A stretch of DNA of 64,000 nucleotides, from contig CM037870.1 in assembly GCA_021292105.1 (NCBI GenBank), forward strand, positions 47,856,508 through 47,920,507, in the 5' to 3' direction. Shown piece by piece: positions 1 to 64,000 of this stretch. Origin of the DNA: Anadara kagoshimensis (lineage: Eukaryota; Mollusca; Bivalvia; Arcoida; Arcidae). Made by a program: the position numbers and the translations under genes. A model generated the notes under the pieces. The model did no database searches and was not told where the DNA came from. It was given only the letters and a program-made list of their open reading frames with translations. Positions within the stretch are counted from its first letter, which is position 1, and every line of letters begins with the position of its first letter.

Positions 1-589
1 AAAACATGAAAAGTGAACAGAATTTCATCGAATTGAAACACAATGTCTTAAACTGTAGATTCAATAATGATATGTTAATTTTTAAGGGTGTTTTAAATTT
101 GTGGTAAATCACTGATTAAATTAATCAAGTGATAATTGTGTTGTAAAACAACAATAATATAATATGTGCATCACCATCTTTTCACCAAACATTTGGCGTG
201 TATGTCCAAATAACAATCACAACAGCAAAGCAAAAACTTTGAAAACAAGTAAATTAAGTTAAACACGTGCACTTCTACAAGGCCTGGGAATTGGGGCTAG
301 GTGTTCCGGAAGAGTTAGTGCCTAGCAAGCTTTGAACAACTGGGCCCAGGTATCAAAAGTTTTCATGCTTTATATTTTGTTTTTGTAATATTGAAATCTG
401 TACCTTGAGCTTGATCTTTAGAAATTGCAATTGATTTTTTTTTTTTTTGCTTTTCTTTCTCATAAGTTTAATTTTTTAGCAATCAAAGTCAAATTACAAG
501 GGTTATGTTAAAATTTATCACCAAAACATGCAGCAGCTGAACATTTAATTTATAATTATTTAAGACTCATTAGTGTAGGTAGTTTTGTA

Positions 590-790
590 GATTTATGCTC
601 CAGTCAAGATTCTGTCATTTAAGCAGTCAGTTCTGAGATGGTGGAGGAAATCTGAGTAACATGAGAAATCCACCCACATTTGACAAGTGAAGGGACAGAA
701 ACATCCTATGATCTCTGCAAGTGGGATTTGACACTGGGCAGTGAGAAGCTCTATGGCCTGTTAGTGTGTTCTTTAGACTATTTGGCAATG
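590..790. mobile_element. SINE fragment (Leu/Ser-head family)
   Basis: It shares the body 'CAGTCAAGATT...GCAGTCAGTTCTGAGATGG...GGAGGAAA' and the following 'GAAATCCACCCACATTTG' with better copies at 12.5, 32.2 and 47.0 kb. The tRNA-like head is degraded here. Confidence 0.5.
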
Positions 791-2924
791 GAGGTGCCCA
801 AAGTATTTTATAAATCAGCTGTCAAAACTAAGTTCCATAAAATATGAATTTTTAATGCTAGGATATAAATTCCAGTTTTGTTTCTGGGTTGGCAGTATCT
901 TGGTGCAGATACTTGGATATCCTACCCTCTATGAGGGTACGGTATTAATGTTACATGACTGGCAGTAATTTTGTTACTGGGTATTCTACCCTTTATGAGG
1001 AAATGCTTTAAATACAAACCTCTATATAACTGACAGCTAAAATTAAAAACTATGTCTTGTACAAGACTTATAAATAGAAATACATGTAATTCAATAACTT
1101 TGGCAATTTATGTTTACAACCTTATTGTAATTTTCAGTTTAATATTTTGGCATTTAATATTTTTAAGTGCTAACATTACTCATGAGAGATTATAAGTTCA
1201 CTGGTTTCATACTAACAAGGGTATAATAATTACCGGAATATATCGTGTGCGCATACCAGTAACACAAATAAAGCAATAACATAAAATAAATAAACAATAA
1301 GAAACATAAGTATAAAACAATTATCAGTATATTTGTCAAGTAGATGGTTGTCACATGACATTCACATTCCTATCTCAATTTAAATGTTATAGAGCCAACA
1401 AGTCACTTAAAAAAACGCTTTACCCATAAATCAAAACACTCTACTTTTTGACATAGAGAGAACCAAATTACCATCAGCTTCATCAAATAATCAATTCTTT
1501 AGTGACAACGTATGACATACTTTCTAATTTTCTGGGGCCAGTTGTTCAAAGCCTGATTATTTTAATCAGTTGATTAGTTGAAATTTGATTTTTTGTGTAA
1601 CTTCTAATATATTGTGAAATTAACATTGAAAATTTTGAAAATGGATAGTTTCATCAAAGTCAAGAACAATGTTATAAAACTATTGATTTAATAAAGATAC
1701 TTTGTTTTTTGTTGAAATTTTGAATTTGTGTTAATCACTGATCAACCTTATCAAGCTTCGTACAACTGAACCCTGGAATTGCAAATTAATGTTAGGGACA
1801 TGATGAGACTACTGGCCCTATTTACATGTAATTTCCTCTGAAAGAGTTGGTTACCAGACTAGAGTATTAATTATCCATGACAATTCCCCGTCTGTCATAA
1901 ATAAAGGCCGTAACTGAAATTGTTTCACTCCGTATGTTTCTTATTGTCCAGACTAAATAATTCATATAAATTAATTTCTTACACAAATAACTTACTGTAA
2001 CAACTATAAAACATCTAATAACGATTAAATAAACAATGTTTCAACAATCTTCTTCTGTATATATACTACTTATTTTACTCATGATTAACAAGAGTTTTTA
2101 CGGAATTACATGTATATATCTTGCCAGGAGATGGTTCTATTCACAGAAAATATTTAATGTCTTTTAAAACATGGCTTATTCTTTCAATTAGTACTCATTT
2201 TCGTACTCACTAAGTTGGACTTAAGCTTAATTCGTAATGGCTTCATCTTCAGTAAGCATTATGGAGTCTAAACTAAGTTTTAACCTCTCAACTCATTTCT
2301 ATTTTTACTCATTTTTTGAATTGAAGTTAATCTTAATAAGTCTTACTACAATTTAATTAAATCTTTACTGTGCAAGGCTTAGCATTATAAGGTCAGTCTA
2401 AAGTCTTAACTTAGGTAATAAAAAAACTTCAACATTTTCTTATATTAAGAACTTTACCGACTCTTGGCAAAGGCAAATAAAGCACAACTCTTAAGAGGCA
2501 AAATAAAAATAACCAATAACTTACTTTATAGTTAAAATAAAACAATATTTACATCGTAATTTTATTTACCCATTCGATAATAAGAAACTAAGCACTATAC
2601 ATATGTGACAGGAGAACATTAAAAATTGCAAAGTCTGCACAGGTACAATATCATAGGTATTGCAGGTGGTAAATTTGAGGGACTGCTGGTAGGCTAAAAT
2701 CTAAAAAGGGATTTAAAAGATCCAAAAATACAACTTTAAGCAAAATCCTGCTTGAATATAGACAACTTGAAAAGAGTTTTTTACCTGTTTAAGATTCGTA
2801 TTTTTTTAAAAATAAAACAAATTTCAAATGTCTGGTCAACTTTATATATAATTGGGAGAACAAAAGGCATCAAAGACAGTTTACATGTTATGTTCATGAC
2901 ATTTCATATTGAAGCAGCAAAATT

Positions 2925-3115
2925 TGAGCATACATACATAAATAATGTTCAAAAGTTGAGCATACACAATATTCAGAATCTACGGACATACAGTGTTCAG
3001 AACTTAGAGCATACAGATTTCAAAACCAGAGCATACACAGTACTTAAAACTTTGAGATTACAGTTTTCAGAACTCGGAGCATACTACTCACTGTTCAAAA
3101 CTTTGAATGTGTAAA
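2925..3115. repeat. degenerate tandem repeat, about 28 bp
   Basis: About seven diverged units of the form GTTCAGAACTTNGAGCATACA. The open frame across it (2752-3114 +) is a consequence of the repeat. Confidence 0.6.
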
Positions 3116-3745
3116 TTGTTGAACCATGTGATCTTTCTCATACTTTTTGATTTTTTTTTACCTGACTAGCTAAAAGATTAGATTTAATGCCCAACACTTG
3201 GAGGACTTAAATTTGATGGAAAATTAAGATTGCATTACATTTATTAGCATTTGAAGTTTTCATACTACATGTAAATATTTCACAACAAATTTTCTTACGA
3301 GTCATGACCTATAATATAATCATAATAAAATTCATATATAAGATTTACTACTGCTAGTTAGCTTAGAATACAAATGCTTATGCCTCAAGTCAGTATCTAC
3401 TGACAGCAGTTTCAATGATCCAGTATGTATAAAAAAAAAGATTGTTCGTTTGTTTTGATATGTTCAATACATGTAAATTTCAACCACAAATCAATCATCA
3501 AAATTACCGAAAGAGGTAAAACATAAAATGGAAATTGTAACTTGAGCCCAATTACAGTTTTATGTCATTAAAAATGCCCTTAGATTTTTAAAACCCCACC
3601 TCTGTTACTGCATTTAAATTTTCAACCAAGGTGACTATGGTTAATGAGTAAGAGTGATAGAAGTCACTCTGGTGTCCTATATAATGTTATTGTGAAATAC
3701 ACAACAATCCTTACACACTCAAGAAACTCACCGTCCTAACCATTG

Positions 3746-3895
3746 TAGCAAGGATGATTCAACTGCATAGTCACATGACAAACTACATGAGTTACTACAG
3801 ATCAAAGTACTGAAGTTACAGCAAGATGGTTCAACTGCATAGTCACATGACAAACTACACAAGTGTCTAAAGATCATAGTATCGATGCTACAGTA
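3746..3895. repeat. tandem duplication of about 75 bp
   Basis: Two copies sharing 'TTCAACTGCATAGTCACATG' and 'ACAAACTACA', followed by diverged but alignable sequence. Confidence 0.6.
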
Positions 3896-4514
3896 AAATT
3901 TGGTGGGAGGAAACTATATCTTAGAAAAGCAATTAGATTAAATGTTGTTGATGTTAGTACCGTAACACATTTACTTTTTTTCTCCTCAAGATTTCTGTTT
4001 TATAGTCAAAACTTTATCAAAATTTGAGTGAATAGTTGATAGAAGTATAACTAGGTTTTGCTGCACATATATTTTGTTAATGCATTCGAGAGATAAATGT
4101 AAGAGAGTACATAGAAGGAATAGTTTCATCAAATTGATTTAAATATCAATTTCAAAACTTATTTCCAAATTATCTTATGTCATTTTAGTTAACATTTGGC
4201 AAAGAATGTAAAAACAAATTTCTGAACAGTATGACACAGTATGTTATACTGGTTTTCCAATATATCAGAATTCTCTTTCAAAAGGAATCCATTTTGTACT
4301 TAATTAGCATGGAGATATGTTGCAATTTGTTAGAATGGAGTTCACTAATGTGATGCCCACAAAGTGTGCTAAATGTTGACACCATATATTCCAAAATAAT
4401 GTCATATTTTTACTGGAAAAAATTCAAACAATTTGGTTCCATGTATCCAATCAATACAAAAGTTCCGCAGACATTATGATGAATCCTGTGAAAAACGAAT
4501 GGTACTTAGTAATC

Positions 4515-4665
4515 AGTGACCATGGTAACCCATAACATCCATTATAGTCTGTTTCTAAAGTACCCATGGTAACCCATTACTTCCATTATAGTCTCTTTCA
4601 AAATTGTCCATGATAACCTATAACTTCCATTATAGTCTGTAAGACTGTATCAAAATTACCCATCA
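4515..4665. repeat. tandem repeat of about 55 bp, three copies
   Basis: Three units built on 'CCATGGTAACCCATAAC' and 'TTCCATTATAGTCTNTTTC', increasingly diverged toward 4665. Confidence 0.6.
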
Positions 4666-5659
4666 TGATATTAATAAAGATCTGCAGATTTAAAAATGTC
4701 CAATGTATAAAATATGTATAAAGATTAATCAGAATTTAAAAAAAAACAAACAAAAATATAGATATTAGTTTAAACAAACAAGAGGAATGTGATAAACAAC
4801 CCTTTAAACAGGATACAGTAGTATATTAGAAAAAAAGCTTCAATACAATATATAAATTTTTGCATGCAGGAAAAAAGTGAAGTTTTAATATATAAATTTA
4901 TAAATAAATGACATATTTACAGAATGAAATGATTTACATTTTACTACATAATATATAGTCTTAACTAATGAGTCATATAATTCCAGTACTGGCTGTTTAT
5001 TGGTAAATATTTGACAGGATACAGTATCAGGTTGTTTATATCTGCAAAGCTTGATAGCAGACCCAGAGATTTTGGAAAGGGGGGTTTCATACTTTCAAAA
5101 AGCTAGGAGGTCTGGGGGCATGCTCTTGTAAAATTCTTTTGAAATGAAGCATAAAATCCTGTGATTTCTTGCAATCTTAGCATATGATACACAGAACAAA
5201 TATATAATGGACAGAAATAAAGAGGGGTGTTTAGACCCTTGAACCCCTTCTGGGTCTGCCACTAAAAACTGTACTGACAGTATTCATGAAAATAAAATGG
5301 CAGACATGCCCCATCAAAAACAAGTCTGAACAGATGTTATAGGCAAACTACAGTGATCTGTCTGCTTGACTATTTGGGAATATTCATATAAGACGATCCA
5401 CCCAATACATGGGTACTAGGATTAACATATAATACAAAAACAATGCAAGTTTCCTATAAGGTTCAGGGAATAAACACCATTATTACATATACATAAATTA
5501 ATGGTACATAATGAATATTCAAATTAAAGGTCAAGCTGCAAGGTCAATGTTGTTTGGTTAAGATTTTAATGGGATGTCATAATTATGTTTCACATAGAGT
5601 CCTACAAACAGTTGGACTTATATCATGTTGACATTAGTGATATGATGCTATCTTGAAGC

Positions 5660-6481
5660 ATTTAAAATCTTAAAAATCCAATTTATTCAATTTCATTAAA
5701 TATTTCATCAAATAGTTTAACAGGAAGAAATTTTAAGCTTCATTCAATTTCAATTTCATTAAAGAATTTCACAGGATGGACAACCAAAAATGTATTTGAA
5801 AAATGACAAAATAGCAAAAGGGACATACCATATTACAACATTCACAATTTCAGAACTTCAGTTATTGGTATGTTAAAACAGACACTGAAAAATGTTTTAA
5901 TTTCCAGACATGTAAAAATCCTGTCAACATCTCCTGTCAAATATTTCCAATTTACAATATGACTTGATACCACATTTTCTTCTACTGACTGACAGACTGA
6001 AAAAAACTGCTTCATTAGCATGATTAGATCGTTACTTCAGTCTCTTCACATAAATAAAAAAAAACCTGTATGAACCTACTGTTGTCGTTACTATAGGGAG
6101 ACTACTTAATTAACCCAGTCCTAATACACATAAAACAGGATTGTCTTCAGTCTCTTCCTTGCACTAAATTGACTTGGTCAATAAAACCCCTTATTTCCCA
6201 AACTATAAAGAAATGTTATTTAGGAGCTTAAGTGAAGCAAGGGTTTGGCCTAAAAACAGAAATTTCAGGCTCTGTCCATTTAAACCAAATTGGAATCATT
6301 TGCTTACACATTACTGTCAGATCTTTTTGAATGAATTCATATATTATAGATGGTTATATAATGTGTATGAACTATTGGTAAACAACATTTAACTTGAGAA
6401 ATTTGGTCAAGAGAAGGGTTCACTCAGATTTTCTTCCTTGCTAACTAAACCAATCCAGGACTTTGGTGTCATCACATCCTG
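5660..6481 (-). other. probable proximal 3' UTR of CAMTA
   Basis: Sequence after the TGA. The first AATAAA on the gene strand appears at 5682-5687 (TTTATT on the + strand), about 795 nt after the stop. A transcript ending just below it is plausible; CAMTA 3' UTRs can be longer, so the end is uncertain. Confidence 0.4.
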
Positions 6482-6599
6482 TCAGTCTTTGGTGTGGTTC
6501 TCTGGTTGAATTTGACTACTTCCATGGGTAACCTCTTCAACGTCTGGCTGATGATGAAGTATGTTGTCTGTGTGAGTGGTGTTTTGGTCTGACTGTGAG
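6482..6599 (-). CDS. CAMTA: CAMTA coding exon 21 with stop codon
   Basis: Residues 1403-1441 and TGA (6482-6484). A polar tail, SQSDQNTTHTDNILHHQPDV then EEVTHGSSQIQPENHTKD, with no recognised domain. Acceptor CTTTCAG. The phase fits exon 20 (AG+C = Ser). The tail is not conserved enough to prove itself, so an alternative last exon inside the long intron is possible. Confidence 0.8.
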
Positions 6600-8488
6600 C
6601 TGAAAGTAAAAAAATAAACAACAATCATTAAGAATTCACAACTTTGGTTGATCGAGAACCAGTTTGTCTAATCAAATTGAAAAATTGTCACTTCATCTCA
6701 ATCAATTTTGTTTCCCTGTCCAGAGCAGACCATATTTAAAACTGTTTTATATAAGGGAGTCAAAAACTAAAATAAAAAACCCAATTTAACAAGAGGCCCA
6801 TGGGCCTTATACGCTCACCTGATAACTAATGGCTAGCTGATAGATTTAAAGAAAACATAAATACTAAACCCCAATGAATTTTTTCTTTACATCAAAGTGA
6901 TCATTGCATCAATACCTACAACATTCTAATATACATGCCTATACAAAACTTTTATAGTTTTCAAGATAATTAACCATTTCAGTATTGTTTTCGCATCTGT
7001 GACCTTGACCTTTGAACCCATGACCTTTTTCTATACCTCAAAATGATCATTGTATCAATACCTACAACATTCTAATATACATGCCTATACAAAAAGTTTA
7101 TAGTTTTCGAGATAATTAACCATTTCGGTATTGATTCGCATCTGTGACCTTGACCTTTGAACCCATGACCTTTTTCTATACATCAAAATGATCATTGTAT
7201 CAATACCTACAACATTCTAATATACATGCCTATACAAAAAGTTTATAGTTTTCCAGATAATTAACCATTTCGGTATTGATTCGCATCTGTGACCTTGACC
7301 TTTGAACCCATGACCTTTTTCTATACATCAAAATGATTGTTGTATCAATACCTACAACATTCTAATATACATGCCTATACAAAAAGTTTATAGTTTTCGA
7401 GATAATTAACCATTTCGGTATTGTCTCGCATCTGTGACCTTGACCTTTGAACCCATGACCTTTTTCTATACATCAAAATGATCGTTGTATCAATACCTAC
7501 AACATTCTAATATACATGCCTATACAAAAAGTTTATAGTTTTCGAGATAATTAAACATTTCCGTATTGTTTCGCATCTGTAACCTTGACCTTTGAACCCA
7601 TGACCTCTTTCTGTACATCAAAATGATCGTTGTATCAATACCTACAGCATTCTAATATACATGCCTATACAAAAAGTTTATAGTTTTCGAGATAATTAAA
7701 CATTTCCGTATTGTTTCGCATCTGTGACCTTGACCTTTGAACCCATGACCTTTTTCTATATATCAAAATGATCGTTGTATCAATACCTACAACATTCTAA
7801 TATAAATGCCTATACAAAAAGTTTATAGTTTTCGAGATAAGTAACCATTTTGGTATTGTTTTACATCTGTGACCTTGACCTTTGAACCCATGACCTTTTT
7901 CTATACACCAAAATGATTGTTGTATCAATACCTACAACATTCTAATATACATGCCTATACAAAAAGTTTATAGTTTTCGAGATAATAATTATAATCAGAG
8001 GTAAAAAAATTAGGTCACGACCTTCATAATTGACCTTGACCTCAATTTGAAGATACTAACAAGAAGATGTCAAAACTGAAAACCCCATATCATTATCTGG
8101 CCAAATAGTCAAGTTATAACAATTTGAAGCTATTTTACGATTTTTTCAAAATTAAACGCAAAAACGCGTAACCTATTTTTTGTCCGAATTTCACAAAATG
8201 AACAAACTATAGGCTAAAGACCCTAGAGAAGCCAAATATCACATCAGATTTTTTCTCTAATCAATACTTTCGGAGAAGAAGATTTTTTAAGATTTTTTCA
8301 CCCCTAGGTCACCTTGACCTAGTTATGGTAGCCATGGCAACACCACGAACAAATTTGAATTGCACCGACCAAGACATGCATCTGACCAAGTCTCGTTGAA
8401 ATCTGCCCAGTGGTTCGTGAGAAGAAGATGAAAATGTAAAAGTTTACGACGACAACGACGACGACGACGACGACGACAGACAACGGAC

Positions 8489-8520
<32 letters not shown>

Positions 8521-11500
8521 TGGCTCAGGTGAGCTAATAATAACTGACAATGTAATTTGCAATTTACAATTTCTCAAGGTCGAGGTCACCTAAAAAATTG
8601 TATCATTATTTTATGCCTTAACATTTTGTTTCTCCTTAAACAAGCTTCATCTTGTGCATATAATATGCAAAGAAATATCTTGGGGCCCAAATAGATAATA
8701 TATATATGTAAATTAATAAATAGTAACTGATAACAATTATAATGTTAACCTCCTGAAAAAAGTGGTGAAACATATGGATATATTTTCCATCATGTGTCCT
8801 TAATGAAAGCATTCTAAATTTAAAGTTCTTCCTGTGAATCTGGAACCTAAAAGTGCAAAACGATTTATAAAGTTCAATATTTTACTACATAATGCTGTAC
8901 AGGCTCAGGTGCAAATTAAAAAAAATAAATTCCTGGGTTTTTTTTTATATTTTGTGTCTGTGACATTTTAATGACGGACATGACGCATCTATACATGCCA
9001 TAAACTTGTTATACATTTTGAACTTTGTCAATTGTAAAATCTTTACATATTTAGAACTAACCCTGTTAAGGCACTTTGAAATTTTGGTTAAAACATTTGT
9101 TCTATGTATGTAAAAGGTCTTATAATGATGATTGATGTGGTGTAGCATCTACATGTGTCCTGTATGCCAATGTGCAGACCTTGTAAAAGGTCTAAATGTA
9201 AGATATTGATTTTATAATGAAGCAGTTCTAATCTATTTAAAGCTAGAATCTAGATAAAAGTTTTAACTTGTACAAGAAAATTCTATGAATTAGTACAGCC
9301 CACCAGTGGATTTTTTTTGTGAGTTGAACACATGTTTAACAACATGCATATCAATCTGTTGATACTTTCCACCAAGTTTTCTCATGTGACTATCCAGGTA
9401 TATTGAGGTATGTCAAAGTTTTGTTTACTACGGATACAGTAGTTTTGGAGAATTACCCCCGTTATCGGAGAATAAACAAAAGTTAATAATATACACATCT
9501 CCTATCACTGAGATAATTTCAAACAAATTTTGTAAACATTTCGTAAATAGCTTTTCCATTGAAACTCAAAGGGCCATAACACCAAAAACAATTGACAAAC
9601 AAACTCAGGTTAATGAAATGGGCATTCCATCACTTTATAATATGCAAATGGTATACTGGTGAAATCCATTATCCAGTTATTTAGCGTACCTCACCAGCAT
9701 TAATATGATATATTTTGAAAAGAGTAAAAAAGCAAGGTACTAACTAGCTTATATGCCAGTGGTAATTACTGCTTATAAAAACCACAACTGGTCAACAATA
9801 TTTTAGCAAGTGCTATATAGCAAGATTTCACTCCAGCAAGATTTAAGACAAAGTTTTCTCTCTAGCAAGATTTAAGACAAAGTTAAGATGGTATAAGCTT
9901 GTTTTGGTCACAGCGAGATAGAGAATCCTATTAGAAACTTGAAAGGTTCTATCAACCTCGGATAACTTTATATACGTCTTTGAAACCTTCAGATTTTTTG
10001 GGCTAAATCTGAAAATGAATCTGAACTTAAGCTGACACTTTGATAATCCATCAGCGCCAAGTTATACTCCATTCAACAGCAAGGAACTGTGTGCTATGCA
10101 ATAACAGCCATAATGATGCTTTTTCCATTTAAACATTCATCATTGAGAAACTGTTTCTATGCTAAACTAGCAATAATAATGGTGCTGTTTGTATTTAAAT
10201 AAATGGTGAATTTCAATCAAAGTAGCCTGAAAAATGTCATGTGTCCTTGACAGTAGGTAGGGGAGAGTACACATCAAAAGGTGAAGGTCAATTACAGTGA
10301 TATATCCTTGACCTCTGGTGAAATGTGACAAAAACAAAATATATATAAGAAATGATAAATATTGGATAAATGATAAGATTGTGTTTGGTACAGCTAGCAG
10401 AAATAATGCCTCACACTACAAAATTATAATGGTGTCTATGTGAGCAAATCTAAAAAATAAAAATAATAAAAATACCTCATTTTTATTATTATCAATCACA
10501 GTCTGAAAAAAATCAACACAACATCATCACACACATGCAGGTATCTATAACAGCTTAATATCTGTCATTACAATTAGCGGAAACAATAAAGTAAAACATA
10601 CTTCTACTATCTAACATAAATACACACACATACGCATACTCAATTAAACTTCTAATTACAGTAACAGGTATTCTATAGAGTTATAGGTCTCTTTTATAAT
10701 AACAATGTAATAAAACTGTACCGGTAAGTAAAACTAACACCTGCTGATTGATTATTCCTGTACCATTAATTTATGCCTCATCTTGCAGATAATAGCAATT
10801 CCCCACAATACAACACAATTTTTATTGTCTCAAGATTTATCTATACTGAATTTTGTGTTGGGCCAGTTTGTTTCTTATCATCTAAATACAGTAAAGACCT
10901 GTTGAGAGTTTAACACTAAGCTAACAAATTAGTGCTGAATAGGTAGTCATCTCATCTCAAATTCTCATTAGCTATATAGTAAAACATGAATATAACAAAC
11001 ACAGATACAATGAATGCATAGATTACCGGTATTAGATAGTACAAATTCAAATATTAGGCCTGACTGCTACTTTATGCAAGTCTATTTATAATGATATAAT
11101 AATGCCGCTTTATAACGAAGTTAAAAAAAGAGTCCCCAGGGCTTCATTATAAACATGTTTTACTGTATCTGGAAGGCTTTTTGGCAGCTGTGATCTATCT
11201 CACTGTGGCACCAGTTTTAGGCTTCTAGTTATTCATATCTTGGCAACTCAGCAACTGAGCTTTGACTTTGACATAAACAACTCATTTAAACAAGAATTTC
11301 TCAAAACAACATCAAATAAAGAGGCAGCGATTTAAGATTATTCATTTCAAAAACAAAATACTGATACCCAAAATATTGGCATTCTACAAGTAGTAACAAC
11401 ATTCAACAAGTTAATGTTTTGTACTTGTTACTTTGATCATGATAATAATACTTTTGATGAAGAATTAGATTCACAGTTGAGTTAATTATGGTGTTTAATG

Positions 11501-14500
11501 TCCCAGTCAAGAATATTTCACTTATATCAAGGCATTGCCAGTGTAGACCAAGGAGCAAAAATTTTGCCTGTACATTGTGCTGATGGCATTGTACAGCAAG
11601 GTTCTTTATTGTGCCACACCTACCGTGACCCAGGATCTCATTTATTTAAAGTACCCATTCAAAAGAAACACGGCTCAATTTGTCATGCTGACTGGTTGGT
11701 GAAAGACCAGTTACTAACCATTTTCAACCTATAACCCCAGACTTACGGAGCGAGCACTCTACAAACTGAGCTACCACAGTGGTAAATTGGATTTAGAAAT
11801 TTATATTATGATGGAGTTTTAAAATTAATATAACTATACCAATCTATTATGTTTTAAATTTCCCAATGTTCAATTATAACACTATTTATATTATAGTCAC
11901 CCTGGAATATGTGAATACTGTACTCAATTAAGCTATCTCATTGACAATATCCTAAGAGATTTGATTTTAGTACACTAATGTACAATATGTATTATAAATG
12001 GGTGATACAAAAGGGTGTATAATTCTGTCAACAGTCCTTCAAGTAAATTTTAATTTAGAAGACAGATTTCTTACCGCAAGTAGCAAGTATTTTGTATTGG
12101 AAAAACATATTCAGAAAATGAGAACTTTGTGGAAGTAGGTGACAAACTCAGTCCAAATCCAAACAAGTAGCAGACAACTTTTGTCAGCTTCCTAGATTTA
12201 TTGAAACGGCTGAGACAAGTACTTGTTATATAATATAGGCCAAGTCACTACAAGCAGTAACAGTGTCTGTATCATGCTTCAATATGAGACCTAATAGCTG
12301 CAAAGCCAAACTTATATATGGTATTTGGTTGTGAAAGAAGCCGCATGTACATTATACCTATTTTATTCTATCTAAAAGTACAGCATAAAGTGTTTGAAAG
12401 CAAGTGGTAACTTAAGCATTAAATAAATTGCATCAATTTTCTTGAAAGTTTAACCAGGATTTATTTTTTTCAGAGAAAGTGGGTGGGTTATTTTTTTTTA
12501 TTATTTCTTACAGCTAAGGGTAGTGGAATTGAGTAACGGAGTTTTATGCTTCAGTAAAGAACCTTTCCTTATATCTAGCTAGTCAATTCCTGGATGATGG
12601 AGGAAACCAGAATGTCTGGAGAAAACCAACCTCATTTGGCTATCAAACTGACACACTTTCTTACACTAGAATCTGCCCTGTATGGGGGTCAAACCTAAGC
12701 AGTAACCGGTGCTGTGATCTGTAAGTTTATGATTTAAACCACTCGACCACAGAGGCCCATCTTGATAGCTAAGAGAATCAGACTTGTATCATTATACACA
12801 GACAGACAAGTGGAATCCATTGATCTTAGTACATATACTAAATAGCAAAAATAACGACATTAAAACTACTTAAATGTTCTTAATTTTTACCCTAAACAAT
12901 GATTTCTCATTGATTCCTTTAATCAAAAATGCCATCTTGATTAAAGAAATGGTGAATTTTATTATCTGGAGAAACTGAATCACTGAGTAGTGTGTTGAGC
13001 TCGTTAAGTCTATTTCAAAATGAATTTATAATACTTTCCTCTCACATTAACTGGTTACAAACACAGCAGTGCAATAAAAATGACCATTCCATCTAAAACT
13101 TGTGATAATGTTCTTTGTTAATACATGAAGTTTGTAAATATTCACAGACAAGAAGTGGGTTACTGGGGTCACAAAAGTTATATGAAGTGAAATGTCGTAA
13201 CAAAAGTCATAGGAAATGAAATGACCATGAGAAATAATCACATTTAAGGCATCTTTACAATAACAGACAGAAGCGTATCAATCATGTTTCCAACACATTT
13301 AATTTAAACACTGCCTGATAAACGTTTAAATTGGATTTAAGGATCTATCAGACAGTAATAAACACATTAAATTTGATCCTCAAAAATTTGAAATGGTGGT
13401 GCACTTGCCAAGAAAAACTGAGACTTCACATGCATTCTTAAAAACACACTATCATGACTATATTATAAAACTTAAAATCACTTTTCACAGCACACACAGC
13501 AAAACAAGCACAGAACATTACTACATACACAATGTATAATAAAACAGTGAAGGAAATATGCACATGACATGTATACTATTAGTAAATATTACGTACCCTG
13601 CGCACATGCAAAATTTTCCATACATCTCTAGTATAGCAATAATCAAAACAAAATTCAATTAGGGTTAATCAAACAAATCTCCAAAACCTAACAAAACTTT
13701 AAAATAATTTTTATCAATTTCCGACAAGAATTTAAAATTGATTAGTGCTTTTAAAAGACATCTTGGGTATTTGATAATTCTGTTAGGCTTGGTCATAAAA
13801 ATACCTATATAGAGGTTTATAAATACTAAAACATTGAAGATTATCTTACTTGATAAGTAGGATCAAGGTACATTTAACATATGGAAAACTAATGATATTT
13901 TTGTTTCTTCTCAAGGAAATGTATCAAAAATTGTAATTTAATATCTATCAAGAAGAACAGGAGGGAACCACCAAATCCAAGACCCTGAGCAGGACAAGGG
14001 TTTTGGGACAAAAAATGGAATAAAATACCCCAAAACTCTGACAAGTACAGGAAGAACGTATCAACTGAAAACTTTGACAAGAACCATCATGAAAGGAACA
14101 AGAAGATTAGATCAAACCCAAAACTTCCGACAGGAACAGGAACAACCTGTCACAACCATTAAACTCGAAAATCAGGAAAGACATAGAAACCCAAAATTCT
14201 TGACAGTAGCAGTTTGGACAGTTCATTCTTCATTATCATACAAAGTACATAATCAGCTTAATTATGCCAATGAATGAACAGATAAATAAAGATTGGGATC
14301 TGGACAGACTCCATTAAAATGTTCTATATTGTGCATCTGGACACTTTGGCCAAAGAATTTGAATTGTAAAAAACAATTGCTGAAAACAGCTCAATATGCA
14401 TCTGCAAGTGCCAGATTGTCAATCTTGTTGTGAGAATTATTTCCGTTATACTTATTTTATTATAGTTTCAAAAAATAAATTTATTTCTTTTTTATTTAAA

Positions 14501-17500
14501 CAATTAACAGAAAGACATACTGAGACATGGACAAACAGATAGACAATGTGATTACTGATGCTGGGTCCTATCTATGGTTGTTCTATGGGTAAATGTGAAC
14601 ATCAATAGCACTGTTACAGTCTATGGTAAATCATGCAGTTATAAATATCAACTTGTGTAAAATTAGGTCTGTAAGGGGAACTTGGGGAAAAAAAGTTGCT
14701 GAAAATCCCAAGATAGCACATGCCATCATGTCAAAATATAAGCAATTTAATTAAATGTTTTATTCAAGATTTGAAATGTTGAGAAGATATACATTGTAGA
14801 CATTGCTGTATCAATTTTAGTTTTTTTAGGTTTTCACCCAATTATCTCTTCTAGAATTCAATAAATAATGAAACATCTTAAAATGTCCTTGAAAGGAATG
14901 TTCAAACTTAAATAGAAAACTACAGAAAACGAAAACCAATTTTAATTCAAAGTTCTACTGTATTTCCATAAATTGAGTGCACACGGTTTTTATTATTTAT
15001 TTCTTTTAATTAAAAATGTTTCCATTAAACTATCAATAAAATGCATTTAAAATGCACTGACCTAACCAAATTGTATTTTCAATTAAAAACATTATTGTTC
15101 AGTTCTCCTGTACATAGAGAACTATTGCGAAAATTTTGGAAATTTGATAAAATTTATACACCAATTGGGCCTCATTCAATGTTACATCAGGGTATTTAGG
15201 GTCAGGAGGTCATTGTTGTTCAGGTTTTTTCCAGTTGTGATCACCATGAATATTCCAATTATGACATAACGTTTAAAGTTGCTTCAAGTAAGAAAAGTAA
15301 GAAGGCACAGAAGGAATAATTTTGACATAGTCATATTTGTTGTTTTGTTAAAAAGTTCAAAAATTGTTCTATGTACAGAATTAAGTTCACTTTTTCATGA
15401 ATGAAAAATATTTTTTCCTATTAGGTCAGTATATTTTGTATTAAGTTTTGACAAATTTTTTGTATGTTTGTTGGAAAATACGACTTTATTCTTGCATTTT
15501 CCATGTGCACTGAATCTGTGGAAATACAGTAGTCATTTCAATAAAGATGTAGATGTAGATTGTACAAAATAAATAGTTCCAAGTATGAACATTTGTTTCA
15601 ATAAAGATGCACAAAATGAATATTTTCTAAATTAGAACATTTTAAGATGCTACCGTTTTAAATAAGTTACAAGCAAATTACACTATCAAATGCACCAAGA
15701 CTATATATTGTATACATAAAAATCAAACTAATATTAAGATATCTCTCTCTCTCTCTCTCATATTTCCTATATTAACTTATTATTATTTTTGTATCGTTAT
15801 GATATTTCTTAGAAAATGTTATGTATATAAAGGATAATATGGTAAGGCATACCAAAGCCCAATCATTTTACCTAATTTATCATTAGGAATTTAGGTAAAA
15901 CATATACAAATGCATTAAAACTCTTATATATACAGTAAAACCTTGTTATAATGCTTCTTAATAGCAATGCCACCTTGCTTACTGCCCAAGTATTTTGAAG
16001 TAAAAAAGTTTATTAATTTTATGTTTTTCTTTAGAAGCTTTTCGCCATTTATTGACAAATCCTTTTATAATGCCAAATCTGGGTGAATAAATGGTGATAT
16101 CAAATCAAGGTTTTACTGTATATTAAAAGCTGGTATAGTCCGTCGGTGATATTTTGGCAGAGTCTATCATACACAAACTGGTATTAACACCATGTTATTG
16201 TTTGCATATATTCACACCTTCATGCGTTCATTTGTCTTTATATATCCCTATTTACATTAGATAGACTCTTCCATGTTTATTATAAACACTCTGCCACAAT
16301 ATCGCTGTCAGATGGACTATACAGTATATATTTCATATATTTTTTCAAACATACAGATCAATTAAAACTAAAACTAATGCATGTTAGATACTATCAAACT
16401 GGTTATGTAACTGAAAAGGTATTCATTTATAAAAAACATCAAGTTGGTCATATCAAATTAACATGTAACTTATGATATGATAGACACTTGTAATTGTGTT
16501 TTACCTGTCTGATGATGAGTCTGGAACTATCTGTACTATTTGTCCATCAGCTAGCTGTGCTGCTTCCATCTGCTTTCTCTGATAATGACTCCTAAATACA
16601 AGATAAACACAGTATAACTGAAAAGTGATGCCATTTCAAAAGCAGAGTTCATACAGCCATTGCCAATAAAAATTTAATGACTTTTCCATGACTTTTCCAG
16701 GACATTTTCATCTTTTTCCAGGACACAATTACGTCAGGTAGCATGATTAACCATGCCTTTACGATACGAATCACATTAGGCAAAAGTTTACATTCGATTG
16801 TAAACTACAAGTCGGGCGCGGAAACAGACAAAACCGGATTTCACCGTTTCACATCTTTGGGGTTTATTTGGACCAAACTGTATCTCACGAAGTCAGAAAC
16901 AGTTTTATAAAATTTATTTTACTTTAGTTTCAGATTAAATCGGAAGTTTTTTTAATTAAAATTCAAAATTTCATGACTTTTCCATGACATGTTACAACAT
17001 TCCATGACTTTTCAAGGCAAAATCTCAATTCCATGACTTTTCAAGACAGAAGTCAAATTCCATGACTTTTCAAGTTCTGTGGGAACCCTGAAAAGTGTTC
17101 CACAAACAAACTTCAAATTGGAAATCCATATTTCCAAAACTAATGTGCATGATCAAAATACAAAAAGCCAATGACATACCTACTCAACCAAATGATTGTT
17201 CTTGTGAAGTTTCATAAAGATCTGTTACATAGTTTCCTGAAAAAATTGCAGTCAATATGTTGGAGGAAGAAATGGGATAACACAGTAACTTTGGGATACA
17301 TAATTATTCAAAATAAAAACTAAGCAGAAGAGTGATAAGTCTTTTGAAACTTTTTTGTTCCCAAATAAGAATTTGAAATCAGAAAACTAGTACTTAGAGA
17401 GAGAGTGAAAGTTAACCTGTATCGTTGTTGTATAATGACAGATTTATTTCCTCCTTTCTTCAGTCTTTCATGTTCTTTATATGTTCTGTATTGGTTTTGT

Positions 17501-20500
17501 ATAACAACTGCTGCATCACGACTCTTCTTGAAGCGTTTCTGGGCGTAGTAACTACGGAATTGACTCTGTATTAATACTGCTGCCTGGGTCATCTTTTTGT
17601 AGTATGCATACTGTAACAATGATTATACAAAATATTTTAAAAGCGTCTTCAAATAATCAAAGCTCCGATAATGCTCACCCCATAATGAAACAAAAACTCC
17701 AAATTTAACAAAATATTCCTAAATATTTATCTAATTCATTTTGAAGTTTTGTTACATCAAAAACTAGAGTCTGATTTTTTCTGAACAGTTTAATCAGTCT
17801 GTATTCTGAATTTTATCTGAAATCTGAAAATGTAAAAATGTTCCATGTATGCTGAAATTCAGACGAAATTCAAACAACTTTTTTCATAAGGGAAATCAGG
17901 GAAAAGTAAAATGAAATAATTTAGATCCTTGATTTAATATCATCACAAAAAGTATTTTTCAAGGATTATATATTATAATGGCATTTGTGCAATTTCTACT
18001 TACCCTTCCATTGATACAGAAAAAAAAATATTTCTTAAGAAAATTGTACTAGTTGTATATCTGTATTCCTTTTGTTGACATAGACTGGCTGATATATGAC
18101 TATTCATGTATACTGTTACCTGTTTGTAACGTCTATAGTATTTCTGTATCAGAACAGCTGCCTCTATTTCTTTGTTTTGCTGTTGTTGTTGTATTTGTTT
18201 GTCTCTGTATGATCGATATGCATTTTGTATAACTTTAGCTGCCTCATATAACTTTCTTTGTTCCTGGTCTAAATAAAAAAGAAAAAAAGAATAAAATGAA
18301 AATAATTCAAATACCTTAACTCAAAAATTCAAAAATAAAAACTGACATAAGTTTTATCTAATTTTACCCAAATTCAAAGACATGAGCCAAAAGAAATCTC
18401 TATGTGACCAAATGGGTCAGCTAGTGAAATGAAAGATTTCATCACCAAACAGAGTGAGCCATGAACTTATCTTTACGAGAAAGAATGGGACCAGAGAAAT
18501 CTCTGTCTGACAGAATAAGCCAAGAGAAATCTTTGCCTGATAGAAGAGTCAAGAAAAATCTTTACCTGACAGAGTGAGCTGAGAAAAATCTTTTTCCATG
18601 TAAGTTGCTGGTGCATTAAAATATTCAGTAAATTCTGCTGTGGTGGGTGGTGGAGAATCCAGCTGGAAGCTGTATGGGCTGTACGGACTCGGTAGACATG
18701 TGGAATCTGGGCTTAATGAGGAAGCTGGAGTACCGAAATCGGTGTACCTGTGTAAAAATAAAGGATAATTTTGTAAATATTATTATATATATGAATGCAA
18801 TAAAGCCTAGATTGACCAGCCCTTTTAATTCTGAATACCAACCAATTTTTAGAGAGGGCCAGGTGTCTGATATTATTTGACCTGTAAAATTTTTTGTTTC
18901 TACAAATTTTTCATTTATGCTAAAATAATTATACATGTATAAATTCTTAAATGCTTTTTTCTAACATATTTAATAAAATGTGTTCTGTGAAAATTTTTTA
19001 ATATGCTGAAGAAGTTCTTAATATGTCATCTATTGTAAAGATAAAAGTTTGTTTGTAATATAAAGCTTTTACAACAATTAATATTCCACTGAAGTTATCT
19101 CTACTGTTAAACAGTACAATCTAAATATTGGTTCATTGAAATTTAATAAAAAAAATGTGTAAAGTTAACAAAAAGAGTGTGTCAAGAATTGTACCGTATA
19201 TTTCCATAGATACGTTGCAACTTTTTCGCTAAATTTAAATATTTTAAAATGCAATGCGACTTAACTAGCCGACATTAAAATATTTTGATAATCTGTCTCG
19301 AATTTTCAAGGCATTTTAGAAGATCGACAAACCGGAAGTTATGGTAATTTTCTAGTTGAAAATAAATTTTGCTCTTTATTGTATTTTTGTTATTATTATT
19401 ATATGTGATATTTTTTTATTATTAAATTTGACCAATAAAGTCTTTGAAATAAACAAATAATTAATTAATTAAGGTAAGTATGAGTCTCATTTTCAAGTTG
19501 GCACGTGTAACAGAATAGCCGTCGGCAAAGAAGTAAATACCTGGTCACCTGTAATTAACTTTAAATAATCAAGTCCTCCCGGTAACACCTCGTGTGTGTC
19601 TTGTTTGTTTAATGATTGAAGCCATTCCCGATAACTTATCCATTAATATTATCGTCCATGTTTACCGGTACCTATGTTTATATATTGAAGAAGAAAGCGC
19701 CGCCATTACAAACACTAATTATATATTCCTATGTCAGAGGTCATACGGCACTTTCGTATCTGTCGGTTTTGAGTAAAAAGTGTCAGAATTGGACAATCAC
19801 TGATCGGGATATTAATAAAATTTATTAAAATTTAATTTGCAATTCCAACGACATGTTTAGATTTTAAACGCAACAAAAATGAATACAAATTATTCTTTCA
19901 CAAATACGGAGATATACGGTATATAAATATATTTTAAAAACAATCACCTGTAGTCATCAAATGCAAAACCATCTCCCATTGGAGTTGATATCCCTGAATC
20001 TTCTTCATATGACGATGCATGTGGTGATGGTTGTGATGGCAAGGAGCTGTAAGAACTACTTCGTTCTCTGATGAACTCTTCACAGATGTCATCTCGACCT
20101 GGTGATGATTTTATTCTCTCTGGTATAGCAGCTATTATCTGTTTAGCTAATGTAACCATCTGATGTTTAACATCATCGCTATTATCTGTACCTGAAATAA
20201 AGAATCAAATGTTGTGTTGGAACAAGCCGTCTGTTTATTCATGTGAAAAATGTGTTTTACTTTTTTTAGCAGTTGTATCTTTATAGAATTACCGTTGTTC
20301 TGTATTCCACAAAATGAGGAAAAATGGTATTTTATTTCCAAATTCAGGTGCCATGGCCCTTGTCTCTTAAAGGAGTGAGGGAGGCGAAACATACACATGT
20401 TGATTTAGTTAAACTCATTACCACAATAGTCAAACACACAGAAAGACCAGTTATAATCTGAAACTCTGAATGAATATCTAAGAGACAGTCTGGCTGGCTT

Positions 20501-22970
20501 GGTACCTAGCTCAGTTGATAAGAGTGTCCTGTTAGTATTGTGATGATACCAGATCCAAGTTCCAGGTTGGCTGCTGCATGTTCCCCTTTTCTTGATAGAC
20601 CATAATAAAGTAGACCGTGTTTAAACATAATTTTCTAGAAACCTACAAGACTACTTACTAATTGAATGTCTGTCAGAGCTGCGTCTTGACACATGTTCTC
20701 CTCCTTCATCATCAGATGATAACTTCTCTACATCTATTATAGGACTGTTACTTCCTGATGATAGTACTTCATCTGTAAAACAAACATAGTAAAATGAAAA
20801 GTTTTCTTAAATGGCCTAGACAGATTGCAAACAGACAGATAGAAACTTAGCATGCAAAATCAAACTCTTCAAAAAGTTTACTGTATAAAGGAAACACAGC
20901 TGTTTAAAACATACTCTCACAAAGTAGTTCTACGTTTATTGAATAATGGATGACATAAAATATTTCCATAAATAACCAATAAATTAAACATTCATATTTT
21001 CTAAAATCATGAATAATACAGATATGTTAGATCTATCTTTAATTTTTTTAAAGTGTTCAAAACAGCAACATGGAGTGGAATGAAGTGATTCTGTATTATG
21101 CCTCAGTCAAGATTGTTTTTACTTATTTCAAGGTGGTCAGTTCAAGGATGGTGAAGGAAACTGGGGTGCTTGGAGAAAACCACCCACCTTCAAACATCAA
21201 CATGGCTTGACTATAACTGCATGTACGGTAAATATATCAATAAAATTATCAAGAAAATTATTCAAAAATACACATGTAACTGAATCAAAAGAAGATTATT
21301 ACCTGTGTCCATTTGCATTAATCCTGAAGCATCACCTGGAGTCAGTGGTATTGTTAACGCATCCAAATGGTCAAGTCCTACTTTCAATTGATCTCCAAAT
21401 GCATCAGTATGCATCAACATGTCTGGCGATGTCAGATCGCGACCATGGTCAGCTAGCATTGGATTGTTTCCCCTGGTCATTGGACTTGTTGCCATAGGCA
21501 AGTGTGGTTCTGAAATAGCTTCTCTAACTGGTCTCTCTGACTGACCGCTAGAGGAGTAATTCCTATCATCAAATTCAGATGGACAAATATCTACAGAGTA
21601 TCTCTTGCTAAGTTTTTTCCTGGCGGAGTTTCCGCGTAGAGAGAGATCACTCTGCCTTCTGATTGGTGCACTAACAGCTTGACTAGTATTCTGTAATGGT
21701 TGTGGAATTTCAACATGTAATGAACCTAAGTTTGAACTGAGACATGTAGCAATGGGTTCTGGTGATTTAAACACTTGCATCAAGCTATGTTTTGTGACTG
21801 GGGTTGATGTACATAGAGGCGTATCTTCTGACTTCACAGGGGAGTGTAAGAATTGAGATCCAGAATTTGTACTTGATATGAAATCTTGTCCGAGATTCAA
21901 ATTTGAATGAGTGACTTTTGTAAACTCTAATTTCTCTAGTTCTTTCACAATATCAAGATGTCTGTATTGTTGAGCAACAGTTAGTGGATATAACCCATCT
22001 TTGTTCTTAATTTTCATGGCATCTGAGTTCCAGTAATACAAAGTACTTGCTGCCTGTTGATGTCCCTTTGCGCATGCCCAAAGCTAAAAATAATAAATAT
22101 TAACAATAGTATCACTTTATAGTAATTTGTTATCATTCAAATATTAAAAAGTACAATGTGTTCACTAATGTGTCACAAATGTACTACATGAAACAGATAC
22201 TCTATAAAAGAAGTAGGTATAGTAAGGTAATATAGACAACACAAATTTTTCTACTTTAACTATTAGTCTATACTACAATATATTGCAAAATAGGCCATTT
22301 GTTCTAAAATCCTTTACTACTCAGCTGAAAACATATCCAATTATACAGCAGTATTCTTGCATTATTTTAGAACAAAGACCAAGGTTTGTGCAAATTGAAT
22401 AATACTTCTCCTAAGGATGCTACCAAAGTCCAGATTAATTATTATTTTCAACTTTCCTAAACTCTCTGATTCATGTTTTAAGGTTTCACTATATAAAGCC
22501 ACTTTGACCTTGAAGGTGAAAGTCCTTTAGCTTTGCAAACTATGAAAGCAATCATGCTTTAATACTATATATGGAGTTTCATGGCATTAATAATGGCAAG
22601 ATGCTTAAAGGTTTACTATGCACTTGCATGAAGGTCAAGGTCAATCAGCAACACAAATGTGGTAAGCCTTTTATGCACTGATTCTATATATCAAACTTTT
22701 TGGCCTATCGGGTCATGACAAGAAGCTGTTTTGTCAAGTCTTTGGCAAAACAATCCTAAATTTTATTTACCAAAGCTGTACAGTTGTGGTCATCTTGACA
22801 TTGAGCATCCACTTCATAATCCAAGATCCAGCAAGGATTATCTGACCTGTCAATAAATATGAGAAAATCAAAATTAACAAATGTAAAACCACAGAGGAGA
22901 CTATTATATGATAAATCTTATAATGAAATTCTCTTTTTGAAGATAATTATAGAGAAAAAAAATTACAATT

Positions 22971-23013
<43 letters not shown>

Positions 23014-26000
23014 CAGAGGTCCGGAAACGGTCATATTTGCCGCGTGCCGCACGTCCTACTATCTATTTCTTTTGTTTCCCAGTCGGAATCATAATAACTT
23101 TCTTTAAACGTGTGTTTGTTTAAAATTAAGTGCATGATTGTAACTTTGTTGATTACGGAACCCATAACGAGTGTCGGTCAAGGGTGACGGTGAGAGGTTC
23201 CACACGGGGTGTTGAAAATTACCTACTACGCGCTTCGTAACTGTTTCTTTATTAATAAATACAGAAACGCGATTAAATTTTATTCTAGCCATTAAATCTT
23301 TCATTCACATAAATATATTGGAACCTCGTTAAGCCGTTCCCGTTATATCGTGATTCGTAATACCTGAATTCCTATTTAGAACCTCTCGCCATAATTCTAA
23401 TTACAATTCGTGTATCTTCGGAACACGGAAATTCACGATTGTTAGTAAACAATATAGTGGACGTATGAAGCATCGTGGACAGTAACGCATATTGATAATA
23501 ACAGCATATCGCGGTAAACGCATATTGATAATAACAGCATATCGCGATTAAACGTCTTAGTTAGATTTCACCTAATACACATGCAATAAACATTGTGGTC
23601 TAATAACGCTCATGGATATGTATTAAAATTGGCAATCGCGGTAAACGCATAAACAGGTCTGTGTGTCAACGACCTTTTTTTTTTTTTTTTTTTTTTTGCA
23701 CAAAAAAATGTCCGACGGGCCAGACCGAAGTTTCCGAGGCCCTGATATATATATATATATATATATATATTATTATATATACTCTCTCTCTCTCTCTCAA
23801 AGTGAGTTTATATTCCCTCTCTCTCTCTCTTATGTTCAGGTAAGTATATAAGAATCCATTATGAGTATCCATGTAGGATAGGGAAATCTCACCCGAGGGG
23901 TTGAACATTTCAGTCAGAGACGAGGCTTGCCGAGTCTCTGACCAGAAATGTTCAACCCCGAGGGTGAGATTTCCCTATCCTACATAGATAACCTCATAAT
24001 GGATTATTTTTCTTCCATTTTAGTGCCAATATTTGGCTTCAAGTTCGATAAACATAGACATCGACGCCATGTTTGTAAAATCTAACTTTGTAATTCGACA
24101 TTCTACTTTAAAATAAATATAACCATTGGATAGATCGTACCGGATTTTGGTTTATACAAAATGTATAAACTACAAAACAAAGTGGTTCATTAAAAAATTC
24201 AATATTTATCATTTGAAATGCACTCAAAGTTTCTAAATTTTGAAGAATTTGATGTCGTTTTCCCGCAAGATGACGTCATGTTCTCCACATGAAGACGTCA
24301 TATAATTGTCTTTTGATTGTGACGTCACTAAAGGTCACGTGGCCATGTGAGATAGGGAAAACCCCTATCTTACATGAGCAGATATGGAAGAATATATTAT
24401 CTCCATCTTTATCGGTTTTTTGTCTAGGTGACCTATAATATAAAACACCTACCTCCACTGTATGAGTATCTGTAAGAGTTTAGCGTAACCCAGAGCAGCA
24501 GAAAGGTGTAATAATGTCATGTTATAAGGACCAGCCTTAGGGAAGTTATCTATATCTGTGTTTTCCCATTTACAACTCTTTAATCTATTGACATGCCATA
24601 TGAGCTTCTCTTCTATACTACCTTCTATGTTCTGTGACTTTAGTTGCTGAAAACATAGAGAAAGAAATCATCTTAACAAGTTAATTAATATACTATGGCC
24701 AAATTTTAATAGCTATTTAATTATTTTGCTATTTTTTCAGGCAATGTAAATCTGCACAAGTTAAAGCTGTAAAAATGTTGGTGTTTAAACAATAATTTTA
24801 GAAAGAGACAACCTGACTAACATCAGTAATATGTAGGTTGTAAGATCTGTACTTAGTTGAGGTGAGCTAAAAAAAGATATTCAAGCTGTTATTAGCTGAA
24901 TATGATCTGAAACACTAAGAAAACAGAACAAAACTCAAAACAAGATTATTTGAAAAGCTGTTTCATTACAAAATGAATGGCTGGGTCATTATTCGACCTA
25001 TTTTATTGTAAATTACTCCATATTATCACATCCCATCTTTAAACCTGATGTCCTGTGTTGTCAGACATAACAAAATGGCAAGGTATAGAACCTTTAGTGC
25101 TTATTGTACACTGTATGGGTATACATTTCTCCATCTTAAACTACAGCTGGTGGTGTCTCTACATGTATATACATACATTTAAGTTGTTTAATGGTGTTTT
25201 ACACCGAGTTATGATTTTTATATTGAGGCAGTTAGTTCAGGAATGGTGAAGGAAACTGGAATTACAGGAAAAAACTACCAACCTTCAGCAAATGAACTGA
25301 CAAACTTTCTCACACTAGAATCTGTCTTGGGTGGGCTATAAACTCTGGTTGTGAGAAGTGATTTGATCTGTAAGTGGGCGGCTTAGAACATTCATCCACC
25401 TAGACCACCCATTTACATGGCATAGTTTAAAGTTGGACATTAAAAACTCATATCACACATTGTTACCTGTTTAAGTGTAGATAAAGATATGTCTGGGCTC
25501 TGTATAGCCATTCTACTCTGTAAACTCTCTAGTCTATCAACTAACAATAAGTTAAGCTGGTTTTCTGTATAAATGAAAAATAAAATAAATTAGAATAAAA
25601 TCAAATTTGGTAGAATTCCAATGCCTAAGTACAGCTACAATTGAGCAGAAAATGCCAGAAAAACGGCACATCTCACATTTGTTAATCAAAATTTTTGATA
25701 TTGGTAACAGTCTTAAGTCTAAATCAATTTTCAATATGCTTGATAATCAAGTATCTATTTGGTTTGATCTCTTCTTCTTGTTTATTTTTAAGTTTAGATT
25801 ATCATCTGAAATAAAGCTTAATTAAAAGGATCTTAAATATTTCCAATTTAATCTAGATTAAAAATCATGTTTGAAAGTTATAACATAGCAGATTTTTCTT
25901 ATTTGAACAGATCTGATGATGATGTTCAGACAGGGGTGGCGTAAAATGCTCAACGGCCTCACGAGTCCTTGAAGACCCAGAGAGGATATGTATGTGTATG

Positions 26001-29000
26001 TAATGATGATGTTTATAAAAAGGAAAAATGTCATAAGAACAGCAAAGCTTTCAATAAACACCAACAATGGTGTATGCTAAATCTCCTTTAAGCACAGTTA
26101 CCACCTCTAAATAAGGGACACCTGCTTTTAAAGACCAGTAAAATATCATACCAATTACTCTTAATTGATGTTAATTGAACCTCTATATAAGGGTCACCTG
26201 TCCATCAAGGCTACTTTTACTGGATCCCTACGGTGTTCTTTAGAGACAAGTTTGACTGAATTTGTTAAAATCATTAATGTGTGGTCTTACCATTTAATGA
26301 GAACCATTCTTGTTTGATACAGGAGGCAGGTGGTGTCTTCCCTCTGGCACCACTATCATGTTTGTATTCAAATGAGACAGAATTAGATAATGTACCATCA
26401 CAGCTTACTTGTAACGTCACAATGCCAGCTTTATGAGCTAAAATCAGGAAATGGAAAGAACACATCATCTTCAACATGTTCTAATGATGTTTCAATTTAT
26501 CAATCTCTGAATAAAATAAGTCAATATTTTTATCCCTCTAAAACTCTAAAATGTGCAGAAAAATGACAAAATTAAAATAAGCAATATTCAAATTGGTAAA
26601 AGATTCCAAAAGTTGCTTACAAACCAAAGTAATAGGGACATAAAGAAGAATACTAAGTATGGCAGATGTGAATACTTGTATTCTTTAACACTTCTGGGAT
26701 GGGGTAGAACTTTCTGAATATGAGGGGTAGGGTATCACAAATGAAAAGGCATAAAAAATCAAGATTTTGCGTAACTAGTTAGTGGACAATCCATACAAAT
26801 ATTGTTTATCATAAATTGACTTTTTATTATTATTTTGATGATTTCCTCGTTACTGATAAATTAAATAGACAACTCCATGCCTTCAAATTTTGTTCTGAAC
26901 ATGCATATAATGCATACTTATCCCAGACCAAGGTGGGAAAATCAATCCCAGTCTAGGGGAGATAGAAAATTCTTTCGACAAAAATGTGAACAGAACAAGA
27001 TGGAAAAGCTTGTCTGTAGGTGAGAAAACACACTGTAAAGGAAGAAATTTTTTATGTGGGTAAAATTTTTGCTTATTTTGCTCTAAATAAATTACCACAG
27101 AAATTTTACCCATGCAAAAAATGTCTACCATACAGGGTAATATATCATAATAATATATAGAATATACACCTACTTATACTGGTTTCGTGAAAATTATGCC
27201 CATGCGAAATGCCCGATTTAAGAAATCGCAAATTTTCATCCCCCGGAAATAATCCCCTTTACAGTATTGCCCTGAATTATTATTACACAAATTTAGTAGA
27301 AGAAATATAAATATAGTATACATTAGTGTTGGACTGATTAATCGATTTAATCGATATCTAATCGTTACAACGTCCGATTAGCGATAATCGATTCTAAAAT
27401 CTAATTATCGATTGATTTCGATTATTTACTGATGTTCGTTTATGGAACGTCTTTTATAAAATAAGTATACTTTAAAAAGAAAACTAACACAAATGTAAGG
27501 AAGAGTAAATGATCAGAAAAATGGAGGATATTTTAAGTCTTAACTGAGGTACAAATATCTTGCAGATATTATCAAAACTAAAAATTAGAATTTAATCTAC
27601 TTTGTAATTTCCACTTCAATTTATTAACTGATTATAATCGGAAAATCGATCCAAATCATCTTCCAATTATAACCGATTAATCGATTATGAAAATGCAACC
27701 AATTCACATCACTAGTATACATCATATACATACCGGGAGTGTAACAGCGAAGTACACCAGGTTGTACTAACTTTGTCGGTACAGCTTTACCATCAAACAT
27801 ACAAATATATTCTGATGAAGCTGAACACCAGTTACCTATCAACAACACTTTACATCCGCCCTGTAAAAAAGGAAGAATTACATCAAGACGTTTAACATTA
27901 ATTTGAGGACTGGGCAACAAAATAAACATGGTCTTCTGTATACAGTAAATACTCAACATAATGTTCCCCGATTACTTTGCCATCTCACTTATTGGCACGG
28001 TAATGTCGGTATTTTGAAATCCCAGTTTATTTTTTTTGTATATGTTTATAATTATAAGGCTTCCTTGATGTATTACTAAATGCCTTAAAAATGATAAAAT
28101 TTGACTATATAAATGGTATTTAGTTGAGGTTTTCCTGTATTAATATGATTTAGGTTTAATTGTAAGTCTTATTATTCAGCTACATATGTTGAAAACATCC
28201 ATGTAATACTTACCTCTGTAAATGACCATTCAGGACAGAATTCACTGACGACATATCCCTGGTTGTTGACAAGTATTCAATGCTACATCAATGTAATACT
28301 TACCTATGTAAATGACCATTCTGGACAGAATGCACTGATGACATATCCCTGGTTGTTGACAAGTATTCAATGCTACATCAATGTAATACTTACCTCTGTA
28401 AATGACCATTCTGGACAGAATTCACTGATGGCATATCTCTGGTTGTTGGCATTCTTATTATACTGAGTATTCAATGCTGAGACGATGTTGATTGGTTCTG
28501 TTTGCTGTGATGTCTTCTGTATATCTGATCTCAGATGTTGATGGTAGCCAGGATGAAGTACAGAATTCTGATTACTGTTACTCTGACAAAACTGACTGTG
28601 ATTTACCTGTTGTTGTTGTTGAGAGTTACTGAGACAGTTTGCACAGTTTAAGGCAGGAATGGAACCAGCCATTCCTCCATTAAAACTGTTCAAATGAGAT
28701 TCATTATTCACAGCAGGATTTGTTTTATCTTCCTGGATCTCTAACAAGTCCAGGATATCAAAGTTAAAATCTGTTCCTAGGCTCCCTGTTAAACTACTAT
28801 CTATATCGTTTTTTGATTGGTCAATGTCAGATAATCCATCTTTAATCTCTTGATCCACGTGGGATTGAATTACATTCTGAACATCATCGGCAGTTACACT
28901 CTGCAGATGTGGGACTAAATTTAATTTGTCTTTATTAGTATCACTATCGTCTAAGCTAATTGACATATCATTACAATGTTCTTTCAACACAGAATTATTT

Positions 29001-32000
29001 GAGCATAAATGAGTTGTCTGCCCCTTTCCACCATGTTGCTGCGGAAAATGTGGAGGGACATACGTAATAGGGGAGATATGCTGCTGGTGTGGAACGGTGT
29101 GAGGTAATGTAGAATTAGGGGAATGAGGAATCAGATGAGATATTTGTTGCCCTTGACAACCATTAGAAGTGACTGTCACATCAATCTGTCTGGGATCATG
29201 ATGGCCGTTCACGACAACATACTGACCTAGATTCACAATATACGGTGTGACAGTCATTTCTTGTGAGCATGATAAATCTTTTTTCTGTTGTGCCATGACA
29301 TTACAATTTCCCTGAGAAGTGATACTTCGTAAAGTGATCTGCTGGCTCTTTTGTTGTAGAGCCGACATTATCTGTTCATGAGTGTTTTTACACTGTGTAC
29401 TGGTATCCGTGGTAATAGTGGCTGTAGCCGTGGTACAGTTTGATGACACGCCACTACCACGGGGTGACAGTTTGTATACACTGGAATGCTGCTGACATGT
29501 GTTATCACAACTTTTATCACATTTATGAGGTCGGCCACGTTCCCTGGTTTTATGATATTCAATGAGATGTTTCACTAATGCTTCCACTGTCTCCTCAATC
29601 TGAAAAAATAAAAACAATGGCTAATGATTATCAGAAATATCAAGAGTTTGAAACCAGTCAAAAAATCTTTCAGCATAAAAAATGGCTGACAAAAACACCA
29701 AGTGAATTAAAACATTTTACCCAAAAACTTGTGACATTTTGAGATGACACTGATGTTAACCATCCCATTAGCATATTAAATAAGTTTTATATACTTCATA
29801 CAGAATTCATTAAAAATCAAGAATACCATAGAATAGGAATGCTTCTGAACTGCGTACATGCTCAATGTCATAGAATCACATTTATCAACAAGAGGAAGCC
29901 AAACCTTTTTTCTTAATTCAATTTGTCATAGAAAGCTTAAGGCCATCAGTTGATTTTTCAAAAGCATTTTCTAGTACAATGAAATTATAGATATTCAGAC
30001 TCAGCATCATAGTATTCTGTTCCATAAAATATGTTGTCATGACCATGTTATTGTAATTGGAACCAGCACCCATATTTTCAAACATCCATATTTAACTGGA
30101 AATTTTTTTGCCAAGATAATGATGATATGATAACATTATAGCTAAACTTTTTTAATAGTTTTGTAAAACTTTCAAATTTCTTTATATTCTTTTTTTTATT
30201 CTTTGACAGCGACATGGTTGAAAGTTAAAGTTTCAAATTTCTTTTTATTCCTTTTTTTATTTTCAACAGTGGCCTGATTGGAAATTATGTGCTAAGTAAA
30301 TGTAAACAAACCACATCATCATGGACTTACCATCTGATCAGAATCTTCCCCTGGTCTACCAGTGGAAACTGTAATGTAAGTCAATGAAAATATCTTAAAA
30401 TTGAATGTTAAACAAGCAAATTCAATGAATTAGGACCCCCAACCAGAAGGCATTTTTCTGTGATTTGCACTTATGGTCAAAGGGCCACTACTCTTATGAA
30501 AATGAGAAAACCAACTTGGTTAATGATATGCACATCTAATATCAATGCTCTGCACCAAGTTTAGTGAAATAAATACATATTATATACACAGTGTGTATGT
30601 ACAACCCTCCGTAACAGGTCGAGTCCTTTTTTAGTAGCGGTATCACTATGGGTCACGCTTGCGCGACAAGTAGTGATACTGCTACTAAAAAAGGACTGTG
30701 TATATGATATTTTCATCTAACATTTCCAACTAGGTTGTTTAAAACAATAAAATACAACACTTTATGTGAAAAAAATATATTTTACCACAGAAAACCACTG
30801 AACTATGTTATGACATATATTCTGTAGTAATGACGTAATTATTTACATTTGACAAATGGGAGATTCACCAAAGACGTCACAATGAGAAATCCGACATGAA
30901 CTTTACCGCCAATGTTGTTTCACCACAGTGTGGTGATACAAGATTCTGTATCATGCGTGTTCGATAAAATGTGTATTTCGTCAAATCAGACAGAAAAACT
31001 AGTCTAATGTTAGATAAAGCTTCATATTATGAAGAATAACTCCGAACAAGAAGTGTCTGGATGACCAGAAGGGTAGATGTTCAAATTTAATATCAACCTC
31101 TTCCTTTGAAAGGAGGGATAAAAACCCTTAAAGGCAAATCTATGTTAACATCTTTTATCAACTATAGCAAACTAATTTTACTGTTTTGATAAATCTTGAC
31201 TGTACATGCATGATTAAAGTATTGTTACCGATATTATCATTTGTAACAATGTCAAGTAGACATCAGTAAAATTTCAATTTGTCAAATGACATCTTCATAA
31301 AAATCCTTCATGTTTGTATCATAGTATTATATAATGAAGAACTCTGCATTTTATGCATCCATCATCTTGTTTACCACTGTGCTCAGCTTATTTTTTTGTT
31401 TAAAAAACAATGTTTGTGGCATGTTGTTGACATAGTTCAATATAACGGTACAATACTTAAACCTAGAGATCCTGGCCATTTTTATTGGATAACAATCAAA
31501 TTTGATCTTTAAGTTTTTGTAAAGAAAATGTTACTACTATTTTTAAGTCTTAGGACAGAGTAAGGAGGAAAACTGAACCTGAAACTCATGAGATAAATCA
31601 TCCATCATATTATTTTGTATGTACACTTTGACTTACACATTGGTCTTAACTGGTCCACAAGTTCCTCTTTAGTCCATTCTTTCTTCTCCACTGTATAGGA
31701 TATGGATGGTATCTTTAGTTTTGTATTATCCGGATATGGTACATTCAGGTAATGGACTAACACAATATCAGGGTTCTGAAAAACAAGTGTATATATTTTA
31801 TAACCATAAAACAAAAAGTTTTCTTCACAAAAGCTTAATAGATGTTGATATATATAGCAAAGAAAAACCTGTTTCTAACAGCACTATCTGGACTGGAGAT
31901 TCTTTAAGGATTAGCACTGGGTTTGTTAGTTTACAGATTTTTATAAATGGTGTGTTTTGATATTCAACAAATTTATCCATACCAAAGAACCAAAAACTAA

Positions 32001-34646
32001 TAAATTGCTATTCAAAAGAGATATTATTATATGCACAATAGCGGGGCTAGAACAATTTACATATTTATAAAAAAATTCACAAAAAGCTTTTGTTCCATGG
32101 CAGTTTGAATTCACTAATATGTTGTCCAATGACACAGAATATCACTTCTTTACAAACTTGTGATCAATTGGATTTGAAGATGTTTTTTCGCTTTGAAGGA
32201 TAATATGCTAATATGCTATCTGAAATTACTATGTAATGAGTGGAGTGGAGTAATGGTGCTTTATGCCCAGTCAAGATTTTTTCACTTATATAGATCTAGA
32301 CAGACAGTTCAGTGATGGTTGAGGAAACCAGAGTGCCTGAAGAAAACCACCAAACTTAAGCAAGCAATCTGACACTAGGATCTGTCCCAATTGGGATCAA
32401 AGCCATGTGATGAGAGGCACTGTAAGCTGCAAGCTGGTGTTACTAGGTAATGACATTTTGTATTTACTATACCTGAAGCAGCCAATAGCATCTTCTGTGG
32501 AAAGTTGGTAAGATATCTGAATGAACATATGATCCATAAATACACTGAAAATAAAACAAAACAAAAATTATACACATGTCAACAACATATACGCTAAATA
32601 GCTGATCTTACTGCTTCAACTTACATACATGTATCAGTTAAACATTTTTCATAAATACTTTACATGTATTCCAACATGATAATATAACTTCTGAGAATAT
32701 ATCTTCATCATCATTGTTTGCCCTTGTTTTAATTATTCAGAGGTGGTATGGTAATTATATAAATGTGGTAAAGTTACATTTGAGTTAAACTTGTGAAAGA
32801 TCTCTATAAACAAATCTGGACATAACTGGACATAAAATAGTAAAATCTATGTTACAATTCCTGGTAGTCAAAGTTGCCATTGGATACTAATTTCTGAGAA
32901 ATTCTTTTAAAAAGTAACCTATTTAAGCAAATATGAGAAAAAATACTTAAAATAGGCATATTTTTTCACAAATTATGGAAACCTAGGAAATTCATAAGTA
33001 ACTCTACTCAAATACAGCCAACTCTTTTCTAATGTATTTTAATGCAACAGTAATACAAATTATATATATTATATATGAACGAAAATAAAATAAAGCTAAT
33101 TGATTTATTGAAAAATTAACATAAGAACCACTTATGATCTCTATAAAACCAATCTATCATACCTCTAAACCTTGTACTTTCAGCTTCATATGATCCTCTC
33201 GGATATTTTTCCCATCTTTCCTTTTCTTCCAGCAGTAGCCATCTTTCCGATAACGGACTTTTTTGCGGCTGTACATCAACATTGATCCACTTGGTGGTCT
33301 GCATAAGAAATATAACCAATTAAATAATGAACAAGCAAATTCAGTGAATTAAGTTCCCCCGCCAGCAGGTTTTTTTTTGTGATTTGCACTTGTGTTCAAA
33401 GAGCAATAACTCCTAGGAAAATGAGCAAACCAACTCAGGTTAATAAAATGCGTATCTACTGTCAATGTGTATGCTTTGGCCCAAGTTTCATGAAATAGTG
33501 CCTCATAGTTTTGTCTTGACATTACATTATGAAGGCATTTTTCGATTTTGTCCAAAAATGCAAAAATGTGTTACCCATTTTTCCAAGAAATTTTACAAAA
33601 TGAATAAATTATTAGTTTAAGACTAAATCTCAAATCACGTTTTGGCTCTAGTCATGTGTTTTAGAAAATGAAAATGTTTTAGGTTTTTCAGTGAAAGAGC
33701 CACAACTCCCATGAAAATGAGCACATCAACTTGTGTTAACACTATATGCATCTCCTATTCATGTTGATGTTTTGTATCAAGTTTCGTGAAATAGTGCTTC
33801 ATAGTTTGGAGAATTAGCGCAGACAAGAATTTCCAACGGATGAACAGAAGGATGGAAAGGATAACAAAGAGAAACAAAGACTCTTGCTTCAAGGGTTGTG
33901 GATTTTCTTTTTTAAGCCCTAAGATGGATGGACTCTTAGTATATTGCCAGTTATTAAGTGCTATTACATAAAACAGGAAGAAGACAAAATTGTAAAAGAT
34001 AAATGAGATGGTAATATGAACACTAACAAGGGATGTTCAAATGGACACAATCAACAGCCTTTCCAACACAGAACACAGGATAAAAACCAATTACTGATCT
34101 GATGTAAATAAAACATATTGATTTGTATTCTGTTTAAAAGGAACATAAAGTTTTACTGATACTAATTTCCCACATGATTAACAACTTCTAATGTAAAAAT
34201 AAAACACAAATAAAACCCCCGCTAGGTTAGCCCGTCAATGTGCTGGGTTAGCCTATCGATGTGGCGGCATCTGAGCGTGATCAATACCATTAGTATATAA
34301 GTACGTACCTGATTTTCATCTCTAAATGTTGCCATTCTTTGTGTTTGTGGAAAGCAATCAGTAATGAAGCGATTTCCTGAAACAGAACATTATAAGCCTA
34401 TAATCAATATCCTTTATATAGATAATTAAACAAATCCAAAATCTGATCAAATATTAATTACACAAACATTATTTCTCTCTCTCTCTCTCTTGATTACATA
34501 CAGAAATTCTGAAGGACAAGGATTACTTTTCTATGTAGATGTATACCAGTGTCACCCCTAAAAAGTTATGACTGGATTTTTATACCGGGGTAAATATGGT
34601 AAGGAGTAAGGACCTAATTATTTGTAAAGACCCCCTCTCCATCTCC

Positions 34647-34683
<37 letters not shown>

Positions 34684-37600
34684 TTGAAATTTTGAATTAA
34701 GATGAAGTTTATATAATTTTATAACATAGTCAAAACTAGTTCTCTTCAAACAGTTAATACTTTTATTTTTGGATGACTGATGATGTCAATGTTATATCAC
34801 AATTATGACATTGAAGCATCTTTTATCAATTTATGACCCTTTCGGAAATAATTTATATATTTTCCCTAAGGAAAGAATGACAGTAAGCAAGAACAAACTT
34901 CATACTTTTCATATGATTGATCAAACTAACGAAACACAAAAACTTTGACAGTATAAAAGTTGTTTCTCCATTGGTCTCTATAGTTGTGGAGTCAAAATAT
35001 GTCTCAAAGTTCCCACCAAAAGCATCAAATTCAGAATTTGTTATGTTATAAATGTCATTAATAATTTTGTTATATATTTCTTGAGCACCTGACCTCACTT
35101 CCCTGGCAGATAGGTCACATGTTTAACCTTATTTGTCAGATTCAAAGTTTTTACTTTGCTTTTGTATTTGGATATTGATTAGTATGTTTATTTTTGATAT
35201 AGTTACTGATACAAAAGGTACATTTTTGTTAATGCACAGTTTACACGTATTTCAACACCATTCACTTTTAAGGGCCAAATAGGACCTTTATCCAATATTC
35301 AGAGGAATTTTCAATTATTTTGCATATCAAAACGTAAACAATTTCTCTTAATCAATGTTCATTGTAAAAGAAGTAACAGGGCCATTAACTCCTTTTTGTT
35401 GTGCCAAATGACCTATTGTGAAAGCCTTAGTGGACCATATTTAAAATATCAGGACTGCAACAGTATTGATGTTATGGTGTTTTAGACAAAAGTTTTTGAA
35501 AATGACTCCCTCTGAAAAATCGTAGATTAAATGCCATTTGATTCTTGCTCATATACATGAATATGGCATGACTGGCATTAAAATAATTTTTATATAATCT
35601 GAATATGTTTTGGTATGTAATATTCTGAATACCATTATGTAAAATTATGACACTTCAAAATTTATTGACATTTTTCACATTTTTGAAATAACAAACAAGA
35701 CTTTTAAACATACTAGATAATCTGGCTAGTTTAATCCTCATATAGTTGAAGGGAAGCAAGTTAAATGTTAGGAGGTCTGTAATAATACAAACTTCATAAG
35801 AACTGACATCCTAATGGATGTTTTTAAGATTGTTTTGACAAATCCAAACTGTGCAGCAATTTAAACTCTATAAGCTAATGTCAGATCTAGTATATTTGAT
35901 TGTAGAATGTTATACATTGTCTATGGAACATTTGTGAATACTGTAATACTTCAATGTTAATAATAATAGTTGTCATCTATACACAAAACATAAAACAAAA
36001 TTCCTGTTATACTTGAAGAGTTAACCCTTAGCAACTTCTGCATACCCCCTACTTAATTGTGAATATCAACAGCATACCACCTAAATGATAAACTAAATCC
36101 TAACTGTGTTTGAAAGAATGCCAGAATAAACATCCCAAAGACTTAAAGCATGATATAGTGTCTTATAAACAACCAGATGCTCTTGTATACATGTATAGAT
36201 GATGACATTAACTCAATACCTGTCTACTGCTGCTACTGGCCAGCCAAATGTATGTGTTTTACATGTGAAGAAGATCAAGCTGAACAAAATGTGTGCACTC
36301 TGTCTTTGGCCAAGTAAGGACTCTCAGTCTCTGGACAAGTGAGGAAAGAGATCAAACAGAACAAAATTTGTGGAGTCTTTGTCTCTGGCCAAGTGAAGAA
36401 AGGGATAAAGCTGCATAAAATGTGTGGTATCTCCATATTAGTGTTTCTTTGGTAAAAAATATGTTGCACAACATTGGTAATAGCACAAAAGACAGATGTC
36501 TGCTGTTGGCCAGCCAAATCTATGTGTTTAAATGTAAAAAAGATCAAGTAGCACAAAATGTGTGGAGTCTCTCTACTAGAAGATCTTTGGTCAAGTGAGG
36601 AAAAAGATCAAGCTGAACAAAATGTGTGGCATCTATATACAGTTGAATCTCGTTATCTCGAACTCGGATATCTCGAACTACCGGATATCTCGAACTTTTT
36701 AGAAAGTCCAAACAGAGTTGTTCTTTATTAAACCAAAATCACTCCGGTTATCTCGAACTCGGATATCTCGAATTATCGGATATGTCCAACAATATTTTCG
36801 TCCCCATAAATGAAAATCCTAGGAAAATTACACTCGTTAACTCGAACAAAAAATTTAGGAAAATTAAATTTGTTAACTCGAACAAAAAATTTTGAGAAAT
36901 CAAATTTGTCAGCGCCTACAGATTTTTTGGTAGAAAAAACACATTCCGACACAAATAAAATATTTGACTGTCGGCCTCGTGTTGATTTTAAAATTACAAC
37001 ATTGCACTGACCTCCCAATTTCCTTAAGCCCTTAATTATTATCCCTTGCATAAGCAATTAAACCATCAAGGAGATTAGCAGGTGTTATAATTACTGCCAA
37101 GCTGAACATGGCTTCCGAAAGCGTGTGATGTGAACATTACTCAATACAACCGGAAGCTTGGGGTGATTAAAGTACACAAAGCGAAACTGGTATGGAGACC
37201 AAAGCCGACTCCACTATTTGTCGGCTAATAACAAGTAACAGATAATCTCCCGATTTTTTATATACTACATTCTCAATTATAAATACAAATAATCAATAAT
37301 GCAGTTTTTATATATCATGTTTGAATACATATGATATAGGAGAAAACGGCAATATACAGTTTGACAAGATAAAACCGGAAGCGACTTCCGGTAGGCGTGT
37401 ATGAGTTACTTCCCTTTTGTTGTCGTTTTTAACATCGGTTATCTCGAACTCCGGATAAGTCGAACTTTTTGCATTTCCCCGTCGAGTTCGAGATAACGAG
37501 AGTCAACTGTACTAGTATTTCTTTGGCAAAAAATACCAAGTACACAAAATACACAAAATTGATAGATGCCTGCTGCTTGCTATCCAAATGTATGCATGTG

Positions 37601-38321
37601 AAAAAGATCCAACAGAACAAAATGTGTAGAGTTTATGTACTAGTATGTCTTTGTCCAAATGCTTTAGACATAGACCATACAACAAAAAGTAGCATAAAAA
37701 TCAGCACATGTTTGGTCAAAGATCTGCTTGGTTGACTGAGCAATATGTGAAATAAATGCTCAAGGACATGCTACAGAGACAGGCTAAGGCTTCAACCCAC
37801 ACATCATATGCTCACAACCTTATCCATTTAGCCACATATCTTGACCCATTTTATTAAATCCTTCCACCCATATTCCTATGGTACGGTGTAAAATTCAAAA
37901 GATATTGATTATACCACTGTAGACTTAGGGTAAATAGAATTGAATATTCTTAAATCTCAGATGGTTTACAAAAACCTTTTAATCTTGATAATACAAGCAA
38001 AACATATCAGGTATATATGCAAATACTGAAGCAGCATCAGCATCAGGATCAGCAGACTGAATGTATACATTTAAATCAATACAATGAAGCTCAACATTAC
38101 TGTTTATAGGCAGCCTTTATCTTATAGAGAACATGACAAGCACATGTATCCGTTTACAATGATGACTTCTATATAACAGTTATCATGGTGGTAATACTAG
38201 GAATCTTTGTAATTAGGCTACACCATCCTCAACCTTGGTACTTTGTGCAAACCATCCTTAAAACTTAGTATTTTGTACAAAACAGCAACAACATGTGAGA
38301 GAGAGAGAGAGTGCATGAGAG

Positions 38322-38379
<58 letters not shown>

Positions 38380-38424
38380 ATGCCTGTGTGCACAAGAGCA
38401 TAAGACCAAAAACACAGAGAGAGT

Positions 38425-38513
<89 letters not shown>

Positions 38514-41500
38514 TTTAACAATTTAACAATACATATTAATGAAATAACATCATTTTCACATGGAAACTGACATATTACGTGTTTCTATTTTAAATGGAAA
38601 TAATAGATCGGTACAAATGTTTATAGGATATTATGGTAAAATGGTGTTAAGTTTCTATTAGAATTAGGACCGTTTTTGGTCCCAAGAGAAAAGCCAGAAA
38701 AATGTTCAATTATCATATAACACATAATAATAATAAAAAGGACATTTATTATATCAGGCCTGGTCTGTAGTACAATCATCATGATGCTGAATAAAGCACA
38801 TGTATTCATTTTTAGTTTACTGTTTTTCATGGCAAGTATGTTCAATTCGTGGAGGATCTTACATGTCTGTGTGCTAAATATGAAATATATTAGAGTTGAA
38901 TAACTATTCCATATATGTTTTGAGCCTTGGGAAATGGCAGAAAACAATTACTTTAAGAACTTTCATATGGTCACGAGCCAAAATAATTCACACACATGTA
39001 AAAAAAATTGCCTATTTCAGTTTTGAATGCATGAAGAGGCCTTGTTGAATGATGATAATGGCATAACTAAGTACAATGAGGTCACAATCAGTGAAATAGC
39101 CAATCAACACATAGGCTTCTTCCAATCAATTACCACTGACCAATCACATTTTATAGTTGCAATCACATGTACAATGCCATGATCACAAAAGTAGTTGTTT
39201 CATTGAACACATGTAATGGGTTTACTACATCGATAAATTGCCTAGTTATGTGAAAAATTGTGATATTGAAGCAAGCACAACTATCATTTAACATCGTTTT
39301 TGGTGTAATAATTATCATGTGAAAAAAACTCTTGCACTGATCGCTTTTTCTTGATGAACATGTAATGTTACCTCGTTTGTATTCCATCGATGTCGGAGAC
39401 CAGGTAACTCTGATGCCGGCTTTATATCTTCTAATTGTTTGGGTAGGACAAGGGGGCACGTTTCTGAAAATAAAACATATTTTAAAAAAAAATCAAAACA
39501 TTACTGCATATATATATGTATATATAAATATCCAGTAACCTATTCAATATGAAGACCACATGTCCATCAAGACCAGTTTTTTATGGTACTTTTGCTTCAT
39601 ATTTTAATGAAAAAAAATATAAATTTAAAGACCACCTGTGTATAACGTCCATATTTATTTCTTAGGTTCCAAAAGTACCTGAAGTGATCTTTATATATTT
39701 ATATACAGGTTTTACTGTATGAAGTATGGTCTTGGTTTATCAGGACTTTTACAATTCAGACTGGCAGATTTATTGATTTTAAGACAAATAATATACCTAA
39801 TTTGATTTCAAAATTTATTTTATTTGTCCCTTCAGGCAAGTTTCGAGACTGTTGAAAATATTCTGACTGTAATTTTGAACCATTGGTACCAGGTATGCAC
39901 TAAGCTTAATGCTTAATGCCCTGAGACTGGATGTACAGGCAAGCAGTGATGATACTGTACTTAGTCTAGCCCCCTAAAAACTGTTCAGGTCTATAGAAAA
40001 CGCAGAATACCAAATCACAAGTTGGCTATCTATTTATCGCTACATTAATGGAGTTATCCAAGATGAATAATGTTATCTAAATATTGTTAAGGTTTCTGTG
40101 TGGGCTACAAGAAGAAACCAAGCAAGCTATTATATTGATCCCATCATCTATATATACTAGTATATATATAATGTAGTGGTATTATTTCAATTCTGGATCA
40201 CATCCTTGTCATATTACCAAAGCTAACACTGGAGAGACAAACCTGATTTTATTAATGTTACTTCATAAAATGTATTGATGTAACACTCTAATTTAATATG
40301 GTATAAAAGCTGAAGCCTGCCGTCTACTGAAGCAGAAACCACTGATGTGTTGGGAGTTTCTTACCTACAGTGCACAACAATATAGATCACGAGGATCCCT
40401 GGAGAGTCATAAAGTCGTGATTACATTTATAACAGTTAACCTAATTTTTTAAGCATCACACTGTTTTATACCATATCCCTGAATTTTCAGTTCAATATTT
40501 ATAATCTCAAGACTCCATGTGCTATATGTATTTGTGCAAGACCTGCTTCTTAGTAAAGCAAATAAATAAGAAACTGTATAGCAAAATGAATTGTAAGCTT
40601 GTTAAATTTTAGCTTCCTAAACCAAAAGGCCAAAACATATTGGCACTATATGTTCAGGTCAAGAACATAATCCAGTCAACCATTACAGAAATTGGCTTCC
40701 ACCAGAGCAATGAAACACAGTGGTTAACAATGAGTGGAGGATGCAATTATGGTGTTTTGATTATGTCATTGTCAAAATTATTTCAATACTACAGAGGCAG
40801 TAAGTTCTGCAATGGTGGCAAAAATGTAGTGCCTGTAAAACTGAACCTTATACGCATGTAGAAAACCATCAATTTCAGAAAGTGAACTGACAAATAAAAA
40901 TTATCTTGTTAGTGAAATTTAATTAAAGTCTGTTGAGATAATTTGTTTGTTAGACCAAAGGTCAGAGGTTTTCTTTAAGCACTCAAGATAACCCTCCACC
41001 ATCTCTGAACTGACCACCTGGTAAGGTGATTTAGACACTGTAAGTGAAATAATCTTGAATAGGGCATGAAAAGCACCATTACTCCACTCTAGAGATAATT
41101 TACTGCAACACAAACATCATGTACATAGGCAATAATACATCTCGACAGTATCTGAAGAATTCAATTGATGATAATTTTCTCAAAAACAAAAATCATGTCC
41201 CTGTTTATCTAATATTGGAAAGCTATTTTCAGATAATTATCAATTATTTTCAGCCAATAACTTTCATTTTATCTGATTTTACAGAAGGTTAAGTTAGTGT
41301 ATACTTTTACTGGCATGTACAGAGATCAATAAATAAATAATGGCTGTATTAATTATCAGTTTTTGGACACAGCTTGACCATTAGATGACCAGTATTTATG
41401 TCAAATAGACTGATAAAGTGGCATTCCAGTAGATCAAATCAGCAGTGAGGATTTATCTAAATACCAGATGGTGATGGTAGTTATATCTTCTTCTACAAGT

Positions 41501-44500
41501 AAAAGCTTTAAGGTATATGCAAGAGACTTTGATCTTGACTTCAGTCTGTTCAAATTCTAAGATGACAATTACTACAAAATGAGTCAATTTCTATGAATAA
41601 GATTATGTATATGGCTTTTCAAGGTAGAACTTGGAGAGCAGCTTCAGCAGCAGCAGTAATATATATATAAACCCACATACTTCCACTTTCAGACCTAGCA
41701 GTCTACAATTACTGCAGTGTTAAATCTAGAACTAAAATTTTGTGTGACCATTTTGGCCCACCAGAACTTGTTAAAATGGCAGTATATTTTCAAAACAGAT
41801 GTCAACATTTTTATACAATGATTCATTTTATTTAAAAAATCAGTTTTGTAGTTTGTTATTCATGCAATCACATATTTATGATACATGTCTTCGCACATAT
41901 AATACTATCAGGCTGATCAACAGATGTTACACATTGTTTGTATCTCAGAAATTAAATCTTATGTCAATCATAAACTAAATTTTTATGTTGAATTCTACAG
42001 CAAGAGCAGCAATAATAACTTTGACAAACTACATCAGAAAATCATAAATCCTACTGTATAGTTGTTTTATTGAATTCTGTGGGGATAAAATTTCGCGATT
42101 TACTAGTAGACACTAGAACTTATTCATGAATATAAAATTCCGCTGTGCAGTGGCCGGGGTTAACAATTTTCTGTATAGATTATCTAAGTCTAAGTTTAAT
42201 GGATGCTACATGAAAATATTCACTTGGTATTTTATTTCCAGCTATTATTTCAAACCACAAATATAGCAAAAGTAAATACCCAGTGAATAAAAGCAGCCAT
42301 ACAGTAGTTATGTATTAAGGTATTATAGTGAGGACTTTGTCTTGGAAACACTGTGATGGAGTATTCCAACATACAAATACCAAAAAAGATGCTATTTCAT
42401 AAATACATGTACTTTGTAAAATTAATTTTGAAAAGATTTTATATATCCAGCAGTTGAATACATATGGTTAGAATTCAATGTTCATTCTAGAAAGAGTCAT
42501 TGGCCATGATCCCTTATTTTGCCAAATGATCAATTGTTGTCCTAAATTTGCCATTGTTTAACATTACAGGAATGCAAAAATATTGATCTTACAGTGTTTT
42601 AGAGGAAAGTTTTTGAAAATGGCCTGCTTCTGAAAAAAAATCAGATTGAACACTTCGATAACTTTAAAATGTTGTTACATATCATGCATTTTGAAAACAA
42701 GAGGCCCAAAAGGGCCTGTAACGCTCACCTGGATCTATTGGACTTCTATGATAGTTGAAATTGACTTACTGATTTCAGAGAAGTCATTTAAGTAATGTTT
42801 ACAGAGGCACGAAGAAACACACCGCAACACAACAACCTCAGTTGGCCTTTGGCCGGGTGAGCTGAAAACATACCATCTCATTTATACCATAAACCTAGTT
42901 GATGACCAAACTTTTACTTCTATGTTTCAAATTTGAACGAAATCAGTCAATAAAATAAAATAAATCTGAAATATAATATTATGCGCTTTGGCTATTTATA
43001 GTAATGGCAACCATCTTGGAAATGGAACGGCAACACCAAACAAAAATTTTACTCCTTACCACTCAAGGACATTCCACATAAAATTTGGTTGAAATTGGCC
43101 CAGCAGTTTCAGAGGAGAAGATTTTCAAAGAATCATGCTAAAAAATAAACCTAATTTGCATATTCTGCTAATATCGTAGCAACGAAAAAATTTGCGGAAA
43201 AACCCGTTTTATATGTTAAATGGCCAGACATCTACTTTCTATATTTCAAATTTGAACGAAATCGGCTCACAAATAAATCTGAAACAACAAATTATGTGTT
43301 TTTGCTATTTATAGTAACAGCAGCCATCTTGGATATGGGGCAACAAAACCAAACAAATTTTTACTCATTACCACCCAAGGACCTTCCACAACAAATTTGG
43401 TTCAAATTGGCCCAGCAGTTTCAGAGAAGATTTTCAAAGAATCATGCTAAAAATACACCTAATTTGCATATTCTGCTAATATCGTAGCAACGAAAATTTT
43501 TATGGAAAAACCCATTTTATATGTTAAATGGCCAGAAATCTACTTTCTATATTTCAAATTTGAACGAAATCGGCCAACAAATAAATCTGAAACAACAAAT
43601 TATGTGTTTTTGCTATTTATAGTAACAGCAGCCATCTTGGATATGGGGCAGCTTAACCGAACAAAATTTTACTCATTACCACCCAAGGACCTTCCACAAC
43701 AAATTTGGTTCAAATTGGCCCAGCAGAAGAAGATTTTCAAAGAATCATGCTAAAAATACACCTAATTTGCATATTCCGCTAATATCGTAGCAACGAGAAT
43801 TTTTACGGAAAAACCTGTTTTATATGTTAAATGGCCAAACATCTACTTTCTATATTTCAAATTTGAACTAAATCGGCCCACAAATAAATCTCAAACAACA
43901 AATTATGTGTTTTTGCTATTTATAGTAACAGCAGCCATCTTGGATAAGGGGCGGCAAAACCGAACACAATTTTTACTCATTACCACCCAAGGACCTTCCA
44001 CAACAAATTTGGTTCAAATTGGCCCAGCAGTTTCAGAGAAGATTTTCAAAGAATCATGCTAAAAATACACCTAATTTGCATATTGCGCTAATATCGTATT
44101 AACGAAAATTTTACAGAAAAACCCGTTTTATATGTTAAATGGCCAGACATCTACTCTCTATATTTCAAATTTGAATGAAATCGGCCAACAAATAAATCTG
44201 AAACAACAAATTATGTGTTTTTGCTATTTATAGTAACAGCAGCCATCTTGGATAAGGGGCGGCTAAACGAACACAATTTTTACTCATTACCACCCAAGGA
44301 CCTTCCACAACAAATTTGGTTCAAATTGGCCCAGCAGTTTCAGAGAAGAAGATTTTCAAAGAATCATGCTAAAAATACACCTAATTTGCATATTCCGCTA
44401 ATATCGTATTAACGAAAATTTTTACGGAAAAACCTGTTTTATATGTTAAATGGCCAGACATCTACTTTCTATATTTCAAATTTGAATGAAATCGGCCCAC

Positions 44501-47500
44501 AAATAAATCTGAAACAACAAATTATGTGTTTTTGCTATTTATAGTAACAGCAGCCATCTTGGATAAGGGGCGGCTAAACCGAACACAATTTTTACTCATT
44601 ACCACCCAAGGACCTTCCACAACAAATTTGGTTCAAATTGGCCCAGCAGTTTCAGAGAAGAAGATTTTCAAAGAATCATGCTAAAAATACACCTAATTTG
44701 CATATTCTGCTAATATCGTAGCAACGAGAATTTTTACGGAAAAACCTGTTTTATATGTTAAATGGCCAAACATCTACTTTCTATATTTCAAATTTGAACG
44801 AAATCGGCTCACAAATAAATCTGAAACAACAAATTATGTGTTTTTGCTATTTATAGTAACAGCAGCCATCTTGGATAAGGGGCGGCAAAACCGAACACAA
44901 TTTTTACTCATTACCACCCAAGGACCTTCCACAACAAATTTGGTTCAAATTGGCCCAGCAGTTTCAGAGAAGATTTTCAAAGAATCATGCTAAAAATACA
45001 CCTAATTTGCATATTGCGCTAATATCGTATTAACGAAAATTTTACAGAAAAACCCGTTTTATATGTTAAATGGCCAGACATCTACTCTCTATATTTCAAA
45101 TTTGAATGAAATCGGCCAACAAATAAATCTGAAACAACAAATTATGTGTTTTTGCTATTTATAGTAACAGCAGCCATCTTGGATAAGGGGCGGCTAAACC
45201 GAACACAATTTTTACTCATTACCACCCAAGGACCTTCCACAACAAATTTGGTTCAAATTGGCCCAGCAGTTTCAGAGAAGAAGATTTTCAAAGAATCATG
45301 CTAAAAATACACCTAATTTGCATATTCCGCTAATATCGTAGCAACGAAAAAATTTACGGAAAAACCCTTTTTATATGTTAAATGGCCAGACATCTACTTT
45401 CTATATTTCAAATTTGAATGAAATCGGCCAACAAATAAATCTGAAACAACAAATTATGTGTTTTTGCTATTTATAGTAACAGCAGCCATCTTGGATAAGG
45501 GGCAACAAAACCGAACACAATTTTTACTCATTACTACCCAAGGACCTTCCACAACAAATTTGGTTCAAATTGGCCCAGCAGTTTCAGAGAAGAAGATTTT
45601 CAAAGAATCATGCTAAAAATACACCTAATTTGCATATTCTGCTAATATCGTAGCAACGAAAATTTTTATGGAAAAACCCATTTTATATGTTAAATGGCCA
45701 GAAATCTACTTTCTATATTTCAAATTTGAACGAAATCGGCCAACAAATAAATCTGAAACAACAAATTATGTGTTTTTGCTATTTATAGTAACAGCAGCCA
45801 TCTTGGATATGGGGCAGCTAAACCGAACAAAATTTTACTCATTACCACCCAAGGACCTTCCACAACAAATTTGGTTCAAATTGGCCCAGCAGTTTCAGAG
45901 AAGAAGATTTTCAAAGAATCATGCTAAAAATACACCTAATTTGCATATTCCGCTAATATCGTATTAACGAAAATTTTTACGGAAAAACCTGTTTTATATG
46001 TTAAATGGCCAGACATCTACTTTCTATATTTCAAATTTGAATGAAATCGGCCCACAAATAAATCTGAAACAACAAATTATGTGTTTTTGCTATTTATAGT
46101 AACAGCAGCCATCTTGGATAAGGGGCGGCTAAACCGAACACAATTTTTACTCATTACCACCCAAGGACCTTCCACAACAAATTTGGTTCAAATTGGCCCA
46201 GCAGTTTCAGAGAAGAAGATTTTCAAAGAATCATGCTAAAAATACACCTAATTTGCATATTCCGCTAATATCGTAGCAACGAGAATTTTTACGGAAAAAC
46301 CCGTTTTATATGTTAAATGGCCAAACTTCTACTTTCTATATTTCAAATTTGAACGAAATCGGCCCACAAATAAATCTGAAACAACAAATTATGTGTTTTT
46401 GCTATTTATAGTAACAGCAGCCATCTTGGATATGGGGCGGCAAAACCGAACACAATTTTACTCATTACCACCCAAGGACCTTCCACAACAAATTTGGTTC
46501 AAATTGGCCCAGCAGTTTCAGAGAAGAAGATTTTCAAAGAATCATGCTAAAAATACACCTAATTTGCATATTCCGCTAATATCGTAGCAACGAAAAAATT
46601 TACGGAAAAACCCTTTTTATATGTTAAATGGCCAGACATCTACTTTCTATATTTCAAATTTGAACTAAATCGGCCCACAAATAAATCTCAAACAACAAAT
46701 TATGTGTTTTTGCTATTTATAGTAACAGCAGCCATCTTGGATAAGGGGCGGCAACACCGAACACAATTTTTACTCATTACCACCCAAGGACCTTCCACAC
46801 CAAATTTGGTTCAAATTGGCCCAGTAGTTTCAGAGGAGAAGATTAAAGTTTACGGACGGACGGACTGACGGACGCTTTATCATGCCATAAGCTCACATGG
46901 CTTCGCCAGGTGAGCTAAAAAACTGCTGATCAACACTAAAGCATACTTTTATGTGGCAGTTCATATGGCCAAAATAAAAGAGAGCTTGTTATTATCCATA
47001 ACAATAACAAGAAACAAGACCAACTTCTTTAGACAGATGAGTAGAATGGAGTTATGTCCTACTCAAGATTCTTTCACTTATAATGAGGAACATTGTTCAG
47101 GGATGTGGAGGAAACCAGAGTGCCAGTAAAAAACCACCAACCTTTGGCAAGTAAACTAACAAACATTCCCACACAAGGATTTGACTAGAGTGGAACTCAG
47201 GCTTAGGCGGTTAGAGGCGCTGTGATCTGTAAGCACCTTCTTTAGACCACTCTGCCTACGAGCCCGTGATAGAGAGGTATAATGATATATGGTATCTGAC
47301 ACTTGAAAGTATAAAAAGATTAAAAAATTGGCTGTTTATTAGGGTAATGGTCTATAAATAGAAAACTCATTTCGTGACATAAGAGACAGACTACTACATG
47401 TACATCCTACTTAACTCCACAGTATAAAGTATTTTTATCACTGTAAATTACAAGGAAATACATTTATATCTACTTCTATATTTGTACATTAATCCATCAA

Positions 47501-50500
47501 TAGTTTTACACTAATTACTGTATATTAGCATAATTACACCAGCACGGTCAGACTTCACTCTTCTTTTATTGATTAAGAAAAAAATTAGCCTGAAGTAAAG
47601 ATTTATTTCTGGTGCAATCATGACTAATGATCTGATTAATTAATTCTTAGTAAGTTCTGTCTTCTTTCTTATACCACCAGGTTTGACAATACTCGCAGTA
47701 GTATACTCATTTTACAATGCCACCAGGTATGACAATACTCACAGTAGTATACTCATTTTACAATGCCACCAAGTACAACAATACTCACAGTAGTATACTC
47801 ATTTTACAATGCCACCAGGTACAACAATACTCACAGTAGTATACTCATTTTACAATACCACCAGGTATGACAATACTCACAGTAGTATACTCATTTTACA
47901 ATGCCACCAGTTACAACAATACTCACAGTAGTATACTCATTTTACAATGCCACCAGGTACAACAATACTCACAGTAGTATACTCATTTTACAATACCACC
48001 AGGTATGACAATACTCACAGTAGTATACTCATTTTACAATGCCACCAGGTATGACAATACTCACAGTAGTATACTCATTTTACAATGCCACCAGGTACAA
48101 CAATACTCACAGTAGTATACTCATTTTACAATGCCACCAGGTATGACAATACTCACAGTAGTATACTCATTTTACAATGCCACCAGGTATGACAATACTC
48201 ACAGTAGTATACTCATTTTACAATGCCACCAGGTACGACAATACTCACAGTAGTATACTCATTTTACAATGCCACCAGGTACGACAATACTCACAGTAGT
48301 ATACTCATTTTACAATGCCACCAGGTATGACAATACTCACAGTAGTATACTCATTTTACAATGCCACCAGGTATGACAATACTCACAGTAGTATACTCAT
48401 TTTACAATGCCACCAGGTATGACAATACTCACAGTAGTATACTCATTTTACAATACCACCAGGTATGACAATACTCACAGTAGTATACTCATTTTACAAT
48501 GCCACCAGATACGACAATACTCACAGTAGTATACTCATTTTACAATGCCACCAGGTAAGACAATACTCACAGTGGTATACTCATTTTACAATGCCACCAG
48601 GTACGACAATACTCGCAGTAGTATACTCATTTTACAATGCCACCAAGTACAACAATACTCACAGTAGTATACTCATTTTACAATACCACCAGGTATGACA
48701 ATACTCACAGTAGTATACTCATTTTACAATACCACGAGGTACGACAATACTGACAGTAGTATACTCATTTTACAATGCCACCAGGTATGACAATACTCAC
48801 AGTAATATACTCATTTTACAATACCACCAGGTATGACAATATTCACAGTAGTATACTCATTTTACAATGCCACCAGGTATGACAATACTCACAGTAGTAT
48901 ACTCATTTTACAATACCACCAGGTATGACAATACTCACAGTAGTATACTCATTTTACAATGCCACCAGGTATGACAATACTCACAGTAGTATACTCATTT
49001 TACAATGCCACCAGGTATGACAATACTCACAGTAGTATACTCATTTTACAATGCCACCAGGTATGACAATATTCACAGTAGTATACTCATTTTACAATGC
49101 CACCAGGTATGACAATACTCACAGTAGTATACTCATTTTACAATGCCACCAGGTATGACAATACTCACAGTAGTATACTCATTTTACAATACCACCAGGT
49201 ATGACAATATTCACAGTAGTATACTCATTTTACAATGCCACCAGGTATGACAATACTCACAGTAGTATACTCATTTTACAATACCACCAGGTATGACAAT
49301 ACTCACAGTAGTATACTCATTTTACAATGCCACCAGGTATGACAATACTCACAGTAGTATACTCATTTTACAATGCCACCAGGTATGACAATACTCACAG
49401 TAGTATACTCATTTTACAATGCCACCAGGTATGACAATACTCACAGTAGTATACTCATTTTACAATGCCACCAGGTATGACAATACTCACAGTAGTATAC
49501 TCATTTTACAATACCACCAGGTATGACAATACTCACAGTAGTATACTCATTTTATAATGCCACCAAGTACAACAATACTCACAGTAGTATACTCATTTTA
49601 CAATGCCACCAGGTATGACAATACTCACAGTAGTATACTCATTTTACAATACCACCAGGTATGACAATACTCACAGTAGTATACTCATTTTACAATGCCA
49701 CCAAGTACAACAATACTCACAGTAGTATACTCATTTTACAATGCCACCAGGTATGACAATACTCACAGTAGTATACTCATTTTACAATGCCACCAAGTAC
49801 AACAATACTCACAGTAGTATACTCATTTTACAATGCCACCAAGTACAACAATACTCACAGTAGTATACTCATTTTACAATGCCACCAGGTAAGACAATAC
49901 TCACAGTAGTATACTCATTTTACAATGCCACCAAGTATGACAATACTCACAGTAGTATACTCATTTTACAATGCCACCAGGTATGACAATACTCGCAGTG
50001 GTATACTCATTTTACAATGCCACCAGGTATGACAATACTCACAGTAGTATACTCATTTTACAATGCCACCAGGTACAACAATACTCACAGTAGTATACTC
50101 ATTTTACAATGCCACCAGGTACAACAATACTCACAGTAGTATACTTATTTTACAATGCCACCAGGTACAACAATACTCACAGTAGTATACTCATTTTACA
50201 ATGCCACCAGGTATGACAATACTCACAGTAGTATACTCATTTTACAATACCACCAGGTATGACAATACTCACAGTAGTATACTCATTTTACAATGCCACC
50301 AGGTATGACAATACTCACAGTAGTATACTCATTTTACAACAATTTGATTTTTAACTACATGTATTACTAATACCACCAGGTTTGGCATATTCTGATTTTA
50401 GAACAGATCAATTTAACTAGGTCTAATGCCAAAGTTGAAAAAAAATCACTTTAAAGTAGATATTATTAGTTTTTAGCACTGCTGTAAAAATATACAGAAA

Positions 50501-51622
50501 CAAATATCTTGTATACAATTGTTTAGTAGGTAAAAGGGGCTGTAATCTGTAAACACATATTTTTGACCACTCAGCCACCAACCCCTAAAGCACAGTTACA
50601 GTGACAATTTTAAATTTCTAACTCATGTCTGAATCCTCATTTTGTACCAGACATATATGGTTTGGATAAGTACCAGAACTTTTGGCATAAATTCAGTTTG
50701 ATTCAAATTCCATGTGAAAAATACTCTATCAACTAATTAAACACATTTCTGTTTAGAAAAAAACAACAATGAAATGCCAAAATTCTTAAGAAACCAATTC
50801 CCAAGCCAATTTCCCACAAATAAGTGACCGTTTGACTATACAAATATCTACTGGTGACAACAACTTCATGATATCTATCTATATATGTATACTGTAAATC
50901 AGGAAATCCTTGCGTTCATTTTTTTCGCATAAAATTACAAGAGGGAAAAGAAATGTAAATAAAACTTTTTGCAATTATATTATTTTTATTTTGATATAAT
51001 TCACTTGCAGTTGCACTGACCATCATATGACAACATTAAAAAATATATATGAATATTCTGAAATAAAGATTATCGTGAAAATTAATTGACAAATAAATTT
51101 CCCGATTTACAGTTTTGTAACATCCAACTAACCAATAGTAACTTTTTCTATTGTAAGGACAACGTTTTGGTCATAGTGTTTGGTTCCAATCCACTTGAAA
51201 AAAAATTCCTTTTTGTCTATATAACAAGCTAGCTGAAATATTTTAATCATAATTTTCAATATGAAGAGTAGTATATAATTAGAGCTGTGCTAGATATTAA
51301 GATAAATTGTCTTGATTAGATTTTGTATCACCTGTACTACCTGTATATATAATATATAAACTCTATGTACGACTAAGATACTGAGTACACCTAAATCTAC
51401 CTGTAGCATGTGATCTACATTTTAAAATATCAAAAAATAAATTACTGGACCTGCCATTGATGCCAAGATATTCAAAGACGAATTTGAATTTTAAAGCATA
51501 AAAATACTAAAGATCAATATTTAAATTTTTAAAGAAAAAAAAAAGTCATTTAACTTACCTGGGTTTTGAAGGGAAGGCACAGTCGTCATGGAAACAGGTA
51601 CTTCCATGTTAACCCAGCTCAT
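6482..51622 (-). CDS. CAMTA: calmodulin-binding transcription activator (CAMTA), 21 coding exons, complete
   Basis: This is a nuclear transcription factor that binds DNA through a CG-1 domain and calmodulin through IQ motifs. Joining 21 exons with GT/AG borders and consistent phases gives 4326 nt, or 1441 residues plus TGA. Domains seen: CG-1 (about residues 30-160) with basic stretch RKKVRYRKDGYCWKKRK (86-102); Ser/Thr/Gln-rich region (204-590) with an acidic-hydrophobic patch at 480-491; TIG/IPT fold (about 595-690); ankyrin repeats (about 770-870); a disordered region (about 875-1250); five IQ motifs (1273-1373); and a polar tail. The order and length match animal CAMTA proteins. The start is the first ATG in frame after an in-frame TGA at the beginning of the exon. 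Introns 1 and 20 are about 12 and 10 kb and full of repeats. Extra 5' non-coding or alternative exons could exist. The identity is secure; exact junctions come from splice consensus only. Confidence 0.95.
6790..8537 (+). mobile_element. non-autonomous Helentron-like element A with seven 145-bp core repeats
   Basis: It starts CAAGAGGCCCATGGGCC (a 12-bp palindrome GGCCCATGGGCC), then CGCTCACCTGA. It ends in a long hairpin, AGCTCAC..GAGCC TTT GGCTC..GTGAGCT, and CTAA. The subterminal GCTCACCTG and CAGGTGAGC are inverted repeats. The core has seven units spaced 145 bp (key motif at 6999, 7144, 7289, 7434, 7579, 7724 and 7869), each with TGACCTTGACCTTTGAACCC. An (ACG)n-like microsatellite at about 8444-8478 precedes the 3' hairpin. 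Subterminal inverted repeats, tandem core, microsatellite, 3' hairpin and CTRR end fit Helentron/HINE or 'pearl'-type elements of bivalves (family knowledge); no transposase or Rep/helicase is encoded. Confidence 0.65.
10889..11165. mobile_element. TA-flanked MITE (CAGTAAA ... TTTACTG)
   Basis: Ends CAGTAAAGACCTGTT and AACATGTTTTACTG are inverted and flanked by TA on both sides. Related to the copies at 15933 and 61680, and consistent with the Tc1/mariner-pogo group. Confidence 0.55.
11484..11790 (-). mobile_element. tRNA-derived SINE with GCTCAGT-type head
   Basis: On the minus strand it begins with a tRNA-like box A (GGTAGCTCAGTTTGTAGAG, about 11765-11784) and a weak box B. Its far end, 11484-11530, matches the tail of the Leu/Ser-head SINE family (CTTGACTGGGACATTAAACA). 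The open frame 11498-11734 (+) is inside it and not a gene. Confidence 0.6.
12521..12760 (-). mobile_element. tRNA-Leu/Ser-derived SINE, near complete
   Basis: Read on the minus strand it starts GTGGTCGAGTGGTTTAA (box A of a Leu/Ser tRNA) and has GGTTTGACCCCC as box B. The body and the tail ending near TAAAACTCCGTTAC follow. It is one of the best copies of a family also at 25.2, 32.2 and 47.0 kb. Confidence 0.7.
15933..16118. mobile_element. TA-flanked MITE, 186 bp
   Basis: Inverted ends CAGTAAAACCTTGTT and AATCAAGGTTTTACTG, flanked by TA duplications. Same family as 61680-61816. Confidence 0.7.
16134..16321. mobile_element. MITE with TATAGTCC termini
   Basis: Inverted ends TATAGTCCGTCGGTGATAT.. 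and ..ATATCGCTGTCAGATGGACTATA, each next to a GGCAGAGT motif. It abuts the preceding MITE by 16 bp. Confidence 0.6.
16505..16591 (-). CDS. CAMTA: CAMTA coding exon 20
   Basis: Residues 1374-1402 plus two bases. RSHYQRKQ completes IQ5; then MEAAQLADGQIVQIVPDSSS. Acceptor ATTTAG, donor AG|GTAAAA. It is followed by the 9.9-kb last intron. Confidence 0.9.
16643..17090. mobile_element. hAT-like MITE inside intron 19
   Basis: One end reads (minus strand) CAGGGTTCCCACAGAACTTG and the other CAGAGTTCATACAGCC. Subterminal repeats of CATGACTTTTCAAG / CATGACTTTTCC occur several times at both ends, as expected for transposase sites. I could not find a clean 8-bp target duplication, so the superfamily is tentative. 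Confidence 0.5.
17417..17610 (-). CDS. CAMTA: CAMTA coding exon 19, IQ motifs 3 to 5
   Basis: Residues 1310-1373 plus two bases. IQ3 AAVLIQSQFRSYYAQKRFKK, IQ4 AAVVIQNQYRTYKEHERLKK, IQ5 SVIIQQRYR. The Ile-Gln pairs lie at 1323, 1346 and 1369, exactly 23 residues apart, like serial calmodulin sites in a myosin lever arm. Acceptor TTACAG, donor AG|GTTAAC, which is weaker than the others. Confidence 0.94.
18120..18268 (-). CDS. CAMTA: CAMTA coding exon 18, IQ motifs 1 and 2
   Basis: Residues 1260-1309. DQEQRKLYEAAKVIQNAYRS carries IQ1 (Ile1273-Gln1274); EAAVLIQKYYRRYKQ carries IQ2 (Ile1300-Gln1301). A five-glutamine run separates them. IQ motifs bind calmodulin, often without calcium. Acceptor TTTAG, donor CAG|GTAACA. 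Confidence 0.95.
18370..18593 (-). repeat. 30-bp tandem repeat spanning the exon 17 splice donor
   Basis: On the gene strand, units of the form AAAGATTTNTCTNGNCTNAT + TCTGTCAGGT recur. Unit 1 is the last coding part of exon 17 with its GT donor. Units 2-4 lie in the intron at 29-30-bp spacing, with three more diverged units beyond. The donor dinucleotide has become GC in unit 2 and AC in unit 3. Confidence 0.8.
18566..18747 (-). CDS. CAMTA: CAMTA coding exon 17
   Basis: Residues 1199-1259 plus one base. SSLSPDSTCLPSPYSPYSF and LDSPPPTTAEFTEYF form a conserved Pro/Ser block, and it ends EKDFSQLTLS just before the IQ region. Acceptor ACACAG, donor G|GTAAAG. The last 28 nt plus the donor are the first unit of a 30-bp tandem repeat that runs into the intron. 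Confidence 0.93.
19194..19919. mobile_element. TA-flanked transposon remnant in intron 16
   Basis: Inverted ends CCGTATATTTCCATAGATACG and CGTATTTGTG../..GGAGATATACGG, flanked by TA. About 726 bp, no convincing transposase; small open frames (19594-19828) look random. It ends 28 bp from the exon 16 donor. Confidence 0.5.
19948..20191 (-). CDS. CAMTA: CAMTA coding exon 16
   Basis: Residues 1118-1198 plus two bases. MVTLAKQIIAAIPERIKSSP forms a predicted amphipathic helix typical of the CAMTA region before the IQ motifs. A Ser-rich stretch and an acidic end (FAFDDY) follow. Acceptor TTTCAG, donor AG|GTGATT. A TA-flanked MITE begins about 28 bp into the next intron. Confidence 0.92.
20488..20600 (+). 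mobile_element. tRNA-like SINE head in intron 15
   Basis: CCTAGCTCAGTTGATAAGAG is a good tRNA box A; AAGTTCCAGGTTGG follows about 40 bp later as a degraded box B. Too decayed for a functional tRNA. Confidence 0.5.
20659..20772 (-). CDS. CAMTA: CAMTA coding exon 15
   Basis: Residues 1080-1117 plus one base. It contains SPIIDVEKLSSDDEGGEHV and SRRSSDRHSI, an acidic Ser-rich stretch with basic phosphosite-like RRSS. Acceptor TTACAG, donor TTA|GTAAGT; the donor is non-canonical at its last exon base but keeps the phase. Confidence 0.85.
21066..21200 (+). mobile_element. SINE fragment in intron 14
   Basis: It matches the non-head half of the Leu/Ser-head SINE: GTGGAATGAAGTGATTCTG, CCTCAGTCAAGATTG, then GGAAACTGGGGTGCTTGGAG. 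It lies 100 bp from the exon 14 donor. Confidence 0.55.
21303..22083 (-). CDS. CAMTA: CAMTA coding exon 14, end of ankyrin repeats and disordered region
   Basis: Residues 820-1079 plus one base (781 nt). It starts LWACAKGHQQAASTLYYW and KNKDGLYPLTVAQQYRHLDI, completing the second and third ankyrin repeats. The rest is Ser/Pro/Thr-rich and probably disordered. Acceptor TTTTAG, donor ACAG|GTAATA. The translation continues past the donor for only a few codons. Confidence 0.94.
22084..22770 (-). other. CAMTA intron 13
   Basis: AT-rich. About 22495-22660 contains GACCTTGAAGGTGAAAG and GAAGGTCAAGGTCAATC, resembling decayed Helentron-type core sequence. Nothing else is recognised. Confidence 0.4.
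22771..22846 (-). CDS. CAMTA: CAMTA coding exon 13, second ankyrin repeat
   Basis: Residues 794-819, ending EVDAQCQDDHNCTAL, the first half of the second ankyrin repeat. 76 nt, acceptor GACAG, donor TTG|GTAAAT. Confidence 0.93.
23014..23744. mobile_element. inverted-repeat element inserted in a TA microsatellite
   Basis: Both ends are flanked by (TA)n. The left reads CAGAGGTCCGGAAACGGTC; the right, read inward, CAGGGCCTCGGAAACTTCGG. The interior is richer in CG than the surroundings, has a 34-bp duplication (ACGCATATTGATAATAACAG.., 23484 and 23518) and a 24-nt T run. The 66-codon frame 23104-23304 (-) is not recognised. Confidence 0.45.
23853..24400. mobile_element. foldback element with a 153-bp hairpin end
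   Basis: 23853-24005 is a near-perfect inverted repeat (arms share AATCCATTATGAG, GTAGGATAGGGAAATCTCAC and GAACATTTC; the loop is near GAGGCTTGCC). About 350 bp of body follows and the element closes near 24400 with another inverted GATAGGG/CCCTATC pair. A second copy is at 54736-55318. Confidence 0.7.
24271..24341. promoter_or_regulatory. cluster of CRE and E-box sequences in the foldback element
   Basis: TGACGTCA palindromes at 24271-24278 and 24320-24327, a GACGTCA at 24294-24300 and CACGTG at 24336-24341. These match CREB/ATF and bHLH-Zip target sequences. Regulatory use is not shown by sequence; in the 55-kb copy the sites are mutated. Confidence 0.35.
24453..24646 (-). CDS. CAMTA: CAMTA coding exon 12, first ankyrin repeat
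   Basis: Residues 730-793 plus two bases. A charged helical segment (QLKSQNIEGSIEEKLIWHVN) leads into the ankyrin motif MTLLHLSAALGYAKLLQILI. Ankyrin repeats serve protein contacts. Acceptor TTTCAG, donor AG|GTAGGT. Confidence 0.94.
25178..25417 (-). mobile_element. SINE (Leu/Ser-head family) in intron 11
   Basis: Body with GGCAGTTAGTTCAGGAATGG, GAAGGAAACTGGAATTACAG and ACACTAGAATCTGTC. On the minus strand the head GGGTGGTCTAGGTGG is a decayed box A. It ends about 50 bp from exon 11. Confidence 0.6.
25467..25564 (-). CDS. CAMTA: CAMTA coding exon 11, helical linker
   Basis: Residues 697-729, ENQLNLLLVDRLESLQSRM followed by AIQSPDISLSTLKQ. A Leu-rich helical linker between TIG and the ankyrin repeats, as in other CAMTA proteins. 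Acceptor ATACAG, donor CAG|GTAACA. Confidence 0.93.
26291..26437 (-). CDS. CAMTA: CAMTA coding exon 10, end of TIG
   Basis: Residues 648-696 plus one base. HKAGIVTLQVSCDGTLSNSV then SFEYK are the last TIG strands, followed by a linker ending QEWFSLN. Acceptor TTTTAG, donor G|GTAAGA, phase 1 on both sides. Confidence 0.94.
27324..27714. mobile_element. hAT-type MITE with perfect 8-bp target duplication
   Basis: Ends TAGTGTTGG and CATCACTA, flanked on both sides by GTATACAT (27316-27323 and 27715-27722). The body is rich in ATCGATT motifs near both ends (AATCGATTTAATCGAT; CGATTAATCGATTATG). An 8-bp duplication and TAGTG-type ends are hAT hallmarks. It lies 11 bp (plus the duplication) from the exon 9 donor. 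Confidence 0.8.
27734..27860 (-). CDS. CAMTA: CAMTA coding exon 9, TIG/IPT domain
   Basis: Residues 606-647 plus one base, GGCKVLLIGNWCS followed by CMFDGKAVPTKLVQPGVLRC. It is the core of the TIG/IPT immunoglobulin-like fold. Acceptor TTACAG, donor CCCG|GTATGT. A hAT-type element sits 11 bp inside the following intron. Confidence 0.94.
28201..28470 (-). repeat. three tandem 90-bp copies of the exon 8 end with its splice donor
   Basis: Copies at 28201-28290, 28291-28380 and 28381-28470. The last is the true exon 8 end; the first two lie in the intron. Copies 1 and 2 differ at about four positions. Each includes GAATGGTCATTTACA + (G/T)AG|GTAAGTATT, so three strong donors follow each other. 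In copy 2 the codon before the donor is TAG. Use of either downstream donor would read into an in-frame stop six codons after the first donor. Confidence 0.9.
28394..29599 (-). CDS. CAMTA: CAMTA coding exon 8, long Ser/Thr/Gln-rich region and start of TIG
   Basis: Residues 204-605 (1206 nt). It begins IEETVEALVKHLIEYHKTRE followed by a Cys/His-containing segment (CDKSCDNTC). A low-complexity Thr/Gln/Ser/His/Pro-rich stretch follows, then an acidic-hydrophobic patch DFNFDILDLLEI at 480-491, which is plausible as activation-domain sequence (inference). It ends ISEFCPEWSFTE, the first strand of the TIG domain. The donor GAG|GTAAGT is the first of three tandemly repeated copies (see the 90-bp repeat). 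Confidence 0.93.
30331..30368 (-). CDS. CAMTA: CAMTA coding exon 7, 38-nt microexon
   Basis: Residues 191-203, FSTGRPGEDSDQM. Only 38 nt, but it is required: one base carried from exon 6 plus 38 restores phase 0 for exon 8. Acceptor TTACAG, donor ATG|GTAAGT. Skipping it would change the reading frame of exon 8. Confidence 0.8.
30410..30590. repeat. dispersed repeat in intron 6, shared with 33.3 kb
   Basis: CAAATTCAATGAATTAGGAC, TGTGATTTGCACTT and CACCAAGTTTAGTGAAATA match 33330-33500. Probably a decayed transposon. Confidence 0.5.
30622..30697. repeat. 27-bp stem hairpin
   Basis: Arms 30622-30648 and 30671-30697 pair with one mismatch (AGTCCTTTTTTAGTAGC.. with ..GCTACTAAAAAAGGACT) around a 22-nt loop. 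A 3' region with TGACGTAA (30831) and GACGTCAC (30873), then GTGGTGATAC/GTATCATGCG near 30935, suggests a foldback element of about 370 bp like the one at 23.9 kb. Confidence 0.7.
31637..31775 (-). CDS. CAMTA: CAMTA coding exon 6, end of CG-1
   Basis: Residues 145-190 plus one base. It starts NPDIVLVHYLNVPYPD, the conserved C-terminal edge of CG-1, and continues with a charged linker (EKKEWTKEELVDQLRPM). Acceptor TTTCAG, donor T|GTAAGT, phase 1. Confidence 0.95.
32230..32450 (-). mobile_element. SINE (Leu/Ser-head family) in intron 5
   Basis: GTGGAGTAATGGTGCTTTAT, CCCAGTCAAGATTTTTTCAC, GAGGAAACCAGAGTGCC, ACACTAGGATCTGTCCC. It ends about 20 bp from the exon 5 donor, and its head seems lost against the exon. 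Confidence 0.6.
32473..32544 (-). CDS. CAMTA: CAMTA coding exon 5, CG-1
   Basis: Residues 121-144, CIYGSYVHSDILPTFHRRCY followed by WLLQ. This is a CG-1 signature segment. It is 72 nt, flanked by TTTCAG and CAG|GTATAG, and in phase 0 on both sides. Confidence 0.95.
33163..33298 (-). CDS. CAMTA: CAMTA coding exon 4, CG-1 core with basic NLS-like stretch
   Basis: Residues 75-120. It carries the most conserved CG-1 core: GSMLMYSRKKVRYRKDGYCW, then KKRKDGK and REDHMKLKVQG. The paired basic clusters RKKVRYRK and KKRK look like a bipartite nuclear localisation signal, which is known to lie in CG-1 of CAMTA proteins. Acceptor ATGCAG, donor GAG|GTATGA. Confidence 0.96.
33330..33905. repeat. dispersed repeat in intron 3
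   Basis: Two related halves, each with an AATGAGCA..CCAACT / ATCAACT..GTTAA module followed by CAAGTTTCNTGAAATAGTGC. It resembles decayed core units of bivalve tandem-repeat elements. No coding signal. Confidence 0.5.
34309..34376 (-). CDS. CAMTA: CAMTA coding exon 3, CG-1
   Basis: Residues 53-74 plus two bases, EIASLLIAFHKHKEWQHLEM and then KI. It continues the CG-1 domain directly from WNTNE. Acceptor TTTCAG, donor AG|GTACGT. Length 68 nt, ending in phase 2. Confidence 0.93.
34645..34678. repeat. C23-A11 homopolymer pair
   Basis: A run of 23 cytosines (34645-34667) directly followed by 11 adenines in intron 2, about 270 bp from exon 3. Run length is error-prone in sequencing. Confidence 0.9.
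35268..35560. repeat. dispersed repeat shared with 42.5 kb
   Basis: GTTTTAGACAAAAGTTTTTG + AAAATGACT and a preceding CAGTATTGATGTTATG align with 42480-42650. Unclassified. Confidence 0.5.
36240..37740. repeat. degenerate tandem repeat interrupted by a MITE
   Basis: Units include AAGATCAAGCTGAACAAAAT, GTGTGGNNTCT and TTTGGCCAAGTGAGGAAA, repeated about every 75-300 bp. The array is split cleanly by the 36640-37509 element: TTAGTGTTTCTTTGG-type sequence resumes right after it. Confidence 0.6.
36640..37509. mobile_element. pogo-like (Tc1/mariner) MITE, 870 bp, TA duplication
   Basis: Ends CAGTTGAATCTCGTTATC and GATAACGAGAGTCAACTG, flanked by TA (36638-36639, 37510-37511). The motif TATCTCGAACTC recurs at least six times in the outer 150 bp at the left and several times at the right, in both orientations. 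No transposase; the 94-codon frame at 36773-37057 (-) arises from the repeats. Confidence 0.8.
38298..38510. repeat. (GT)n and (GA)n microsatellites
   Basis: About 27 GT units (38325-38378) between two GA-rich tracts (38298-38312 and 38417-38509). The open frames over it are low-complexity artefacts. Confidence 0.95.
39372..39463 (-). CDS. CAMTA: CAMTA coding exon 2, start of CG-1
   Basis: Residues 22-52, containing LPKQLEDIKPASELPGLRHR and ending WNTNE. This is the N-terminal edge of the CG-1 DNA-binding domain, whose RWNTNEEIA junction is highly characteristic of the family. Acceptor TTTCAG, donor GAG|GTAACA, phase 0 at its end. It is isolated by large introns on both sides (12.1 and 5.0 kb). 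Confidence 0.93.
40705..41096. mobile_element. two SINE copies in inverted orientation
   Basis: 40705-40905 carries the family body in + orientation (GAGTGGAGGATGCAATTATGG.., GAAAACCATCAA). 40955-41096 carries it reversed (..CATTACTCCACTC on + is GAGTGGAGTAATG reversed). They are separated by about 50 bp. Confidence 0.6.
42698..46918 (+). mobile_element. Helentron-like element B with thirteen ~310-bp core repeats
   Basis: Start CAAGAGGCCCAAAAGGGCCT, then CGCTCACCTGG; end AGCTCACATGGC TTCG CCAGGTGAGCTAA, a hairpin with a TTCG loop. The core has 13 units at 303-312-bp spacing (CCATCTTGG motif at about 43010, 43323, 43631, 43934, 44242, 44553, 44865, 45173, 45485, 45797, 46108, 46420 and 46731). 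A GGAC-type microsatellite lies just before the 3' hairpin. Open frames of 60-99 codons recur once per unit on + (for example 45668-45967), but they contain the TE repeat only and match no enzyme I know. Relative age is young, given how alike the middle units are. Confidence 0.65.
47038..47277 (-). mobile_element. SINE (Leu/Ser-head family)
   Basis: Minus-strand head GTAGGCAGAGTGGTCTAAAG (box A) then CTTACAGATCACAGCGCC; the body has GTGGAGGAAACCAGAGTGCC. It lies 400 bp before the minisatellite. Confidence 0.7.
47674..50340. repeat. 46-bp minisatellite, 58 copies
   Basis: Unit AGGTATGACAATACTCACAG + TAGTATACTCATTTTACAAT + GCCACC. Unit starts fall at 47679 + 46n for n = 0 to 57 (checked at 48001, 49197 and 50301), so there is no net length change. 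Variation is limited to a few positions (TATGAC/TACAAC/TACGAC; GCC/ACC; GG/AG). A diverged single TACCACCAGGTTTGG lies 30 bp after the array. The unit is not a multiple of 3, so frames rotate. Confidence 0.97.
50527..50590 (-). mobile_element. SINE head fragment
   Basis: On the minus strand GTTGGTGGCTGAGTGGTCAA is a tRNA-Leu/Ser box A, followed by TTACAGATTACAGCCCC as in the other heads. No body is attached. Confidence 0.5.
50891..51113. mobile_element. MITE with ACTGTAAATC termini
   Basis: Ends ACTGTAAATCAGGAAATCC and AAATTTCCCGATTTACAGT are inverted; 223 bp, AT-rich inside. It lies 450 bp from exon 1. Confidence 0.6.
51559..51622 (-). CDS. CAMTA: CAMTA coding exon 1 (start codon)
   Basis: It encodes residues 1-21, MSWVNMEVPVSMTTVPSLQN plus P, and ends at G|GTAAGT in phase 1. 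The ATG is the first in its frame: an in-frame TGA lies at the start of the same exon. The N-terminus is not conserved enough to prove the start, and Met6 is an alternative. The phase joins correctly to the next exon (GAA, Glu22). Confidence 0.75.
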
Positions 51623-51668
51623 CCCCCGACAACCAATATGATGTGATGTTGACTGTCTACATCTTCAT
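51623..51668 (-). promoter_or_regulatory. 5' UTR part of the start-codon exon, with a minimal upstream ORF
   Basis: A TTTTAG acceptor-like site precedes position 51668, so the exon is probably spliced to an unseen upstream 5' exon. The UTR opens with ATGAAGATGTAG, a three-codon upstream ORF (Met-Lys-Met-stop) about 35 nt before the main ATG. The same stretch carries a TGA in the main frame, which fixes the main start downstream. Confidence 0.5.
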
Positions 51669-52329
51669 CTAAAACAATACAAAAAGCTATCATAAGTTTT
51701 ATGATTTGGAACAATAAACCACAGAATCCAATACACACAATACTCCCAACAGACTTACAAACAAAATTGAAAATCTCCTAATGTATCCATTAATCTGTGT
51801 ACTAAGACTGTAAGCCTATATAACGGAGAATCTAAGAATCGACACAATCAAAATATTGAACTACTAGCTGTAAATTTTACAAATGAATATGACAAGAAAA
51901 CATCATAAAATCCTCCTCACTGAAATAGATTTTTATTTTGTTGTTCATCCCTTCCTTGTCAATATCTCCATCTAAAATGAAATAGTCTGGTGTATGAAGG
52001 TATATGTATTTATCTAAGGCTACACAATAGTAATTGATTGTTTATTAGACCACTTCAAATGCTTTACAGTCTGTATATAAAGTGATGAAAAAATCCAGGC
52101 CAAACATCATTGAACAACCATCTACTCTGGAGGTAGTGGTATTTAAAATATTGTTTTTTAACTTTATTATGACAGGTATAAAGGTATATATTACACAATA
52201 TAATCAATTATGACATATATTTATGATGGGTATCACAGATACATTCTACAGTATGTAAACTATTTATTGTTTATTCAAACTTCAACAAAGGTTTCCATAT
52301 ATTAAATATCTAAAAACCTTATGTAACTC

Positions 52330-52672
52330 AATTGGCCTGTCTGTCTAAGAATTTGCCTATTTATCCATTTGTTGTTCAATGATTGCCTTGTCTGTCTGTC
52401 TGTCTGCCTGTGAATGGTTTCTGTATTTATGATTGACCCATCTGTCTGAATCTGTGACTGACCTGTATGTCTATCTGTCTTTCTGTGATTGCCATGTCTG
52501 TCTGTCTGTCCATCTGTCTTTCTGTATCTGTGTCTGACCTGTATGTTCATTTGTCTTTTAGTGGTTGGTCTGTCTGTATATCTGTCTGTTTGTCTGTCTG
52601 TATCTGTGTCTGACCTGTCCGTCTAACTTTTTTCAGTGATTGGTCTGTCTGTCTGTGATTGCCCTGTCTGTC
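52330..52672. repeat. degenerate (CTGT)n microsatellite
   Basis: Long stretch of TCTGTCTGTCTG with interspersed GATTG and CTGACCTGTATG blocks, giving a higher-order unit of about 60-110 bp. The frame 52302-52550 (-) is low complexity. Confidence 0.85.
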
Positions 52673-52728
52673 ACACTCAAATTTTTAAAAACCCAATCTT
52701 TTTTACCTGTAGCATTTAACTGGTTTAA

Positions 52729-53719
52729 GCCTGTCTCACACAGAACACACGGCTTATACGGTTGGCCACCCATGTAAACCGTACATACAACCGAACCAAC
52801 CATGGCCTTATCCGACTTACACTCGGGCCATTCGAGTGTATCCGTGAAAGCCGTGTATGATTTTTAAAACTTTTAAAAAACTGGCACGGGTGCCATGTCC
52901 GTGTATGATCGTATTAGCGATCATACAAGACCATGTGAGACCGTACGAGACCGTGTATGATCGTATTAGCGATCGTACAAGACCGTGTGAGACCGTACGA
53001 GACCGTATATACATAAATGCACTGTTTATTAAATATTTTATTATTATCACTTTGCAAAAATAAAATTAAAGGTTCCCATAGAAAAAATAAGATGTACCTT
53101 TATAAGCAAGCAGTGGTTATTTTTCTTAGATATTTTCTTTGAAATAACATTTGTTCCCTTTATAAAGGTACATCTTATTATTCATTTTTCCCTTTGAAGA
53201 AATAACTACTTTGTCCCTTGGTCCAAAAATTAAGTCACCAGTTAGGAAGCTTATCAAAACCACTTTGAGCTCAAAAAGTGCTATTACACTTTCCAAACAC
53301 GATATCTAGCAAATGTAACTGTGTATAAAGAAGCAAAGAACATCAAAACATACACGAATGTGTGATAATTCGAGCATAACTCGAACAAAAGTCGGTGGGA
53401 CCGTATGTAAACCCTGTAAATGTCCAGTTAATCGAGTAAAAGTTGTGTTTAATCATACTAGGCCGTAACAGACCGTACTTGGAACCGTACAACAATCGTA
53501 TGAAAATCGTTTGCAAATCGTGTTCAAACCGTGACAAACCTTGCTTGACCGAGTATATCCGTGCTTTGTTCGTACATACTCGTGCTACATTCGAGTCTAA
53601 ATCGTACCAACTCATCCCCAGGCACGGTTGGAGCTCAATACTCGTACCAGTCAACCCGTGTATAACCGAGTGTACCGTATTGGAACCGTGTGCCCAACCG
53701 TGTTCTGTGTGAGACAGGC
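52729..53719. mobile_element. inverted-repeat element with TTAA-type duplication and phased CG
   Basis: Ends GCCTGTCTCACACAGAACAC and GTGTTCTGTGTGAGACAGGC are perfect inverted repeats, flanked by TTTAA (52724-52728, 53720-53724). A TTAA target is typical of piggyBac-type elements, but the termini are not the classic CCC, so the superfamily is open. No transposase. The outer thirds are crowded with CCGT/CGTAC motifs at about 10-11-bp spacing; the middle (53020-53340) is AT-rich. Confidence 0.75.
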
Positions 53720-53739
53720 TTTAATCATTCAATACTCTG

Positions 53740-53885
53740 TCCATTAACTACCATGAGCCAGGTGAGAAGCAGTATCAATGTTAAAGTGTCATAGATATAT
53801 GACCCAGCTGGAGTTTGAACCCACAACCTACCACTCTAAAAGCAGATGTTCTACCAATGAGTCACTGAAGTGTTTATATCTTAAT
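53740..53885 (-). mobile_element. tRNA-Lys-like SINE head
   Basis: Minus strand: TGACTCATTGGTAGAACATC (box A), TTTTAG where an anticodon loop would be, GGGTTCAAACTCC (perfect box B), then non-tRNA sequence up to the neighbouring element. Box A deviates from a working tRNA and the acceptor stem does not pair clearly. Confidence 0.6.
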
Positions 53886-54619
53886 GGATGTGTTCTTTAT
53901 ACAGAGGTATCACTAGCGGAGGTTTAACTTTATATATATATAATTGCACTCTTAATGTCATTAACCATAAAACATCACTATTCTTTGACCGACAAACGAA
54001 AACAGTTCCTATTTTATAAAAAGCGCAGTATGATGCCAAATCATGATGTTTTCAGATTGTGTGACTTCCATCCAGAATTAATAAATTCCATTAAACTGAT
54101 CAGGAGGACATGGCTATACAGACTACAGGGAATTATGGCTGCGTTAAGAGATTATGTCTCTCTAGAAAAGTGAACATGACAAGATTATTTTATTTCATGT
54201 AAACAAAGCTACCATTATTATCTTGTCAACATTATACAGTAGATATACACATTCTGCTTGTCTCTGCCAAGAAAAATCTGATTTAAATCCAGCCACTAAA
54301 GTCATACCTTTTTAAACTGAACTCTGTGAGTACCGTTAACCACATCATCATTCTGTAGTACCGGTATGTCATGGTAACTTTTTAACTAACTAGTGAGTAA
54401 GTTCTCCTGAGTAGTGGCCAAAAAATGTTTACTGGTTTGACTAAGGAAATAAATTAAACATAAGGTCACTTCCTAATAAAATGATGTCACTAGGAAAAAT
54501 TGTAATTTTTGTAAAATGTAGGGACTATCTCTGAAAACAAGGTTAAAAGCAATAATGAATATGGTTTAGTCAGAATAACAGGAGTGGCATCTTGTGTTTT
54601 ACAACATGTGAAATTTTGT

Positions 54620-55430
54620 TACACGATTGGAGTAAAGTAATGAAGTGATATGCTCCAGGTCAAGATTTTTTCACTTATATTGAAGCAGTCTGTTCTGATA
54701 TTGGTGGAGGAATCAAGTGTACTTAGAGATTAATAGAATCTACCATGAGTATCCATGTAGGATATTAGGGAAATCTCACCCGAGGGGTTGAATATTTCAG
54801 TCAGAGATGAGGCTTGCTGAATCTCTGACAGAAATATTTAACCCAGAGGGTGAAATTTCCCTATCCTACATGGGTAAACTCATGATTGATTCTTTTTCTT
54901 CCATTTTGATGACAACTTTTGCTTGAAGTATCAGTTACATCATCGACATCGACACCATCTTTGTAAATCTAGCTTTGTAATTTAACGTTTTACATAAAAA
55001 TAAATATGACCATCGGATAAAATGTACCCGATTTTGGTTTATACAAAAAGTATAAACTAGAAAACACAGCTATTTATTCCAATCTCCCAAAATAAACATT
55101 TGAAACGCAACGAAAATTTCTAAATTTTTAAGACTCGGGTGTCATTTTCCTGCAAGACGATGTCATGTTTCAACAATATGAAGTCATTCAATTGTCCTTT
55201 GATTGTTACATCACTGAAAATCTGTAGGTCAAGATAAACGCAGGTGGGGGTGAAGATAGAAATTTCTACCATCGTTTCTTCAAGTGGAAATCTCTATTTC
55301 AAGAATAGGAAGATGGAAGAAAACTACCAACCTTTCTTTTGCAAGTGAAATGACAACATTCTCACACTAGGATCTTCCTCAGCAGAATTTGAACCTAGGC
55401 AGTGAGTCTCTAGACCACTAGGACCCTCAG
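54620..55430. mobile_element. SINE split by a foldback element
   Basis: The SINE runs 54632-54730 (GTCAAGATTTTTTCACTTAT, GGTGGAGGAATCAAGTG) and resumes at 55320 (GAAAACTACCAACCTTTC.., ACACTAGGATCTTCC). Between them, 54736-55318 is a copy of the 23.9-kb foldback element with its 157-bp hairpin (54736-54892) and decayed CRE sites. Confidence 0.65.
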
Positions 55431-56181
55431 AATATATAACAAATAATATTAAACAAGTTGTTTACTTTGTAAAGTCAAGGTTAAAATATGAAAACTTAAT
55501 CAGACAATCATTAACAGTGTAAACAGATGCTATTCAGATCTATTCAAAGGGAGATAACTCATCTTTAAGTTAAAGAACATATTCAATAATATATATAATA
55601 ATAATAATAAAGGTTCAACGCACAGTGATTTTAATATTTATCAAGAAAAGATATTTGAAAGGATAATGATAGTTTTATATTTCCCTTACCACACTGACAT
55701 GTTATGGGTTTGATCTAGCAATGACATGTTTTGAGCTTGACCCAGCAATGACGGATTCCGATGTTTTTATTGCTATCTATCTCACTTACTGTAAATATTT
55801 GAAATAAAACACATACAGTGATGTTTTAATTCATGTAGCTCTCAAAATCTATAAGATTTTAATTTATGACTTTTACTTATAGTGTATAGTTAAAATATTA
55901 TACTGTTATTATACAGGTATAAAGTGTTTTTCCCTAAAACCATAACCCCAATTTAAAAATGATTAAAACATATTGTTGGAATTTGTCAAATTAATTTGTA
56001 TAAAATAATATCTCCAAAATATTAATTGTCACTTCAATGACTGTCATATCAACCGCAATTGACAGAAAATCTCCATACAACCATCGTAATATACATAAAG
56101 GTCCCTTAAATATTGTTTTTGTCACTTTTGTGAAATGTAAAAAAAATAATAATAATAAAAAAAAAATAAAAAAAAAATAAA

Positions 56182-57758
56182 CAAGAGGCCCATGGGCCTT
56201 AACGCTCACCTGTGACCTTTGAACCCATGAGCTTCATTCAAATATCAAAATGATAATTAGGCAAATATTCTAATAAACATCCCTATACAAAAAGTTTATA
56301 GTTTTTGAGATAAATAATCATCTCAGTACTTGTTTGTAGCTGTGATCTTGACATTTGAACCCATAACCTTCATTCATATATCAAAATGACCACTGTGCCA
56401 GTACCAACAATATTCTAATATACATGCCTATACAAAAAGTTAATAGTTTTCAAGATAATTAACCATTTAGGTATTCATTCGCATCTGTGACCTTGACCTT
56501 TGAACCCATGACCTTCATTCATATATCAAAATGATCATTAGGATAATACCTAAATATTCTTATATACATGCCTATACAAAAGGTTTATAGTTTTTGAGAT
56601 AAATAATCATTTCAGAACTTGTTCACATCTGTGACCTTGACCTTTGAACCCATAACCTTCATTCATATATCAAAATGGTTGTTAGGCTAATACCTACAAT
56701 ATTCTAATATACATGCATATACGAAAAGTTAACAGTTTTCAAGATAATTAACCATTCAGGTATTCATTCACATCTGTGACCTTGACCTTTGAACCCATGA
56801 CCTTCATTCATATATCAAAATGATCGTAAGAATAATACCTAAAATATTCAATATACATGCCTATACAAAAAGTCTATAGTTTTTGAGATAAATAATCATT
56901 TCAGTACTTGTTTACATCTGTGACCTTGACCTTTGAACTCATGACCTTTATTTATATATCAAAATGACCAATGGGCCATTACCTACAATATTCTAATATA
57001 CGTGCCTATACAAAAAGTTCATAGTTTTGCAGATAATTTACTATTTTGGTAAACTTGTACATCTGTGACCTTGACCTTTGAACCCATGACCTTAATCGAT
57101 ATATCAAAATGATCGTCATGTAAATACCTACAATTAACCAAAAATCCTATGTCATTATCACCAGAAATGTTTAAAAAATAGCATTTTTTATCAATGGTCA
57201 AAAACTGGGACATGACCTTGACCTTTGACCTTGACATCAATCGGAAGAAAATCGCAAGACCAGATCAACAGTGAAAACTCCATACAATTATCTTCAGCCA
57301 TTATGAAGTTATAACAATAAATGTCTCATTTTAAAAATTACATAATTTTATGCAAAAAACGCGTAACCTATTTTTCGTCCAATTTTTATGAAAAACACAA
57401 TTTAAATGTATCTAGGTATCCTGAATCCAAATATCTAATCAAAATTTGCCTGCACCTTTCGGTTTCAGAGAAGAAGATTTTTTTGTCTTTTGGCTATTTA
57501 TAGTAACGGCAGCCATATTGTTGGGCGTGGTCAAACCCCGAACACAATTTTGAAAGCCTGTTACCCAGGCATAATAATCACCATGTTTCATCAAATTTGG
57601 CTCAGTAGTTTTGGAGGAGAAGATTAAAATGTAAAGTTTACGCACGACGCACGACGCACGACGGACGACGAACGACGAACGACGAACGACGGACGACGGA
57701 CGACGGACGGTGATAGATAGCAATAGCTCATCTGAGCCTTTCGGCTCAGGTGAGCTAA
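56182..57758 (+). mobile_element. Helentron-like element C, A-type core with B-type end
   Basis: Start CAAGAGGCCCATGGGCC then CGCTCACCTG; end AGCTCATCTGAGCC TTTC GGCTCAGGTGAGCTAA. About six core units of the 145-bp A type, with TGACCTTGACCTTTGAACCC at about 56487, 56628, 56775, 56920 and 57065. From about 57490 it has the B-type end (CTATTTATAGTAACGGCAGCC, GGAGGAGAAGATTAAA) and an (ACG)n tract at 57645-57710. No enzyme encoded. Confidence 0.65.
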
Positions 57759-58435
57759 AAATATATATAATATATATATAGAGCACACATCGCCCCACCA
57801 TTCATACAAGCATAACTTAGTTGATCCTATTATCTTAATTTGAAAGGTTATAAAGTTAAAAGTGTTAACTGTCATTACATGTATCATTTATAGATAATTA
57901 TTCCACTTCATCAAAAGACAAATTAAGCATTAAGCCTGTCTGTTGTAATCTGTAAAACACTTACCCCCACTTCATTAGACAAATTCCATAAATTTGGTAT
58001 AAGTGATGTCAGTCTTCAGGACAAACTAATATCTAGTGGAATTACACTTAGTATAAATCACCAGCTCCAATAACTGACAGTACTCAGAGGCAGTAAAATG
58101 TCATAAATAAGATGTTTAAAGTTGTCTGAAGATAAAGACCTATCAACTCTTGTCATTAAAGATAAACAAACTACATCTAATAAAATGTTTATGCTTTTAT
58201 TTTCTATATTACTATCAACAATATACAGTGAAATCTTGTTAATGTTTACTTAATATCACCTAGTTTTTATTTTTTCTATGTTCCCACGGTTTATTCTCAC
58301 ATCCAAAATCAAACAAATGATGCTGCACTGTACCAAATATTGTCATGTCAAATAAAACAAGAGCACTAACAAGCAGTAATTACATACACCTGTCACTTTG
58401 AAACAGTAAGACTACAGTGAAAAAGGGGCATAAAT

Positions 58436-58627
58436 CCTATCAAATATTTGAGCAGCTTTTCAACTGAATTGGACAGAAATAATTTTTGAAAACTAAATTT
58501 TAGCTCAGTTTTAATATAAATTTTAAAGATCCTATCAAATATTTGAGCAGCTTTTCTACTGAATTGGACAGAAATAATTTTCGAAAACTAAATTTTTAGT
58601 TAAGTTTTTAATATAAATTTTAAAGAC
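58436..58627. repeat. 95-bp tandem duplication
   Basis: Two copies from 58436 and 58531, both starting CCTATCAAATATTTGAGCAG; they differ at few positions, so the event looks recent. Confidence 0.85.
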
Positions 58628-59584
58628 ATGTAATTTGAAATTTTTTTCCATCTCTAAGGAAACATAAAACAAAGATGTATTTTATTCTATTTAAAGTATA
58701 AATTTGTGAATGTATTACGTTCGATTCCTAAAAGATAATAACAGAAATTATTATATATAAATACATATAAACTCCGGGAATCAGGAATTCACAAAGGAGA
58801 AGTTAAATAAGCAGAGAAGTTTTATAAAAATCAAATGGATAGAAGAAAGTAACCGCAGACACAATAATACAAAACTTCAGTAACCATCGGCTAGGGAGTT
58901 GAGTCAATGATAAATAGTTAACAAGAATAAAGTTATTATCTGCTCTGACTTAAAATGAAGAGTTTTTACCATGTACAATTTACATCTCCTCCGATCATGT
59001 CTTAGTTACACATACATCTGGTAAGCACCTGCATTTAACAATCTGTAAAGATCAATTTACCCAGAACTCTCATTCAACTTCCTAAAACCATTTTTCTATA
59101 TAAATGAATATCAAACTAATTACCAGCCTATTTTTTGGGGGGGTTTTAGTTTATATCTACAGTAAATTAATACCATTACAAAATGTATATAATAAACTTT
59201 GTGCTTTACTTATACATGTACTAGATGTTACTAGTTAATGTCTAAATATCAAAATCCAAAGCATGATGTATCTGAGAAAGCAGCAAATGCAACCAAGATA
59301 GCTTGTCATATTGGATGCAGCATTGTATGCATGTTGTCTATAATCTTAACATTGGATGTTGACGTTAACACAGAGGGTATAACAATAGCTCTTTTGCAGA
59401 AAAGCAAAAATAACAAAATCCACAGTTTTGACGAAGCTCAAATACTATGATATAGCTCACAGTATGGATGTTGTTGCCTATAAACTACACACACACATCT
59501 ATATACTGCTCAGACCACATGTGGGAAAATGTATTTTCCTTGTCATTGGCCTTTACTGGTTCACATGATATCAGTATAATGGAC

Positions 59585-59800
59585 TGGGGGAGTGGTACAC
59601 TTGTCTGCAGCTGTAACTCAGTGAGCTAGCACCTTAAAGTCACCCTGAGTGTGCGCTAGTACAAGGCAGACCATACAAAAAACTCGCACTTCACATGCAT
59701 ACACGAAAATTGTTCATAGATTAATCCATAGAGATTAATAAAATAGTTCTCGTCACAAATAGCTGAAAAATTGCTGATGCGACGTTAAGCAAAATTTAAC
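59585..59800 (+). mobile_element. tRNA-derived SINE with CGTTAAGC tail
   Basis: A head-like AGCTGTAACTCAGTGAGCTA, a body with GTGCGCTAGTACAAGGC and the tail GATGCGACGTTAAGCAAAAT, a form common in animal SINEs. Confidence 0.5.
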
Positions 59801-61679
59801 CAAAGAAATAACATCTATATACCATTCTTATCAATGGAATAATTTACTGGTTAATTGAGCTTTCACATGCATCTTAATTCTTATTATGAACCAAATTGAA
59901 CGGAACTTGGACAATAAACACAAGAACCTAATATTGTCAGAATGTGCAATTCAGCAAACTAAAGTTATGAGTATTATACGTTTGTATGTTATCATGTGTG
60001 ACAAGTTGTCTGGTATAAAACCATTATATCCTGAAAACTCAAAACCTATAACAATAAATATCTATCCCAGATCAGAACATTCTAATACATTCTACATGGT
60101 AATGGAATCATAAAGAAAAGTCAATAAAAAATAACCATGGTTACTTGTCAAATTAATAGTCAATATTCTACACCAGTGTTTTTCAGTACAATATCCATTG
60201 TAATCCCAAAGGGAATAGCCTCTATTACAACAAACTTATAGGAACATTTACACAGCCGAAGCCAAAGGTCTTAACTGATATATATGTCTGGGAAAAATTC
60301 ATTTACCAAACTATAATATATAGAGCCATATATTTTTTCCATCAATTTATTGAATAAATGTCCCAGAAGTGACCACCTTAATAAAAAATATATGTTAGTA
60401 TTACAACAATGCTTCCTACTTTTTTGGAGATTTAAATAACCCTGTGTTTATGTGGGTCTTATCTATGTACTGATTATAATTACTGTCAGACCAATTTGGC
60501 GCAAGCAAGCGACAGAGCAAAACCCAATCCTGTAGGGATATTTTTGTAAATGTTGACAGAACTAAAATAAACCTAGCTGTTATGGTGTCTATTGATCCCA
60601 CTGCTGATAGCCAAGCTTAATCAAAGCTTACAGCTCAAATTGAAATAGGCAGCACAATAGGTGATAATTACAATTTTAAATCAATGTGCTGATCAAAGTA
60701 AATGGAACAATGACGACTGACGACAGAGGGATTCAAATATTGAGATCAGATTGATATGAAGTAATATGAAGCTGAATACTAGACTTACATTCAGTAGAGA
60801 GCGAGTGTGTGTGTGAGCAGAATTTAAACAATCTGATTCTTGTAATAAAATACAGAAAATCATTAAATAATTTGGAGAATACAATAAACCTTCCATTCAT
60901 CAAGATTCAGTCTCATATGTCCTGTTGCTGAATTTTGACATAATACATTCTTGTGAGACTCATAAAAGAATATAAATAGAAGAAAGGTTTTAATTTTGGG
61001 TCTTTGAAAAAGGACTTTACAGCCGAAATTCGAAGGCATTCCCAGTGCAGAAATGAAGCATTTTCCCCCAAAATATCTCAGTCTCAAAGTTTCAGTAATT
61101 AAATTGTGTTCATTTCCTTCTCACAGCTTATTATCAGCAACTAATGTCATGCTTACAGAGGTGCTTTACCTTTATCTTTAACCTGAAGTATTACTGTCAA
61201 GTGCATAAGTGATCTGTATTAGCAAGGTTCAGTTAGGTCTTTGACAACAGCACCAATCAGCTGATTCTGATATTTCAGTAGCTATGTCTCACATGTCTCA
61301 ATAATTTTCCCAATTGAGTACATTTGAAAATTTCCAGTTTGGGCATGAAAACCCCTGATGAAAAAATGAGGAGGTAAACAAGGTGGCTGAGCACTATAAA
61401 AAATTAGTCAAAATTTATAACTTGGGGTCCAAATGTTTTCTTCATGAACATACTAAAACTGTATAAGTCAAAAGCTAATAGGTGTGACAGAAAAGTTACA
61501 AGTGCCTTGTGACAGAAAAGTTAAGTGTCATTCTGTTGTACTTAACTGCCTTAATCTGGCACCCTGTGACAGAGAGCATTATAACAACTAAACAAGGTCT
61601 GAATACAGTGTCTGAAATTTGGCAAAAATTTGTTAGGTAGTGCCAAACTTAAAGTTTGAATGCTGTCAACAAGAACATA

Positions 61680-61816
61680 CAGTAAAACCTTGTTTTAATG
61701 CCACTCAATAACTTTATCACCAAACATATTGCAACAATAATTTTTTTTCTTCTTCAATTTATCACCATATCCTCTTATAAAAGAATAATTGTTGGCAATG
61801 AATTGAGGCTTTACTG
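61680..61816. mobile_element. TA-flanked MITE, 137 bp
   Basis: Ends CAGTAAAACCTTGTTTTAAT and ATTGAGGCTTTACTG, flanked by TA. Same family as 15933-16118. Confidence 0.65.
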
Positions 61817-62832
61817 TATATGAGAATTTACTAATATTAAAGGACCAACAAAAGTTACAGGCTCATAACACAAAACAGTGTACTGGCCTTAATATCAAAC
61901 CCTGTTTGAATACATGTATATAAAATAATTAAATAATTTCTTTACCTTAACTATATTTCCAGACAAAATAAGTCAGTAGGTCAAAATTTTCCAAGTGTTC
62001 AGAGTTTTTCTTTCAGAGAAGTTTCATCCATCCTACAACCATAGACCACATGGTCTGTGTACCTTCAGTTAAATATCCATTTCAAATCTAGAGTTTACAA
62101 TAATCACTATAGTATATCATTGTGTGAATAAAGATTTAAATGAGATTTATTACAAGTGATTATTTAACATTGGGTGTGGTTATTTGAACAGACTTCAATA
62201 CTCTGCTTCTTCAAAGTATCATATCAAACAAGATAATCAGTAAGAAGAGTAGGGCATGTTTGATATGTGATTCACAAAAAACACACGTAATGCATGCATG
62301 TGCTAAACAAGATATCTGCAACCTCTATTAGAAAAAAAGTGGTGCATTTAAAGAACTTTAGCCCTACAATGTTCAAGCTTATAATCCTTGACAATGAGAC
62401 ATACCCGGTACACAAATGCTGTGTTTCACACTACTGCCATGTCTCAAACTTGTCAGGCAAGGCAAACAGGGTCTTAGGTTAATGTACAATGTCATTCTAC
62501 CTTCCATTTGACCAATATACATGTATATGTATACATAAAAACATATTTGACCCACATCAATGAATTACCATAAGGACCACCTGACCTAAACACTTGTCAA
62601 TGTAAATAAACCCCCACAATGATTTACTTACTAGTACTGGTATATTTTTTCTATAGATTACAGTACTACTCAATTTGTCTGTATTCTTGTTTACTGGTTT
62701 TCTTCTTTTTTTTTAACCCTGAAAATCATACACTTTAAGTTATGATTTAGAAACTATCATGGAGCAGACAGAGATGGATAAACAGATGGGCACACCCACA
62801 AAAGAACGGACGGCATCACATAAAACTGTATA

Positions 62833-63045
62833 TAGCTTTATTTTCGCTGTGTTAAATTTTCTGTTTGAGGATGCCCAGTGTATTCGCAATGTCAAATTTT
62901 CGCAGTCTGACATCTGATTAAAGGGAAGGAAGTGGGTGAGAACCTCAGAAACTTTCACTGAATTCCTCAAAATGCTGTACTTTCGCAACGGTTTTATTTT
63001 CACTGAAATATGCTAAACTGCAGATATAGCGAAAATAAAACTACA
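62833..63045. mobile_element. possible MITE with TTTATTTTCGC termini
   Basis: CTTTATTTTCGCTGTG at the left and TATAGCGAAAATAAAAC at the right are inverted, about 210 bp apart, with further TTTTCGCA motifs inside. Confidence 0.4.
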
Positions 63046-63951
63046 GCATATTATAAGCAATATACAGTAACTCACCACTATCTGTGGTGGGGTATAAAAC
63101 ACCTGCCTTTTTGTTTGATTTTTTTAGTCTCATTTCCAAAAGAGAATGTTCCATTTTGTCCCTACATCAACTGTGTGCTTGAAACATGTTCTTGCAAAGG
63201 AATAGGTGTGATAAGATGCCTCTGATCCTACAAACATTTACATTTTTGACTTTTTATTTACCAATGCCTCGAACCATATAATAAACTTTTTCAGTTGTTT
63301 ATACCCCCAACACACTTAGTGTGAGGGGATGGAGGAGGGGGCAATTAAAGGAAGTACCATGTCTGTTCATCCATCTGTCTTTCTATCATGTCTGCTTCAT
63401 CTATGGTGGATTTTTTATCAAACTTTGAAAAATGTATACCAGCATGAGATGATGTGATGTATAAAACATTAGGTGTGTACAGGTCACGGGTCAATGTCAC
63501 AAGGTAAAATCTTTGTTTGGGTGGGTAATATTTGGCTCTCAAGAGACAGTTCTAGTCAAAACTGTAGTACCTGTAATTGAATCTTCAAATACATATTCCT
63601 CTATCTCTAATTCTCTATTCATTTCAATGAAATTTGGAGATACATTTACCTCTACCATAAACCAAGGTCATGTAACCTTAACTGACTTGAAAATGCATCC
63701 AAGAATTTCGGATTAACATGTTATTAAAATACCCAAAACAGGGAGGGTGTTAAGCCAGGAGCTTTAGAAATGCTTAAAGATAAACTTTTTGTTAACTCAA
63801 CACTGAGATAATATATACATCTATAACAAAAATATTAATTTTCTGGGGTGTCAGAAACATATACCTACTTATTTTCATTTCTTTTCTTCATGTTCAGGGT
63901 TGGCGGAAGAGTTTTAATGCCATGACAATAGCAATGTGCTTAGATACATAC

Positions 63952-64000
63952 CAAGATATATCTAGAGCCTCCAGATATTCTTCCCATGGTAGGCCCCCCA
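63952..64000 (-). CDS. possible partial coding exon at the window end
   Basis: The minus strand reads GGLPWEEYLEALDIS and ends at a good donor (TTG|GTATGT). Another frame has ATG in an excellent start context (ACCATGG). Only 49 nt are visible. The WEEYLE motif is reminiscent of MBT-repeat starts, but this is too short to name; it may be chance. Confidence 0.2.

Follow-up and report, generated by a model that had tools for sequence, protein, structure and literature searches.

Helically phased CG words in both arms of a short PIF/Harbinger-type transposon of Anadara kagoshimensis, a candidate array of protein-binding sites

A CG-rich inverted-repeat element of Anadara kagoshimensis, spanning 52728–53720 of the 64,000-nucleotide stretch of contig CM037870.1 analyzed here (the window), is by its ends and its target-site duplication a short non-coding, non-autonomous DNA transposon of PIF/Harbinger type. 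Both of its arms carry CG dinucleotides spaced at the DNA helical repeat. In the right arm, and less clearly in the left, these CGs lie within 8-bp words—RAYCGTRY—separated by spacers that are free in sequence. The arms are probably subterminal binding arrays, with about one putative site per helical turn, for a transposon protein (Myb-like) or a host protein.

The boundaries and the classification rest on other copies of the family, retrieved from a genome of 1.115 Gb in 36 contigs. The terminal repeat (last 20 bp, up to 2 mismatches) gave 254 genome matches and its reversed control none; places were listed for the first 100 of the 254 and for exact 16-mers (96 and 98). A search for copies scored 40 places out of 142 first-look candidates, the window included, and the other 39 were retrieved. 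Phase and majority-sequence counts use 39 of the 40 copies, L080 being left out for its insertion; substitution and indel counts use 35 of the 39 aligned copies, four flank-sharing copies being left out, and L113 was left out of the clustering.

Taken alone, the window copy, which has TTA on both sides and perfect 21-bp terminal inverted repeats, permits a duplication of either 5 bp (TTTAA, our first reading) or 3 bp (TTA), and the flanks of the copies decide for 3-bp TTA/TAA. The ends have the form A...T in 39 of 39 copies (L080 left out), and identical 3-bp flanks are found in 31 of 40 copies including the window (16 TAA, 14 TTA, and one TCA). With both ends read inward, a TTA/TAA duplication predicts near-equal numbers of ends preceded by TTA and by TAA; by exact 16-mers the genome holds 96 TTAAGCC and 98 TAAAGCC ends, and 61 of 69 complete end pairs are consistent with the duplication. 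A TWA (TTA/TAA) target-site duplication is the rule for the PIF/Harbinger superfamily. The 21-bp inverted ends and the duplication seen in the copies therefore define the element and its type. The coordinates of its parts are collected in Table 1; the same opposite-strand match that forms the core hairpin is present in 36 other genome copies.

Several other assignments were considered and set aside. The window flanks disagree over the 8 bp of a hAT duplication and the copies agree over 3 bp; piggyBac and Kolobok membership, with TTAA on both sides, misfits TTA or TAA beside A...T ends; and the termini begin AGCCTG rather than CACTA/G, which excludes CACTA. A Foldback-type structure was rejected because only the ends (about 21–28 bp) form inverted repeats between the two arms of the window copy. 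As to function, a 124-aa frame across the right arm has no Pfam match, and searches of the window for RNA genes gave neither a tRNA nor an Rfam match at gathering score.

Table 1. Parts of the element, its flanks, and CGs lost from the window copy (positions in the window)
Feature	Position	Strand	Basis
Target-site duplication TTA, left	52725..52727	.	3-bp flanks of copies outside A...T-extended ends
Left terminal inverted repeat, 21 bp, AGCCTGTCTCACACAGAACAC	52728..52748	+	Inverted-repeat search and copies
Left arm, array of RAYCGTRY-type words, mixed orientation (14/23 on +)	52749..53010	+	
Tandem 52-bp duplication, two copies; both differences are CG vs. CA	52899..53002	+	
CG-free AT-rich core	53006..53299	.	
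Imperfect 100-bp hairpin in core; 23-bp outer arms, 96% complementary	53083..53182	.	
Right arm, RAYCGTRY word array; 24/26 scored CGs better on + strand	53355..53700	+	
Right terminal inverted repeat, 21 bp	53700..53720	-	
Target-site duplication TTA, right	53721..53723	.	
CG in most copies, CA in window copy	52771..52772	+	Majority base of 35 copies
CG lost to CA	52771, 52801, 52922, 52932, 53107 (core), 53454		
CG lost to TG	53444		
Family terminal end, sequence form AGCCTGTCTCACACAG			

Periodicity was quantified as the Fourier power of CG positions and compared with 2,000 dinucleotide shuffles in the band 9.5–11.5 bp. CG power was 15.7 at 10.7 bp for the whole element, 8.3 at 10.7 bp for the left arm (52729–53015), 17.7 at 10.55 bp for the right arm (53371–53719), and 10.7 at 10.65 bp for 53464–53605; in all four regions this was the strongest period between 3 and 30 bp. 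None of the 2,000 shuffles reached the observed power within the band in any of the four, and when any period was counted the left-arm power was reached by 5/2,000 and that of the other three regions by none. Across 143 overlapping 350-bp segments of the window that hold 12 or more CGs, scanned at periods of 10–11 bp only, power reached at most 6.1 outside the element, compared with 16.8 in the right arm and 8.3 in the left.

These results bear out the initial annotation where it described the element: the CG positions it listed are all present, the 10–11-bp periodicity it reported exceeds shuffled controls in each arm, and the surroundings are CG-poor as it stated (CpG observed/expected 0.42 in the window, at 33% GC, vs. 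1.27 in the element, which has 50 CGs). Its account of the phased tract needs amending. Both arms are phased, but the CG-free AT-rich core lies between them, so that the phasing belongs to the arms, and the element runs 52728–53720 rather than 52729–53719. Of the element's 49 CG steps, 28 measure 9–12 bp and the remainder are shorter (4–8 bp) or longer. Permuting the order of the steps lowered coherence, with 143 of 5,000 permutations reaching the observed value in the right arm and 20 of 5,000 in the left; phase is thus kept beyond one step, on evidence that is modest for the right arm.

The bases around the CGs follow a pattern of their own. Across the 50 CGs, R is found at offset −3 in 47, A at −2 in 26, Y at −1 in 40, T at +2 in 29, R at +3 in 41, and Y at +4 in 43. 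Information in the right arm exceeds the 95% null at each offset from −3 to +4 and falls below it at offsets −8 to −4, +5, and +6; the left arm, which contains the duplication, gives a less sharp profile (−1 below the null; −7, +6, +7, and +8 above). Pairwise identity in the right arm is 0.438 for word flanks and, for spacers, 0.253 against 0.252 expected, with no excess likeness between neighboring spacers. Spacers at chance beside word flanks that are alike indicate that simple decay of a tandem repeat does not account for the right arm.

The left arm shows the word less distinctly. For the first 12 CGs of this arm in the majority sequence, high identity is confined to offset −3 (0.83), and the other offsets have identities of 0.23–0.38 against 0.25 expected. 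CG steps at this end run 9, 12, 9, 12, 9, 12, 11, 9, 10, 9, and each alternating pair of 9 and 12 makes 21 bp, or two helical turns. The right-arm matrix scores left-arm CGs at a mean best of 3.1, compared with −1.7 for CGs in the rest of the window (Mann–Whitney P = 7e-11, better strand taken, with some of the 23 sites non-independent through the 52-bp duplication).

Other copies extend the pattern beyond the window. Window-type copies differ from the majority sequence by about 2% (676 differences over 34,173 compared positions), which makes the family young. The retrieved elements fall into size classes of about 460, 700, 900–1190, 1000, and 1530–1600 bp plus three single forms, and complete end pairs (n = 69) span 244–2566 bp. 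CpG observed/expected of the copies is 1.1–1.5. Searched at 10–11 bp only, the right arm has its best period at 10.45–10.75 bp in 37 of 39 copies, the window and four flank-sharing duplicates included. Left arms are noisier, with best periods of 10.0–11.0 bp under the same search and observed powers of 3.3–11.8; the expectation that other copies keep the phase thus holds for the right arm and is blurred for the left.

Seven representatives of the family match portions of the window element's two arms at about 88–97% identity and have different cores; one of them, L117, retains no more than 96 bp of right-arm sequence. Their whole-element power was reached by 0/500 shuffles in five, by 1/500 in L097, and by 14/500 in L117, whose peak period is 10.05 bp, and a local phase statistic was reached by 0/500 in any of the seven. 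Because the ends are common by descent, the differing cores provide the better test of phase. In L093 and L087 the core contains no 14-mer of the window element and is CG-phased (reached by 0/553 and 3/655 random placements, respectively), with the word mostly on opposite strands, so phase is present where the intervening bases differ, a point the initial annotation had singled out for checking. These two cores have 38 14-mers in common; being partly related, and with the ends of the size classes common by descent, they make the phase tests not all independent. At G000:C18:52980146-53433182, seven right ends lie within 0.45 Mb, six of them with a left end about 1.15 kb off, as if a segment had been amplified.

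A second family carries the same word. Nested within L086 lies an 801-bp insertion that has a TTA duplication of its own and a terminal repeat of another sequence; its end, CGTTCCCACTATCACGATGCG, occurs at 70 genome places (up to one mismatch; reversed control 0), and by eye a TTA/TAA duplication fits three of four copies. The nested insertion and the window element gave no BLAST match at E up to 1 and have no common 11-mer. CpG observed/expected in this family is 1.7–1.8, perfect RAYCGTR surrounds 26% of its CGs vs. 1.5% in the rest of the window, and at least four of five word flanks are present at 60% vs. 20%. Periodicity was tested at three of four loci, L123 being without a right end: in these three genomic copies, which are related by descent, 1, 3, and 2 of 500 shuffles attained the 10.5-bp power, and a 4.9-bp half-period was stronger than the 10.5-bp period in all three. 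In the nested L086 copy alone the 10.5-bp power is weak (34/500 shuffles), and the local statistic was reached by 3/500. That word and spacing coincide in two families without sequence likeness speaks more strongly than any other finding for a shared protein rather than a relic.

Substitutions and indels among copies were used to read the history of the arrays. Eight CGs of the 35-copy majority sequence are gone from the window copy, seven by substitution (Table 1) and one in a deletion; of the nine wide gaps in this copy (17–40 bp), four are filled in the majority sequence and five remain. Tests for decayed CpGs in the gaps of the window copy alone gave 5/12 sites, at chance, and 4/14 (P = 0.09). 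Across the 35 copies, CpG transitions number 102/3,827 vs. 180/10,142 at other C and G, an excess of only about 1.5-fold that makes lasting germline methylation of the arms unlikely. Divergence among copies is 1.67% in word flanks, 1.65% in the AT core, 2.3% in spacers, and 3.3% at CG. Since word flanks diverge no less than the core, constraint after insertion leaves no sign, and any constraint would fall on source copies. Distinct 1–3-bp indels outside homopolymers are rarer in the arms (14 in 613 sites, 22.8 per kb) than in the core (18 in 278 sites, 64.7 per kb); the AT-rich core may simply be more indel-prone.

Four readings of the phased CGs had been put forward initially: sites for an oligomeric protein, nucleosome positioning, methylated CpGs displayed on one side, and the relic of a 10–11-bp tandem repeat. 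Protein sites fit best of the four, given a constrained 8-bp word that recurs in an unlike second family; the binding itself we infer. One observation goes against an array of binding sites, in that symmetric ends predict inverted arrays and the left arm is mixed in orientation while the right is one-directional. The binder might also belong to the host, as a repressor or chromatin factor that is exploited by several transposon families or directed against them. We think this rather unlikely, even though the word is common to two families that differ in their terminal repeats and show no detectable sequence likeness, and no transposon-encoded partner was found among 114 DDE_Tnp_4 places compared and 69 end pairs: the arrays sit in transposon ends, where transposon proteins bind in the known systems as far as the passages cited below describe them, and a site that serves a repressor only is not expected to be kept. 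Growth of the arms by slippage of one 10–11-bp unit, followed by decay, would account for the true 52-bp duplication in the left arm, for the exact 10-bp units at 52981–53010, for the 4.9-bp half-period of the second family, and for indels of at least 8 bp, which are in phase in 15/30 distinct events in the arms and 0/7 in the core. That origin is nonetheless quite improbable, as right-arm spacers retain no residual likeness even between neighbors, step length varies from 9 to 12 bp while phase holds, and decay alone would not leave the word only. The relic idea is thus not supported for the right arm and keeps a foothold in the left through its duplication, and amplification may have helped build the array.

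Nucleosome positioning would have phased CG and AA/TT/TA steps wrap the arms at a fixed rotational setting, for example hiding or exposing the ends, and periods of 10.5–10.7 bp suit wrapped DNA. Among other dinucleotides, compared with CG at periods of 10–11 bp only, AA is phased in the right arm, 7.1 bp from CG (0/500 shuffles); in the left arm TT is phased at 5.6 bp from CG (13/500) and TA at 4.7 bp (6/500). On the other side, the right arm shows no significant phasing of TT (94/500) or TA (61/500), AA in the left arm has its peak close to CG (offset 1.0), and GC is in antiphase to CG (offsets 4.5 and 4.9, 10 GC per arm). A specific 8-bp word also goes beyond what rotational positioning requires. 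Positioning does not predict that the bases flanking each CG be fixed, and what recurs in the second family is the word itself rather than a periodicity alone. We regard positioning as a poor prospect, and methylation as the most improbable of the readings. The latter would make CpGs one turn apart a substrate for a DNMT3-type dimer or a one-face display of methyl-CpG that silences the element. The two active sites of the DNMT3A dimer lie about one helical turn apart, the basis of a CpG spacing model (passages of PMC6316889), and the seven majority CGs substituted in the window copy have all become CA (6) or TG (1). Against this, the small transition excess among copies and their sustained CpG observed/expected give little sign of lasting germline methylation, and methylation alone leaves the fixed bases around CG unexplained, so the suggestion of one-sided methylated CpGs emerges weakened.

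Under the preferred reading, a subterminal array of protein sites, each RAYCGTRY word would be a putative binding site for a protein supplied in trans, most likely the Myb/SANT-like partner protein of PIF/Harbinger elements or the transposase, with a host protein as the alternative. Some 23–26 words per arm, largely on one helical face, could allow protomers to stack side by side; one protomer per turn would then bind cooperatively and form a nucleoprotein cable or superhelix on each arm. Such a structure might mark the DNA as substrate and help to join the two ends, and unlike families with the same array would depend on the same or a related protein. Plasmid partition filaments form on tandem 10–11-bp sites and are comparable in principle to the proposed superhelix. 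A further-reaching proposal—that cut-and-paste transposon families of one animal genome, without sequence likeness to each other, converged on the phased RAYCGTRY array and have their ends wrapped by a superhelix of one protomer per turn—is tentative, and we hold it to be possible without expecting it.

If true, wrapping in a superhelix would mark and pair transposon ends in a way that is new. Many transposons are known to have subterminal sites for proteins; a dense helical-repeat array over 260–350 bp on both arms, with free spacers and a word that returns in an unlike family, would amount to a geometric assembly rule. The RAYCGTRY word offers a handle for the missing protein, and the phased array a signature by which such elements could be sought in other genomes. 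A CpG-rich patch in a CpG-poor genome can, moreover, be a transposon array and need not be a regulatory island.

Known systems resemble the element in part. With PIF/Harbinger it has in common the 3-bp TTA/TAA duplication, short terminal repeats, and many short derivatives, and it differs in the number of sites per arm and in their being held to the helical repeat. In zebrafish Harbinger3_DR, a Myb-like protein recognizes a 9-bp subterminal motif (passages of PMC9710019). Maize Ac, a hAT element, has subterminal AAACGG sites that the transposase binds cooperatively (passages of PMC3260210); Ac/Ds sites are likewise many, short, and CG-containing, lying within the terminal 200 bp of each end, whereas the duplications are 8 bp, the word is another, and helical phasing goes unmentioned in those passages. 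CACTA elements (Spm/Tgm) share reiterated subterminal motifs, for which methylation-dependent transposase binding has been proposed in soybean (passages of PMC4219821), but have CACTA termini and other motifs. Galileo, a Foldback element and P-element relative, also has several transposase (THAP) binding sites inside repetitive ends, with higher-order multimers proposed (passages of PMC3688188); they differ in that they number three and lie at distances of about 70, 570, and 710 bp from the end, within a 1.2-kb terminal repeat. The initial annotation knew of no described element with this pattern; in titles, the starts of abstracts, and passages, from a literature that lacks most subscription papers, we recognized no helically phased CG words in transposon ends, which is weak evidence of novelty.

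A search for an autonomous partner covered transposase domains, paired ends, and single ends. Genes with DDE_Tnp_4 abound in the genome, and 150 matches were scored of 735 candidates; of the 114 compared with listed ends, none lies within 10 kb and the closest is 12.6 kb away. No autonomous element was found among the 69 complete end pairs. Ten single-end loci, part of 56 unpaired ends (L103, L104, L105, L110, L113, L115, L116, L117, L121, and L122), were inspected by eye for frames 110 aa or longer (100 aa in one reading), and none looks like a PIF transposase; a long frame in L116 has the look of a LINE-type protein. In L115, a run of exactly 5000 N (3867–8866) lies beside the right arm, and an element with this gap inside it could be longer than its relatives.

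Beyond this genome, the terminal repeat gave no match in viral contigs and two in prokaryote contigs, which had no second end within the 8-kb locus and were taken as chance. Five words spaced 11 bp apart are matched by 31 viral-contig stretches (L003–L033), which may be chance matches, coding repeats, or mobile elements. In the window itself, an end-like match at 34057–34076 (17/20, 3 mismatches) was dismissed, having neither a partner end (up to 3 mismatches) nor a CG array.

The window also contains repeats of other kinds. Tandem arrays occupy 47674–50339 (46-bp unit, about 58 copies, 96% matches) and 42958–46844 (312-bp unit, about 12.5 copies, 94% matches). Units of 145 bp make up two further arrays, separate from each other, at 6880–7986 and 56264–57134; by eye these look related, and satellite-bearing mobile elements are a possible source. 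Four more frames of the window were scanned against Pfam, and one of them, on the minus strand at 21262–22083, has a weak ankyrin match below cut-off; judging by eye, we take it to be part of a CAMTA-like gene. At 54766–54863, arms of 43 bp, 86% complementary, enclose a 12-bp loop; this hairpin looks like another short inverted-repeat element.
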